This document shows positions 1 through 64,000 of a stretch of DNA of 64,000 bases, piece by piece (position 1 is the first letter of the stretch; each line of letters begins with the position of its first letter). The stretch lies in the NCBI GenBank assembly GCA_947179485.1, contig OX359246.1, positions 51,811,632-51,875,631 on the forward strand, given 5' to 3'. A program made the position numbers and the translations under genes. The stretch is from Allacma fusca (lineage: Eukaryota; Arthropoda; Collembola; Symphypleona; Sminthuridae). The notes below the pieces were generated by a model. It saw only the letters and a program-made list of their open reading frames with translations. It ran no database searches and was not told the origin of the DNA.

Positions 1-552
1 ATAAAAGGACCTTTCACTGCTAGTTTTTGAACACACGTAATGGAAAAACATCATTAGTATACAAAATTAATTAATGTGGTCGGCTTTGCCTATAGTCAAA
101 TCACCCTTACGTATTCATTATTTATACTCAGATCAAGAATGCCTGTAGATCATTTTGCTTATCCTCGAAGGAGTAGCAAAAGCTTTTAAACTAGTAACAT
201 TTTATGTCGGTCCCGATGGCTTACTACTTTAGTCAAGGCGAATTCATTAATCACGAAAAATGACTCCGAAATCGGACTGTAGTTTAATTTTATCGCGCCA
301 GCTCTCAATCGTTCTGAATTATCAAATGAATTCACTCTTCCTGCATGAAGGATTTTTGGAATATTTTAGAATTGGTGTTTTGATGTTATTTTAACCAAGT
401 CGTTTTGTTATAGTCACAACCGCTTCTACAGACGTTAGATTCCAGTCGAATCGGACGGGGGAGTACAGGATGTCGGGGAAGACACAATTATTTGAACAGT
501 GAGGGCATTCCATTTAAACCAACGTGAATAACCCTCTATACAAGATTATATG
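1..552. repeat. R-family satellite-like monomer, copy 1 (left part)
   Basis: This non-coding sequence belongs to a repeat family (R) that recurs throughout the first 48 kb. Recognisable blocks are the tract TTTTTGAA..ACAC near the start, AAGAATGCCT with GCTTATCCTCGAA, CGGTCCCG followed by GGCTTACTACTTTA, and ATCGGACGGG followed by a GATGTCGGGG tract. The series returns to the CTACTAATTTTTGAA block near 1222, so one monomer is about 0.8 kb once the inserted MITE is subtracted. The same bases recur at 15964-16515. Confidence 0.7.
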
Positions 553-951
553 CAGGGTTGGCAAGCGGCAAGAAATGGCCTGGCCGTTATTGGTTAAAAT
601 CCGGTTCTTACCGGCTTGGTCCAATTGCTTGGGTTGGTATAAAATGGTCGTAATTAATATTATCCAAATAAATCCACTGTCCAATAAAAACCGGTTTTAA
701 CCAAAACGTACCACCGGCTTGGCTAATATTACGCATGCATGAACACAGGGTTGCCAAGTGGTCAAAAATGGCCTGGTTATTCCTGGTTAAAATCCGGTTC
801 TAACCGGCCCGGACCTGTTGTATAGTTTGGTATAAAATGGCCATAATTAATACTATCCAAATAAGTCCACTGTCCAATAAAAACCGGTTGTTACCATTTC
901 ATGCCACTGGCTTGGCCTTTATAGATAAAAGCCGGTTTTTTGCCAACCCTG
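553..951. mobile_element. hAT-type MITE (family a), copy 1
   Basis: This 399-bp non-coding element starts CAGGGTTGGCAA and ends TTGCCAACCCTG, which are inverted repeats of the hAT CAGGG type. It is flanked by the perfect 8-bp duplication ATTATATG at 545-552 and 952-959, as hAT transposases make. Internally it is two related units of about 195 bp, each with a GGCCTGG...TTAAAATCCGGTTC block, so it may be a dimer. There is no reading frame. It is inserted in R sequence and is identical in position to 16516-16914. Confidence 0.88.
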
Positions 952-1490
952 ATTATATGTTTTAGAGTTGTCACTTTAAATTGTATTTTTTTAGAATGAA
1001 AAGATTTTGAGTGTATGTGTTTGCAAACGGAAAAAATTTGGGACTCAAATTCCCGTGATATTTGCCGCGCTGACAGGTCATATAATTTTGGCCCGAGAAT
1101 TTCGGGACGGAACGGCAAGTTTGCGGAACACAAAAATGGTTGCCCGCAGAAGCTATAACAGTTATGAACAATGAACTAAAACCAAGCCTTGAAGGCAAAA
1201 TGGTCTAAAGATACCTTCCGCTACTAATTTTTGAAAACATTTAGTGGATTCAAAAATTCACTCCAAAATCCTACTGTAATTTAATTTTCTCGTTTTTTCT
1301 CAATTTTGCTGAATTTTCAGATTAGTTCACTCTTCCACCGAGAAATAATTAAGTGATTTCGAGCCTTAATTAATTGAAATATTGTGTTATCTTGATATTA
1401 TTTTAGTAATTTTTTATAGTTACAGCGGCTTCCGCTTACATTGAATTCCAGTCTAATCGGACGGGACAGTAAAGAATGTCAGAGAAGACC
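952..1490. repeat. R-family sequence, copy 1
   Basis: R-family monomer sequence resumes after the MITE: GTTTTAGAGTTGTCAC, GCGGAACACAAAAATG, GAAGGCAAAATGGTCTAAAG, CTACTAATTTTTGAA. It runs up to 1490, where a deletion joins it directly to LINE A. Short open frames on the minus strand here have no recognisable product and are read as chance. Confidence 0.65.
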
Positions 1491-1847
1491 CAGCTAGGAG
1501 CAATATCACATTAGTGAACTTGTGATGACAAATTAGTAATCCTACATTATTTTTATGTATTGTCTATGATCCATTATTGGTTTCTGTTGTTATGATCCTT
1601 AATAGTGTTAGTATGTCATTGATATAGGTATATGTCATGTCTGTAATAGCCCATTGTTGAAATGTCATATTCAGCATGTATATTTATTGTATGGCTCAAA
1701 GTACCTTGTCAAGTTTTAGCCTTATCAGGTATAACTAATGTAAGTTTCCTGGAAAAGGGTTTATAGTATTTATAGGCATGAGTCAATGATATGAAGGCAT
1801 TCCGCTGGACCCTTTCTAAAATGCCTTTCACTTTTCCTACTCGGCTT

Positions 1848-1866
1848 TCCTGTATAAATACCGAGC
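1848..1866 (+). promoter_or_regulatory. TATA-like promoter motif in LINE A leader
   Basis: CTGTATAAATACCGAG lies in the LINE A leader about 310 bp upstream of its first frame. It is followed by a pyrimidine-rich CACTTCGATTTCAACTG tract that could hold the start site. The arrangement resembles a pol II core promoter or a captured LTR promoter rather than the TATA-less promoter common in LINEs. No LTR ends could be defined, so this is a motif-level call only. The same motif occurs near 18152 in copy 2. Confidence 0.35.
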
Positions 1867-2107
1867 CCTTTCCCATTCTCAATACACTTCGATTTCAACT
1901 GTTCTACTAGTAACTTGCTCCTGTAAATAAATACTTTTCAGCCTCTTTTGAAATAGAGCTTTTCATTAAGTTGATTGATTCATATTTCATCACAGAATTC
2001 ATCCACTTCCAAAGGACTGACAGTGACCCAAACTTGACTCAAGATCTACAATACTCGTATCCAATATCACTATACACTACTCATACCTTAAGACTTACAC
2101 TAAATTA

Positions 2108-2131
2108 TTTATTTTATTTTATTTTATTTTA
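2108..2131. repeat. (TTTTA)n microsatellite in LINE A leader
   Basis: About five units of TTTTA lie just before the LINE A start codon. They are present at the same place in copy 2 (18409-18432). Confidence 0.8.
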
Positions 2132-2172
2132 CCTATTGACTAATATTCTGAGTAGAAAATCTCCCCTTTATT

Positions 2173-3834
2173 ATGGCTTATTATAAAACAGGTAGCAATG
2201 AAATTTGCAGAATTTGCTGTAAAGCAAATGCTAGAAAGGCTTTTATTACATGTAGAATATGCAAATCTGTCTATCACAACACTAATTGTCTGAATCTGTC
2301 ACTATCTATACCCGATTTCCGCATGCTAGCTAATTCTGGAACAGGGTTATGCACCTATTGTAATGACCTAGATGATAGGCACTCTATTGACTCGCTGCAT
2401 TTACTTCAACTTGGAAACAATAATGATTCCTTCTTTGAGGATAGTAAATCCTGCCCTAATAAGATAAATGCCGATGCTAATGTTACTCCAACCTTACTAC
2501 CCAAAGGTCTCTCTTTATTCTCCCTTAACATTTGTAGTCTCAGAAATAAAGTAGATGAGCTGTCAACGCTAATCTTCGAGTACAAAATTGACGTTATATG
2601 CATAGGAGAAACTTGGTTCAGTGCAAATACTCACAGTAATGAGTTAAACATAGATGGGTATACACTTTACAGAAAGGATCGTGGATCCCCAGGCGGTGGA
2701 TTATCAATTTATGTAAACTCAAACCTTCTCTATCAAATTATACCTACTTTAGGTGACTCCTTTGAATCACTGGCTATATCTGTCACTCTTCCGCACACAA
2801 ACCCTATTGCTATCACTAATATATACAGACCACCAGGACAACTGGTGAACGATGATAATTTTCTATTTGAATTTTCGGAACTCACAAAGACACTCCAAAA
2901 TCATTGCACGGAAATCTACATTCTTGGCGATCTAAACATTGACCTATTAACTACTAATAATAACAAACAAAAACTTCTCCCTGTCACTAACCGTCTAAAT
3001 CTCTCACAGTTAATTACTGAAGCAACTAGAGTTACGCAAACATCACGTAGTCTTATCGACCACATATATACTACAGACACTTCCCTTATAACTGCTTCTT
3101 GAATTGTACACAGTAGCCTTTCCGATCATGATATTATTTATGCAGTTCGTAAGAAACCTAAACTACACTTTGCCACTGTCGTGATAATATGCAGAAGCTA
3201 CTGTAATCTTAACGTAAACAAACTAAAAGATTCTTTAGCAAACGCAAAGTGGACTTTAATTGATTCCTTTGACTGCATAAACGATAAAATTGAAGTCCTG
3301 GAATGTTTAACAAACTGTATAATTGATGACTGCATACCCACTATCAAAAGAAGAGTAAGGGCAAGACCTGCAGACTGGATCACGCCGCAGATTAAAAAAC
3401 TTATCCACCACAAAAATCATTTGAAAAAAATCGCCATTAAATCAAAATGCGCAAATGCATGGATAAATTACAAAGCTGCGCGAAACTCAGTAACTCAAAC
3501 CATTCGTAATTTGAAGGCCAAGTTTATTAATAATAAATTTAGTAAATGCAAAACCTCCAAAGAATCTTACGACGCATTTAAACAATTAATTGGAGATAAA
3601 ATAAATAGTACTAACATTCCAATCATTGAATGCAACGCCATTAAGCTCTCAGATAAATCTGAAATCTGTGACAAGCTTGCTAAAGCCTTTGTCCTTGATC
3701 ACCCTAATGACGACCCTTTCTTAAATAGTATTACATCCTCCATAAAACGAAACAATTTTTCTGTTAAATTTGTTGAAAGAAAAGAAATAATCTCACTGAT
3801 TAAATACACCAAAAAAATACTCTGCGGGATTTAA
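2173..3834 (+). pseudogene. LINE A PHD finger + endonuclease, copy 1
   Basis: From the ATG, the first 60 or so residues carry a C-x2-C...C-x2-C...H-x4-C...C-x2-C pattern, read as a PHD-like zinc finger. An EEP/APE-type endonuclease follows: SLNICSLRNK, ICIGETW, RKDRGSPGGG, NIYRPPG, YILGDLNIDLL, LIDHIYT and, after a stop, SDHD. These are the Mg-binding and catalytic landmarks of LINE endonucleases that nick the target DNA. TGA at 3100-3102 interrupts the frame, which is otherwise open to 3834. There a frameshift leads into the RT. The same stop is in copy 2, so the element was dead before duplication, unless the stop is read through. Confidence 0.82.
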
Positions 3835-5013
3835 AAACATACCATCCAACGTCCTCAAATTATTCCCTGAATTTTTTGCTCCTATTCTTGCAAATATATT
3901 TAATTCTGCCCTGAATATAAGCAAATTCCCGTCAGCATGGAAAAAAGTCACCCCTATTAATAAACCGAAAACAAACAAATTATTAGCCACATCCTATAGA
4001 CCAATCTCAATCCTACCTTTCTTGTCTAAAATATTTGAATCTGTCATTGCTACACGAATAATCAGTTTTGTTAACAAGTCTAACTTATTATCTAGTTACG
4101 TATTTGGATTTCGAAAAAGTAAGTCGACATTGCATGCATTAATTGAAGTAACCCATAATCTATTTGAAGCTATAGAGAGTAAAATGTATGTAGGTGCACT
4201 GTTTGTGGATCTTCGCAAAGCATTTGACAGTATCAAATACAATTAATTCTTAAACTCCAACAAATTTACCAGCTCCCTAATTACCTTATAGACATTCTAT
4301 AATGCTACCTCCAACAGCGTACATTCTCCGTTAAATTGGGCACTTTTCTCTCTAACCCATACGGGCTGTATGGTGGCGTCCCTCAGGGAAGTGTCTTGGG
4401 TCCAATACTATTTATTCTCTATTTTAATGATATTACTAGCGCGCTTAAAAACTATATGCAGATGATATTGCAATTGTATGTTCTGCGAAAAATATTACTA
4501 CTCTTGAATGAACTTGAAGTGGCATTGGGAAATATTCACTCTTGGTGTAACTCCAATAACATGGAAGTGAACTTTAAAAAAACGGTTTTCATGACTTTTA
4601 CTCAACCTTATTCAAAATTAAACTGCAATATCAACTCAATATCTGTTTGCTCAAACATAATTAGTCGAGTGGATTGCTTTAAATACCTAGGAGTTCATAT
4701 TGACAAACACCTTTCATTCAGTAAACATGCCAATGAAGTTCACAAAAAAATAACATTTAAATGCTCTCAGGTTATTAAATACAAACGACTTATTAGCCCT
4801 AAATTCTTACCTATAGTGTTTAAATCTCTTGTATTTTCGCAAATTGATTACGGGTTCCCTATCTGGGGAACAGTAAACAACTCCATGTCAATCCACCATC
4901 GATCATTTCCTAAAGTGTATACACTTCAAAGGGTATTAGTTCAAACCGATTTACGACAAGCTCAAACTATCCAACTTACTAAAATCCACACACAAAACAA
5001 CAAATCAACCTAA
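3835..5013 (+). pseudogene. LINE A reverse transcriptase, copy 1
   Basis: RT motifs are spread over shifted frames: SYRPISILPFLSK, GFRKSKSTLHAL and VDLRKAFDSI (4022-4246), then GGVPQGSVLGPILF (from 4336) and FKYLGVHIDKHLSF. The YADD catalytic box is encoded at 4455-4466, but out of frame with the flanking motifs, and a later indel restores the frame. Stops near 4246 and 5013 and these shifts make the enzyme non-functional. The family role is target-primed reverse transcription of the LINE RNA. Confidence 0.82.
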
Positions 5014-5425
5014 TTAAACTTTATGAGAGCTACTCGATTCTTACCATCTTCGAAAGACATTTATTACAGCCTCCTTTACTAAAATTCTCTTAAATCAGCC
5101 AGAAAGATTACCTTGCCTCTCTCAGGTCACTAGGCCTATCTCAACTTGATCGTCTAGACATCTTCACTTTCTGTGCATACTTGTACGATCATCTTTCTTC
5201 CAAAACTCCTTCCAATACCGGTCTTGCAAGATCTGGACCTCAATTCCTTTTAATATTCATTCTCTACCAAATATCAAAGAATTCCAGTTTGAATTAAGTA
5301 AATGGATTATATCTAAACGCAAATGAACATACTATAATATTTATACTTTTTCACATATGTATGTATACATGTTTATTACCACTAACCATATTGACCATAT
5401 GATTACTTAATTTATTCTATCGTTG

Positions 5426-6465
5426 ATTAATTACCAAATTATTAATTAGATGCACTGTAGCTCCTAGAAATGTCTATCACTGGAAATCAGAGCTTTGCTC
5501 TGTGCTGATTTGACGCAATAAATCAATTACATTACATCGCTACTAGTTTTTGAAGACACTTAGTTTATAAACCTCATAGGTATATAATAATTAAAGAATG
5601 TTGTCTGCTTTGCCTCTAATCAAAATACGCGTACGTATTTATGCCAGATCAAGAATGCCTCTAGATTATATTGCTTATCCTCGAAAGATCGTCCTAACTT
5701 GTAACATGTTATGGCGGTCCCGTAGGCTTACTACTTTAATCAGGTCATGTTGTGTAGTCACAAAAAAGTCTCGGAATTCCGGCTGTAGTTGAATTTTATC
5801 GTGCCGGTCCTAAATCATTTAAAAATTTAGCAAAAGAATTTACACTTCCTCCAACTACGAGATAAGTAATTTCGAGCCTTCATTCATTGAAATATAGAAG
5901 TTATATCTTAATATATTGTAAAAATGTATAATGTATTAGTGAAATAGTGTAGGGTGGCTCAGTGGTAGAGAGTAGTAAAGATAATTCAAGTTATGTCAAG
6001 AGCTAAACCAGGAATGACCTCCCTTAATTTATTCAACAGAATAGATGGTAGTCGTTTAGTTAGGTAAGCATCGTGTAGTAAGCATTGGTTAATATCTTTC
6101 GTAATATTATAATTCATTATTTCTAAAACTAGTAATAATTGTTTGACTCAATAATAACAACTGTGGTTATTCTAATAATGTCGTAACAATATGTTATTAG
6201 TGTAAACAAATATATTTGTAAATCAAATCCGCTTCTGCGTACTGTGTAATGCAACTAAATCGGACGGGACAACACAGAATGTCGGGGCAGACACAATTAT
6301 CGGCACAGTCAGACCACTCCATTTTAACCAATTTAGATTCCCCTATAAGATTACTTTACTTTATGCTAGAAATATTATATAAACTATTACTTGTAAAATT
6401 GGGCTGACGTAATTATCACTCTGATCAACAAAGCATCTATACCATGGTGGTTATGAGGTTATTTT
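5426..6465. repeat. 1,040-bp direct repeat, left copy, flanking LINE B
   Basis: This segment matches 9834-10873 with no difference seen by eye. It comprises the last 110 bp of LINE A plus R-family sequence. Its right end abuts the 5' end of LINE B, and the right copy begins immediately after the LINE B tail. Copy 2 of the large duplication holds the segment only once (21727 to about 27531, split by LINE C). The geometry is that of a target-site duplication of extraordinary length; a tandem duplication is the alternative. Confidence 0.85.
5955..5970 (+). other. tRNA-like A box inside R family
   Basis: TGGCTCAGTGGTAGAG is an excellent match to the D-arm/A box of tRNAs. No tRNA fold follows, and the only TTCAA core downstream (about 5983) is too close for a normal B box. 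It is probably a relic of a tRNA-derived SINE. It also occurs at 10363-10378 and 27011-27026. Confidence 0.35.
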
Positions 6466-6469
6466 GTCT

Positions 6470-7628
6470 TATCAGTATTGGCTTTTGGAACGTACATGGT
6501 TCAAAAAATTTGGTAAACTTAGACACGACAGAAGGACATATTATAAATGGATGGGATATTATAGGAGTATGTGAAACGTGGGTCGAATCCGAAACTTTAA
6601 ATTTAGGAATAAACTTTTCAAATTATCAGTATATACACTTCCCTGGCACACGCACGTATAGTAGTGGTAGAGCTTCAGGTGGGACTGGAATTTTATTCAA
6701 ATCTCAAAAAATTAAGTTGGTAAATATCTTATATTGTAAGCAAAACCTAGTACTTGTACAACTTTTTTGTAAACAAGCCTCTAAATATTTTGTTGTGGGA
6801 ATTGTGTATATGCCCATAGAACATAAAGAATGGCAGGAATGCGTGACAGAATTAAATAAGCAAATAAGGAATATCGACACAGGCATGAAAGTAATTATTG
6901 GAGGAGACTTTAATTGCAGAATTGGAGAACAGGACTTAATTCCGGAGGAGTTGATAGTTGGCTCAAATCTTAGTTGCATCAGAAATTCTTGTGATAAAAT
7001 AGCACATGGTAAAGCTAAGAAACTATTCGAATTGTTTGATAATAATGGGCTTATACTACTGAATGGCAGAACAGACGGGGACTTAGGAGGAAAGTGCACA
7101 TTCGTGGGACACAATGCCTATAGCACCATTGACTTCTGCCTGGTCAGTTACAACCTAGTAAAGGAGGTAAACCGCTTTGAAGTCGTAAGTATTGGTTCCT
7201 CAGACCATCTCCCTATTGTCCTAAAAATTCGAAATACATATTGTGACACTGAAACTCCCATGGAATATAAACATCAAACAAGCATTAAAATAAACGCTCA
7301 ATCTATAGCAGAGTTCACCAAGCAGCTTAGCAGAAGAGAACCACCTGCAATGAGGGGGGACGCCGAAGTATCTCTAGATGCTCTGATAGAATCTTTACGA
7401 GGAGTTGCAGAGCAGGCCAACTGTCTGAAACAAAGAATTTCAAATCGATCCTGGAAAGAAAAGCCATGGTTCGATACAGAATGCAGGGAACTGAAAAGAA
7501 AACTTAGATCTTTATTAAATAATTCCAGGGCGGTGAGGTTGCAGGCATTGCGTTCAAAAATTATTCAGGTTAGAAAAGAATTTAAGGATTTATGCTATTC
7601 CAAAAAAGAGTATATTTTGAATTGTTGA
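6470..7628 (+). pseudogene. LINE B endonuclease domain
   Basis: This is an EEP-type endonuclease that starts at GFWNVHGSKN. Landmarks are GVCETWVES, GRASGGTGILF, VIIGGDFNCRIG, STIDFCL and SSDHLPIVL, so all catalytic motifs are present. The upstream codons from 6444, including the ATG, come from target DNA, not the element, so the frame has no native start. The frame ends at 7628, where one base appears to be missing. The RT part continues in the overlapping frame from about 7592. Confidence 0.83.
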
Positions 7629-8803
7629 GAGAAAATATTAGTAACAGTAGAAACTCTAAAGAGTTCTGGGACTCAGTACGTAGATTTAAGCCGATTGCCA
7701 CGCAAAGGGATGGAGTAGGTAAAGCCAGGTGGGAACAATTTTATAAGGAAATTATGCCAGCAAAAGACCTAGAAACAGAATATTTTAGCAACGTAGGGCA
7801 GGACTTTCTAAACAGGGACATAACAATGGCAGAGCTTAAAGAAGCTATAAAAAAAGTAAGTTCCGGGAAAACCCCAGGCACAGACGGTATTACGAATGAA
7901 TGTCTAAAGGCACTCCCTGACAATTGGCTACAAATGTTTCTAGGACTACTTAATCAAATATTTAATACTGAAAAATGTCCAAATGTACTTACCGAAATAG
8001 AAATTATAACACTTTTTAAAAAAGGTGACAGAGATGACCCAGGAAACTATAGGGGCATAGCCTTAATAAGCTGTGTAACAAAACTATTTACCCAGATATT
8101 ACTGACTAGAATAGCTCATTGGGCGGACAACTGTGGTATTATTCCTGAATCTCAGGCAGGTTTTCGGAAACAACGTTCATGCATGGATCAAATTTTTACA
8201 CTTGCAGGCATAATCCACCATCATCTGAGATACCCAAAAAGAAAGATATATGCCTTATTTGTAGACTACCGCAGAGCCTTTGACTCCATTTGTCACAAGC
8301 TCCTATGGAGAAAGCTCCATTCAATAGGCTTAAGTGGGAAAATAATCCGAGTATTACAAAGTATATACTCCCAGGCTAGACTCAGAGTACGAACATTCGA
8401 AGGTTATACTAAGTATCAGGATATAAATGAGGGGGTACTACAGGGGGAGATTCTATCACCACTTCTATTCTCACTTTTCATTGCTGACATGGAAATGTTT
8501 TTCAATGTCAACCAAGCGCAGGGTATAAGCATTAATCACAGAGTCACTATTCTGACATTAATGTATGCAGACGATACTGTCATTCTTGCTAACAGTCCCG
8601 GTGACTTAAGAAGAAAAATTGGTCTATTGCAGCAATATTGTGAGTTAAACCAATTACAGGTTAACGACACCAAAACGAAGGTTCTAATATTCGCCAAAGT
8701 GCAGCCCAGAAAGATACCAGTTTTATATTGGAAGCAAAGCGTTGGAAGTGGTGAGGGAATATATATATCTCGGCGTCCCCTTTCATTCAACTGGTTCTTT
8801 TAG
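7592..8803 (+). pseudogene. LINE B reverse transcriptase
   Basis: RT motifs occur in order: SGKTPGTDGITNE, NYRGIALISCVTKLF, SQAGFRKQRSCMDQIF, LFVDYRRAFDSI, EGVLQGEILSPLLFSLF, and the catalytic YADD at 8564-8575. The frame shifts near 8750, just before the LGVP motif, so the coding sequence is broken downstream of the catalytic core. Confidence 0.85.
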
Positions 8804-9698
8804 GCTGACAGCAAACTTTTTTAAGAAAAAAGCTATAGGGGCACAAGGTGCAATACTTGCTATTATTAACTCCTCCGGATGCAACTCATGGGAATCAATC
8901 AAGAGGGTACGGTAGAGTCGTTAAATACTAAATTTTTGAGGCAAGTTTTAAGAGTTAATCCCAAAACATCCAACCACTCCCTACGCATGGAGGCAGGAAG
9001 GTGTAAAATAGGATGTACTATTCTTAAACTTGCGTTAATGTACTTATATAAAATATTGCAAATGAGTCCTGATAGATATCCATATATAACTCTACAGAAA
9101 CTCATTGCTATGGACAAGGAGTCACAACCTCGACCTGTATGGAACTGGGCTAGTAAGGTAAAAGAAAAGTTAGAAGAACTAGACTTTAGTGTAAACTGGG
9201 AAGAAATTACCAGATTGGATTGAGAAAAAATATGACTCCATTATTCAGGCTGCAATTATGAAATCCTACCTAGATGACCTAGATAATATAATGATATCTC
9301 AACAGAACCCGCGGTATAAATATCTGTTAAAGGGTACATCAGTTCCAGGGTATCTCACGTATAACCTACCTATGTACAAAATAAGACTAATTGCTCAATT
9401 ACGATTATCAAACCCATTAGAAGCTAAATTTATTTTTAAACATAATACAATAGAAATTGTACCTAATAAGGCATGCTTACTATGTAATCATCCCCAAGTC
9501 TCGATACAACATTTAATTTTAGATTGTTCCAAACTTCAAAACTTAAGGGTAAAGCATAATTTAAGGCAAGAACATCAAACCTCAGAAAGAACTCTAGGAA
9601 ATCTGTTGTGCAGCTCAAACCCAATTATACTAAGCAATCTATATCATATGTGTCTGGAAATCAGTGCTGTAATTACAACAATCTCAAGAAATAACTGA
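8804..9698 (+). pseudogene. LINE B C-terminal thumb and zinc-binding region
   Basis: Two open pieces (8879-9223 and 9258-9698) continue the RT ORF after frameshifts. The first covers the connection region. The second ends in a C-x2-C...H...C segment (CLLCNHPQ...HLILDC near 9473-9528). It matches in position and style the CKQCN...C segment of LINE C, so a nucleic-acid-binding C-terminal zinc motif is inferred. The ORF closes at 9698, about 135 bp before the CATA tail. Confidence 0.72.
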
Positions 9699-9833
9699 AA
9701 AGGATACGGCAAAGGAAAAATTGTGACAACTTGTATATCAAATAATTATAGTAATCGCAAATTATTGTAAAACTATTAGTTTACTTTTGTGTATGAGCAT
9801 ACTCAGAAACACAATAAACATACATACATACAT

Positions 9834-10873
9834 ATTAATTACCAAATTATTAATTAGATGCACTGTAGCTCCTAGAAATGTCTATCACTGGAAATCAGAG
9901 CTTTGCTCTGTGCTGATTTGACGCAATAAATCAATTACATTACATCGCTACTAGTTTTTGAAGACACTTAGTTTATAAACCTCATAGGTATATAATAATT
10001 AAAGAATGTTGTCTGCTTTGCCTCTAATCAAAATACGCGTACGTATTTATGCCAGATCAAGAATGCCTCTAGATTATATTGCTTATCCTCGAAAGATCGT
10101 CCTAACTTGTAACATGTTATGGCGGTCCCGTAGGCTTACTACTTTAATCAGGTCATGTTGTGTAGTCACAAAAAAGTCTCGGAATTCCGGCTGTAGTTGA
10201 ATTTTATCGTGCCGGTCCTAAATCATTTAAAAATTTAGCAAAAGAATTTACACTTCCTCCAACTACGAGATAAGTAATTTCGAGCCTTCATTCATTGAAA
10301 TATAGAAGTTATATCTTAATATATTGTAAAAATGTATAATGTATTAGTGAAATAGTGTAGGGTGGCTCAGTGGTAGAGAGTAGTAAAGATAATTCAAGTT
10401 ATGTCAAGAGCTAAACCAGGAATGACCTCCCTTAATTTATTCAACAGAATAGATGGTAGTCGTTTAGTTAGGTAAGCATCGTGTAGTAAGCATTGGTTAA
10501 TATCTTTCGTAATATTATAATTCATTATTTCTAAAACTAGTAATAATTGTTTGACTCAATAATAACAACTGTGGTTATTCTAATAATGTCGTAACAATAT
10601 GTTATTAGTGTAAACAAATATATTTGTAAATCAAATCCGCTTCTGCGTACTGTGTAATGCAACTAAATCGGACGGGACAACACAGAATGTCGGGGCAGAC
10701 ACAATTATCGGCACAGTCAGACCACTCCATTTTAACCAATTTAGATTCCCCTATAAGATTACTTTACTTTATGCTAGAAATATTATATAAACTATTACTT
10801 GTAAAATTGGGCTGACGTAATTATCACTCTGATCAACAAAGCATCTATACCATGGTGGTTATGAGGTTATTTT
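9834..10873. repeat. 1,040-bp direct repeat, right copy
   Basis: This is the right copy of the repeat described at 5426-6465. It begins one base after the CATA tail of LINE B. It continues without a break into the R sequence that follows the same segment in copy 2, so it is the one in original right-hand context. Confidence 0.85.
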
Positions 10874-11251
10874 TGTCACATTAAAAAAAGTCAATAAAAA
10901 TTGCATACAGACACACAGTCTATGGCGGTCCCGTAGGCTTACTACTTTATTTAGGTCATGGTCATGTCGTGTAGTCACAAAAAATTCTCTCGGAATTCCG
11001 GCTGCAGTCGAATTTTCTCGTGCCCGCAATAAATCAACCTGAATTTAGAAAATGAATTTACTCTTCCTCCAGTTACGAGTTAAGTGACTTCGAGCCTTCA
11101 TGTATTTAAATACAGAAATCATATCTTAATATTAGTTTAACCAAGTCGATTTTTAAATCAAATCCGCTTCTGCGAACAGTGTAATGCAAATCAAATCAGA
11201 CGGGACAACACTGAATGTCGGGGCAGACAGAATTATCTGCACAGTCAGACC
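10874..11251. repeat. R-family sequence (partial monomer)
   Basis: The R blocks CGGTCCCGTAGGCTTACTAC, GGAATTCCGGCTGCAG and ATCAGACGGGACAACAC are present. The region is the host of the MITE that begins at 11252. It matches 27532-27899 in copy 2 except for small changes. Confidence 0.6.
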
Positions 11252-11806
11252 CAGAGATGTCCAAATGAAATTGCCTTCCTTCAAACCTTCGAAGGCAATT
11301 TTTTGAAAAAAACGCATTCCTTCATCCTTCTATTAAAGGAAGCCTTCAAAATATTTTGCCTTCCTTAAGCCCTATTTTGCTTATTAATTTAATACCTCCA
11401 GCCTTCAGCTTTCCTTCCTATTCAGCCTTCATAACACGAAATGCCACAGCAATGCATTTAAACAACCCTTTTAGTTCAATTGAGTTCGTTTATTAAAATC
11501 AGAAGCAATGAAGTAAGTCTCATTGTGCATATCACTACATCATGCATTTGTAGCGTTTTTAGGACACTCTCATTGTTGTATTTGTAAACTATCTATTGTA
11601 GTTCATTGCGTGCGCGCGAAGCCTTCTAAGTAGCAGAGGGCTACTTTACATACTTCCTTCCTTCGCCTTCCCTTTTCTGATAATTATAGGAATCTTCAGC
11701 ATTCACGAATTAAATCAGCCTTCCCTTCCCAACTCTCTGGAAATTGATATTCCGCCTTCAATGAAGCCTTCACTGAAAGCTAGCCTTCGAAGGCAGGACA
11801 TGTCTG
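11252..11806. mobile_element. hAT-type MITE (family b), copy 1
   Basis: This 555-bp non-coding element starts CAGAGATGTCC and ends GGACATGTCTG. It has the exact 8-bp duplication GTCAGACC at 11244-11251 and 11807-11814. The uninterrupted target (CACAGTCAGACCACT) exists in other R copies, for example near 6310, which confirms a clean insertion. The interior is rich in CCTTC/GAAGG and has the palindrome CCTTCGAAGG near both ends. Copy 2 is 27900-28455. Confidence 0.92.
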
Positions 11807-11814
11807 GTCAGACC

Positions 11815-12173
11815 ACTTCATTTTAACCAATTTAGATTCCCCCTTCGTGTATGAAGGCCTTTTGCAATATTTTAGAAGTGGTGTCTTAATATTTTAACCG
11901 TGTCCTATCTTTTAGTCAAGTCCGAGTCAGTTTCATTCGACTCTAAGCTATTTTAAATAGTTTGGATTTTCATACAAGATTATGTTTTAAAGTTGTCAAA
12001 TGAAATGGTTCTCTACCTGAATGAGTTTGGAATGGTCGCATGAAGGACGAGACATTTCTGGGACTCAAATATTTTCCCAGCTGTTAATACTAGTTTAACA
12101 AAGTCGTTTTTTGTAAGCAAATCCTCTAAAGTTGTCAAATGAAATCAAGGCTTACTACTTTAATGAGGTCATG
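11815..12173. repeat. R-family sequence
   Basis: R-family blocks (ATTTTAACCAATTTAGATTC, AAGGCTTACTACTTTAAT, GGTCATGTTGTG) connect two hAT insertions. No coding content is seen. Confidence 0.55.
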
Positions 12174-12534
12174 TTGTGCAGCAGGGTGTCCAGGAGTCCT
12201 GATTTGATCGGGACTGTCCTGATTTGACGTAGGGTAACCTGATGACCTGATGAGCTTGAATTTAGTCCTGATTTCAATGTAGCTAGCAAAAATATCACTT
12301 TGTAGTAATTTGAGGTAAAGTGACTAAAAGTTATCATTACTTATCATAAAGTCCATTATAATACTAACGTAAACTATGTACACATAATACAACCCTGCGT
12401 GTAAAATGGTTTTAATAGTTTAATTTTGATGGGCTTAATTTAGTAATGACTCACGTTGCTGTTGTACTACGGGAAAGTTTTGTGGTGATTACTTACAATG
12501 ACAAGTAACAATTTATGATACATATCTCACAGGT

Positions 12535-12646
12535 GCATATAGCGGGGGAAACGGTTCAATTCAGTTCAGTAAAAAGTAAAAACTAATTCAGTTGGTCAAA
12601 TTTTGAATTGAACTGAATCGGAATCTAACGGTTACCGCGGATATGC
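12535..12646. repeat. Small palindromic repeat inside hAT-c
   Basis: GCATATAGCGG at the left and CCGCGGATATGC at the right form imperfect inverted ends. The interior is built of AATTCAGT/ACTGAATC-type words. It is probably a tiny nested MITE. It is duplicated in copy 2 at about 29184-29295. Confidence 0.45.
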
Positions 12647-12785
12647 TTAACAATATATTATTAACATGTTTCTAGAAACTACTGCGAGTGTTTTCCAAGC
12701 CCACAAAAGAATAAATCACAACTAACGGTATGAATCGCTAAGTTGAAGGATCTGGAGAATTGAAAACGGTGGATTTTTATTGAAA

Positions 12786-13140
12786 TGTATGGGTCAGAAT
12801 CTCAGAATTATATTTTAAAACTTAAAATCAAGGAAAGATCTGTTAAAATTGTTTTAATCTATAAACCTATTAGAAGCTATTTAACTAATTATCTGAATAT
12901 GCTCTTTATAACTCCTCGCACATGGTGCTCCCTACTACCTGTCAACAATGAAAATGTCAGAAATAGCATCGCTTTATATGTTAGAGGGGCTCTCAAAATC
13001 AGAACGTGGTCCCTCAATGAATAACTTATACTATATATGTGTAATAATCTAAATCTCTCACCCCATAAGATATTATATATTTCAAACTCAGTCACTCCCA
13101 ATTGTGTTGTAGACGTTTCTAAAAAACGCGTATAAATTCA
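12786..13140 (+). other. Possible 3' fragment of a LINE inside hAT-c (unrecognised ORF)
   Basis: An open frame of 79 codons (12785-13024) has no clear family match. The segment ends in an (ATTC)n tract next to an ACGCGTATAAATTCATTC terminus. That is the sort of microsatellite tail that ends LINEs, and in copy 2 the tract is longer (about 29784-29803), as expected of a microsatellite. A 5'-truncated LINE 3' end is the best guess, with low confidence. Confidence 0.3.
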
Positions 13141-13621
13141 TTCAAAGTTGTTTTAATCAAATTTTTGGGCTGTCCAATAATAGTTGTGTTTACATGGTGT
13201 AGTGGGAAAGGGAATAATATTTTAGTAAGTGTAGCAGCAAAGGAGACAAATATTTTTGATGCAACATCTGCAGATTTGGTAAAAGTTGTGCTAATGTTGG
13301 AATCACAGATTTCAAAAAGCAAATTTTGATAGAAAATCATAAAGCTCATGAATCAAACAAATAGGTCCATTTCAAGCATTTAAAAAACAGTGATAACACA
13401 ACTACAGCTGACGATTGTGCCCTAATGTATTATGGAGTAAAGCATCACCAATGTTTCAGAAGTTCGGATTGTCTTTCTAGTTTTGCGAGACAAACATTTA
13501 CAAATTATAAAATCAGTTTCTTTAACTTTGGGAAAAAACAAAGTTGCAGCTATAATTCAAAATTTCATAGTTACGTTTTTACTCGAAGATAAATGATGAA
13601 ATACCTCAGCAACGTTAATTT

Positions 13622-13806
13622 AGGAGTCTTAGCATGAAGGAAGTGATAATTCTGGATGCCTGGAATCAAATGCACGCATGAGCGGATTTGAGTACAAAAA
13701 TAAACGAGTTTGTTAAACTAGTATTAGGATGTGACTCCTAAAATATTTCAATAAATAAAGGCTCATAGTCATTTCTTTCTCTGAGGGAGAGTAAATTAAT
13801 TTGCTA
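13622..13806. repeat. R-family sequence, reverse orientation
   Basis: After the duplication breakpoint the sequence is R family on the opposite strand (GGATTTGAGTAC, AATAAACGAG, GAGGGAGAGTAAATTAATTT). It therefore does not continue the hAT element. Confidence 0.5.
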
Positions 13807-14871
13807 AAGGACACCGCACAATCCTTACGAGAAAATGCCCTCTGTTCGATTTTAACAAACAAATTACTGCAGGGTGCGCCTTGATGCGTAGATTATTTTT
13901 GATAATTGCCCCAAAAAAACCAAAAGTTCTAGACTATTAGCGGGCAATGCGAACAATTTTTAGGGACCAATTCCGGGTAGGGGACGAAATTGACCTGCAT
14001 AGTCACAGCTAGGTCATAGTGTCACCAACTGGGACCAAAGTTGACAGGCAATTCATCTGGACCTAAATCAAAAGTTCTAACCTATTAGCGGGAAATTCTA
14101 ACAATTTCGTCCCCTACCCGGAATTCGTGCCTAAAAATCGCACTGCGTCAGTAACTGGAACCAACCTAGGTAGGCACCTCATCAGAGCTCAAACCAAAAG
14201 TGCTGGCCTATTAGCGGTAAATTCTAACAATTTTTATAGGTAACAATTCCGGTACGGGTACGAAATTGACCTCGGATGTCGCAGCTGGGTCATCGTGTCA
14301 CCAACTGGAACCAAACTTCACATGCAACTCATATGGGCTTAATCCAAACGTTCTAAACTATTTGCGGGTAATTCGATTGATTTTTAGGCACCATATCCGG
14401 TATGGGTGTGATATTGACCTCGGAGGTCACAGCTGGGTCATCCCTAAAACAACTGGAACCAAACTCGGCACACGTTTTATATGTGTCTAGTCAAAGCCCT
14501 GGTTCTAATCTAGGCAAGTTTTATCACCGTTTAGATTATGAAACCGGTATCGACGCTCTTTGACCTCTTGAGGTCAGTATCTTGGGATCTTGAGGTCGTA
14601 GCTCGCTGAAAATTTGTTTGCACGTTATTTAATTTTTATTCTCGCCTTTTTTGAAGTTATATTGTTAATTTTCACTGTTTTAATTTGTTGGTACCCCATG
14701 AGCCCCCCTCATGTTTTGCTAATTTTGACCCGGGATATCTCCGAATCCCGTCGTCAGATTTTTTTGGGGCAATTATCAAAAATAATCTACGTACCAAGGC
14801 GCACCCTGCAGTAATTTGTTTGTTAAAATCGAACAGAGGGCATTTTCTCGTAAGGATTGTGCGGTGTCCTT
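13807..14871. mobile_element. Foldback-type element with 113-bp inverted repeats and internal tandem repeats
   Basis: The arms 13807-13919 and 14758-14871 are inverted copies with about two mismatches. Both begin AAGGACACCGCACAATCC at the outer edge. Between them, about four degenerate units of 128-149 bp are centred on AACTGGAACCAAA and GACCT...GTCACAGCTGGGTCAT. No transposase is present. The element lies in reverse-oriented R sequence. No target duplication could be defined, so the superfamily is unknown. Confidence 0.8.
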
Positions 14872-15963
14872 CATGTTGTTTGAGGGAAGCCGCGATGTTG
14901 TATTCAACTGCAGTCGGATTTCGGACATATTTGTAACAACAGAAAACATTCCATCGACTGGGATAACGCCAAATGAGTTATGAAAGAACCAAATCATTTA
15001 TTAAGGAAGATTAAGGAAGGCTTAATAATCCAACAATCCGGCAAGAGTTTGATGAACGTCAATGATGGTTTTTTATTAGATGTTGCATGGAGGCCTTTGA
15101 TTCCACAAATTTTGACTTCTAATTTTTAAAATAATTTTTAAGGAAATATGTCCATTCGTCGAAAATTTATTTTTAAAAACTTGTATTTTTTCTCAATTGT
15201 GAAAATTATTTCTGACTCGTTTGTTAGTGCCTGAAGATGACAGTCTGTTAGATGTCGAAAGCTTGCATTTAATTTAGCTTGTTTAATAAAGTTAACCACG
15301 TAAGCCAAAGAATGGAATCTATTTTCGGATCGGAATTTCGGGACTGCACAACATGACCTGATTAAAGTAGTAAACCTTGGGGACCGTATTAAATTGTTGT
15401 GTCAAGTATAACCTCCGAGGATAAACAAAATGGTCCAGACGCATTCGAGATGTGAGCGAAAATTCGTACATACATTTGTACTAGTGTCTTCACAAATTAG
15501 TAGTGAAAAGTTTCTCTTTGTATTTAAGGTCACTTGCATGTATGGTTCTTTTTTCATAAATATTTCGGGTCGGGTTCGGGTCAGGTTTACGTCGGATCCG
15601 AGCTTCGGGTATTTTTTCAGGTACAGGTATTCTAGTTATACCCGATGAAAAATACCTGACAAGTAAAGCATTTGCTCGGATCTGACTGGGCAAGTTCGGG
15701 TATTCAACGAACATTCCCAGAATTTTAACTCGCACTCATTGTTTATGAAGAACGTGATTGAACGTTGATTAGATAGTATATTACGTAGTTATATACATAA
15801 GTGGATCTTCACTACGCGCCTGCTGGATCCAGTATAGTAAGCAAACATCCCACCAGAAAACGGGACGTCGTCGTCTGCGGAACACAAAAATGTTGCTGCC
15901 CACAGAAGCTATAACCGTTATACAAAATGAACTACGAGCAAGGTACCCTGAAAACAAAACGGT
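14872..15963. repeat. R-family and other repeats between the two duplication copies
   Basis: R blocks occur in reverse orientation (GGAAGCCGCGATGTTGTATTC, ATGACCTGATTAAAGTAGTA) and then forward again near 15850-15963 (GCGGAACACAAAAATG). About 15560-15740 has CGGGT-rich words. No gene is recognised. The forward R sequence runs smoothly into the start of copy 2, which suggests the duplicated unit extends to the left of this window. Confidence 0.5.
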
Positions 15964-16515
15964 ATAAAAGGACCTTTCACTGCTAGTTTTTGAACACACG
16001 TAATGGAAAAACATCATTAGTATACAAAATTAATTAATGTGGTCGGCTTTGCCTATAGTCAAATCACCCTTACGTATTCATTATTTATACTCAGATCAAG
16101 AATGCCTGTAGATCATTTTGCTTATCCTCGAAGGAGTAGCAAAAGCTTTTAAACTAGTAACATTTTATGTCGGTCCCGATGGCTTACTACTTTAGTCAAG
16201 GCGAATTCATTAATCACGAAAAATGACTCCGAAATCGGACTGTAGTTTAATTTTATCGCGCCAGCTCTCAATCGTTCTGAATTATCAAATGAATTCACTC
16301 TTCCTGCATGAAGGATTTTTGGAATATTTTAGAATTGGTGTTTTGATGTTATTTTAACCAAGTCGTTTTGTTATAGTCACAACCGCTTCTACAGACGTTA
16401 GATTCCAGTCGAATCGGACGGGGGAGTACAGGATGTCGGGGAAGACACAATTATTTGAACAGTGAGGGCATTCCATTTAAACCAACGTGAATAACCCTCT
16501 ATACAAGATTATATG
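15964..16515. repeat. R-family monomer, copy 2 (start of second duplication unit)
   Basis: This matches 1-552 at a constant offset of 15963 with no differences noticed. It marks the visible start of the second copy of the large tandem duplication. Confidence 0.85.
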
Positions 16516-16914
16516 CAGGGTTGGCAAGCGGCAAGAAATGGCCTGGCCGTTATTGGTTAAAATCCGGTTCTTACCGGCTTGGTCCAATTGCTTGGGTTGG
16601 TATAAAATGGTCGTAATTAATATTATCCAAATAAATCCACTGTCCAATAAAAACCGGTTTTAACCAAAACGTACCACCGGCTTGGCTAATATTACGCATG
16701 CATGAACACAGGGTTGCCAAGTGGTCAAAAATGGCCTGGTTATTCCTGGTTAAAATCCGGTTCTAACCGGCCCGGACCTGTTGTATAGTTTGGTATAAAA
16801 TGGCCATAATTAATACTATCCAAATAAGTCCACTGTCCAATAAAAACCGGTTGTTACCATTTCATGCCACTGGCTTGGCCTTTATAGATAAAAGCCGGTT
16901 TTTTGCCAACCCTG
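16516..16914. mobile_element. hAT-type MITE (family a), copy 2
   Basis: Second copy of the element at 553-951, with the same termini and the same ATTATATG duplication. It was therefore carried along by the segmental duplication rather than inserted anew. Confidence 0.88.
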
Positions 16915-17453
16915 ATTATATGTTTTAGAGTTGTCACTTTAAATTGTATTTTTTTAGAATGAAAAGATTTTGAGTGTATGTGTTTGCAAACGGAAAAAAT
17001 TTGGGACTCAAATTCCCGTGATATTTGCCGCGCTGACAGGTCATATAATTTTGGCCCGAGAATTTCGGGACGGAACGGCAAGTTTGCGGAACACAAAAAT
17101 GGTTGCCCGCAGAAGCTATAACAGTTATGAACAATGAACTAAAACCAAGCCTTGAAGGCAAAATGGTCTAAAGATACCTTCCGCTACTAATTTTTGAAAA
17201 CATTTAGTGGATTCAAAAATTCACTCCAAAATCCTACTGTAATTTAATTTTCTCGTTTTTTCTCAATTTTGCTGAATTTTCAGATTAGTTCACTCTTCCA
17301 CCGAGAAATAATTAAGTGATTTCGAGCCTTAATTAATTGAAATATTGTGTTATCTTGATATTATTTTAGTAATTTTTTATAGTTACAGCGGCTTCCGCTT
17401 ATATTGAATTCCAGTCTAATCGGACGGGACAGTAAAGAATGTCAGAGAAGACA
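16915..17453. repeat. R-family sequence, copy 2
   Basis: This matches 952-1490 with one visible substitution near 17401. Confidence 0.65.
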
Positions 17454-17791
17454 AAATTATTTGAACAGCAAGACCATTCCATTTCAAAATCAATCCCAAA
17501 TGGGCTAAAGGGACCAATCGCTTCCACTCTGATCGCGCACTTCCACTCTGACTGCCGAGCAGAGTGGTTAAAGCCATATGGCTCTGTCATTCCTGCACTG
17601 AAACGATACTCCAGGCTCCTGGTTGCCACTTAAAGCCACGGTGAATGGTCTCACCCAGCTGTAACTGCTGCCAGGTTCCTGACAACCTCCAATGTCACGG
17701 CTGTGTCAGCCCAGCTGTAACAACGAGGGAGTTACCTTTGACCTGGACAGCAGAGTCCAGTCGTGAGTTACTTCTTTTCCACCTCAACACC
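17454..17791. other. 338-bp GC-richer block present only in copy 2
   Basis: The block lies between R sequence and LINE A. It contains GCAGAGTGGTTAAAGCC, then two related stretches built on CCCAGCTGTAAC and CAGGYTCCTG with CACGG words, ending CCTCAACACCCAGC. Copy 1 lacks it, and the joint there shows only a two-base AC overlap, so a deletion in copy 1 is likely. It may be the GC-rich 5' UTR of LINE A or a separate SINE-like insert. No protein is supported. Confidence 0.55.
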
Positions 17792-18473
17792 CAGCTAGGA
17801 GCAATATCACATTAGTGAACTTGTGATGACAAATTAGTAATCCTACATTATTTTTATGTATTGTCTATGATCCATTATTGGTTTCTGTTGTTATGATCCT
17901 TAATAGTGTTAGTATGTCATTGATATAGGTATATGTCATGTCTGTAATAGCCCATTGTTGAAATGTCATATTCAGCATGTATATTTATTGTATGGCTCAA
18001 AGTACCTTGTCAAGTTTTAGCCTTATCAGGTATAACTAATGTAAGTTTCCTGGAAAAGGGTTTATAGTATTTATAGGCATGAGTCAATGATATGAAGGCA
18101 TTCCGCTGGACCCTTTCTAAAATGCCTTTCACTTTTCCTACTCGGCTTTCCTGTATAAATACCGAGCCCTTTCCCATTCTCAATACACTTCGATTTCAAC
18201 TGTTCTACTAGTAACTTGCTCCTGTAAATAAATACTTTTCAGCCTCTTTTGAAATAGAGCTTTTCATTAAGTTGATTGATTCATATTTCATCACAGAATT
18301 CATCCACTTCCAAAGGACTGACAGTGACCCAAACTTGACTCAAGATCTACAATACTCGTATCCAATATCACTATACTTTACTCATACCTTAAGACTTACA
18401 CTAAATTATTTATTTTATTTTATTTTATTTTACCTATTGACTAATATTCTGAGTAGAAAATCTCCCCTTTATT

Positions 18474-20135
18474 ATGGCTTATTATAAAACAGGTAGCAAT
18501 GAAATTTGCAGAATTTGCTGTAAAGCAAATGCTAGAAAGGCTTTTATTACATGTAGAATATGCAAATCTGTCTATCACAACACTAATTGTCTGAATCTGT
18601 CACTATCTATACCCGATTTCCGCATGCTAGCTAATTCTGGAACAGGGTTATGCACCTATTGTAATGACCTAGATGATAGGCACTCTATTGACTCGCTGCA
18701 TTTACTTCAACTTGGAAACAATAATGATTCCTTCTTTGAGGATAGTAAATCCTGCCCTAATAAGATAAATGCCGATGCTAATGTTACTCCAACCTTACTA
18801 CCCAAAGGTCTCTCTTTATTCTCCCTTAACATTTGTAGTCTCAGAAATAAAGTAGATGAGCTGTCAACGCTAATCTTCGAGTACAAAATTGACGTTATAT
18901 GCATAGGAGAAACTTGGTTCAGTGCAAATACTCACAGTAATGAGTTAAACATAGATGGGTATACACTTTACAGAAAGGATCGTGGATCCCCAGGCGGTGG
19001 ATTATCAATTTATGTAAACTCAAACCTTCTCTATCAAATTATACCTACTTTAGGTGACTCCTTTGAATCACTGGCTATATCTGTCACTCTTCCGCACACA
19101 AACCCTATTGCTATCACTAATATATACAGACCACCAGGACAACTGGTGAACGATGATAATTTTCTATTTGAATTTTCGGAACTCACAAAGACACTCCAAA
19201 ATCATTGCACGGAAATCTACATTCTTGGCGATCTAAACATTGACCTATTAACTACTAATAATAACAAACAAAAACTTCTCCCTGTCACTAACCGTCTAAA
19301 TCTCTCACAGTTAATTACTGAAGCAACTAGAGTTACGCAAACATCACGTAGTCTTATCGACCACATATATACTACAGACACTTCCCTTATAACTGCTTCT
19401 TGAATTGTACACAGTAGCCTTTCCAATCATGATATTATTTATGCAGTTCGTAAGAAACCTAAACTACACTTTGCCACTGTCGTGATAATATGCAGAAGCT
19501 ACTGTAATCTTAACGTAAACAAACTAAAAGATTCTTTAGCAAACGCAAAGTGGACTTTAATTGATTCCTTTGACTGCATAAACGATAAAATTGAAGTCCT
19601 GGAATGTTTAACAAACTGTATAATTGATGACTGCATACCCACTATCAAAAGAAGAGTAAGGGCAAGACCTGCAGACTGGATCACGCCGCAGATTAAAAAA
19701 CTTATCCACCACAAAAATCACTTGAAAAAAATCGCCATTAAATCAAAATGCGCAAATGCATGGATAAATTACAAAGCTGCGCGAAACTCAGTAACTCAAA
19801 CCATTCGTAATTTGAAGGCCAAGTTTATTAATAATAAATTTAGTAAATGCAAAACCTCCAAAGAATCTTACGACGCATTTAAACAATTAATTGGAGATAA
19901 AATAAATAGTACTAACATTCCAATCATTGAATGCAACGCCATTAAGCTCTCAGATAAATCTGAAATCTGTGACAAGCTTGCTAAAGCCTTTGTCCTTGAT
20001 CACCCTAATGACGACCCTTTCTTAAATAGTATTACATCCTCCACAAAACGAAACAATTTTTCTGTTAAATTTGTTGAAAGAAAAGAAATAATCTCACTGA
20101 TTAAATACACCAAAAAAATACTCTGCGGGATTTAA
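18474..20135 (+). pseudogene. LINE A PHD finger + endonuclease, copy 2
   Basis: The domain layout and TGA (19401-19403) are those of copy 1. The first 309 residues are identical, and the second part differs by one residue (Ile to Thr, near 20043). No selection or repair of the stop is apparent. Confidence 0.82.
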
Positions 20136-21314
20136 AAACATACCATCCAACGTCCTCAAATTATTCCCTGAATTTTTTGCTCCTATTCTTGCAAATATAT
20201 TTAATTCTGCCCTGAATATAAGCAAATTCCCGTCAGCATGGAAAAAAGTCACCCCTATTAATAAACCGAAAACAAACAAATTATTAGCCACATCCTATAG
20301 ACCAATCTCAATCCTACCTTTCTTGTCTAAAATATTTGAATCTGTCATTGCTACACGAATAATCAGTTTTGTTAACAAGTCTAACTTATTATCTAGTTAC
20401 GTATTTGGATTTCGAAAAAGTAAGTCGACATTGCATGCATTAATTGAAGTAACCCATAATCTATTTGAAGCTATAGAGAGTAAAATGTATGTAGGTGCAC
20501 TGTTTGTGGATCTTCGCAAAGCATTTGACAGTATCAAATACAATTAATTCTTAAACTCCAACAAATTTACCAGCTCCCTAATTACCTTATAGACATTCTA
20601 TAATGCTACCTCCAACAGCGTACATTCTCCGTTAAATTGGGCACTTTTCTCTCTAACCCATACGGGCTGTATGGTGGCGTCCCTCAGGGAAGTGTCTTGG
20701 GTCCAATACTATTTATTCTCTATTTTAATGATATTACTAGCGCGCTTAAAAACTATATGCAGATGATATTGCAATTGTATGTTCTGCGAAAAATATTACT
20801 ACTCTTGAATGAACTTGAAGTGGCATTGGGAAATATTCACTCTTGGTGTAACTCCAATAACATGGAAGTGAACTTTAAAAAAACGGTTTTCATGACTTTT
20901 ACTCAACCTTATTCAAAATTAAACTGCAATATCAACTCAATATCTGTTTGCTCAAACATAATTAGTCGAGTGGATTGCTTTAAATACCTAGGAGTTCATA
21001 TTGACAAACACCTTTCATTCAGTAAACATGCCAATGAAGTTCACAAAAAAATAACATTTAAATGCTCTCAGGTTATTAAATACAAACGACTTATTAGCCC
21101 TAAATTCTTACCTATAGTGTTTAAATCTCTTGTATTTTCGCAAATTGATTACGGGTTCCCTATCTGGGGAACAGTAAACAACTCCATGTCAATCCACCAT
21201 CGATCATTTCCTAAAGTGTATACACTTCAAAGGGTATTAGTTCAAACCGATTTACGACAAGCTCAAACTATCCAACTTACTAAAATCCACACACAAAAAA
21301 ACAAATCGACCTAA
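20136..21314 (+). pseudogene. LINE A reverse transcriptase, copy 2
   Basis: RT relic with the same frameshifts as 3835-5013; YADD is again out of frame with GGVPQGSVLG. One residue differs from copy 1 close to the C-terminus (Asn to Lys). Confidence 0.82.
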
Positions 21315-21958
21315 TTAAACTTTATGAGAGCTACTCGATTCTTACCATCTTCGAAAGACATTTATTACAGCCTCCTTTACTAAAATTCTCTTAAATCAGC
21401 CAGAAAGATTACCTTGCCTCTCTCAGGTCACTAGGCCTATCTCAACTTGATCGTCTAGACATCTTCACTTTCTGTGCATACTTGTACGATCATCTTTCTT
21501 CCAAAACTCCTTCCAATACCGGTCTTGCAAGATCTGGACCTCAATTCCTTTTAATATTCATTCTCTACCAAATATCAAAGAATTCCAGTTTGAATTAAGT
21601 AAATGGATTATATCTAAACGCAAATGAACATACTATAATATTTATACTTTTTCACATATGTATGTATACATGTTTATTACCACTAACCATATTGACCATA
21701 TGATTACTTAATTTATTCTATCGTTGATTAATTACCAAATTATTAATTAGATGCACTGTAGCTCCTAGAAATGTCTATCACTGGAAATCAGAGCTTTGCT
21801 CTGTGCTGATTTGACGCAATAAATCAATTACATTACATCGCTACTAGTTTTTGAAGACACTTAGTTTATAAACCTCATAGGTATATAATAATTAAAGAAT
21901 GTTGTCAGCTTTGCCTCTAATCAAAATACGCGTACGTATTTATGCCAGATCAAGAATG

Positions 21959-21969
21959 CCTCTAGATTA

Positions 21970-21974
<5 letters not shown>
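21959..21974. repeat. 16-bp target-site duplication, left, of LINE C
   Basis: CCTCTAGATTATATTG is repeated exactly at 26714-26729 and occurs once, uninterrupted, in the R copies at about 5660 and 10068. It fits a standard LINE insertion. Confidence 0.9.

Positions 21975-22028
<54 letters not shown>
21975..22028. repeat. (ATTG)n tail of LINE C
   Basis: About 13 units of ATTG make up the 3' tail of the minus-strand LINE. They directly abut the target duplication. Confidence 0.9.
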
Positions 22029-22029
<1 letters not shown>

Positions 22030-22193
22030 TATTAAGGATTCTTCGCGGGCGGTGCCCATATCATCCAGTTCATTACAGAGAGTTACATGTATGTATATAA
22101 AGACTAAAATAAAAATAGTTTTTAATTTTACTTAATTTTATATTTAGTAGACAAAAGAGAAATGCTTATAAAAACAGAGAAAGGATAAGAATA

Positions 22194-24170
22194 TTACAAA
22201 TCTGGAATATCTAACTCGTGATATAGTTGATTATGAAAACAACTAATCCTGATACAATTAGAGACAAAGTTTGCAAAATTACAGATAACATCCGGAGATT
22301 GAGACTTTAAAAAATGAATAAACGTATCCTCATTACAATGCATGATGCCGTACCTATTAAGTGTAGACCGTTGAGAGTTATATACAGGACAATTTTTTAA
22401 CATATGTAAAATATCATCTGCTTGGTTGAGGTTACACTGTTTACAACTTTCTGGAGCCGAGAATATGTATTTGTAGCCTCTGGCATACACCCTACCAGTA
22501 CCGAGACGCAAGTTAGCCATAAATCTAGTGTAGAAGCTTGGAAGGTTTAACAAAAGGTACCCTGAAGTAGAGAAGTGATTTTTTACGTGAATGTAACTGA
22601 ATGGAGACTCGCTTTCTACCCTTAACCGCTCTAAGTCTAAGGAATTGTAGAATTCATGGATTTCCGCGCTAATGACTGGGAAAAAGTGGGCTAGGTATTC
22701 TGCTGATTGGAATTCCCACACTGCTTTGTGGTTGAATTTGGAAAGAAGATTCCGGATGTGGGAGGTCCAGCTTTTTTCCGGATTTTTTGTAATGAGTCTC
22801 TTGTAGCAAATTTTAGTCAGTCTGGTGTCAGGCATGCATAGGATACGAAACCAGAATTTGAGGGCATGACAGAGAATTGTGGCGTATACTTTTGTTCTAC
22901 CGGTTTCTATGCGGAGAATGTGCGACGGAGTGGAGATAGGAAGCCATAGACAACTTTTTAAGAAACGGTTTTGTGGTATTTCCACTTCTTTTGGAAAGTC
23001 AAGTGCCCAGATTGGAGCAGCATAAAGCATAGTGGGTAGTATTATTGTGTCAAGAAGTTTCGTACGAGTTAGCCATGAATTAGATTTTGATTTGGAGATA
23101 ATTCTTAAAGTTGGGTTTATGCATGCAAGCGCTTTTTTCTTCATCACATTAGTTGCCAATCTAAACTTGCCTGAGGGAGTATAGGGAATGCCTAGGTAGG
23201 TATAATTGTTAGTAATTTCAATCAAGTTGCCCCGATATGTCCACTTCCAACTTGGGTGGAGGTTTCCTCCGTTCCTGAAAACTATAATTTTAGTCTTGCT
23301 GAGGTTAAGAGTTAGACAATTCATGTCAAGATAGTCCGAAATAATGTCAATTTTTGTCTGTAGTTGTAGTTTAGTGTCGGCCAGAGTAACATTATCATCC
23401 GCCACCAGTAAATGATGAATAAAATCTGTTCCCCCCAAGCCCACCGGTATTGCACCCTTGTCAGAAAGGAATTTGTCAAGATCACATATGTAAATAGCAA
23501 ATAGTAAATGACTCAGTATTTCCCCTTGCAAAACCCCCTCAGAAACGTCAAACGAGTTCGTGTGTTCATTACCCACCCGTATTTTAACAACTGCCTTGTC
23601 GTATAACGATTTAATTGTCCTAATAATTTTACCACTTACCCCAAAACGACGTAACTTGCACCATAGGATGTTATGGTTAAGAGAGTCAAATGCACGTGCA
23701 AGGTCAATAAATAAAGCAAAGAGTTTTGCCCCCTTACGTTTTAATTTGCACTGCACTATAGCCATTAGACTGAATATTTGATTAAGACACCCACGATTTT
23801 TTCGAAAACCAGCCTGAGTTTCCGGGAGAATTTTGTTGTTTTCACACCACACACTGAGACGGTTATGTAGTACCTGCGTAAATAGCTTAGTAATTGTATT
23901 AATAAGGGCTATGCCCCGGTAGTTTTCAGGCAGCGCTTTGTCACCTTTTTTATGTAACATAAATAATTCTATTTCGGACCAGGCTGTAGGAGTGACCCCA
24001 CTATTGAAAATATTATTAAAAAGGTTTAAAAGTCTCTGGAAGAAGCCATCAGGGACTTTTTTCCTAAATTCATTTGGTATACGGTCCAAACCTGGAGCTT
24101 TTTTAGTCTTAAGGGATTTGATAGCTTCCTCCAGTTCTGATTCCGTTATATCAGCGTCAAGGAATTCCAA
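22194..24170 (-). CDS. LINE C ORF2, reverse transcriptase and C-terminal part
   Basis: This is a 658-codon intact stretch. RT motifs in order are TKKAPGLDRIPNEF, NYRGIALINTITKLF, TQAGFRKNRGCLNQIF, LFIDLARAFDSLNH, EGVLQGEILSHLLF, and the catalytic box VADD (a YADD variant) near 23395-23406, then YTYLGIPYTPSGKF. Near residue 600 a C-x2-C...H...C motif (CKQCN...HMLKNC) marks the C-terminal zinc-binding region. It copies the LINE RNA at the nicked target. The original ORF continues upstream, but one extra base near 24165-24170 breaks it from 24157-24942. Confidence 0.88.
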   Translation of the reverse strand: MEFLDADITESELEEAIKSLKTKKAPGLDRIPNEFRKKVPDGFFQRLLNLFNNIFNSGVTPTAWSEIELFMLHKKGDKALPENYRGIALINTITKLFTQVLHNRLSVWCENNKILPETQAGFRKNRGCLNQIFSLMAIVQCKLKRKGAKLFALFIDLARAFDSLNHNILWCKLRRFGVSGKIIRTIKSLYDKAVVKIRVGNEHTNSFDVSEGVLQGEILSHLLFAIYICDLDKFLSDKGAIPVGLGGTDFIHHLLVADDNVTLADTKLQLQTKIDIISDYLDMNCLTLNLSKTKIIVFRNGGNLHPSWKWTYRGNLIEITNNYTYLGIPYTPSGKFRLATNVMKKKALACINPTLRIISKSKSNSWLTRTKLLDTIILPTMLYAAPIWALDFPKEVEIPQNRFLKSCLWLPISTPSHILRIETGRTKVYATILCHALKFWFRILCMPDTRLTKICYKRLITKNPEKSWTSHIRNLLSKFNHKAVWEFQSAEYLAHFFPVISAEIHEFYNSLDLERLRVESESPFSYIHVKNHFSTSGYLLLNLPSFYTRFMANLRLGTGRVYARGYKYIFSAPESCKQCNLNQADDILHMLKNCPVYNSQRSTLNRYGIMHCNEDTFIHFLKSQSPDVICNFANFVSNCIRISCFHNQLYHELDIPDL

Positions 24171-25515
24171 CTTTGTTAATAAATAGGTCCTCGGGCATAG
24201 GCGCGCTTCCTCTTGGAGACATAATTGTACTATAAAAACTAGACCAATTTTCTAGAGATATCATGACTTGAGGGGTTTGTTTATGGTTCAGATTATTAAT
24301 TGTTTTCCAGAACAAGGTGGTAAATTTAGGGTCACTGACTGAGAATTTTATTTTATCCCAGTAGTCTCGTCGCTTCTGCTTTACTAACTGTTTGTGCAAT
24401 TTTACTGCAGAGGAATATTTACTGTGAGATTTGCTGTCATATTCATTTCGTAAATTTTTAAGACAAAGTTTGGTGTCTTTTAGGGAACTCCGACAAATAT
24501 TATCAAACCAAGGTTTGTTTCTACACACAGTATTTGAAGTGTAGGTTTTTAACATCCCGCTTACTTTCGCCGCCTTTCTAATGTCTGTAATTATAGAGTT
24601 ATAGATGTGATTGGTATCTACACTTGATTCAGTGAGTTCTAAGGAGAGATTTGTTAAGGTATTTGAAAAAAGTTCAGCTCCGTCAGCACACCACTTAAAA
24701 ACTTCTCTACTTTTGACACTACTGATGTTTGTATTTGAAACTTGCATGTATCTACCATTAGTTTTTAAAGTTAGGGTTAATGGAAAATGGGGTGAGTCCG
24801 TAATATCTAGGAGACTCAATTCAGAAATTAAGTGAAAAGCAGACTGGTTAGCCCAATAATGGTCGATTGTGCTGCTGCCATTGGCAGACATAAAAGTAAA
24901 GTTATGGGAATTTCCTGGCGTACGACCGTTTAAAATGTACATATTTAAATCCTCAAAAATGTCAAGTAGTTTTTACCTCTGGCATTAATCGTGTGGTCAA
25001 GGGCCTTTCTAGGACCGGAAAGACATGTGTTTGCAAAAATACTTTTGTCAGCACAGTTTTGATTACTTACACGGGCATTGAGATCTCCTGCGACGAAAAT
25101 CGGACTATCCCCATGTTCCTGAATTACTTCCTCCACAATATTCTTAACCAGTAAAACTAAGCTGTTCATTGAATCTTCGGGTTTGATATACAAAAATACT
25201 AAGATTATATCATTAAATTGAACATGATGTATAATTAACAGTTGACAAAAGGAGCCGAACTCCTTGAAAAACTTAACTGTTAAGTCCTTACTTACAAGAG
25301 TAGCGATACCTCCACTTGATCTGCCCATGTTACTCTGTCTTGTTGCGTGTGATTCAAAGCTAGTGAACCTTTCTAGATATAAATTATTAAAAATGGGATC
25401 CGTAGACCAGGTTTCAGATAAAAAAATAACATCGGATCGTTTTAAAACTTCCTTGTCACTGCATTCTAAATTTAGAAAATTACTAATACCATTACAATTC
25501 CAAGTGGATATTTTC
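24157..25515 (-). pseudogene. LINE C ORF2, endonuclease part (one frameshift)
   Basis: The endonuclease starts at ISTWNCNGI just after the ORF1 stop. It shows IFLSETW, MGRSSGGIATL, FVAGDLNAR, SSTIDHYW and DSPHFPLTL. One A appears lost from an A run near 24975, shifting the frame between 25328-24945 and 24942-24157. The usual SDH catalytic motif reads SPH here, so the aspartate is replaced. The first in-frame ATG is deep inside the domain, so this ORF is not started by its own ATG. The frame overlaps the end of ORF1 in the -1 register. Confidence 0.8.
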
Positions 25516-26362
25516 AGCTGGTAGGATGATAAGGGTTCGCCGAGTCTTCATGGTATTTTCTTTTCCTGCTGAGGACTTTAATTAAGTTGCGCCCATTCGG
25601 AGTGAACCACGAAACATTTCCGTCTTCAGTTACAATAAGGAATCGGTTAGCGTAGATTCTGCAAGAAATTCTTCTGGAGGTATCTTTCAGTAGCTCCCTT
25701 TTGCGGTTGAGAAGGATGGAGAGGAAATCCCTTTGTTTCGCATTCAGATCATCGGAGACGGAAAAGTTGGTACCCCTCAGGTGTTTGCATCTAGCTTTGA
25801 ATTCAGCTTTAGCTTTGATGTTTGGAAATGAGAATTTGAGTAAATTGTTGAAGGCCTGAGGAATTGAAGTCTTGCCTCGATTATTGTTTCCTTGCGATGA
25901 GGTGTTATTACTTTGTAGGGCCTGCACCGGTTTAGAGTAGATAATTGAGACGTCAAGGGAGTCTATGTCAGACTTTGGCCTGTTGAGCTCATCCTCAGTG
26001 TACATTAAAGAGAAGAATTTAGAGCGTAACTCAGGTATAGTGTTGTTCCAGCGTGCATTAGATTTAGGTTTGAGTTGGTTGTTGGTGGTGAGGCCACGTA
26101 CAATAACATTTAGCTTTCTGTCATAATCTTCATTGCATATACTGTCGTTGCGTAGGGATGCCAATTCTGCTTTAAGGAGGTCAACTTCATGCTGTAGGTT
26201 GTCAAACTTCTTCTGCCACTTAGCATCTAAGTCGGTAAGCTTTTTGTTGAGCTGAGTGGAGAACTTTTGCACGAGTGCTTTGATAGCAGCAGTTTCTTCT
26301 GATAAGATTGTACTGGCCTTTTGCTGTGCAGGCTTCTTTGCATTATCCTCGTCACCTTCCAT
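25514..26362 (-). CDS. LINE C ORF1, nucleic-acid-binding protein
   Basis: This is an intact 282-residue ORF with a good ATG. An acidic and lysine-rich N-terminus is followed by a coiled coil (about residues 20-75, heptad pattern), then NVIVRGL and a basic C-terminal domain with ARCKHLRGTNFSVSDDL. The plan is like L1-type ORF1 proteins (coiled coil, RRM, C-terminal domain), which trimerise and coat the LINE RNA. That parallel is by architecture; no close homologue was recognised. Its stop overlaps the first codons of ORF2, so translation of ORF2 is coupled to it. Confidence 0.82.
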   Translation of the reverse strand: MEGDEDNAKKPAQQKASTILSEETAAIKALVQKFSTQLNKKLTDLDAKWQKKFDNLQHEVDLLKAELASLRNDSICNEDYDRKLNVIVRGLTTNNQLKPKSNARWNNTIPELRSKFFSLMYTEDELNRPKSDIDSLDVSIIYSKPVQALQSNNTSSQGNNNRGKTSIPQAFNNLLKFSFPNIKAKAEFKARCKHLRGTNFSVSDDLNAKQRDFLSILLNRKRELLKDTSRRISCRIYANRFLIVTEDGNVSWFTPNGRNLIKVLSRKRKYHEDSANPYHPTS

Positions 26363-26713
26363 GATAACAGAAAAATGTTAGCGACGCGTTGTTAATCCCT
26401 GAAGTATGTACGTATACGAGGATTTGTAAGAAGGATACTTGCCTGAAATGCTGCCTAGAACAGACTCCCGCTTCGGATTTCCAAAGAATTTTTGGGACTT
26501 TGGAGGGTCCCCTGTCTGTCCTAGGCACCGACGCTAGGTCAGCAAAACCGAAAACCTTTCGGGTCACAAGAAGTTGTTCGTTACAAAATGAGATAAAACT
26601 AGAACTGTACTGTTTACACTACGTATGTATAACGCTCAGGTAGTATATGGATAAAAGTAGATAAGAGAGCTCAGAAGTAGGTGACTGTCCACTTCCAGCT
26701 CCAGCCGAAAACC
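26363..26713 (-). promoter_or_regulatory. LINE C 5' UTR / internal promoter region
   Basis: The non-coding leader of the minus-strand LINE begins at the target duplication (minus-strand start GGGTTTTCGGCTGGAGC). LINEs carry their promoter here, and its completeness argues that LINE C is full length. No TATA box is seen. Confidence 0.55.
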
Positions 26714-27899
26714 CCTCTAGATTATATTGCTTATCCTCGAAAGATCGTCCTAACTTGTAACATGTTATGGCGGTCCCGTAGGCTTACTACTTTAATCAGG
26801 TCATGTTGTGTAGTCACAAAAAAGTCTCGGAATTCCGGCTGTAGTTGAATTTTATCGTGCCGGTCCTAAATCATTTAAAAATTTAGCAAAAGAATTTACA
26901 CTTCCTCCAACTACGAGATAAGTAATTTCGAGCCTTCATTTATTGAAATATAGAAGTTATATCTTAATATATTGTAAAAATGTATAATGTATTAGTGAAA
27001 TAGTGTAGGGTGGCTCAGTGGTAGAGAGTAGTAAAGATAATTCAAGTTATGTCAAGAGCTAAACCAGGAATGACCTCCCTTAATTTATTCAACAGAATAG
27101 ATGGTAGTCGTTTAGTTAGGTAAGCATCGTGTAGTAAGCATTGGTTAATATCTTTCGTAATATTATAATTCATTATTTCTAAAACTAGTAATAATTGTTT
27201 GACTCAATAATAACAACTGTGGTTATTCTAATAATGTCGTAACAATATGTTATTAGTGTAAACAAATATATTTGTAAATCAAATCCGCTTCTGCGTACTG
27301 TGTAATGCAACTAAATCGGACGGGACAACACAGAATGTCGGGGCAGACACAATTATCGGCACAGTCAGACCACTCCATTTTAACCAATTTAGATTCCCCT
27401 ATAAGATTACTTTACTTTATGCTAGAAATATTATATAAACTATTACTTGTAAAATTGGGCTGACGTAATTATCACTCTGATCAACAAAGCATCTATACCA
27501 TGGTGGTTATGAGGTTATTTTTGTCACATTAAAAAAAGTCAATAAAAATTGCATACAGACACACAGTCTATGGCGGTCCCGTAGGCTTACTACTTTATTT
27601 AGGTCATGGTCATGTCGTGTAGTCACAAAAAATTCTCTCGGAATTCCGGCTGCAGTCGAATTTTCTCGTGCCCGCAATAAATCAACCTGAATTTAGAAAA
27701 TGAATTTACTCTTCCTCCAGTTACGAGTTAAGTGACTTCGAGCCTTCATGTATTTAAATACAGAAATCATATCTTAATATTAGTTTAACCAAGTCGATTT
27801 TTAAATCAAATCCGCTTCTGCGAACAGTGTAATGCAAATCAAATCAGACGGGACAACACTGAATGTCGGGGCAGACAGAATTATCTGCACAGTCAGACC
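26714..27899. repeat. R-family sequence, copy 2, right of LINE C
   Basis: Continuation of the single-copy version of the 1,040-bp segment (to about 27531), then R sequence equal to 10874-11251. It contains the tRNA-like A box at 27011-27026. Confidence 0.7.
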
Positions 27900-28455
27900 C
27901 AGAGATGTCCAAATGAAATTGCCTTCCTTCAAACCTTCGAAGGCAATTTTTTGAAAAAAAACGCATTCCTTCATCCTTCTATTAAAGGAAGCCTTCAAAA
28001 TATTTTGCCTTCCTTAAGCCCTATTTTGCTTATTAATTTAATACCTCCAGCCTTCAGCTTTCCTTCCTATTCAGCCTTCATAACACGAAATGCCACAGCA
28101 ATGCATTTAAACAACCCTTTTAGTTCAATTGAGTTCGTTTATTAAAATCAGAAGCAATGAAGTAAGTCTCATTGTGCATATCACTACATCATGCATTTGT
28201 AGCGTTTTTAGGACACTCTCATTGTTGTATTTGTAAACTATCTATTGTAGTTCATTGCGTGCGCGCGAAGCCTTCTAAGTAGCAGAGGGCTACTTTACAT
28301 ACTTCCTTCCTTCGCCTTCCCTTTTCTGATAATTATAGGAATCTTCAGCATTCACGAATTAAATCAGCCTTCCCTTCCCAACTCTCTGGAAATTGATATT
28401 CCGCCTTCAATGAAGCCTTCACTGAAAGCTAGCCTTCGAAGGCAGGACATGTCTG
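27900..28455. mobile_element. hAT-type MITE (family b), copy 2
   Basis: Same termini and same GTCAGACC duplication (27892-27899 and 28456-28463) as 11252-11806. One extra A in an A run is the only length difference noticed. Confidence 0.92.
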
Positions 28456-28830
28456 GTCAGACCACTTCATTTTAACCAATTTAGATTCCCCCTTCGTGTA
28501 TGAAGGCCTTTTGCAATATTTTAGAAGTGGTGTCTTAATATTTTAACCGTGTCCTATCTTTTAGTCAAGTCCGAGTCAGTTTCATTCGACTCTAAGCTAT
28601 TTTAAATAGTTTGGATTTTCATACAAGATTATGTTTTAAAGTTGTCAAATGAAATGGTTCTCTACCTGAATGAGTTTGGAATGGTCGCATGAAGGACGAG
28701 ACATTTCTGGGACTCAAATATTTTCCCAGCTGTTAATACTAGTTTAACAAAGTCGTTTTTTGTAAGCAAATCCTCTAAAGTTGTCAAATGAAATCAAGGC
28801 TTACTACTTTAATGAGGTCATGTTGTGCAG

Positions 28831-30551
28831 CAGGGTGTCCAGGAGTCCTGATTTGATCGGGACTGTCCTGATTTGACGTAGGGTAACCTGATGACCTGAT
28901 GAGCTTGAATTTAGTCCTGATTTCAATGTAGCTAGCAAAAATATCACTTTGTAGTAATTTGAGGTAAAGTGACTAAAAGTTATCATTACTTATCATAAAG
29001 TCCATTATAATACTAACGTAAACTATGTACACATAATACAACCCTGCGTGTAAAATGGTTTTAATAGTTTAATTTTGATGGGCTTAATTTAGTAATGACT
29101 CACGTTGCTGTTGTACTACGGGAAAGTTTTGTGGTGATTACTTACAATGACAAGTAACAATTTATGATACATATCTCACAGGTGCATATAGCGGGGGAAA
29201 CGGTTCAATTCAGTTCAGTAAAAAGTAAAAACTAATTCAGTTGGTCAAATTTTGAATTGAACTGAATCGGAATCTAACGGTTACCGCGGATATGCTTAAC
29301 AATATATTATTAACATGTTTCTAGAAACTACTGCGAGTGTTTTCCAAGCCCACAAAAGAATAAATCACAACTAACGGTATGAATCGCTAAGTTGAAGGAT
29401 CTGGAGAATTGAAAACGGTGGATTTTTATTGAAATGTATGGGTCAGAATCTCAGAATTATATTTTAAAACTTAAAATCAAGGAAAGATCTGTTAAAATTG
29501 TTTTAATCTATAAACCTATTAGAAGCTATTTAACTAATTATCTGAATATGCTCTTTATAACTCCTCGCACATGGTGCTCCCTACTACCTGTCAACAATGA
29601 AAATGTCAGAAATAGCATCGCTTTATATGTTAGAGGGGCTCTCAAAATCAGAACGTGGTCCCTCAATGAATAACTTATAATATATATGTGTAATAATCTA
29701 AATCTCTCACCCCATAAGATATTATATATTTCAAACTCAGTCACTCCCAATTGTGTTGTAGACGTTTCTAAAAAACGCGTATAAATTCATTCATTCATTC
29801 AAAATTGTTTTAATCAAATTTTTGGGCTGTCCAATAATAGTTGTGTTTACATGGTGTAGTGGGAAAGGGAATAATATTTTAGTAAGTGTAGCAGCAAAGG
29901 AGACAAATATTTTTGATGCAACATCTGCAGATTTGGTAAAAGTTGTGCTAATGTTGGAATCACAGATTTCAAAAAGCAAATTTTGATAGAAAATCATAAA
30001 GCTCATGAATCAAACAAATAGGTCCATTTCAAGCATTTAAAAAACAGTGATAACACAACTACAGCTGACGATTGTGCCCTAATGTATTATGGAGTAAAGC
30101 ATCACCAATGTTTCAGAAGTTCGGATTGTCTTTCTAGTTTTGCGAGACAAACATTTACAAATTATAAAATCAGTTTCTTTAACTTTGGGAAAAAACAAAG
30201 TTGCAGCTATAATTCAAAATTTCATAGTTACGTTTTTACTCGAAGATAAATGATGAAATACCTCAGCAACGTTAATTTTTTATGCATTTAAATGCAAAAA
30301 ATAGAAAAAAGAATTTTTTCACATGCCTGAAGATACACTTAGTCAGATATTTCTGAAGATCCGGAAAAATGAGGGTTACTGTTTTTTGTCACGGAAGAGA
30401 TCATTCAAAATTTTGAAACCTGAATGAACACGTTTTTGGAATATGCAAGCCAAATACAAATAGTTAATTGCTTGAAACATATTTGGTTTTCGATTTTTTT
30501 TAAACTCACTTAGAAGTCCTGATTTGAGATTTGAATAATCTGGGCACCCTG
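28831..30551. mobile_element. hAT-type element (family c), complete copy
   Basis: This 1,721-bp element starts CAGGGTGTCCAG and ends CTGGGCACCCTG (inverted), and is flanked by the exact 8-bp duplication TTGTGCAG at 28823-28830 and 30552-30559. Both ends carry TCCTGATTTGA near the terminus, but in opposite relation to the ends. Open frames inside (29434-29673 plus; 29791-30006 minus) do not resemble a transposase, so it is non-autonomous. It holds the nested palindrome and the LINE-like fragment described for copy 1, plus the right 270 bp missing there. Confidence 0.92.
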
Positions 30552-30559
30552 TTGTGCAG

Positions 30560-31152
30560 TCACGAAAATCCGAAATCCGACTGCAGTTGAATACAACCTC
30601 GCGGCTTCACTCATTCAACCGGAATTTAGCAACAACGTAACGGTTGTAAAATTGTTTGTTCCCCAGAAGATTACGTCCCGTCCCTATCCAGTTCCGAAGT
30701 AAAAATGAAACTATCATTGAGTCTCAGAGATGACCCATTCGAAACGCAACCAATCCAAAGTCCCATTATTCTAAAAGAGCACCATTTAAAGCGACAAATC
30801 TAAAAGGTATAATCGTATTAGATGCCTCTTAGATTGAATGCCTCTAGACGATTCTGCTTGTCCTTGGAAGATCTTATTAACGAGTAACATGTTATGACGG
30901 TTCCGTTGGCCTACTACTTTAATCAGGGGTAGATTAATAAAATATTTTTTACCCTGGCCCCAAGCCTCATAATGCATTTGTGGGCCTTTCAACTTTCAAT
31001 CTGAGGGCCTTCGTTAAATTTTTTTAACCCCCGGACCAGGGTGGGCCACCACGTAAATCCACCATTGATTTAAACCAGAGCATGTTATGTAGTCACACAA
31101 ATTCGGTCGGAAATCTGAATGTAGTTGAATTTCACTTCGCGCCAGTCCTCCA
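30560..31152. repeat. R-family sequence
   Basis: R blocks recur here (TCACGAAAATCCGAAATCCG, AGATTACGTCCCGTCC, GAATGCCTCTAGACGATT, GACGGTTCCGTTGGCCTAC). A short foreign stretch, GGCCCCAAGC...TTTAACCCCCGG, lies around 30927-31080. There is no gene. Confidence 0.6.
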
Positions 31153-31644
31153 CAGGGCTTTTGTTCGGGTCGGGTCTTGCCGAGGTTTTCGTGACGGGAC
31201 GTCCTGAGATTTTCCGGACCTGATAGGGATCGGGACAGTTTCGGGACAAAAACTTTGTCCCCATGTTATTTCAAGACGGGATAGGGGAGAGGTTTTTTGT
31301 CCCGAAGATTTTGGGACGGGACGGAACAATTGATCGGGACAGAAAAAACCTGTGTACAGTGTAAGTACTATTGCTATAAAAATGAATATGTATGGAAATT
31401 TTTCGTTAAAAATTTGTTATTGTATGTGATTACTTTTCAAAGTAAACATTCGTTATTACATGAGGTGCTCTTGTAGAAATAGTGGAATTTGAAGCATTTG
31501 GTTTAAGACTGGGATTATGATCTTTAAGATTTTGTCACCATTTTATTTCAGGACGGGATCGGGACCAACGTTTTTACGCTGAGGATTTCGGGTCGGGACG
31601 GTATTGTCTGTGTGACAAAAATATTGTCCCCAGTAGAAGACCTG
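31153..31644. mobile_element. GGGAC-rich hAT-like element
   Basis: It starts CAGGGCTTTTGTTCGGG and ends CCCCAGTAGAAGACCTG, which are imperfect inverted ends of the hAT CAGG type. The interior has GGGACGGGAC words on both flanks of a 170-bp AT-rich core. It looks like an older relative of 39932-40847. No 8-bp duplication was found, so either the ends are misplaced or the duplication has decayed. Confidence 0.5.
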
Positions 31645-31698
31645 CCGCTTTGCGCAGTGGCAATATCGTAATCAATGAGGTTTTGCCGAGATACGATT

Positions 31699-31703
31699 AT
31701 TGC
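31699..31703. repeat. 5-bp target duplication (left) of copia element
   Basis: ATTGC here is repeated at 38444-38448, immediately outside the two LTRs. Ty1/copia integrases typically generate 5 bp. Confidence 0.85.
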
Positions 31704-32036
31704 TGTGAGTTTACATACATGACTTATGAATATGAGTAATACCTATATTTACAATCCCATATTTAGGGTTATTACTATCTTAGCACTCTTACTGTTTACT
31801 CAACAAGTTCAAGGGTTCGGTCCTTTCTCTTCTTTGTTCATCCCTTCTTATTTTGATAACTCTGCTGAGTCCTATATAAACCAAGTGTTTCCCCTTCACT
31901 CAGTAAGTCGTCATCCCACACCGTTACTCTGTCTGTCTTCTCATTTATATTGATTATCAGTTTTACTGAATAAATCCTCTATTATATATTGTATAACTTT
32001 CATATTGCATAACTTTATACTCTTCATTTACTCACA
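31704..32036 (+). repeat. 5' LTR of copia element
   Basis: The LTR starts TGTGAGTTTACATAC and ends TTTACTCACA (TG...CA). It contains TCCTATATAAACC as a TATA-like box (about 31869-31881) and TGAATAAATCC as a polyadenylation signal (about 31968-31978). It is 15 bp longer than the 3' LTR through an ACTTT/CATATTGC stretch near 32000. Confidence 0.93.
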
Positions 32037-32048
32037 TGGTAGCAGAAC
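32037..32048 (+). other. Primer binding site (initiator tRNA-Met type)
   Basis: TGGTAGCAGAAC directly follows the 5' LTR. Its first ten bases are complementary to the 3' end of initiator methionine tRNA (ending CTGCTACCA), the primer used by many copia elements. Confidence 0.85.
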
Positions 32049-32204
32049 GTATGGGTTTCGTTTCACAATTCCAAGTAAATTTTCTATAGCAAACGAAGTA
32101 GTTCACAGGTTTAACAAGCTCTTCAGTTGAATTTGTTAGTGATATCGACAGTGCTACGAAAGTTTTGGAAAAGTTTATAATTGTGAAGTTCTTTGTGGTC
32201 AGGT

Positions 32205-32720
32205 ATGGCATCTAAATTCAGTGTGAAAATTGAGAAGCTCGACGGAACCAACTATAACTGTTGGAAGTTGGATGTGCAGCTAGCACTAGAGGCAGCGGAG
32301 TTGTGGGAGGTAGCAGACGGAAGTGAAACGCTACCAGCAGATGACACTAAGAAAAAAGCATGGAAACTGAAAGATGTTCAAGCCCGGGCAATCATTGTGC
32401 CATCCTTGGTCAAGACACAGAAGAACCACATCTACAGTTGCAAAACGGCTAAGGAAATGCTGGACAGGCTTCGGGACCTGCACTCAGACTCAAGCATACT
32501 CAACCTGCAGCATACGATGACCAAGTTCCTCGACTACCAGATTGAAAAGGACGTATCTCCAGTAAAGGCGATGCTGGAACTTCAAGAATTGGCAAGGATG
32601 CTTGCGGACATGCAGAATCCAGTATCAGATGCCTGGCTCGTCAACAGAGTTGTGTCAAGTCTACCTGCCGAATATCTACCTTTCAAGAAATCATGGGCTT
32701 CAGTACCTGTGAAGTCCTAA
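32205..32720 (+). pseudogene. Copia Gag, N-terminal part
   Basis: The ATG at 32205 opens a frame of about 170 codons of copia-type Gag: FSVKIEKLDGTNYNCWK at the N-terminus, MLDRLRDLHS and LARMLADMQNP further on. Gag builds the virus-like particle. The frame ends at 32720 after a single-base shift near 32700, and the zinc-knuckle part is in the next frame. Confidence 0.88.
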
Positions 32721-34048
32721 ACATCAGAACACTGATGGCAAGACTCAAGACCGAAGAACTTGAAAAGCGTGTGGCAAATGAAACCGAAGATTCGGAATCT
32801 ACACGAGCCTTCTACGCCAGAAATGATCGCCAACACACCGACAAGAATACATCTGAACGCAGAAGGTCTGATGTGAAGTGCTTTAAATGTAGAAAAATTG
32901 GTCACTACAGAAGCAACTGCCGGAGTGGTAACAGCGGAAACTCTCATGGCAACCGGGGAGATTGTGGGCAAGGGGACCGTCGTCAAGGGGGACGTGGACA
33001 TACCGATCGTGGACATGGCGATCGAGGACAGGGCGATCGAGGACATGGAGATCGTGGACACGGAGAACGAGTACGTGCTTTCATGGGCAGAACTGATGAT
33101 TCATCTCAACGATCAAGTTCACGTGCACAGAATGACTCATCTGAAACTGAAGCGCCCATCTACAAGACGCGAGCATTCATGGGACGGATTACTAGTACTT
33201 CCTCCTCTACACTTCCATCTGAAGAATGGATAAGTGACTCTGGTGCCACCCACCATATTTGCGGAAACAAGGCCTGGTTTGCGCATCTAAATGAAAACGG
33301 TACAAAAAATTCAGTTTCTTTAGCTAGTAACACCTCCATTAAAGCAGCAGGGAAGGGAACAGTTGTCTTGGAGGCGTTGATGGACGGCGAGTGGGTAAAG
33401 TGTACCCTCAATAGCGTTATCTATATACCAGGAGCTGCCAATTTGTTTTCTGAAATTATTATGGCTCAAAAAGGCTTCAGAGTAGAAACTGTTAAGGATT
33501 GTGTTATGTACTATGAGAATAGAACCATACCTAGCAACAGCGCGATATTTCAGGGTGGGGTATATGTTATGCAGTTCAGACCGTTGCAAGAACGAATTAG
33601 TGCTTTTGTAGCTATATCCAGACAGGATAATACTAGAATTTGGCATCAGCGCCTTGTGCATATAAATTGCAAGTACATATCTGAAACAGCCTGCAAAAAT
33701 GCAGTAAGAGGTTTGTCAGATATTGATGCAAATAACAAAGTAATTTGTGAATCCTGTGAGCTAGGTAAGCAGAAAAGGAAACCTTTCCCACGTGTAACTA
33801 GTACAGATAATTATCAGCCAGGGGAAAAGTTGTATGCAGATTTAGCAGGTAGATTTTCCATACCAGCTCTTGGAGGTGCGAGATATTTTCTTCTCGTAAA
33901 GGACCATGCAACTAGTTTCCGCCTCGCCTACTTTCTCAAAAAGAAAGATGAAACGACAGTGCATCAAAGATTGTGTAGCATACCTTGCAAACCAAACGAA
34001 GAACACCGTCAAACTGTTCCAAAGCGACAACGGTGGAGAATTTGTTAA
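32693..34048 (+). pseudogene. Copia Gag zinc knuckle, protease and integrase N-terminal part
   Basis: This open stretch carries the Gag C-terminus with zinc knuckle CFKCRKIGHYRSNC (32879-32920), then a basic run of GHGDRG-type hexapeptide repeats. The aspartic protease active site is WISDSGATHHIC (about 33226). The integrase HHCC zinc domain is WHQRLVH...CESCELGKQ, and the start of the catalytic core is LYADLAGRF (first Asp). The frame is lost near 33970 by a shift. Confidence 0.88.
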
Positions 34049-34739
34049 TCAAGAATTGGGACGGTTGTTTCGCCAAAAGGGCATTGGTCATGAAACGACA
34101 GCAGCTTACTGCCCCGAAAGTAATGGCAAGATTGAACGTGAAATATGTACCATAAAAGAGTCTGCCAGGACAATACTACTGGCTAGAAAACTTCCTGAGA
34201 AGTTTTGGGGATAAGCAGTGAGAACAGCTGTATATATCCATAATAGGGTGCTAGATAAGCAGAGCCCAGAAATTACAGCGTACGAAGCAATATTCGGTAG
34301 AAAGCCCAGCCTTGCACATGTCCGAATCTTCGGATGTACAGTTTACGTTCATATCCCTGAAGAAACGCGCACCTGTTGGCAGAATAAGGGGAAGAAGTGC
34401 ATCTTTGTGGGGTACTCCAGTATGGACAGGAAGTACCGGATGTACGACGAAGAAACTGATCGGGTCTTCGAAGTCCGGAATGCTACTTTCCATGCAGTAG
34501 AACCATTGCCAGTCCAAACTTTGCGTCAGATAGCCGAAGCTGAGATAACAATTGAAGCTCCCGAAGCTACAGGAAACAACCAGGAACCGGCTGCGGAGGA
34601 AGAACAAATATCATTGGAGTGTCCAATAGTGCCCACTCCTTCATCAGCTCCCTCAACCCAAGAACATCAAAATCAGAAAACGACGCTGGACAACGCCTCC
34701 CATCCACTTCAAGTTCGGCCCAGAAAACACGTGAGGTAG
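33972..34739 (+). pseudogene. Copia integrase core and C-terminal part
   Basis: It contains FQSDNGGEF (second Asp) and YCPESNGKIERE (catalytic Glu), completing the DD-E triad outside the first Asp. ITAYEAIFGRKPSLAHVRIFGC and FVGYSSMDRKYRMYD then mark the integrase C-terminal region. TAA at 34212-34214 interrupts the frame in phase. The frame is lost again near 34600-34739. Confidence 0.85.
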
Positions 34740-35652
34740 TAATTCGGACTCTACAGGGAGACTTTACTGCCACCATCCCAGAAGGAAAGGAGGTAGAGAT
34801 CAAGCTTCCCACGAAAAAGAAATTTCAGGACTTTGTCCCTGAAGTCCTGACCAGTAGATTGCGAGACCGTGGTAACAACACAAAACCCCGCGCAAACAGC
34901 CCGTGTGGTTCATGAGCCACAGACCTACAAACAAGCCCTAGCATCTCCAGAAAGGAACGAATGGATGAAGGCAATTGAAGATGAAATCGCCAGTCGGGAA
35001 GCCATTGACACATGGGAAGTCGTGGAAAAGCCTAATGCAGCTAAACTCCTTGACATGAAGTGGGTGTTCAAATTGAAAAGAAACCCTGACGGCTCTATTG
35101 CCCGGTACAAGGCACGTTTAGTAGTAAGAGGCTACCGTCAAGAGGAAGGTGTGGACTTTTGCTTCTGTGGTACGGTATGAGTCTATAAGACTACTCCTTG
35201 CGATTACGTCATCCTTAGGTTACTGCATCCGCCAGTTTGATGAAACTGCTTTTCTTCATGGAGATTTAAAAGAACTAATATTTACGAAGCTTCCAGAAGG
35301 GTTAAACGTAAGCAAGTCAGGCACCGTGCTAAAGTTGCTCAAGAGCATATACGGACTTAAACAAGCTCCAAGATGTTGGAATGAGAAATTTTCAAACTTT
35401 CTAGATTTAGCTCTTGGATTCAAGCGGTCTAACTATGACCCGAGTGTTTTTATAGGCTATGTGGACAATTTTCAAGTAATATTGGCTCTTTATGTCGACG
35501 ATGGTTTGGTTATGTCACCAAATGAATCAGCAATCCAAGCTGTCATGGATGGAATTGCAGCAGCATTTGAAATCACAACTGGTCCTCCTTCAAGTTATGT
35601 TGGTTTGGAAATCTTCCGAGATGAGGAGAACGGGGACATCACAATTTCTTAG
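34740..35652 (+). pseudogene. Copia reverse transcriptase
   Basis: RT motifs are present in two frames: EWMKAIEDEIASRE, MKWVFKLKRNPDGSIARYKARLV (34869-35180), then FDETAFLHGDLKE, GLKQAPRCWNEKF and the catalytic YVDD at 35491-35502 (35149-35652). One shift lies near 35150. TAG at 35650-35652 is an in-phase stop before RNase H. All key RT residues seen are conserved. Confidence 0.88.
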
Positions 35653-36433
35653 TGTGGCTACACAAAATCACTCTTCGAAAGGTTTAACATGTCTGAATGT
35701 TATCCGTCAAATGTCCATATGCAACCCTATACAGACTTGGTACCCACTTCAGAAGTTCACACGGAGTTTCCCTATCGAGAACTTATAAGTTCGCTTTTAT
35801 TTTTGGCAAAATGCACGCGCCCGGATATTTCGTTTTCTGTTAGCAAGTTGGCTCAATTCAGCAACGGTCACGACGAGACGCATTGGAAGGCCGCCAAAGG
35901 AGTCCTGAGGTACCTACGAGGAACAACGGACCATGGAATTACATATCGGAAAGCAGGATCCTTAACTCTCAAAGCCTATACAGACTCGGACTACGCCGGT
36001 GACAAGGTTACGCGTAAGTCTACCAGTGGAATGGTGGTAACGTTAAATGACACCCATAAGCTGGCAGAGCCAAAAGCAGCCATGTGTAGCATTATCCTCC
36101 ACTGAGGCAGAATACATTGCCCTCAATGTCGGAGCAAAAGAGGTTAAGTGGCTCCGATCCTTCATGTCAGAACTATCAGTTTCCCAGCCACACCCCACTG
36201 ACATTTTTGTAGACAACCAAAGCTCTATAAAATTAGCTAAAAATCCCGAAATGCATTCTCGCACAAAGCACATAGATGTGCGATATCATCATACCCGTGA
36301 TCTGATAGAACAGGGCAAAATTAGCATTAAATATATAGCAACTACGGAGCAGCTAGCTGACGGTCTTACTAAGCCATTGATGAAAACTAAGCTGGTAGAA
36401 AACAGAAATGATTTAGGTCTTCATGACAGGGGT
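35653..36433 (+). pseudogene. Copia RNase H
   Basis: It continues in phase from the RT after the TAG: LLFLAKCTRPDISF, YTDSDYAGDK (catalytic Asp pair) and STSGMVV. After a shift near 36050 come ALSSTEAEYIAL, IFVDNQSSIKLAKNP and LADGLTKPL, the standard C-terminal end of copia Pol. There is no stop between this end and the env-like region. Confidence 0.88.
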
Positions 36434-37978
36434 ATCATCAGAGCAAATCTGTCACGGTCGTCCCCTTGGACCATTTTTGCATTGTTGGCCATGTTTGTCC
36501 TTAGTGCATGTGCAAGCTCCCATCAAAACTCTCATCAAGTAATTTGGCGCAAAAGTAAGACCCCCATTACCATTGGACACTACCAAGTGAACTTGAAGGT
36601 TAATTTCGTCAACCCTTGTGATATTCTCAAAAAGACCGTTGTCCATTCGGACCTTTTACCATCTGCCCAAGCAAAGTGTAATGAACTATACCAGGAACTT
36701 TTTATTAGTGAACTAGAGAAAATGTGTCAACGAAAGGAGTGGACGGAAATCACATTGCGAAAGAAGCGTGTAGTTGATCTGATCATTGGACTAATCATTA
36801 TAGCTGTAATTGCAAGTGCAGGGATTGGCATCGCCGGTACCACGATAGCAGTGATAAACTCCAACAGGATTTCATCAATTGAGGATCGGATCTCGGCTGA
36901 GGAAATTATCCTGAATGGTGCCCAAGAGCAAATTAAGAAACATCTGGACAACATTAAGAAATTGCAAATTAATTTCGATGCTACATTACGTAATTTAAGC
37001 TCTCTTCAAGTTGACCATGATGAGCTTAAGGGGAAGATGGTTGGAAGTACATTTGCCATCGCTTACCTTACCAATCAACTCCTAGCAGCAAAATCCGTCG
37101 TTCGCGAAGCCCATCGCCAGTGGAAGCAGGGTTTTGTAAATGCAGGTTTTCTTGACTACTTCAATTATAGTCTACGATGTGGCGACTCATGTCCTCTACA
37201 CCTTGCTCGGCCACAGCAGTGTGCGATGTCTGAAGATGGTACAAAGATGTACATGGATTTTGCTCTGCCTATGATCAGCGATGAACTAACCCTAGTGGAA
37301 GCTGACGCCTTTCATCTCATGGCCCGTAAAGGTGATCGAACGTGTACCATTAAATACATAGGACCGACAAATGCAATACTATCAAAAGCTGACGACTGCA
37401 TTCGAGCGGTAAATGTGGAGCCACCAACAAGGTATGACCATATCCTTGCCCCTACGAAAGGATGTCTACCGCAGATGGAAGGAGGAAACGAGACGAAGTA
37501 CTTCACCTTTTCCCATTGTGAGAAGCGAAGCGTACGGGATGAGCAGAACTTTGTTCAGATAAAGCCTTACAACGGGTTTTACCTTGTCTACTGCCCCGAG
37601 TCAAACCTGACTATCGAAGGAAGTCCCGGAAAGTGTACCAACGATGTAATGACTATTCCGATGAAGACCAATTTTCATGTAAACGATATGGAAATTCCAA
37701 GGAAACCGAATAAGTGCTGTTCATCATGAATCATTAGATCACACATTTACTGTGCAAACCAATTGGCACTTAAAAACAAGTGTAAACTGATGATGGTAGA
37801 CGTCGATAAAAGCGATTTTCAAGTGCACAAGTTAACTGAACATGGCTTTCACAATGTTACCACATACACTACATTGATATGTATAGTAATTATTGTATCT
37901 TCTATGATTGTCATTATCTATCTATGTGAAGGAAAGCGAGGATCGAAGGGGAAATATCTGTTATTGCTAGACCTTTAA
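36434..37978 (+). pseudogene. Envelope-like glycoprotein region of the copia element
   Basis: This is open in phase with RNase H to 37729 and, after a TGA, to 37978. From the N-terminus it has a hydrophobic leader (36464-36520); a region with paired Cys; the basic site RKKR (36758-36769), furin-like; a 29-residue hydrophobic Gly/Ala/Ile-rich segment at once after it (36770-36856), fusion-peptide-like; a heptad coiled coil (about 36869-37036); and a Cys-rich ectodomain with NYS, NET and NLT sequons. After the TGA at 37727-37729 come an NVT sequon, a 19-residue membrane segment (37871-37927) and a short basic tail. The plan is that of a class-I-like fusion protein. Homology to a named Env family is not established. 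No Met precedes the leader. Confidence 0.72.
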
Positions 37979-38111
37979 CTACAGAGACATATGAGATGAC
38001 ACAAGTTGTTAGTAAGTAAGCTCATCAAGGTCTTTACATGTCGAATGTTATTTGAATTCCTGTAGTTATAATTATTTGATTTTTGTTTTAATTTTTAAAC
38101 CCTAAATATTG

Positions 38112-38125
38112 AGATTGAGGGAAGG
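38112..38125 (+). other. Polypurine tract of copia element
   Basis: GAGATTGAGGGAAGG-type purine run directly before the 3' LTR; the expected plus-strand primer site. Confidence 0.8.
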
Positions 38126-38443
38126 TGTGAGTTTACATACATGACTCATGAATATGAGTAATACCTATATTTACAATCCCATATTTAGGGTTATTACTAT
38201 CTTAGCACTCTTACTGTTTACTCAACAAGTTCAAGGGTTCAGTCCTTTCTCTTCTTTGTTCATCCCTTCTTATTTTGATAACTCTGCTGAGTCCTATATA
38301 AACCAAGTGTTTCCCCTTCACTCAGTAAGTCGTCATCCCACACCGTTACTCTGTCTGTCTTCTCATTTATATTGATTATCATTTTTACTGAATAAATCCT
38401 CTATTATATATTGTATAACTTTCATACTCTTCATTTACTCACA
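38126..38443 (+). repeat. 3' LTR of copia element
   Basis: Starts TGTGAGTTTACATAC and ends TTTACTCACA like the 5' LTR. The differences noticed are three substitutions and one 15-bp indel. It is followed by the ATTGC duplication. Confidence 0.93.
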
Positions 38444-38448
38444 ATTGC

Positions 38449-39931
38449 TAGTTGAAAACTTTTATTTGACATAGCAATTTAAGACGGTTCCGAAAGCTTA
38501 CTACTTTAATCAGGTCATGTACAGTCATGAAAATCCAATCCGACTGGAGTTGAATACAACCTCCTGGCTTCCCTCCCGACTTTCGGTTTTCATTTTTGTA
38601 CCCGATAATAAGATCTTCCAGGACAAGTAAAAACGTCTAGAGGCATTCTTGATTTAAATGATTGTACCATTTAGAGCTGTCACTCTACATGGTGCTCTTT
38701 TAGAATAATGGGACTTTGCATTGGTTGCGTTTCGAATGGGACAACGTGTCCTGTTAGGGGGGCAAGTAACACGGGGATATATTTGAGTCCCGAAATTTTT
38801 CCGTTTGCAAAAAAATACCCTCAAAAATTTTTCACTCTAAAAAATACACTTTAAAGTGACGACTGCAAAACGTATAATCTAGTAAGGAGAGTTATTCACA
38901 TTGGTTTAAATGGAATGGTCTGACTGTGCCGATAATTTTCTCTGTCCGGACAATCAGTATTGTTCCGTCGAAATCGCCTAGATTCCAATGGAAGCAGAAG
39001 CCGATTTGACCATTACAAAACGGTCTGACTGTGCAGATAATTATCGCGATGTTAGAGTCCGGGACATCTTTGCCTCCTCGGAAACGTTCCGGAAAAACCC
39101 GTTTCCCGAACCGGTTCCGGTTCCTTTCCAAACCTGCAGAAAATGAATAGATTTCATTTTTATGGACGTCAAAATTGTGTGGGATTTCAAATGATAGTTG
39201 ACAAAATGCTTGACGAATGCATGTCTCGCGTTTTCATCCAAGAAGGCAGCATTAACAACCGTTTCCCGAAAACGAAACGGTTAAAATATTATATTACCAC
39301 TTCTAAAATATTGCAAAAGGCCTTCATACTCGAAGGGTCAATTCATGTGAAAACTAGGTCAAATGCTCGAAGTTCATTTTGCATAACCGTTATAGCTTCG
39401 GAAGGCAACAACTTCTGTGTTCCGCAAAAGGTTACGTCACGAACCGAATTATGCGTCCGGATCCCATCCCGAAATAACACTGGGGCAATACTTGATTACA
39501 AAAAAGGACTTAATTAAACTTTTATTAACATACCGCTTCTAAAATATCTCCAATAAATGAAAGCTTCAAATCACTCAACTCGTGCCTGGAGCAAGAGTAA
39601 ATTCATTTTCAAAATTTAGGTTGATTGAGGAACTGCGCGACGTTATATTCAACTACAGTCGGATTTCGGAGATATTTTTTGTGACTTCACAAAAAGACCG
39701 GATTAAAGTAGTAAGCTACCGGGACCGTCATAAAAGGGTATGTGACAAGAAGAACTCCAAGACTAAACAAATGTCCCGGAACAACTACTATTTTAATCAG
39801 TTCATGTTGTGTAGTCAAATAATTTCGATTCGAAATCCGCCTGTAGTTCAATTTACCTTCGCGCCAACCCTCAAGAAACCTGAATTTATCAAATTAAGTC
39901 TTCCTCCAGGCGGGAGTTAAGTGATTTCGAG
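38449..39931. repeat. R-family sequence in both orientations
   Basis: Forward blocks occur near 38480-38600 and 38880-39020 (ATGGAATGGTCTGACTGTGC), reverse blocks near 39370-39780 (AACTACAGTCGGATTTCGG, AAAGTAGTAAGCTACC), and forward again to 39923. A stretch of TTCCGG/CCGGTTCC words lies at 39080-39125. Frames of 60-120 codons here have no recognisable product. Confidence 0.55.
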
Positions 39932-39943
39932 CAGAGCTTCTGC

Positions 39944-40235
39944 CGGGGACAGGGACGTCCCGTCGGGACACTGGACGGACCGGGACGGGACGTCCCCGGG
40001 GACAAAATAATTGTCCCCATGTCGTATTCGGGACGGGACGGGGACAAAAACAATTGTCCCCATTATATTCGGGACGGGACGGGGACAAAATAAAATGTCC
40101 CCATTATATCGGGGACGGGACGGGGACAAAAAAAATTGTCCCCATTATATCAGGGACGGGACGGGGACAAAACAAATTGTCCCCACTATATTTGGGACGG
40201 GACATGCTTTTTGGTCGTGTATATAACGGGACGGG
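39944..40235. repeat. GGGACGGGAC minisatellite, left block
   Basis: About five units of 50-60 bp, each GGGACGGGACGGGGACAAAA then a complementary TTGTCCCC, so every unit can fold on itself. The spacing words vary (CATTATAT, CACTATAT). Confidence 0.85.
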
Positions 40236-40494
40236 ACGAGCAAGCATAGCAGAACAAGGATAACGTTTCAGCTTTAATGCTCATCAGTAAACTATTCTGT
40301 GAACACTATTTCACCTTTGTAGAAAATGAGGCTTGTTGTTTAAAAAGTTCAGGAAGAATCTTGGAGCCACGATTCTATAAATGCGTTTTTTATGTGTTTG
40401 ATACAAATATTTTTTGTACGAAATTTTCCTCATGTTCCGATTTTCAGTATGGGAATGTCGACAACTGTTTTCAGTAATTATCGGGACGGTACAG

Positions 40495-40832
40495 GAATTT
40501 TGTTCACATTCCACGATTTTCGGGACCGGGTACAATATTTTTTTTAATTTTGGGGACGGGACGGGGACAAGGTTGTTGTCCCCATGTCCCGACTTTCGGG
40601 ACGGGACCGGGGACAACGTTTTTTAAAAATTTTGGGGACGGGACGGGGACAAGATTTTTGTCCCCATGTCCCGACTTTCGGGACGGGACCGGGGACAACG
40701 TTTTTATAAATTTTTGGGGACGGGACGGGGACATGGTTTTTGTCCCCGTGTCCCGGTTGTCGGGACGGGACTGGGGACAAAGGTTTTTAAAAAATATCGG
40801 GACGGGACGGGGACGGGACAAGAATTTTGTCC
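40495..40832. repeat. GGGACGGGAC minisatellite, right block
   Basis: About four units of 90-100 bp with GGGGACGGGACGGGGACA, TTTTTGTCCCC and a CCCGACTTTCGGGACGGGA core. At 40799-40817 four G-runs separated by AC form a canonical G-quadruplex pattern. Confidence 0.85.
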
Positions 40833-40855
40833 CCAACAGAAGCACTGATTTCGAG

Positions 40856-42690
40856 CATTCATTTATTGAAATGTTTTCGAAGTTATGTCTTGATATTAGA
40901 TCCAACAAGCCGTTTTTTTGTACTCAAAACCGCTTCTGTGTAATCCGGGGGAGGAAATCCATTCTTCCAGTATTATCCCGTCCTTCATGCTACGACTCCA
41001 ACATTCAATCATTCTGGAAGAAAACCACTTAAAATAACAAATTCAAAACGTTTAATCTTATAAGGAAATCCAAATTGGTTAACATGGAATGGTCTGACTG
41101 TGCAGATAATTTTGTTTTCCCTGGCCTTGACGGGGTTGCCTGAAGGATATTTATATTGAAAATATTGGATTCGACCAGAAATCCATTTGACTAGAAACCG
41201 ACTTGTCTATCAGTGGATTAGCTGTAGAAGTCGATTTGGTTAGAAGTCCAATAGACTACAGTTCAATTACAGTTGAAATCGATTAAATCAGATTATGAAT
41301 TTAAAAGAGAACCAAGTAAACCGACAAATTCAAAAAGTATTATATTATGGGGAAATCCAAATTGGACTGCACATATGTATACATACTTTTGTCTGGCCAA
41401 ACATTCTGCACCGCTTCGTTCGACTTGACTGGATTACAATGTACACACGGGAGGATTTGATTACAAAAAACGACTTTGTCAAACTATTATTAACAAACCG
41501 CTTCTAGAATATCTCCAATAAATGAAAGCTTCAAATCACTCAACTCGTGCCTGGAGCAACGGTTAATTCATTTGCAAAATTTAGGTTTATTGAGGAAAGG
41601 CGCGACGTTATCACGTTATATTCAACTACAGTCGGATTTCGGAGGGATTTTTTTGTGACTTCGCAAAAAGACCGGATTAAAGCAGTAAGCTCCCGTCGTA
41701 AAAGGGTGTGTGACATGCGTGCATTTGGTTCCCAGCGAGTTCCAGGCAACCAGAATTGTCCCGTCCCTCATGCTACCACTCCAAAATTCAATCATTCTGG
41801 AAGAAAACCACTTAAAATAACAAATTCAAAACATTTAATCTTATAAGGAAATCCAAATTGGTTGCGAGGGCACAAAAGGTTTTTACACGAAGTCACTAGT
41901 AAAACAGGGCGGGGCAGGTAAAAGCATCTGCACAGTCCGACCATTGCATTTTAATCAATTTGGATTTCCCTATAAGATTATAAGTATTGAGTTTGTCACT
42001 TCAAATGGCTGTCGTTCAGAAAAATAAGATTTTGGAGCGGTTGCATTTAGGACGAGACAATTCTGGATGTCTGGAATTCCTCCCTTGAAATCCACTGCAC
42101 TCAGAAGCGGATTTGACTACAAAAAACGACTTGTTAATAAAGATATCACTTCTCAATCAGTTCAATACGCAAATGCTCAAAATCACTTAACTCGTCCTCG
42201 GAGGAAGAGTAACTTTAAATTCATTTGGAAAATTCCGGTTGATTGAGAGAAGCCGCGACATTAAATTCACCTATAGTCGGATTACGGAGTGGATTTTCGC
42301 CACTATGGAACATGACCTGATTAATGTACTAATCTTCTGGGACCGTCATAAATTGTTATGTGGATAGAAGAGCTCTAAGGGTAATCAAATTGGTCCATTC
42401 CCGAAATAACACGGAGACAATCTCTGAGTCCCAGAACTACCCCGTCGTTTATGCGAATTCTCCAAAATTTTATCATTCTGAAATACAACCATTTAAAGTT
42501 ACGACTTTAAAGCATATAATATTGTAGTAAAACCAAAATTGGTTAAAATGGAATGACCTGAATCCGCAGATAATTTTGTCTATGCCTTCTTTCTGTATTG
42601 TTCCGTCGGAATCGCCTGGAATCCAAGGAAGCAGAAGTCGATGTGACTACAACAAATCGACTTGGTTAAAATATTATTAACCCTATACTT
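40856..42690. repeat. R-family sequence in alternating orientations
   Basis: Forward and reverse R blocks alternate (GGAATGGTCTGACTGTGC near 41090; reverse ACTACAGTCGGATTTCGGAG near 41624; forward near 41930; reverse near 42110-42320). A short run of TCGAN-AGAAGTC words lies at 41160-41290. No gene is seen. Confidence 0.55.
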
Positions 42691-43358
42691 CCTGACCTTT
42701 TAATGGTACATAGCATCCTAACGTGTGGACAAACTGGCCAATGTTAATAAAACGAAGGGGGTCATGAACATATTATACTACGGTTAAATTTGTAAACTTC
42801 GTGTATGTGTCCAAACTGGGCACAAATGACTGTATCATCTCAATACTCCTTCTAGGAGCTAATATGAATTCCTTTCACTTTTCCTATTTTAAATTATCAG
42901 TGCGTCCAGTGTTTGAGGCTTCAGTTACATTATTACGGCACTTAAATATATGTATACAAATTTTAATAACAAAAAATCATATTTGATCTGCACGTTGTGC
43001 TGATCCACTAAGGGGTGAAGCACCATACAGTGATGCAACAGCAAGATTTAATAACAGTGTTGATTGGTATTAAGTTGATCAAGCGATTAGTTAAATTCCC
43101 CGTGTATAGCCAAATATTGAGTTTGGGAGAGAACTTTAGTGGGCTGGAGCGTTGTACCATAATTTTTTGATGATGAATTGCCAACTAGCTATTTGAAATG
43201 AATTGTTAGTCTTACAATAATTAATAGTTCACATGTCTTATATGAGATTACTTTACCCAGCGAAGCGGCTTATAATATTAAGCCTTCTCGACATGCCATG
43301 ATACGGGATCTATATGAATTTACGGTTTTGTGTATACTCTTACAATTCTCAAATAATT

Positions 43359-43389
43359 GCCCCTGTGCGAAGCACAGGGCTTTTACTAG
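43359..43389 (+). mobile_element. Helitron 3' terminus
   Basis: A near-perfect hairpin (CCCTGTGC-GAA-GCACAGGG, 43361-43379) is followed by TTTTACTAG and then a T. Helitrons end with a subterminal hairpin and CTRR, inserted before T. The 5' end (TC after A) could not be placed. The element body probably includes part of 42700-43358, where no R blocks or genes were recognised and no Rep/helicase is coded. Confidence 0.6.
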
Positions 43390-43719
43390 TTATTATTAAA
43401 TGGAAAGTAATACTTGTAAAATAATTAGGAAAAAATGAAGTGCCTCCACTACGCGTGTCAGTGATGATCCAAATCGTCATTGACGTCATTATCACTGCGC
43501 TCAAAAAATGATAACAGAATTTTTTGCATTTTTGAGTCAAACACGAAATATTTAGTTAGTTCGATCAGTCCTGAATAATTTTAAAAAAAGTACGACGAAT
43601 GATTTGAGAAAACTGCAGAAATCTTCAGCTTGTAAACCATTATCTAGTCCCAGAACAATTTGCTCATTCGATTTTGCACTTACTGTTTTTTGAATTAAAT
43701 TGTCAATACCTGTGGTCTG

Positions 43720-44220
43720 GTCTGGAAAAAGTTCCCTAACCTGCGAACCCGGTTAGTCGGGGAAGTGACCCGTCATATTCGGGGATTTTAGATACCGGGG
43801 AAGTAGGAAAATTTTCGAAAATTTGGCTGGCGGGGTCGTCGGGAAAAACGAACGAAGTCGGAAAATTTTCAAAAATTTAGCTAGCGGGGGCTTCGGGAAA
43901 AATCGACGAAGCCTGAAATTTTTTGTAATTTTTCTTGTCGGGGTCGCCGGGAAAAATGGACGCAGTTGGAAAATTTCCAAAAAATTGTATGGTGCCGTCG
44001 GGAAAAATCGACGAAGTCGGACATTTTTTAGAATTTTCCCTGGCAGGGTCGCCGGGGAAAATTGACGAAGTTGGAAAATTTTCGAAAATTTGGCTGGCGG
44101 GGTCTTCGGGAAATATTCAGGAAGTCGGAAAATTTTTGAAAATGGTAGTCGGGAAATTTTGTGTTTGAGTCGGGGAAGTCCAAATTTTGGTTAGTCGTGT
44201 GTTTGGAACTTTTTCCAGAC
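43720..44220. repeat. Inverted-repeat-bounded 60-bp minisatellite
   Basis: GTCTGGAAAAAGTTCC (43720-43735) and its exact reverse complement (44205-44220) enclose about seven degenerate units of roughly 60 bp. Each has GAAAATTTTC-AAAATTT, GGCGGGGTCG(T/C)CGGGAAAAA and TCGACGAAGTCGG. The open frames across it arise from the repeat. A similar right-hand end (GGAACTTTTTCCACACCCGCC) occurs alone at 45940-45960. It is probably a non-autonomous DNA transposon; no target duplication was found. Confidence 0.75.
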
Positions 44221-45237
44221 CCGCCTGGGGTTGCTTCCACTGCAGGATTCTCACAATTACGTTTGGCGGTTTGGCCAGAGTTATGTCCTGATTTTCCTGC
44301 TAAAAATATTCCTGCACTCATTTCGGCCTTGGTTAGCACTTCTGGTGATTTTCCAGAATTAATTGCAATGATAAATTCCGGATTCTCATTACCAATATGT
44401 GAATAATTAGTTGGATTCATCGTCTAGACAAAATGGAATTTTCACCAGCAATGAATAACGAAATGAATCTATGTAGTACTAGTGAATAACAAAGGCAGGC
44501 GTGCAATAAAACAATAATTGCTAGAGCCCAGTAAAAATGCGTGTGATACAGTTGAGTGACTGTTAGTATGTAGCTGTAGATTGCGGATGGGAAATTAAAT
44601 GCAATAAGGCTGGGGATTAGTTTGGTACAATTAACCTTAGCCTTTAATTAAATTCAAAATAAAATAATAATTTTGAGTACGGGTAAAATGGAACCGCTCG
44701 CTAGACTCTCTTGAAGCCAACTGGTGAAAAACCTTTTTTATCAGTTAGAAATGTAGCTTGCTTCTAAAAATAATCACAAGAAAATAAGCGTCCAGGTCAG
44801 TGTAAAATTAGAAATATTCAGAAACAATATTCACAAAAGAAAGGTAAAAATATTTCTCATCGCGTCATGAGCATAGAATAAAAAATAAAAATGTAAACGG
44901 ACACGGCTTAAATTATATGTAGAAGGTAGCTCAACAACCAGCATACGAAGTCGTGCTTTGTTTTAATGGTAAAATTACAAGCTTTTGAAATTCGTTCAAT
45001 GTATTTAAATCTATGTACATACAGTCACAAGCGCTGATCATGCATACACTTTTCACGGGCTTTCACGGTCATTATGAACCGTGTAGAAAAGACCGTACCC
45101 GCCCGTAACACGTCAAGCGTAATAATTTTATCCCGTACCCGGCCAACGCCCGGGCTTTTTACGGGCTTACCCGCAAATTTTAACCACCCGAGATGATCTA
45201 CTGGGGGTACTACAGGATGAAGGGAATGGTTCTTATC
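44221..45237. other. No recognised gene or repeat
   Basis: AT-rich sequence without a supported gene. Near 45045-45180 there are CCCGTACCCG/ACGGGC words that look like a decayed GC-rich MITE. Nothing else is supported. Confidence 0.4.
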
Positions 45238-45440
45238 AGAGATGTCCACCCGTCGGCGGGTACCCTTCAAAGAAGGCTTCCTTCGGGGAAGGAAGCGCTT
45301 GTTTCAGGGAAGGAAGCGCTTCTTTCGACATAAATGAAGGGAAGGGAAGGAAGCGCTTCTTTCGACATAAATGAAGGGAAGGGAAGGAAGCGCTTCTTTC
45401 GACATAAATGAAGGGAAGGGAAGGAAGGGTGAAAAAACTT
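45238..45440. repeat. 37-bp GAAGG minisatellite, hAT-like left end
   Basis: CAGAGATGTCC at 45238 is the same terminus as hAT-b. It is followed by GGCGGGTACCC and then three to four units of about 37 bp (GGAAGCGCTTCTTTCGAC, ATAAATGAAGGGAAGGG). A matching right end was not located, so the element limits are unknown. Confidence 0.65.
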
Positions 45441-46150
45441 ACCAAGGAACAAGTAAAGCTTCAGCGTATTGGTGGAAAAATTGAAGTTGACGGTTGGGTG
45501 CTTACCAACCAACCTTCACGCGCCGGATGTACCTTTCATGACGACTAACTCTAGCTGTCAATAAATGCTCTGATTCACACAAAACGTACCACGATGCATG
45601 TAATCGTAATGCGATGAAAAAACGGTTTCTGACGGGTACTGTAATTTTTCGTATCGACGAACTTATGCAGTAGTCATTAAGGGGCGAAGAACCATTATAG
45701 GATTTAAAAGCATAATTATAATTGGTTGTTGTTAATAGTTTGGTTGTTGCGCAAAAAATTTTTTCGATACCCAGGTAGTTGACCAAAAATTGTTTTTAGT
45801 AGGGCAAAAATATTTTTTAGTTGAGCAAAAATATTTTTTGATACCCAGGTAGTTGGCCAAAAATTTCGGCGGGTTGTTGGCCATCATACCCCGGCGGGTT
45901 TGTTGACCATTTACTGTTGTCAGGATCGTTGACCATTTGGAACTTTTTCCACACCCGCCTACATACTACCTATAAATTTAGTTTAGCAGGGCCCTTCCTT
46001 CTCGCCTATTTGTGCAATTTCTACGGCCTATATCCTTGCCTACAAGCAGGCAGTTCCGGCTGCCTACATTTCTGCCTACACAAATAGGGTAACGAAAAAT
46101 GTTAGCCCTTTCCTACATGAGACCCTAAACTGTACTTATAAATAAATTGT
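45441..46150. other. Short degenerate repeats, no gene
   Basis: At 45770-45960, words such as TTG(A/G)CCAAAAATT, GCAAAAATATTTTTT and GCGGGTTTGTTGACC recur, ending in the GGAACTTTTTCC motif. At 45990-46090 CCTATTTGTG and CACAAATAGG form an inverted pair. No coding signal is seen. Confidence 0.4.
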
Positions 46151-46199
46151 AATTTTATTAAAATTCATGTTTTTATTATTTTTTGCCTCATGGGTATAC

Positions 46200-48085
46200 C
46201 ATAATTAAAACATATGGTTGTCGTTGCCTCTAGTCAAAATGTGTTTATGCCCAGATCAACAATACCTCTAGACCGTGTACTTGTCCTCGAAAGATCTTAT
46301 TAACGAGTAATATGTTATGATGGTTCCCTTGACCTACTACTTTAATTCGGTCATGGTTTGTTGTCATAAAAAATTCCCTCCTTAATCCGACTGTAGTTGA
46401 ATTTTTTCGCACCAGCCCTCAATCAACCTGAATTTAGAATTATTCTCATATGAATTTACTCTTCTTCCGAGAAATGATTAAGTAAGGTTAAGTTTCCGGA
46501 CTGCATTTTAGAAGTGATATCTTAATATTAGTTTAAACAAGTGGTTTTTTATAGTCACAGAAGCTTCTGCGTAAGTTGTAATACAATCAAATCGGACGGG
46601 ACAACACAGAATGTCGGGAAAGACACAATTATGTTGACAGTCAGACCACTCCCATTAAACCAAGGTCTAGATGTCTCCACAAGATTATACATTTCAGAGT
46701 TGTCGCTCTAAATGGTACTATTTTAGAATAATGGGACTCTGGAGTGGTTGGTTTCAAACGGGACAACTCTGGACTCAATTAAAATCTCATTGTTATTTCG
46801 GGACATGATCCGGACGGCACGTAATCTTCTGCGGAACACAAAAACTGTTCCCCACATATGTAAGCTATAGTCGTTATGAAAGCAAGTGGCCTTACAAGCA
46901 AAAAAGGTCCAGAGATACCTTTCACTACTAATTTGTGAAAACACCTAGTGGACAAGCAGTTCGCGTATAAAATTTTTAAGGGAAGTGGTGCAGAGTTACA
47001 GGTTTTGATTACAAAAAAACAAGTTGGTTAAATTATTTCAGAAAATAAAGGCTCATAATAGCTTGTTTGTTTCCCGGAGGAAGAGTAAATTAATTTGCTA
47101 AATTCAGGTTTATTATTAATTACCTTTCGCTACTATGTTTTGAAGATACTTGGTAAACCTCATGGGTATACAATAATTAAAGAATGTGGTCAGCTTTGCC
47201 TCCAGTCAAATTACGTGTACGTTTTTATATTCAGATCAAGAATGTCATTTTGCTTATCCTCGGAAGTTCTTATTAACTAGTAACATAACGGTTATAGCGT
47301 CTGCTGGCAACAAATTTTTGTGTTCCTCAGAAGATTACGTCCCGTCCCGAAATAACAATGAAACTATCATTGAGTCCTTGAATTGTCCCATTCGAAACAC
47401 GACCAATGCAAAGTCCCATTATTCTAAAAGAGCACGATTTAGAACGACAACCCTAAAAGGTATAATCTTATAGATCAAGAATGCCTCTAGACCCTTTTCC
47501 TTGTCCTCGGAAGATCTTATTAAAGAGTAACATGTTATGATGGTTCCTTTGACCTACTACTTTAATTCGGTCATGGTTTGGTGTCATAAAAATCTACATA
47601 ATCTGACTGTAGATAAATTTTATAACTTGATTGCTATAGGAGGTTATTCTTTTCGTATAACATTTTATGCCGGTCCCGGTAATTTATGGCTTTAATTTGG
47701 TCTTATTGTAAAGTCAGGAAGATTCCTCCCGAAATAGGACAGCCGGTTAAATTTTAACGTTGATCTAGCACTCAGGTATCCTGAAATTAGCAAATGAATT
47801 TACTCTTCCTCTGATAAAGAATACCAACAAATGCTATATAACCGTTATGGAATATGAACTATATGTAAAAGCTACCTTGAAAGCAAAATTGTCTAGGGCC
47901 TTTCACAACCAATTTCTAAAGACGTGCAGTGGAGAAGCTGCATGTGTTTATAATAATTAAGGGAAGTGGTCGGCTTTGCCACTAGTAAAAATGCACGTAC
48001 AATTTTTGTGTACTAACAAAAAAAATCCGAAATCGGACTAGTTAGCGGGACACAACACGATTTGCATGTAGGCTGCATATTTCGG
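46200..48085. repeat. R-family sequence (last large block)
   Basis: More diverged R copies, mostly forward: GAATGCCTCTAGACC, CTTGTCCTCGAAAGATCTTATTAA, CGGACGGGACAACACAG, GCGGAACACAAAAACTG, TTTCACTACTAATTTGTGAA. Two or three monomers can be followed. Beyond 48085 R sequence disappears. Confidence 0.6.
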
Positions 48086-48374
48086 GGAATTTTTTTTGCA
48101 ATAATATATGTATGTTGGGAAGGAGTATATTTTATGAGAGATAATGAGCTCTTTTATGTAGAAAAAAGGTAGGTACTTCCGTTGCATCAGTGCACTTCGA
48201 ACCCTTAGATTTCAAAGGTGATAAATAAAAACCCGATCTACATGTTTCTTTACTTTTGTTTCCTTGCTGCCGTGCAAACGAAGTTTACCTATGCTATTTG
48301 TGACTACAATATGTAAGCATTATAGAATTATCTTTATTCAATAAAGAAACATGCTAGGAATAAGTTAAGGAAAC

Positions 48375-51239
48375 TCAAATGTAATTGTGATCCTCTTGTG
48401 CTCTCAAAGATTGAACAGAATAACTATGATCTGCGATAGCTTCCGGTCGGGGATCTGGTCTTTGTGTTTGTACTAACGTGGGTAGCAAATCGGTCCATTT
48501 AATTCTTTCCTCACTAGACAAGAACCTAAGAAGCGATCTTATGTCTGAGACCTTTCGCTCTGGGACATCAAATCTAGCGTTGTAGGCAGAAGTAAATTGT
48601 AAATTCATCACAGTATTCCTGCTTAAATTTTCCCCGATAATAATAGGGTGGACAGCTTCATTGTCTCCTTCGTAAGGTACACAAACGGTCTGCTAGATTA
48701 TGAAGTAATTATATGATACTGAGTTGATTTGAGCGTGTAAGGTGTTGGAATTAAGAACCGAAGAACCTGGAAGTCACGGAAATCTTGAAAGGATAACTTA
48801 AATAATTTGAAAGGGGATTGTGGCAGGCTGTTGGTAATTATGGTTATCCAATCACTGGGAACTTTTACCGCTGTTCTGTGTAGCTTCGCAAACCGCTCAA
48901 TTACCGCAAAGTGGTAGTCGCACGGCAAGAACGAGTGACCCGTCACTAAGAACTTCTGGCTGACTTCAGTGAAATAACCCATCAGTGTATTAAAGTATTT
49001 AAACAAAGCAATGTTTTGATAGTTATTGTTTTGGGCTACACATCTGTCTGACCTAAAATTTAGTCTTCTGGACTCTCCCGGTTCCAATATGGCATAATTC
49101 TCAGTCACTTATTTGTGTATGATACTTGAGATTTCTATTTGGCCTCTACGACCGTCTATTTCGTGCCAGAAGAACGTCTGTGACACATCGGTTGCTGGAT
49201 TCAATATAGCTACATTAAAACTGGAAAATGTGGTCCTGTAGTATGAATCCGAAGCCGAAATCTTGGGCGACAGCATAATCGTTTTCAAAATTCATACGCA
49301 CAAAATATAGGGAGAACACATTCAGCTATTTTAGTACTGTACTGATTCAATGAGTCTGCTGTCGGTGTATAGTACAAAATATATAGAAAAGAATGCTGAC
49401 GTAAAGTATCAAAAAGCACAAAATAACCATATGTAAAGGACACATTATCATGAATTTAGTAATATAAAATCACCCAACAAGTTTTGACAACATGCATATT
49501 ATAGAATCGTGCAACAAGTTCCCATGTCTCGTTAGTGATTGATTTATTAACCACGGTTCCTGCCGTAAAAATTAACCTTTCATAAGACCAAAAATCTTAT
49601 CAAAATTATTGCGCCAAGGAGAAAAATTGTGATACGATTTGAGCACGTATGTATTGGATAATTTAAAACTGGAGGAACCTTGGGTAATAAATCATTCATT
49701 AACGAGGCAGGAAATTCTTGGACGAGTTTACAATACGCATGCTGTAATATAAAAAGAACATCACGGCGACGTAAGAAAGTGTTATAGCTAAATATACCTG
49801 TTGCATATCTATGCATAATGTCAAAACATCACTTGAGGCCTTTGCCAGTTGTGTATCGATTCGGAGGTTGCTGTATGCCGAGTCAGCCTTCAGGTAATGG
49901 GCTTCGATCTCAGCTTCTAGTTCATAAATACCTGTGTGGTTGCTAATTGATATCTCGCGGAGCCTCCGATGCAACAAATCGCATTTTTCGCAGGTAACCG
50001 ATTTTGGTAAACCAATCTTTAGACCAGTCTGCAGAAAAACTTGTCGATATGTTGACAGACGCTGGTTCAGTAACATTGCCAATAGCAGCTCCTTTTCGCA
50101 GTATAATTTGTGCATTTTTATGATGTTCATATCCGCATCAAGGTACTTCCTCTCTCCATTCTGTAAAATACATGAACCATTAAATGAACTACACAATGGA
50201 AATTCTACACTGCCAGCTAACAATGGAGCTGACCCAACTGCCTAGTTGTATAATCAATCAGCTCCTGCTGAGACCTTATCAATGACGTTTCATGCACAAT
50301 GATACGATATGATTTGGACATTTGGGACAGCTCCATAGTAATTCATGGTTTTTATAGGCCCCCTATTGTGTTTAATAAATAATATGATTTCACTCTTAAA
50401 TAATAGGAACTGGATCAACATATTAAAGTTATCTTCTAACGATCATTGTTTCAGAATTGCTAAGTATTTGCAAGTGGGACTAAAACTTCGTGCATGGGGG
50501 AGAAATGAGTGATTAGTCTCTACTGTTAAATTTCTTAACTTTGTTTTTTTCCTAATTTACTGTGCTGGGCGTTAGCCGTATGATGTGCTGTAGACAACTC
50601 TTTAAAGCACTTAGTTAGTCTTTCCGTTGTTAGTTTGCGCGGGTTTGATTGTAACCCTCGTCTGGCTTCAAAACTCAATTCACCTGATTTTATACGCTTC
50701 TGAAGATTCTCTACCCGACTTTTAGTTACTTTAAAAATGTCCAGGAATGTATTGTAACAGCATCGGATTTTTCGTCCGTCGGAATTCTTGAGATAATATA
50801 ACCAATTACATTTGTTTCTGTTTATTGGGGGAACTGCCTCCGATTCGCAAGATATCTCCATTAAACTTGACAATATTCCTTGCTGACGGCTGTAATTTTC
50901 AGATTGCCCTTTCCAAAAATCGTGAAACAGCTCCAATCTTCGCTCGGGCAATAGCCGGCACCCTTCCAGTCGGCAACGACTACCGAAAAATCTCTCTCCC
51001 AGGGGAGTACTAACCTCAGAATGGTGTTTCCCATTTCTCCCAGTATATGGCAGGCCCGACTGTCTACTCTGTTTCGCTTGATTATCGCACCACTCCAAAA
51101 TATTTGAATTTTTCTTTCTCGATTTATTTAACGTGCTTATCTGGGACTCGGATAAAGTTATTTTCTGTTTTACACCAGCTGATACAAAACGGGTTTGCAC
51201 ACTACTTTTAGCAAGCCGATAACAGACTAATTTCACCAA
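48375..51239 (-). pseudogene. Multi-exon relic of a transposon-associated RNase H-like protein family
   Basis: Several minus-strand exons align in order with an abundant invertebrate family that I recognise only by its motifs (resembling DUF7869-containing proteins). The 5' exon (about 51239-50535) is Cys/Arg-rich. Exon 50241-49798 has KSVTCEKCDLLHRRL and ends CIDMQQ at a CAG/GTATAT donor. Exon about 49265-48760 has TFFWHEIDGRRG, SDRCVAQNNN and FLVTGHSFLPCDYHFAVIE. The last exon (to 48375) has VSDIRSLLRFLSSEE. TAA at 49109-49111 is in phase inside the third exon, and no clean acceptor precedes it, so it is a decayed copy. A transposase-like role is inferred. Confidence 0.68.
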
Positions 51240-51372
51240 TAGTTGAATTCTCTACGTTATTGTCTACCACCGATTTTACACAGTAATTTTAATGCTGTGT
51301 TATTCTTCCGGTTCCCACTAAAATGCAGGTAACTAAACCCCTCACTAAAGACTTAATCATATCTCACTTGTA

Positions 51373-51861
51373 ATGTATGGGTACATAGTCGAATTGATCA
51401 GTTACATTGAACTTGTCAGAACTGCACTCAAGTCTGCAAATCAAACGGCTGCTTACGGAGTCGCCATTCCAACATCAGTTCCTTCAAATAATCTCGCCAG
51501 CCCCACGATGACACCAACAATGTATGTACCACCTGTAAGTTTGTACCGGATAGCTGTAACTGTACCGCACTCAAAGGCATCGCAATTTGCTCAAATAAAT
51601 GTTCCTTTTGTACCATTACCACCAAATAATCCTCCTAATTTTGGCATTGCATATGGGCCGCATCTGACCGGGCCTGCGGTCTGGTGGTGTAGTGAATCTG
51701 TAAGGTTGCAGAAGAGTCGGCTTTCGACTCTAGCTCACCCCAAAATAATTTCAGGTCATTTCTATCTTTCTCTATACACTATCGATATGCAAATGAGGTC
51801 TGGAGGCATGTTGCGCATTCTTGGAAGAGTATCAGCAGGAGTAGTGTGTGCCGTACACTGA
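51373..51861 (+). other. Unrecognised 162-codon ORF
   Basis: The ORF runs from ATG to stop and is Pro/Ser/Thr-rich in the middle. It has no motif I recognise, no signal peptide and no clear neighbour relation. The second half carries no compositional sign of coding. It may be chance or a decayed exon. Confidence 0.2.
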
Positions 51862-52419
51862 TAATGATTCGTAAGATGAATTGGTGTATTTGTATATACT
51901 TCGACTGCTGATATCTCGGATAAGATTGTGTCCGTGGCATGTCCCGTGTCTCCTCCCTTGTCTGCATATCCTCTGTCTCTACCTGTAGCTTCACATTTCA
52001 CTCTCTCTCTCTATAGCTAAGTCTGCGTATGTGTGTGGTGATATACATGCTTGCAAGACTGCGGGGATGCTGTGTGTGACACCGGGTATGTGCTTTGAAA
52101 CTGTATGTGCTAATGTATAGCGGACTGCACACGTGGCGGGGGACTAGACCTCTACCTTCGGTTATTAGTCATATGATGACGAGTTTACATGCAGGCCTGT
52201 GGTTGAGTAAGTGTGGAATGGGCGGCCGCCCCACTTCACAGTACGCAGCTAATGGGCCAGAATGGCTCCAATTTGTAAATAAAACCCCAAATAAAAATAA
52301 ATATGGGCCGCATGGATTTGAACCCCTAAGAGCCCCAGAAGCCTATGGACCCACGAATTCCCTACAATCGTACGCATTTCCAACTACCGTAAAACCTTAA
52401 ATATGGACCCCGGCCAACT

Positions 52420-52760
52420 TCCATTAACCTAAACCCAGGCTATCTTTAGGAGCCGGCCATCTCTACTAAATATAAAAGCGTAAATTACAAATTATTATTT
52501 TTTTATGAAAAAATGTTTTTTAATACTTAGTTCTATTCCAGAATAATGAATGTAGCATAATTCGAATTCAGATGAATAGTCCAGGTTGTCCGTAGAGTAA
52601 ATAACAGCCTCACAATTTAAACTGCATATATAGAAAAAAACTATTGTATAAAAACCCAGTCCATCTTTGGGGGCCCGAATATCTTTAGAGGCCGGCTATC
52701 TCTGTATGTATGGGGTAAAACCCAGGCCATCTTTAGGGTCCCAGCCGCCTTTGAAGCAAG
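52420..52760. repeat. Short repeat with AAACCCAG..CATCTTTA words
   Basis: AAACCCAGGCTATCTTTAGG, AAACCCAGTCCATCTTTGGG and AAACCCAGGCCATCTTTAGG recur near 52430, 52650 and 52728, each followed by GCCGGCYATCTCT or similar. A small degenerate tandem array is likely. Confidence 0.5.
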
Positions 52761-52930
52761 GATGGGAATCGGTATCCGAATCGGAATTGTATTCGAAAAT
52801 TTGAGGATTTTAATTCATATTGGAATTCCAAATAATTCCCAGAAAGTATTTTAATTCAAAATCGCATTCAAAATAATTTTTGGAATCTGAATTGGTATTC
52901 AAATATGTTTTACTGAATTCCGATTAAAAT
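52760..52930. repeat. Degenerate GGAATT/AATTCAAA repeat
   Basis: Clustered GGAAT, AATTC and ATTCAAA words follow the shorter CATCTTTA repeats. Low complexity; no gene. Confidence 0.45.
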
Positions 52931-53182
52931 AAAGTATTGTTTTCAATGGTATATTTCATCAATTGTACATACTTAAATATAAATTTAAAACTCGCAATTT
53001 TTTAATTACAACGTAAAGTTAATCAAAGAGCATTGGCGAACGCTTTTTTCATCCGAAATGAACATGCTTCCGCATTCTACGTAAAATAGAGTGGAATTAT
53101 TAGCACCTGTCAGAGGCTTTTAACGGTTGTGCTCAAAACTGTTTTTTGTTCTACAAGTTAATTCCTCAAGTAATTTAAATCG

Positions 53183-54181
53183 TTGATACTAAAAAAATGT
53201 ATAGGTAACAAAAAATGGGTAATAAATACAGGTAACTACAATAACCCAAAGCCATTTGGTTCCGAAAATCTCATACAACTTTACCAGTATTCAGGTTCTC
53301 AGCACTCTGATCATCAGAAGGGCCAAGCGTACAGTCCTCCTAATGAACCAACGAAGGCACTTGTCGCTATAACAAAGCTTGTTGATAATGATGTTGTTTG
53401 TAATGATAATGTATATATTTGTAATAATTTGGCAATATCCTTCACTGTATTGTGCGACTATGTAGATTCGGATATTCATTCTTTTAAATCTGTGCTACCT
53501 ACTAACTACAATTACACCTACTTACTACAACCTATTTCGGAAATGGAAGTTCGCAAAGCAGTTAGAAATATGAAGACCACAAATAACAACCTTGAAGTAA
53601 TTAATCATCGTATTTATTCTAATGCTACTGTCATGACCCCTATTCTGCTACTTTTTAACCTTATACTTTGTAAAGGAATTCTTCCTAGGTATTTGAAAAT
53701 AGCAACCGTTGCACCGCTGTATAAAGAAAAGGAGAGCTTAGCATCTGCTGATAACTATAGGCCTATCCACAGTCTCCCTTTTATCAACAAGGTCTTCCAA
53801 AAAATTCTAAGTTATCGTATATGCGCTCAATTTGAAAATGCTATGGATGTTGGCTTTCGTAAGGGAAGATCCTGTTTTAAAGCGATTCTCTCATTTTTAC
53901 ATGATGTTTGCAATTACCTTTGTCTGCCAGCAGTTAAAGTAATTGCAGTATTCATGGACCTAAGAAAAGCTTTTAACTCTGTATCACGATTGTTATTGTT
54001 GGGAAAACTTAAATCTAAATTTAAGTGTGATAATTACTTGTTGCACGTATTAGCTGATTACCTGTCCAATAGAAATTTTCAGATTTATTTAAATGGTGAA
54101 TTGTCTCAATGTTACTCAGATATAAATGGGGTACCTCAGGGTTCAAAATTGGGCCCGCTTTTTTATATTGTATTTCTCTGA
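53183..54181 (+). pseudogene. LINE D reverse transcriptase, N-terminal part
   Basis: The 332-codon open stretch has RT motifs ATVAPLYKEKES, DNYRPIHSLPFINKVF, VGFRKGRSCFKAI, VFMDLRKAFNSV and GVPQGSKLGPLFY. A frameshift follows at once, before the catalytic box. Confidence 0.82.
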
Positions 54182-54952
54182 TATTAGTTCTGCTATTTGT
54201 ACTGGTTTTGTGGCCTATGCTGATAATCTAGTAATTTACATTCATGGTACGTGTATTCCCACTTTGTTTACAACTATGCCGTCTTTACTTGACAGTGTAG
54301 CACAGTGGATGACCCAAAATGCAATGTGTATAAACGGTAGTATATGATCTTTCATAAATCCCCTCGTTGTGAAGTAAATGAGAGGCTTTTTGTAAACAAT
54401 TATGAAATTGAGAGGGTTTGGTCGTTTAGATACCTCGGTGTTTTGTTGGATGATAAGTTAAACTTCAATGACCATCAAAAGTTGGTTCTAAACAAGTTGA
54501 CAAAGGCAATGGGTGCTTTATTATTGACTTAATTCAAAATAAACTTGACCAATTTCTTTTACTTTTATAATAATAATAATAATACTAGGATACCTATGTC
54601 CTTATCCTATTTGTATGAAATGTTTAATATTCTAGCAATTCCGGAGAGAGTACGTTACTACAGCTGCAAATGTATACATACGTTAGCCCATTTTGGACAT
54701 AAGGTACCTTACACAAATGCCTGTCTTTTGTTAAAATATAGTTTGAGAGGGCTTCGGTCAGCTAAAACTATTCTTGTGTATCAGCCGATAGTAAAATGTA
54801 AGGTGGGGGAAAGAAATATTCTGTATAATTGTGCAAAATATTGGAATGACTTGCCTGCTCAAATAAGATTACCCGGTTTGTCCCATGGTAATTTTGTAAA
54901 ATCCCTGACTACAACTATACTCCTATCTAGGAATGATGGTATTATGTTATGA
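54182..54952 (+). pseudogene. LINE D reverse transcriptase, catalytic and C-terminal part
   Basis: The catalytic box reads YADN (54216-54227) instead of YADD, so the second aspartate is lost. RYLGVLLDDKLNF follows after a stop. The last piece (54545-54952) has WNDLPAQIR, the usual C-terminal motif of Jockey/CR1-type RT ORFs. An (ATA)n expansion lies at 54568-54583. Confidence 0.78.
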
Positions 54953-55214
54953 TATTGACCCTGTGTGTCCGGGATAAAACCGATAACCCTCATTGACTCC
55001 TTTTGACACTTTATAATAAAGATTACTACTACTACTACATGTATTTTAAATAAAGTATTTTGCTCAAAATACTTTTCAGCTGTATGTTTTCTGTATTTGA
55101 CATAGTTTGTCGCTTGTATGAAGTGCAATATGTGCCAGAATTCCATTTTAGCATTGGAGTAACACGTTAGAATGAATACTACATGAAATATGTTCAGGTT
55201 CTTATCATCACTGA

Positions 55215-55275
55215 AGAGGCAAAATGGTCTCCGCGCGGATGCTTTTGTACAACGCACCTCCAACCATTTTGCCTA
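55215..55275. repeat. Inverted pair AGGCAAAATGGT
   Basis: AGGCAAAATGGT and ACCATTTTGCCT are separated by about 35 bp and could form a hairpin; possibly a tiny MITE relic. Confidence 0.4.
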
Positions 55276-55549
55276 TTCAACAGCGATATTTAGAATACGC
55301 GAAAGGCCGACTCGATTTAATTTAAGATATTAACTCGTTTTTGTAGCTCGCTGGTGTTTTCTGAGCTACAATTTTGGGTTTTCCCAGAGAATTCCATTTT
55401 TGCCGTGTTAAAGAAATCTTAATATAATTTATAATTTTGTTAAATAATGACGTGTGACTCTTGACCTATTTAATATGTTATGACGTACTTTTAAAATTAT
55501 ATGTGAGGTATTTTTATATTATGAACTTCATGTAAACACCAGGTATGTA

Positions 55550-55715
55550 CAAGTCTTGTTCCTGTTCCCAAACCCGCTTTCGTTCCCACATTTCGGGAAC
55601 AATTTCTATGTTCCTAAACGTTCCCAAAGTGTTTTGGGTACAAAATTTGTGTTCCCGTACGCCCCCATTCCTGTTCCCAAAAACCTGGGTGTCTCCTGTT
55701 CCCATGGACAGTACT
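55550..55715. repeat. GTTCCC-rich degenerate repeat
   Basis: TTGTTCCTGTTCCCAAA, TTCGTTCCCAC, TATGTTCCTAAACG and TGTTCCCAAAAACC recur. It is similar in spirit to the GGGAC minisatellites. Frames across it are artefacts. Confidence 0.5.
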
Positions 55716-55739
55716 ACTGTGGAGCTGCAACCCGGTGGC

Positions 55740-56370
55740 TGGTAAAGCGGAGACACTTGCCTTGACCCAATGAGTTTGGTGATGAGGGGAGCATCCACAC
55801 ATTTTGGCGTAGTGTGTTCCGCTGGCTTTAAAGCTAAATAGGGGTTTTCCTGCGGGTACCGCGAAGACAGCACTGGAAGGTAAACTTCCTTGAGTAAGGT
55901 ATGATTCATTTCAGGTAGTACTTTTTGGAGTGGAAATACTTTCGGGGGTACCTTGGAGTAGTCCTTGAATTTCATCAAAAGTACATCTATCACTTGTCGT
56001 GGTACCATTTCCATTTCGTTTTCCTTGGTTGGCTTGACCTTATATTAGTAATTTTTATTAGTCATAGCAGGAATAATTTCCGTATGGTCGAACCGGGTTG
56101 CGATGTAGAAATTCCAATATCTTTTTAGCGGGTAATTTACTTTCGTTGGCTTTAGATGGGATTGTTGTTTTTACAGTAGCACATGTTGATGGTTGTGCAA
56201 GGTCACTAGTAACCTTACTATCGGTTGCTTTTACCCTTTTCTCTTGAGCGGGAAAATGACTATGTACGGGTTGTTTTTATGTGGGGTTGAAAAATTGTTT
56301 ATTGTCTTTTCTTATTTCACCTCTAGGGCGAAGTCTTTTTCTAACGGGAGTAGATCTATGGGTGTCTTTT
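55740..56370 (-). pseudogene. Unrecognised minus-strand coding relic
   Basis: From 56014 (ATG) the minus strand is open for about 90 plausible codons (PPKVFPLQKVLPEMN, PYLALKPAEHTTPKC) before it enters the GTTCCC repeat. Upstream, another minus-strand frame is open from about 56230 to 56080 (AKKILEFLHRNPVRPYG), and again near 56330-56285 with one stop between. Composition is protein-like (K, P, S, T rich), so this may be a decayed gene or exons. No family was recognised. Confidence 0.3.
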
Positions 56371-56731
56371 TAGCAGATTAAGTCTTTGTATTGGAAAAAT
56401 GTCGTTGATTATGTCGAAGGTACTACACGTTCTCCAGCCACTCCCGGAATATTATGCGAGCTAGAAGTGGAGGCTGGCTCTTGTTAATCTCTCATGACGG
56501 GCCTACAATGAAAACATTCGAGGTCTTGCGACGGAATTATTGCATAAGCAAATAGTGAGATTGAGTCTTCATTTGGTGCACTGTGGTACGAAAATTCCGG
56601 AGTCGTTACCAGTGTGGATTTAAAATTAAGGGTATCCTAGGAAATATATTTAGCGAGGTGAATGGGATTCTTCAGAACTGGGGGAATCGAGTAATGTAGA
56701 ATGCTGTGGACTATATTTACATCAAATAGTT

Positions 56732-56744
56732 CACGGGTTGGGAT
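56732..56744. repeat. 13-bp target duplication (left) of the SINE-like element
   Basis: CACGGGTTGGGAT is repeated exactly at 57159-57171. Confidence 0.8.
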
Positions 56745-57158
56745 TTTAAAAATTAAAAAATAAAAATTAATTTCTTTATTCAGGAATCTTTTCGGGCGGA
56801 GCCCATATCATCCTTACATTGCCAGTTTTTACATTTTGGATTTTACATTGTATGTTGGATTTTTAACCTAATTTTTGCTTAATCTATGGAGGAGAGAGCA
56901 AGGTAACATAGAAGGAGATTGACTCATGACGCACTGAGGGTGCACTGTCTAGCTACGACAGAGGCACACCTCTCCCAAGAGCATCGGTACTTCCACCCAG
57001 TTATGTTGGGTGCATGCTAACTAGCGGTACATCCCCCAGAACCCAACATCTATCTCTCTCTTTCTCTCACCTCCTCGACTGCAGGGGTACTGGGCTTTGA
57101 AGCCATTCCTCAACGATGGTAGTTGAGTACATTCAGTGCTGGACTACTCCTGCAGTCC
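56745..57158 (-). mobile_element. SINE or truncated LINE sharing its 3' end with LINE C
   Basis: This 414-bp retroposed element is on the minus strand with an A/T-rich 3' tail at the left and a 13-bp duplication. The last 45 bp before the tail (GGGCGGAGCCCATATCATCC at about 56795-56814 on the plus strand) match the LINE C 3' end (GGGCGGTGCCCATATCATCC at about 22043-22062). The body has no ORF. The 5' part does not match LINE C as seen, so a SINE that borrows the LINE 3' end is likely; a truncated related LINE is the alternative. Parts of the body (CTCTCTTTCTCTC) are simple. Confidence 0.68.
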
Positions 57159-57695
57159 CACGGGTTGGGATATTATCTGGAGTGGTTCGTTTTTCTGGTT
57201 GTGTCGGCTAACATTAAGCAATTGGGGCATGTATTAGAATCTTCTGGATGAATTTATCCATTGATTGGTTTGATCAAGTTTCTTTTTGAACAATATTAAG
57301 CTTACACTGTTGTCTCATTGAATCATTTTTGGGACCAAGGGTTTTTTAATCCAAATGGAGTTAAATTCGACCAAACTTTGCATTATTATTTCTGAATGCG
57401 AAGTTAATACGTAAATTTGAGTATTTTTCTGCTATATTTTATATAGTTATGAGTTTATTTAGTTGGTTATGAGTAAATTTCTGTAAGCATCGAGTAAAGT
57501 TGTGACATTATAGGGTAATCGGTTAAATTTCTTTACTCGTTAATGGAAGATTCTGTATAGTAATTACAAAACGGGTTATATAAGCCTAGACAGGTACTGG
57601 GAACAACACTGGATAGTTATTGATCTGTCAGGCTGGCTTTCAATGTATTCACGTAATAAGTTAAATGCCTATACTATTGCGTTTGGAATTCGGGC

Positions 57696-58061
57696 TTACA
57701 TATAGTCCCCCGGTGGGAATTTGATTTCTTCTAGGTATCTTGTAAGATCATTTTGAGGGCTATAAATAAGACAGGCTGTATTATATATCCTTCCCAGTCG
57801 CATCGGTGCAACGGTATGCTTCATTTTGTCAAACAGGAATTTATACTTTTCAATCAAATTTTGCACGGAAGTATCTAGTTCATCTGCACTAGGATAAGGC
57901 ATTTGAGCAGCTTCGAAAGAGGCAGATAAGCGTTTTGCTAACAAGAGTTTCGGTAAGCTTACTCCAAATGACGGGATTATTATAAATTGGGTAAGTTGAA
58001 TTGCGGGTATCATTCTTCTTGTCGGAAAATTATTCTCATCGGGTGTTTTGGAATCATACAT
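57696..58061 (-). CDS. Unrecognised 121-codon ORF
   Basis: An ATG-started minus-strand ORF with protein-like composition: SVQNLIEKYKFLFDKMKHTV reads as amphipathic helix, and APMRLGRIYNTACLIYSP follows. No motif or family is recognised. It lies on the same strand as the relic at 55740-56370, so both could be parts of one gene interrupted by the SINE. There is no promoter or splice evidence. It could be a chance frame. Confidence 0.3.
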   Translation of the reverse strand: MYDSKTPDENNFPTRRMIPAIQLTQFIIIPSFGVSLPKLLLAKRLSASFEAAQMPYPSADELDTSVQNLIEKYKFLFDKMKHTVAPMRLGRIYNTACLIYSPQNDLTRYLEEIKFPPGDYM

Positions 58062-58900
58062 AGATGCTCATTTGATTTCCGACTACTCTAAAAAACGCTA
58101 TACTGCGCCAGTTACACCGGCCATTGATACTAAACAAAATGTTTTCGAATTTTGAAAGTAGTAGGTAATAAGTTTTAACAACATGTTTGTTTGTGTTTTT
58201 TCAACAATGCCATTTGATTTTAACTGAGTTCGACTGTAATGTTCGGCAGCGGAAACTCTGTGGCCACTACTTACTGCTGTGGTCTACATCAATAGCTTAC
58301 AATTTCCTAAATTACTTCAGTGATCGAATGTTTATTTTGTCTGGAATATTTGATTGATCCTATACTCAGGTTCACTTGTGTTGTGTGGTAAATATGGAAT
58401 AAATGATTCGTAAATGAATTAAGATCTATCAAACAAAAGTGAAACTGTGGTAGTAGTCTGTTACTCAAGAATCACAATTTAAGTAAAATAAAAAAGGGTC
58501 ATTGAATGTTTTAAGCCGGAGTAGGAAAAATGAAAGGGATGGAAGTAGAAGCAGTACAATATTTGGCCTGCTGTGACTCATATGTAATGATAGATTGATC
58601 CCTAGTTCCTGGAATTGGGCCGTAGTCATACATTTAGCAATAGACAAAATATTCCCGCACACACGTACTGGGGTTCTATGGATTTTAAGTGCTTTTACAT
58701 TATACACGTATAAAGGTATTACAAATATATACAAGTATAACAGTCATGTATCAGATATTAGAGACGTACAAATTGATGGGGATATTACGTATGTGCACAT
58801 TGATAAAATACCCAATATTCAAATCGTGTAAAATATATCAGTGACAGAAAGGACATACATGCGTACAATAAATACGTAGACATATGTATGTACAAGCCAG

Positions 58901-58962
58901 GCAGTGGTGGCTGAGTTGCCAGAGCGTCCTGTTCGTTGCGGCTGGAGTCGATTTCGATTGCA
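58901..58962 (+). other. tRNA-like sequence / SINE head
   Basis: TGGCTGAGTTGCC (58908-58920) resembles an A box and GAGTCGATTTC (58945-58955) a B box. Spacing is about right for a pol III promoter. The cloverleaf is not convincing, so a tRNA-derived SINE is more likely than a tRNA gene. No tail or target duplication was identified. Confidence 0.35.
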
Positions 58963-59599
58963 GTAAAGCTCTGATACTTTCGAATAATTTCTACTGCTCT
59001 TTCTATCTTCTACTATAGCTTTGGGTGGGGTGAGGAGAAGGGCGTGACAGGGGCTTGTACTCTGAAGACTGCACAAGGGGCACTAGCAGTGGACATCCTT
59101 TAGACGGAGAGGAACTAGGAGAAGCTGCCCATCTGCATTTCTCGCTAGACATTCCAGTCTAATGAGCGTCCGTTAATCTCCTTCAATTAACCCAAAAATC
59201 CTCTCCCTCCCAATTTCTCCTACTCTACATTTCCTTCGCTGGAGAAAAGACTAGTGATATGCTCCCTCAATGGGAGGAATGGACTGAGGGGTGTTTGTCC
59301 CACTAGTCTAGCTCTGTGCCTAAGTACTTAAGGGAAGAAATGTGTACGACACCTTGCACATATGATTCCCAACCCTCTATAAACCGACGAGAGCCAATTG
59401 TGCATGGCATGATGAGTAATCTCAAGCGCAAGAATAAAATGCGCCCCTGTGGGCATATTATTATTATATATATTATATGTAATAATGAATATGTAACCAC
59501 ATGTTGTAATGATAACCATAGTACATATTACAGATTAGAAAGATTAGTCATATCGATATAGGCATATTTCAGGTTTGTAATATCCTAATTCCATAATTA

Positions 59600-60330
59600 T
59601 CAGAAAGGCCAAGAAAGACCCTAGACTGACCTCATCTAGGATCATCTCACAGGTGCAGGTTGAAATGGGAAAGACTGCCCATCGGACCGTGATCAAAAGA
59701 ATCCTGTATCGGAGCGGAAGGAACTCACATCCAGCCTAGAAGAAGCCTTGTATCAATGGTAAACACAGCAGAAAGAGGATCCTGTGGTGCCGGAACCACG
59801 CACGTAAGAATGGTACGTTTTGGAGTCGTGTTTTATGGTCCGACCGTTTAATGTCTTTGGCAGCGATGGAAGAACCAGGGTCTGGACAAAGCCCGGGGAG
59901 GGTCTGAGACCGCGGTTATTACTTCCGACTGTTACACATGGTGGTGGTAGTGTTACGGTTTGGGGCTGGTTGAGTGCAGATGGGGTGGGAACCATGGAGT
60001 GTGTGAATGGAAATATGAACCAACACTACTACCAAGCCATAGTCGACCGAAACGTCGGGAAATCAGCACTAAAACTTGGACGCCGCTTTGTGTTTCAACA
60101 GGACAACAACCCCAAGCACACGGCGAAGTCCACATGGGCCTATTTTAAGAAAAACAAGATCCCAGTGTTGGACTGGGCCCCCCAAAGTCCCCCATCGAAC
60201 ATTCGTGGGATCACATTGGTCGGAAGCTGACAAAATTTCACATTACCGGGAAAGAAGACCTGAAAATCCGAATTAAGGAGATATGGGACAACATTTCTCC
60301 CTAATTTACCCGGAACCTCGTCAGCTCCGT
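59600..60330 (+). pseudogene. Tc1-type transposase relic
   Basis: Tc1/mariner transposase landmarks are spread over frames: KKDPRLTSSRII (helix-turn-helix region, about 59610), VFGSDGRTRVWTKPGE, THGGGSVTVWG, GRRFVFQQDNNPKHTAK (second catalytic Asp) and LDWAPQSP. The segment that should carry the third acidic residue is altered after SPPSN. The first DNA-binding helices are missing and there are several shifts and stops. No intact inverted repeats were found. Confidence 0.85.
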
Positions 60331-60639
60331 CCCACGGCGCATAAATGCTGTCCTGGTGACAAGAGGGTGGCCTACGGCTTATTAGTCAACCGAGCTGTGA
60401 AGTTTCACCCAGTTTAAACCCGGTTTTAATTTTTTTCCAACACCAATGCACAGCAATAATTTGGCATTTTTTGTTTTGTCTCGTTTTTCATATAAAACCC
60501 CCAAAATATTGATCGCATATCTATTGTCGGCATATAAAACTGAATAAAAGCAAGAAAAAACTTGTTCACAACTAAGTTTATTTAGACCCTGAGTCTCAGA
60601 GTTTACGTTGTTCCAACATCAAAGCACCCCAGTGTATGT

Positions 60640-60925
60640 ACTGAATATTGAAGGAACTGGAATCTCAATGTCCTGCAGCTTTTCTTGGAACACTCGGACG
60701 CCATGTCGCACGTTTAGATGCAATTAAATTAAAAATTGTCTACCGTTCATGCAATAACACCCTGCGTTTCAGGTCCTTCTGTGCCCATGCCTTGGCATCT
60801 TACTCTTCGACGTGTCTGTCTTCATCCCGTTGACGATTTCCTATTTGAAATGTTGTTTTGCTCAAATAAATTAGGCGACAACAGGAGGAGCGGTTTGTTT
60901 TAGTCAATAAATTGATTGATTTGTT
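60640..60925 (+). mobile_element. Possible LINE 3' end
   Basis: The minimal ORF near 60648-60833 (FRSFCAHALASYSS) is followed by AATAAATTGATTGATTT, a TTGAT-type tail like those ending LINEs. A severely 5'-truncated LINE is plausible but no RT motif remains. Confidence 0.3.
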
Positions 60926-61662
60926 ATTCCAAACGTGTACTAATGGGTTAAAAAGACCTTTAACGTAAAGTACACAATTAAAATCTAATTAAGCTTCACA
61001 ATATTATTAGTAATAGGAAAAACTAGCATCAATAAATTACTTGTTTTTATCTAATTTAGATATATAGTCTCTCCTCCGTGGTTAAGTATTACCCCATAAT
61101 GATACCACCGTTTATAGATGGTTTGGGGCGAATGTGATGTGACATCACTCCCAATTATATATAAATGGGAACCCTGTTATGAAAGTGAATACCTGTGTGG
61201 ACGGGAAGCTTGAAGGCCGTCCTTGTCCACAGACAATATTAATATAACAAACAAGGCATGATTAATATTTACTTTTACGATGTAATTTAGGTACGTATTA
61301 TGTCAGGATGTTGTTTCGTCTCTGGTATTTTTGATTAGTTTTTATATTAAGCTCTCCTTAGTCATTTGTGTAAAATTTTATTTTTTTACAATTTGGAATT
61401 GATTAATGTTTTTTATTGCTGTAATTTTCGCGTTTCCATACTTTATTTTTACGCATATTCATTATCACAAATACAATCATCATCGATGCCCACTAAAAAA
61501 TCCATATTGGCCGAATGCTGGTAAATTTTTTGAAATGAATCGGGCCTGTAATGTCTGTTCTGTGATTTTTGGTAAAAATTTTGAACTTTTATCGCCCCGG
61601 TGGCCAAACACTTCATAGGGCCAAAGCACTGAACCATTATTGATGGCTTGCAGTAGTGGTCC

Positions 61663-61820
61663 CGATCTTTCAATTCTAAATCAAAAAAACTCGATTCAAT
61701 TCAATTCTGATTCATCATTTTTCGATTCAATTCAAAACATGAATTGAATCATTTCGTTCAATTCACTTCATAAAATCACGGAAAATGCATTGAATCGCGA
61801 TTCAAATGATTCACGTGCAC
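61663..61820. repeat. Degenerate GATTCAATT array
   Basis: Words GATTCAATTC, GAATTGAATC and TTCAATTCA alternate on both strands over 150 bp. It is related in wording to 12555-12640. No gene. Confidence 0.6.
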
Positions 61821-62259
61821 AAGTTGTTTGCATATCCCGCTAAAAAATGCAGCTAGAGACGCATATTTAAAAAACTCCCAGATTGACACTGAAAGAAGCA
61901 ACACGAAAAAAGGTTGCTCCCTTATCTCTTAAGATAACTCCAAGTATTGATATTCAAATAAGGTACTTCAAGACAAAACACGAGCAGCTCTCACAGTTTC
62001 TCAGTTTCCGCCATATTTCCCCCACATAACTGCTTTCATGTACATAGTTAGGGTGCGGCAATATTTAAGAGTAGTAATATTTTGTACAAGTAATTCCTTG
62101 TACCTCAACCGCTGCAAGCTGGACCCGCAACTGCCCGGTTACACCAGGGTACTCGTAATAATTATTCCTTGGCAAAAAGTGCAAACGTTTGAGGTGTAAA
62201 CCGGGCTAAGGCTAAGGCAAGTTTTTGTATATAATATATCCACATCTTGCACTCAAATC

Positions 62260-63189
62260 ATGACTGATATGAACAATAAAAAGCCACACAATACTACCAA
62301 ACCTCCGAATTTAAAAGGTGACCCGATAATCGCGGACACGGACGATAGTTCATCTTTATCCCGAACGGCGCGTGAAGGAAGAGTACTGAGGAGAGATGAT
62401 AGAGGAGAAGCTGTCAAATTAAAGGGCGAAGCGGACGACCCTGGAAAGATCATGAAAACCCTAAAGGATCTACAGAAGGATATACAGGAGAGCTCAAAAA
62501 AACCAACGCTTCTCTGGCCACATTAATCAAAGAATCTGCAACTGTAAAGGAGAATATCCAGTCCCTAACAAATTTATTTGACAATCAGAACGCAAGAATG
62601 GAAATACTTGAACGGACGGTTGCTGATAACTCCGCCAGCTTGAACACCGAGCTTGTTCACTTGAAAAATGACATGTTGGAAATGAAGAACCCAGACAATG
62701 CGAGAGGAATTATTATAACTGGAACTAATCTGGCCAAAGAAGGAAGACGTTGACAGCATTATCTCCGAACTTCTACGTGTAACAGGCGTAAATACTCGGG
62801 TCGAGAATGTATTCCCTATTCCCTGGAGAGATGGAAGTTGTTCTATTGTATGTAAGTTTCGCTCCAAATATGATTGCGGTCTAATATGGAAAAATGTTTC
62901 TAAATTAAATAAATCGAAGCTTGCAATTAAACCGGACCTGACATTTGAGCAACGACGGATAAAACAGCACTTGTACGAATGGGGTTCCAAGACAGTAAAC
63001 TCGTCGAACAAAACAATGCGCTTGAAGTCATGGCGATATCTTCGAATCAGCGACCCCACTAGTGGGGACACAATTTTCTACGAATCCGGTGGAAGGCAAG
63101 TAGTAAGGATATGCTCGGAATGGTTGCCGCAAAAGAAACCAGGGACCCCTACTGAACTATCTTCTCAACCGTCGCACACATGTAAATGA
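62260..63189 (+). pseudogene. LINE ORF1 relic (coiled coil + RNA-binding domain)
   Basis: An ATG frame to 62526 is followed, after a shift, by a coiled coil (NLFDNQNARMEILERTVADN), then RGIIITGTNL and a basic region with LTFEQRRIKQHLYEWG (to 63189) in other frames. The order of coiled coil, RRM-like and C-terminal domain is that of LINE ORF1 proteins. At least three shifts and stops. About 25 bases after its stop a few codons resemble the start of a LINE endonuclease (FWNSW, compare FWNVHG in LINE B), but the rest of ORF2 is missing. Confidence 0.58.
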
Positions 63190-64000
63190 GATAGGGGAGT
63201 AACAAACTCAAAATTAATCTTCTGGAACTCATGGTTTTTTCAAATATTACAAATCTAAATAGAAATAACTTAGTTTTCATATTCTCATAATTTTTTTTGT
63301 TTTGCTTTAATGGAACCTATATAAGGGATGATTTTCAATGTTAAAATGTCGTTAACAATATGATGTATAAATACTTTCTGTCACCAAGCCGTGTAACAAA
63401 AGTAGACCCAGTGGGAGCCTAGTTGGGTTTCTCAAAGATTGCGATTGTGTTGTTTTTCCCTCCAGCATGCCGCATTAGTATCTTTATAATCTTGAAGTCA
63501 TTTATGTACGCCTAGTTAAGACTTGACTGCGATATATTCATCTAAAAAGGTAAATGTATGATATCTAATGAAATGCCATGCTGGCTAAATGGCCTATCAT
63601 TCCTACGTGATAAGTAATTTGTCTTTGAAATTAAAAAAGATATGATTTAAATGCTGCGATTTGTAATTAATTGTAATGTGGATACTTTGAGATCTATAAT
63701 GTTCCATTTAATAGATTGTATTAACAAAATGTTATGTATCTAAAGAAATGCATTATGGGTTTGGCCCCAGAATGCAATAAATTGGCCCTTTGTCGTTGAG
63801 TTTTCAAGGTACGACACGACCTTGCCTTCGATAGCTCTCGTAAAATCAAACTTAAAAATACAGAGCATTTTCAACAACATGAGAATATTTATTTATTCCG
63901 GACCACAGAGTTACATACTTCCATAGATTTTAAAATGGAGATTTATTTCCTGAATTTCCTGTAACTGGTCAAATAGTTTCAAACAATAATTAATAAATGT
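63190..64000. other. No recognised gene
   Basis: AT-rich sequence apart from the possible first codons of a LINE ORF2 (63205-63260). No repeats or structured features were recognised. Confidence 0.4.

What the first reader, a model, noticed from the sequence alone, without database searches (positions are those of the whole stretch)
31704..38443. Ty1/copia provirus carrying an envelope-like protein
Seen: integrase precedes RT (copia order), the LTRs and TSD are clean, and after RNase H there is a region of over 500 codons with leader, RKKR, an adjacent hydrophobic Gly/Ala/Ile-rich stretch, coiled coil, N-glycosylation sequons and, past one stop, a membrane anchor with basic tail. Known: env-like third genes are well known in insect Ty3/gypsy errantiviruses and in plant Sireviruses but uncommon in animal copia elements. 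Inference: this lineage may have been an infectious copia-type retrovirus.
Basis: partly seen in the sequence, partly recalled or inferred. Interest (0 to 1): 0.85.

Follow-up and report, generated by a model that had tools for sequence, protein, structure and literature searches.

The report
Springtail copia elements with fusion-type envelope
A springtail genome carries many copies, some recent, of a copia-type jumping gene that has kept a virus-like membrane-fusion protein, which suggests that some copia elements in animals may spread between cells as retroviruses do.

Summary
Confirmed and extended. The window holds a decayed Ty1/copia provirus (31704-38443; TSD ATTGC; LTRs 3 mismatches in 318 columns plus a 15-column gap), most likely from the springtail Allacma fusca. 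Downstream of RNase H, in frame, lies an env-like region: signal-like segment, RKKR, fusion-peptide-like stretch, coiled coil, sequons and, past a stop, a membrane anchor. It is not a one-off: of 150 scored copia RT matches in this genome, 123 have a relative of this env within 3.5 kb downstream; 59 copies have one open frame of 1900 codons or more that includes env; nine of 13 LTR pairs compared are 99.7-100% identical with 5-bp TSDs. Relatives occur in Folsomia candida and unnamed records. A moderate AlphaFold2 model of one relative (pLDDT 61) finds paramyxo-/pneumovirus F proteins in 50 of 50 PDB rows shown, and baculovirus F among the best viral rows; no sequence match to a known envelope was found. 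So this is probably an animal Ty1/copia lineage with an F-type class I fusion protein. ICTV describes Pseudoviridae as lacking an extracellular phase, with env in plant sireviruses. Infectivity and the route of env expression are untested.

The parts
31699..31703 (.). 5-bp target-site duplication, left (ATTGC)
31704..32036 (+). 5' LTR, TG...CA
32037..32049 (+). primer binding site, resembling the 3' end of initiator Met tRNA (recalled, not tested)
32208..32720 (+). gag piece (PF14223 Retrotran_gag_2, PF13961)
32693..34048 (+). gag end/pol start: zinc knuckle, Pol_BBD, gag_pre-integrase
33906..34739 (+). integrase core (weak match) and SH3-like domain, in two pieces
34869..35652 (+). reverse transcriptase (RVT_2), in two pieces
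35689..36379 (+). RNase H, broken in this copy; ends near LTKPL
36380..37729 (+). env-like region, in frame with RNase H; signal-like peak about 36458-36514, RKKR 36758-36769, fusion-peptide-like stretch from 36770, then coiled coil and Cys-rich part; ends at a stop
37763..37978 (+). env C-terminal piece: membrane anchor about 37871-37927 with basic tail
38111..38125 (+). polypurine tract
38126..38443 (+). 3' LTR
38444..38448 (.). 5-bp target-site duplication, right (ATTGC)

Best explanation
The element is a decayed member of a recently active Ty1/copia lineage of springtails that carries an envelope gene coding for an F-type (paramyxovirus/baculovirus-F-like) class I fusion glycoprotein. Shown: LTR structure, copia gene order, env in one frame with RNase H (and, in 59 copies, within one frame of at least 1900 codons), conservation of env across diverged families, recent insertions. 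Inferred: the env part is sent to the ER by its internal signal segment, either in a Gag-Pol-Env polyprotein or from a spliced mRNA; it is cut by a furin-type protease at the basic site into a short N-terminal subunit and a membrane-anchored fusion subunit; it trimerises through the coiled coil and fuses membranes, so that particles can pass between cells (for example soma to germ line), and perhaps between animals.
For: Copia order and LTR/TSD. Env beside 30 of 30 RVT_2 loci held, these being the 30 best-scoring of 150 and partly copies of one family, and downstream of 123 of 150 RVT_2 matches. 59 copies with one stop-free frame of at least 1900 codons that includes env (21, 38; recount). Of 13 LTR pairs compared, 9 are 99.7-100% identical with a matching 5-bp duplication, and all 9 belong to copies with frames over 1900 codons. 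Basic cleavage site in 13 of 14, fusion-peptide-like peak in 14 of 14, anchor peak in 11 of 14 representatives. Fold: 50 of 50 shown PDB rows are paramyxo-/pneumovirus F; the viral library gives baculovirus F and arli-/lispivirus glycoproteins among its best rows. dN/dS about 0.14-0.32 in 4 of the 6 pairs that gave values, excess of third-position change in 4 of 4 pairs. Relatives in Folsomia candida.
Confidence: 0.82

Rival explanations
1. The env-like protein has the F fold but no longer serves entry: it works inside the cell or animal, for instance as a superinfection-blocking surface protein or in particle assembly, and the elements spread only as ordinary retrotransposons.
For: Expression of env is unexplained; clusters of one family at C8 50.66-51.20 Mb and C1 22.60-23.04 Mb fit purely intracellular spread; ICTV describes Pseudoviridae as intracellular (PMC8515867).
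Against: Basic cleavage site, fusion-peptide-like stretch and anchor are kept across families down to 28% identical in the alignment; L024 alone lacks the [KR]x[KR]R form but keeps KR.
Confidence: 0.2
2. A host membrane protein captured once by read-through.
Against: Relatives lie beside 123 of 150 copia RT matches, in diverged families and in another springtail, with F-type fold matches.
Confidence: 0.02
3. Non-functional passenger: env is a fossil carried along and now decaying.
For: The window copy and many other copies are broken.
Against: 59 copies with stop-free frames of at least 1900 codons, synonymous excess, identical or nearly identical LTRs in nine open copies.
Confidence: 0.05
4. 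The sequences are recurrent germ-line fossils of a presently circulating exogenous springtail retrovirus rather than elements copied mainly within the genome.
For: Several diverged families with near-identical copies; Folsomia rows fall in two separate clades of the env tree.
Against: No exogenous counterpart among viral contigs; near-identical copies also fit copying within the genome.
Confidence: 0.15

Closest known systems
Sirevirus (plant Ty1/copia with env-like ORF; PMC8515867, whole text read)
   Same: Ty1/copia pol with an env-like gene downstream of gag-pol
   Different: Animal host; env in frame with gag-pol; F-type fold match and cleavage-site/fusion-peptide layout. I did not compare sequences with sirevirus env.
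Bdelloid rotifer TelKA elements (PMC5408684, passages read)
   Same: LTR element with a class I F-type env of paramyxovirus type, RXXR, fusion peptide, coiled coil, anchor
   Different: TelKA is described there among rotifer retrovirus-like lineages and its env matches pfam00523 strongly; here the pol is Ty1/copia and only 1 of 14 env members has a weak hit to PF00523 (E 0.045)
Errantivirus (Ty3/gypsy with baculovirus-F-like env)
   Same: Arthropod host, basic cleavage site plus fusion peptide (recalled for errantiviruses), F-type fold match
   Different: Integrase lies before RT here; the 7 places found by PF12259 in this genome are not copia env places
Paramyxovirus/pneumovirus F, baculovirus F, arli-/lispivirus glycoproteins
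   Same: Fold and order of parts by Foldseek
   Different: 8-14% identity in the PDB rows shown; here carried by a retroelement

Membership tests
Ty1/copia (Pseudoviridae) | Integrase before RT/RNase H, RVT_2-type RT | tested here: met
   (the integrase core match itself is below Pfam's cut-off; SH3 and gag_pre-integrs are above theirs)
Ty1/copia (Pseudoviridae) | LTRs with TG start and about 5-bp TSD | tested here: met
   window TG...CA with ATTGC; 9 of 13 further pairs with 5-bp duplications, of which the three L018-family pairs end in TA, not CA (read by eye)
Ty1/copia (Pseudoviridae) | PBS complementary to initiator Met tRNA | tested here: inconclusive
   PBS read; the tRNA end is recalled and was not compared; the L018 family has a different PBS
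Ty1/copia (Pseudoviridae) | No extracellular phase (ICTV profile text; its table says virions might be enveloped) | not testable with these tools
   PMC8515867
Sirevirus | Restricted to plants | tested here: not met
   host taken as Allacma fusca: P0008 matches at 100% identity over 35% of the query
Sirevirus | Env-like gene downstream of gag-pol | tested here: met
Errantivirus / Metaviridae | RT and RNase H before integrase | tested here: not met
F-type class I fusion glycoprotein | Basic cleavage site followed by fusion peptide, coiled coil, C-terminal anchor | tested here: met
   coiled coil from weak coiled-coil hits and a long predicted helix
F-type class I fusion glycoprotein | F fold | tested here: met
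   Foldseek best E 4.4e-8, 50 of 50 shown rows F proteins, but on a model of pLDDT 61.3 of the relative P0001; moderate confidence only
F-type class I fusion glycoprotein | Membrane fusion activity | not testable with these tools
   none
Baculo_F (PF12259) | Match to the family profile | tested here: inconclusive
   not among the 25 of 34 families shown; its 7 genome places lie elsewhere; hhalign against 6 of the 7 gave probability 0.6%

The most novel reading that the evidence does not exclude
Springtails host a living lineage of Ty1/copia retroviruses with a real extracellular phase: a copia population in which the F-type envelope is the rule, made as part of a Gag-Pol-Env frame and used to enter cells. 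This would contradict the description of Pseudoviridae as purely intracellular and be an independent origin of retroviruses from a third animal LTR superfamily.
Probability: 0.45. Interest if true: 0.9.

Novelty: new variant of a known kind. Interest (0 to 1): 0.74.

Why it matters
LTR retrotransposons become retrovirus-like by gaining an envelope. Examples named in PMC12440569 (passages) are errantiviruses and Anakin (a BEL/Pao element, recalled); for Ty1/copia the ICTV profile reports env in plant sireviruses and no extracellular phase. A copia lineage with a conserved fusion-type protein, recent insertions and many open copies in one springtail makes the question directly testable: whether copia capsids can leave and enter cells with an envelope.

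Tried and rejected
Sequence searches for the origin of env failed: Pfam (the better E-values there were to unrelated families), PDB sequences (mostly coiled-coil proteins, with paramyxovirus F 1ztm at E 0.17), viral contigs (9 pattern hits, none a relative), phage records, a third protein search with P0012 (only itself). A link to baculovirus F by sequence could not be shown. No conserved splice acceptor or start codon for env in 12 junctions and no conserved donor near the gag start in 8 leaders. The first co-inheritance test had one mis-cut row (P0011) and four rows missing; redone with 15 of 16 rows (P0009 missed): r 0.55, 36 of 9999 permutations as high; Allacma rows only (13) r 0.58, 32 of 9999; without the outlier L018 (12) r 0.35, 338 of 9999. 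The first AlphaFold2 model (8 rows) was poor (pLDDT 48.9), though 48 of its 50 shown PDB rows were already F proteins, the other two coronavirus spike. In one search a family that is absent was not thereby tested. LTR comparison of L039/L042 hit satellite DNA; L030/L006 (99.6%) shows no matching duplication; L031/L007 gave a longer identical stretch.

Literature: ten searches were answered; going by the titles and abstract starts listed (not every matching paper was listed), none is about env in animal copia elements or in springtail elements. Opened: PMC8515867 (whole text), PMC6563192 (passages and section 3.3: eleven silkmoth LTR elements with env; those placed are near TED, tirant, ZAM and a Bombyx ERV, and the class of the others is not stated there), PMC5408684, PMC12693562, PMC8220671, PMC13172572, PMC12440569 (passages). 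The library holds open-licence papers only, so this is no proof that the lineage is unpublished.
Full report
What is in the window. The element at 31704-38443 is an LTR provirus with a 5-bp duplication ATTGC on both sides, LTRs of 333 and 318 bases that differ at 3 of 318 compared columns plus one 15-column gap, a primer binding site directly after the 5' LTR and a polypurine tract before the 3' LTR. Pfam places copia gag, zinc knuckle, pre-integrase domain, a weak integrase core, SH3 domain and RVT_2 reverse transcriptase in that order. Gag-pol is spread over several overlapping or separated reading frames, so this copy is broken. ORF 36047-37729 (560 codons) starts inside RNase H and runs in frame into the env-like region; a further piece with a membrane anchor, 37763-37978, follows a stop.

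Whose genome. The library gives the whole assembly, unnamed, as G000 (392.7 Mb). A database fragment from Allacma fusca, a springtail, matches the window's env region at 100% identity over 35% of the query (P0008), so I take that species as the host.

Not a single capture. A search of the genome with the 560-residue ORF gave 94 matches (78 of 301 candidates scored), from 100% to about 34% identity. In 19 of 20 further copies fetched, one frame runs open from the RNase H motif through env; L027 has stops. A second search with the env of a diverged family gave 83 matches (83 of 271 candidates scored). Merged, these are 137 distinct env places; 123 of the 150 scored RVT_2 matches (150 of 221 candidates) have one within 3.5 kb downstream on the same strand (16 of the 94 rows, covering only RNase H or short, were dropped first). 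Of the 27 without, one (L060) has env by a profile search, and one (C8:51369365) has an env match 3.8 kb downstream, just past the limit. Of the remaining 25, eight have RT scores over 200 bits and one of these a frame of 1720 codons; whether any is an intact env-less copia was not determined. The profile search found env beside 30 of 30 RVT_2 loci held, which are the 30 best-scoring ones. Counting rows (21; 38), 59 copies have a single frame of at least 1900 codons, with no stop in the match, that includes env (recount). As only part of the candidates was scored, these counts are lower bounds.

Recent activity. LTR pairs were compared for 13 copies. Nine pairs (5' pieces L032-L038, L040, L041) are 99.7-100% identical and show a matching 5-bp duplication; seven of the nine are 100%. 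All nine belong to copies with frames over 1900 codons. The three pairs of the L018 family end in TA rather than CA. L029/L005 gave 99.6% with a matching duplication, L030/L006 99.6% without one, L031/L007 a longer identical stretch, apparently a tandem arrangement, and L039/L042 hit satellite repeats and was not usable. Duplications were read by eye from the printed flanks.

The protein. Fourteen family representatives align with 27 invariant columns, including nine cysteines and the KR of the cleavage site. The layout recurs: a signal-like hydrophobic peak (14 of 14), a basic [KR]x[KR]R site (13 of 14; L024 keeps only KR) directly before a hydrophobic stretch (14 of 14), coiled coil, a cysteine-rich part, and an anchor peak (11 of 14; the window piece and L004 end before it, L017 shows none over the threshold). 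No Pfam family fits; one of 14 members has a weak hit to paramyxovirus F (PF00523, E 0.045), and several have hits of similar or better E-value to unrelated families.

Selection. Pairwise dN/dS was about 0.14-0.32 in four close pairs, near 0.9 in one (L005/L016) and uninformative in one; six of 12 pairs were saturated in synonymous sites. In 4 of 4 pairs third positions changed more than first and second. RNase H and env distances correlate (15 rows, r 0.55, 36 of 9999 permutations as high; without L018, Allacma rows only, r 0.35, 338 of 9999), which fits broadly shared inheritance but does not exclude exchanges.

Breadth. Three protein searches, limited to relatives sharing short words and to part of the length range, found 12 proteins: Allacma, Folsomia candida and unnamed records. 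They include a 1741-residue polyprotein with copia gag and pol plus env (P0010) and a distant stand-alone env with its own start (P0012, 24% identity), for which no further relative was found. In the env tree the Folsomia rows fall in two well-supported clades; deeper forks are partly open. The RT was not placed among named copia lineages.

How it probably works. Shown: structure, conservation, recent copying. Inferred: env is made as part of Gag-Pol-Env or from a spliced RNA, enters the ER by its internal signal, is cut at the basic site and drives membrane fusion. In the 12 junctions read, no start codon is conserved before the signal segment and no splice acceptor stood out.

Comparison and verdict. 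It meets the tested structural features of Ty1/copia and fails the plant restriction of Sirevirus and the gene order of errantiviruses. The ICTV profile (whole text read) says Pseudoviridae have no extracellular phase and that sireviruses, restricted to plants, mostly encode an Env-like protein; its table adds that virions might be enveloped. Rotifer TelKA elements (passages) are the best precedent found for a captured F protein. I rate this a new variant of a known kind: an animal copia lineage with an F-type envelope. Ten paper searches listed no earlier report.

Noticed in passing
L021, L023, L024, L025, L027, after the env stop: A further ORF of 101-130 codons between env and the 3' end, with MGVPH in 4 of 5 and an end like KRPRME or KEPRLG; possibly an accessory protein of two copia families. 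Not seen in L022, L026, L028.
   Followed up: partly
L047-L053 (C10 and C12 of the genome): Seven Baculo_F (PF12259) matches in the same genome; L052 has what looks by eye like BEL/Pao RNase H upstream, so BEL/Pao elements here may carry a different, baculovirus-type env.
   Followed up: partly
window 30731-30814 and 38660-38743: An 84-nt inverted repeat (89%) flanks the provirus, as if it had inserted into a terminal-inverted-repeat element.
   Followed up: no
window 553-5013 and 16516-21314: Two direct copies of a tandem array and of three ORFs of the same sizes; Pfam, run on the first copy only, finds Exo_endo_phos and RVT_1: LINE-type copies or a local duplication.
   Followed up: no
G000 C8 50.66-51.20 Mb and C1 22.60-23.04 Mb: Clusters of the 1958-codon env-bearing family; L007 and L008 appear to lie in tandem.
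   Followed up: partly
L065, L066, L067: A family with a long lysine-rich linker between RNase H and env.
   Followed up: no
P0002, P0006 (Folsomia candida gene models): Database gene models that join integrase-side parts to env without most of RT; could reflect splicing or a model artefact.
   Followed up: no
C-terminal tails of env, alignment A1: Short cytoplasmic tails share an S-V-x-A-x-P-like stretch in several families.
   Followed up: no
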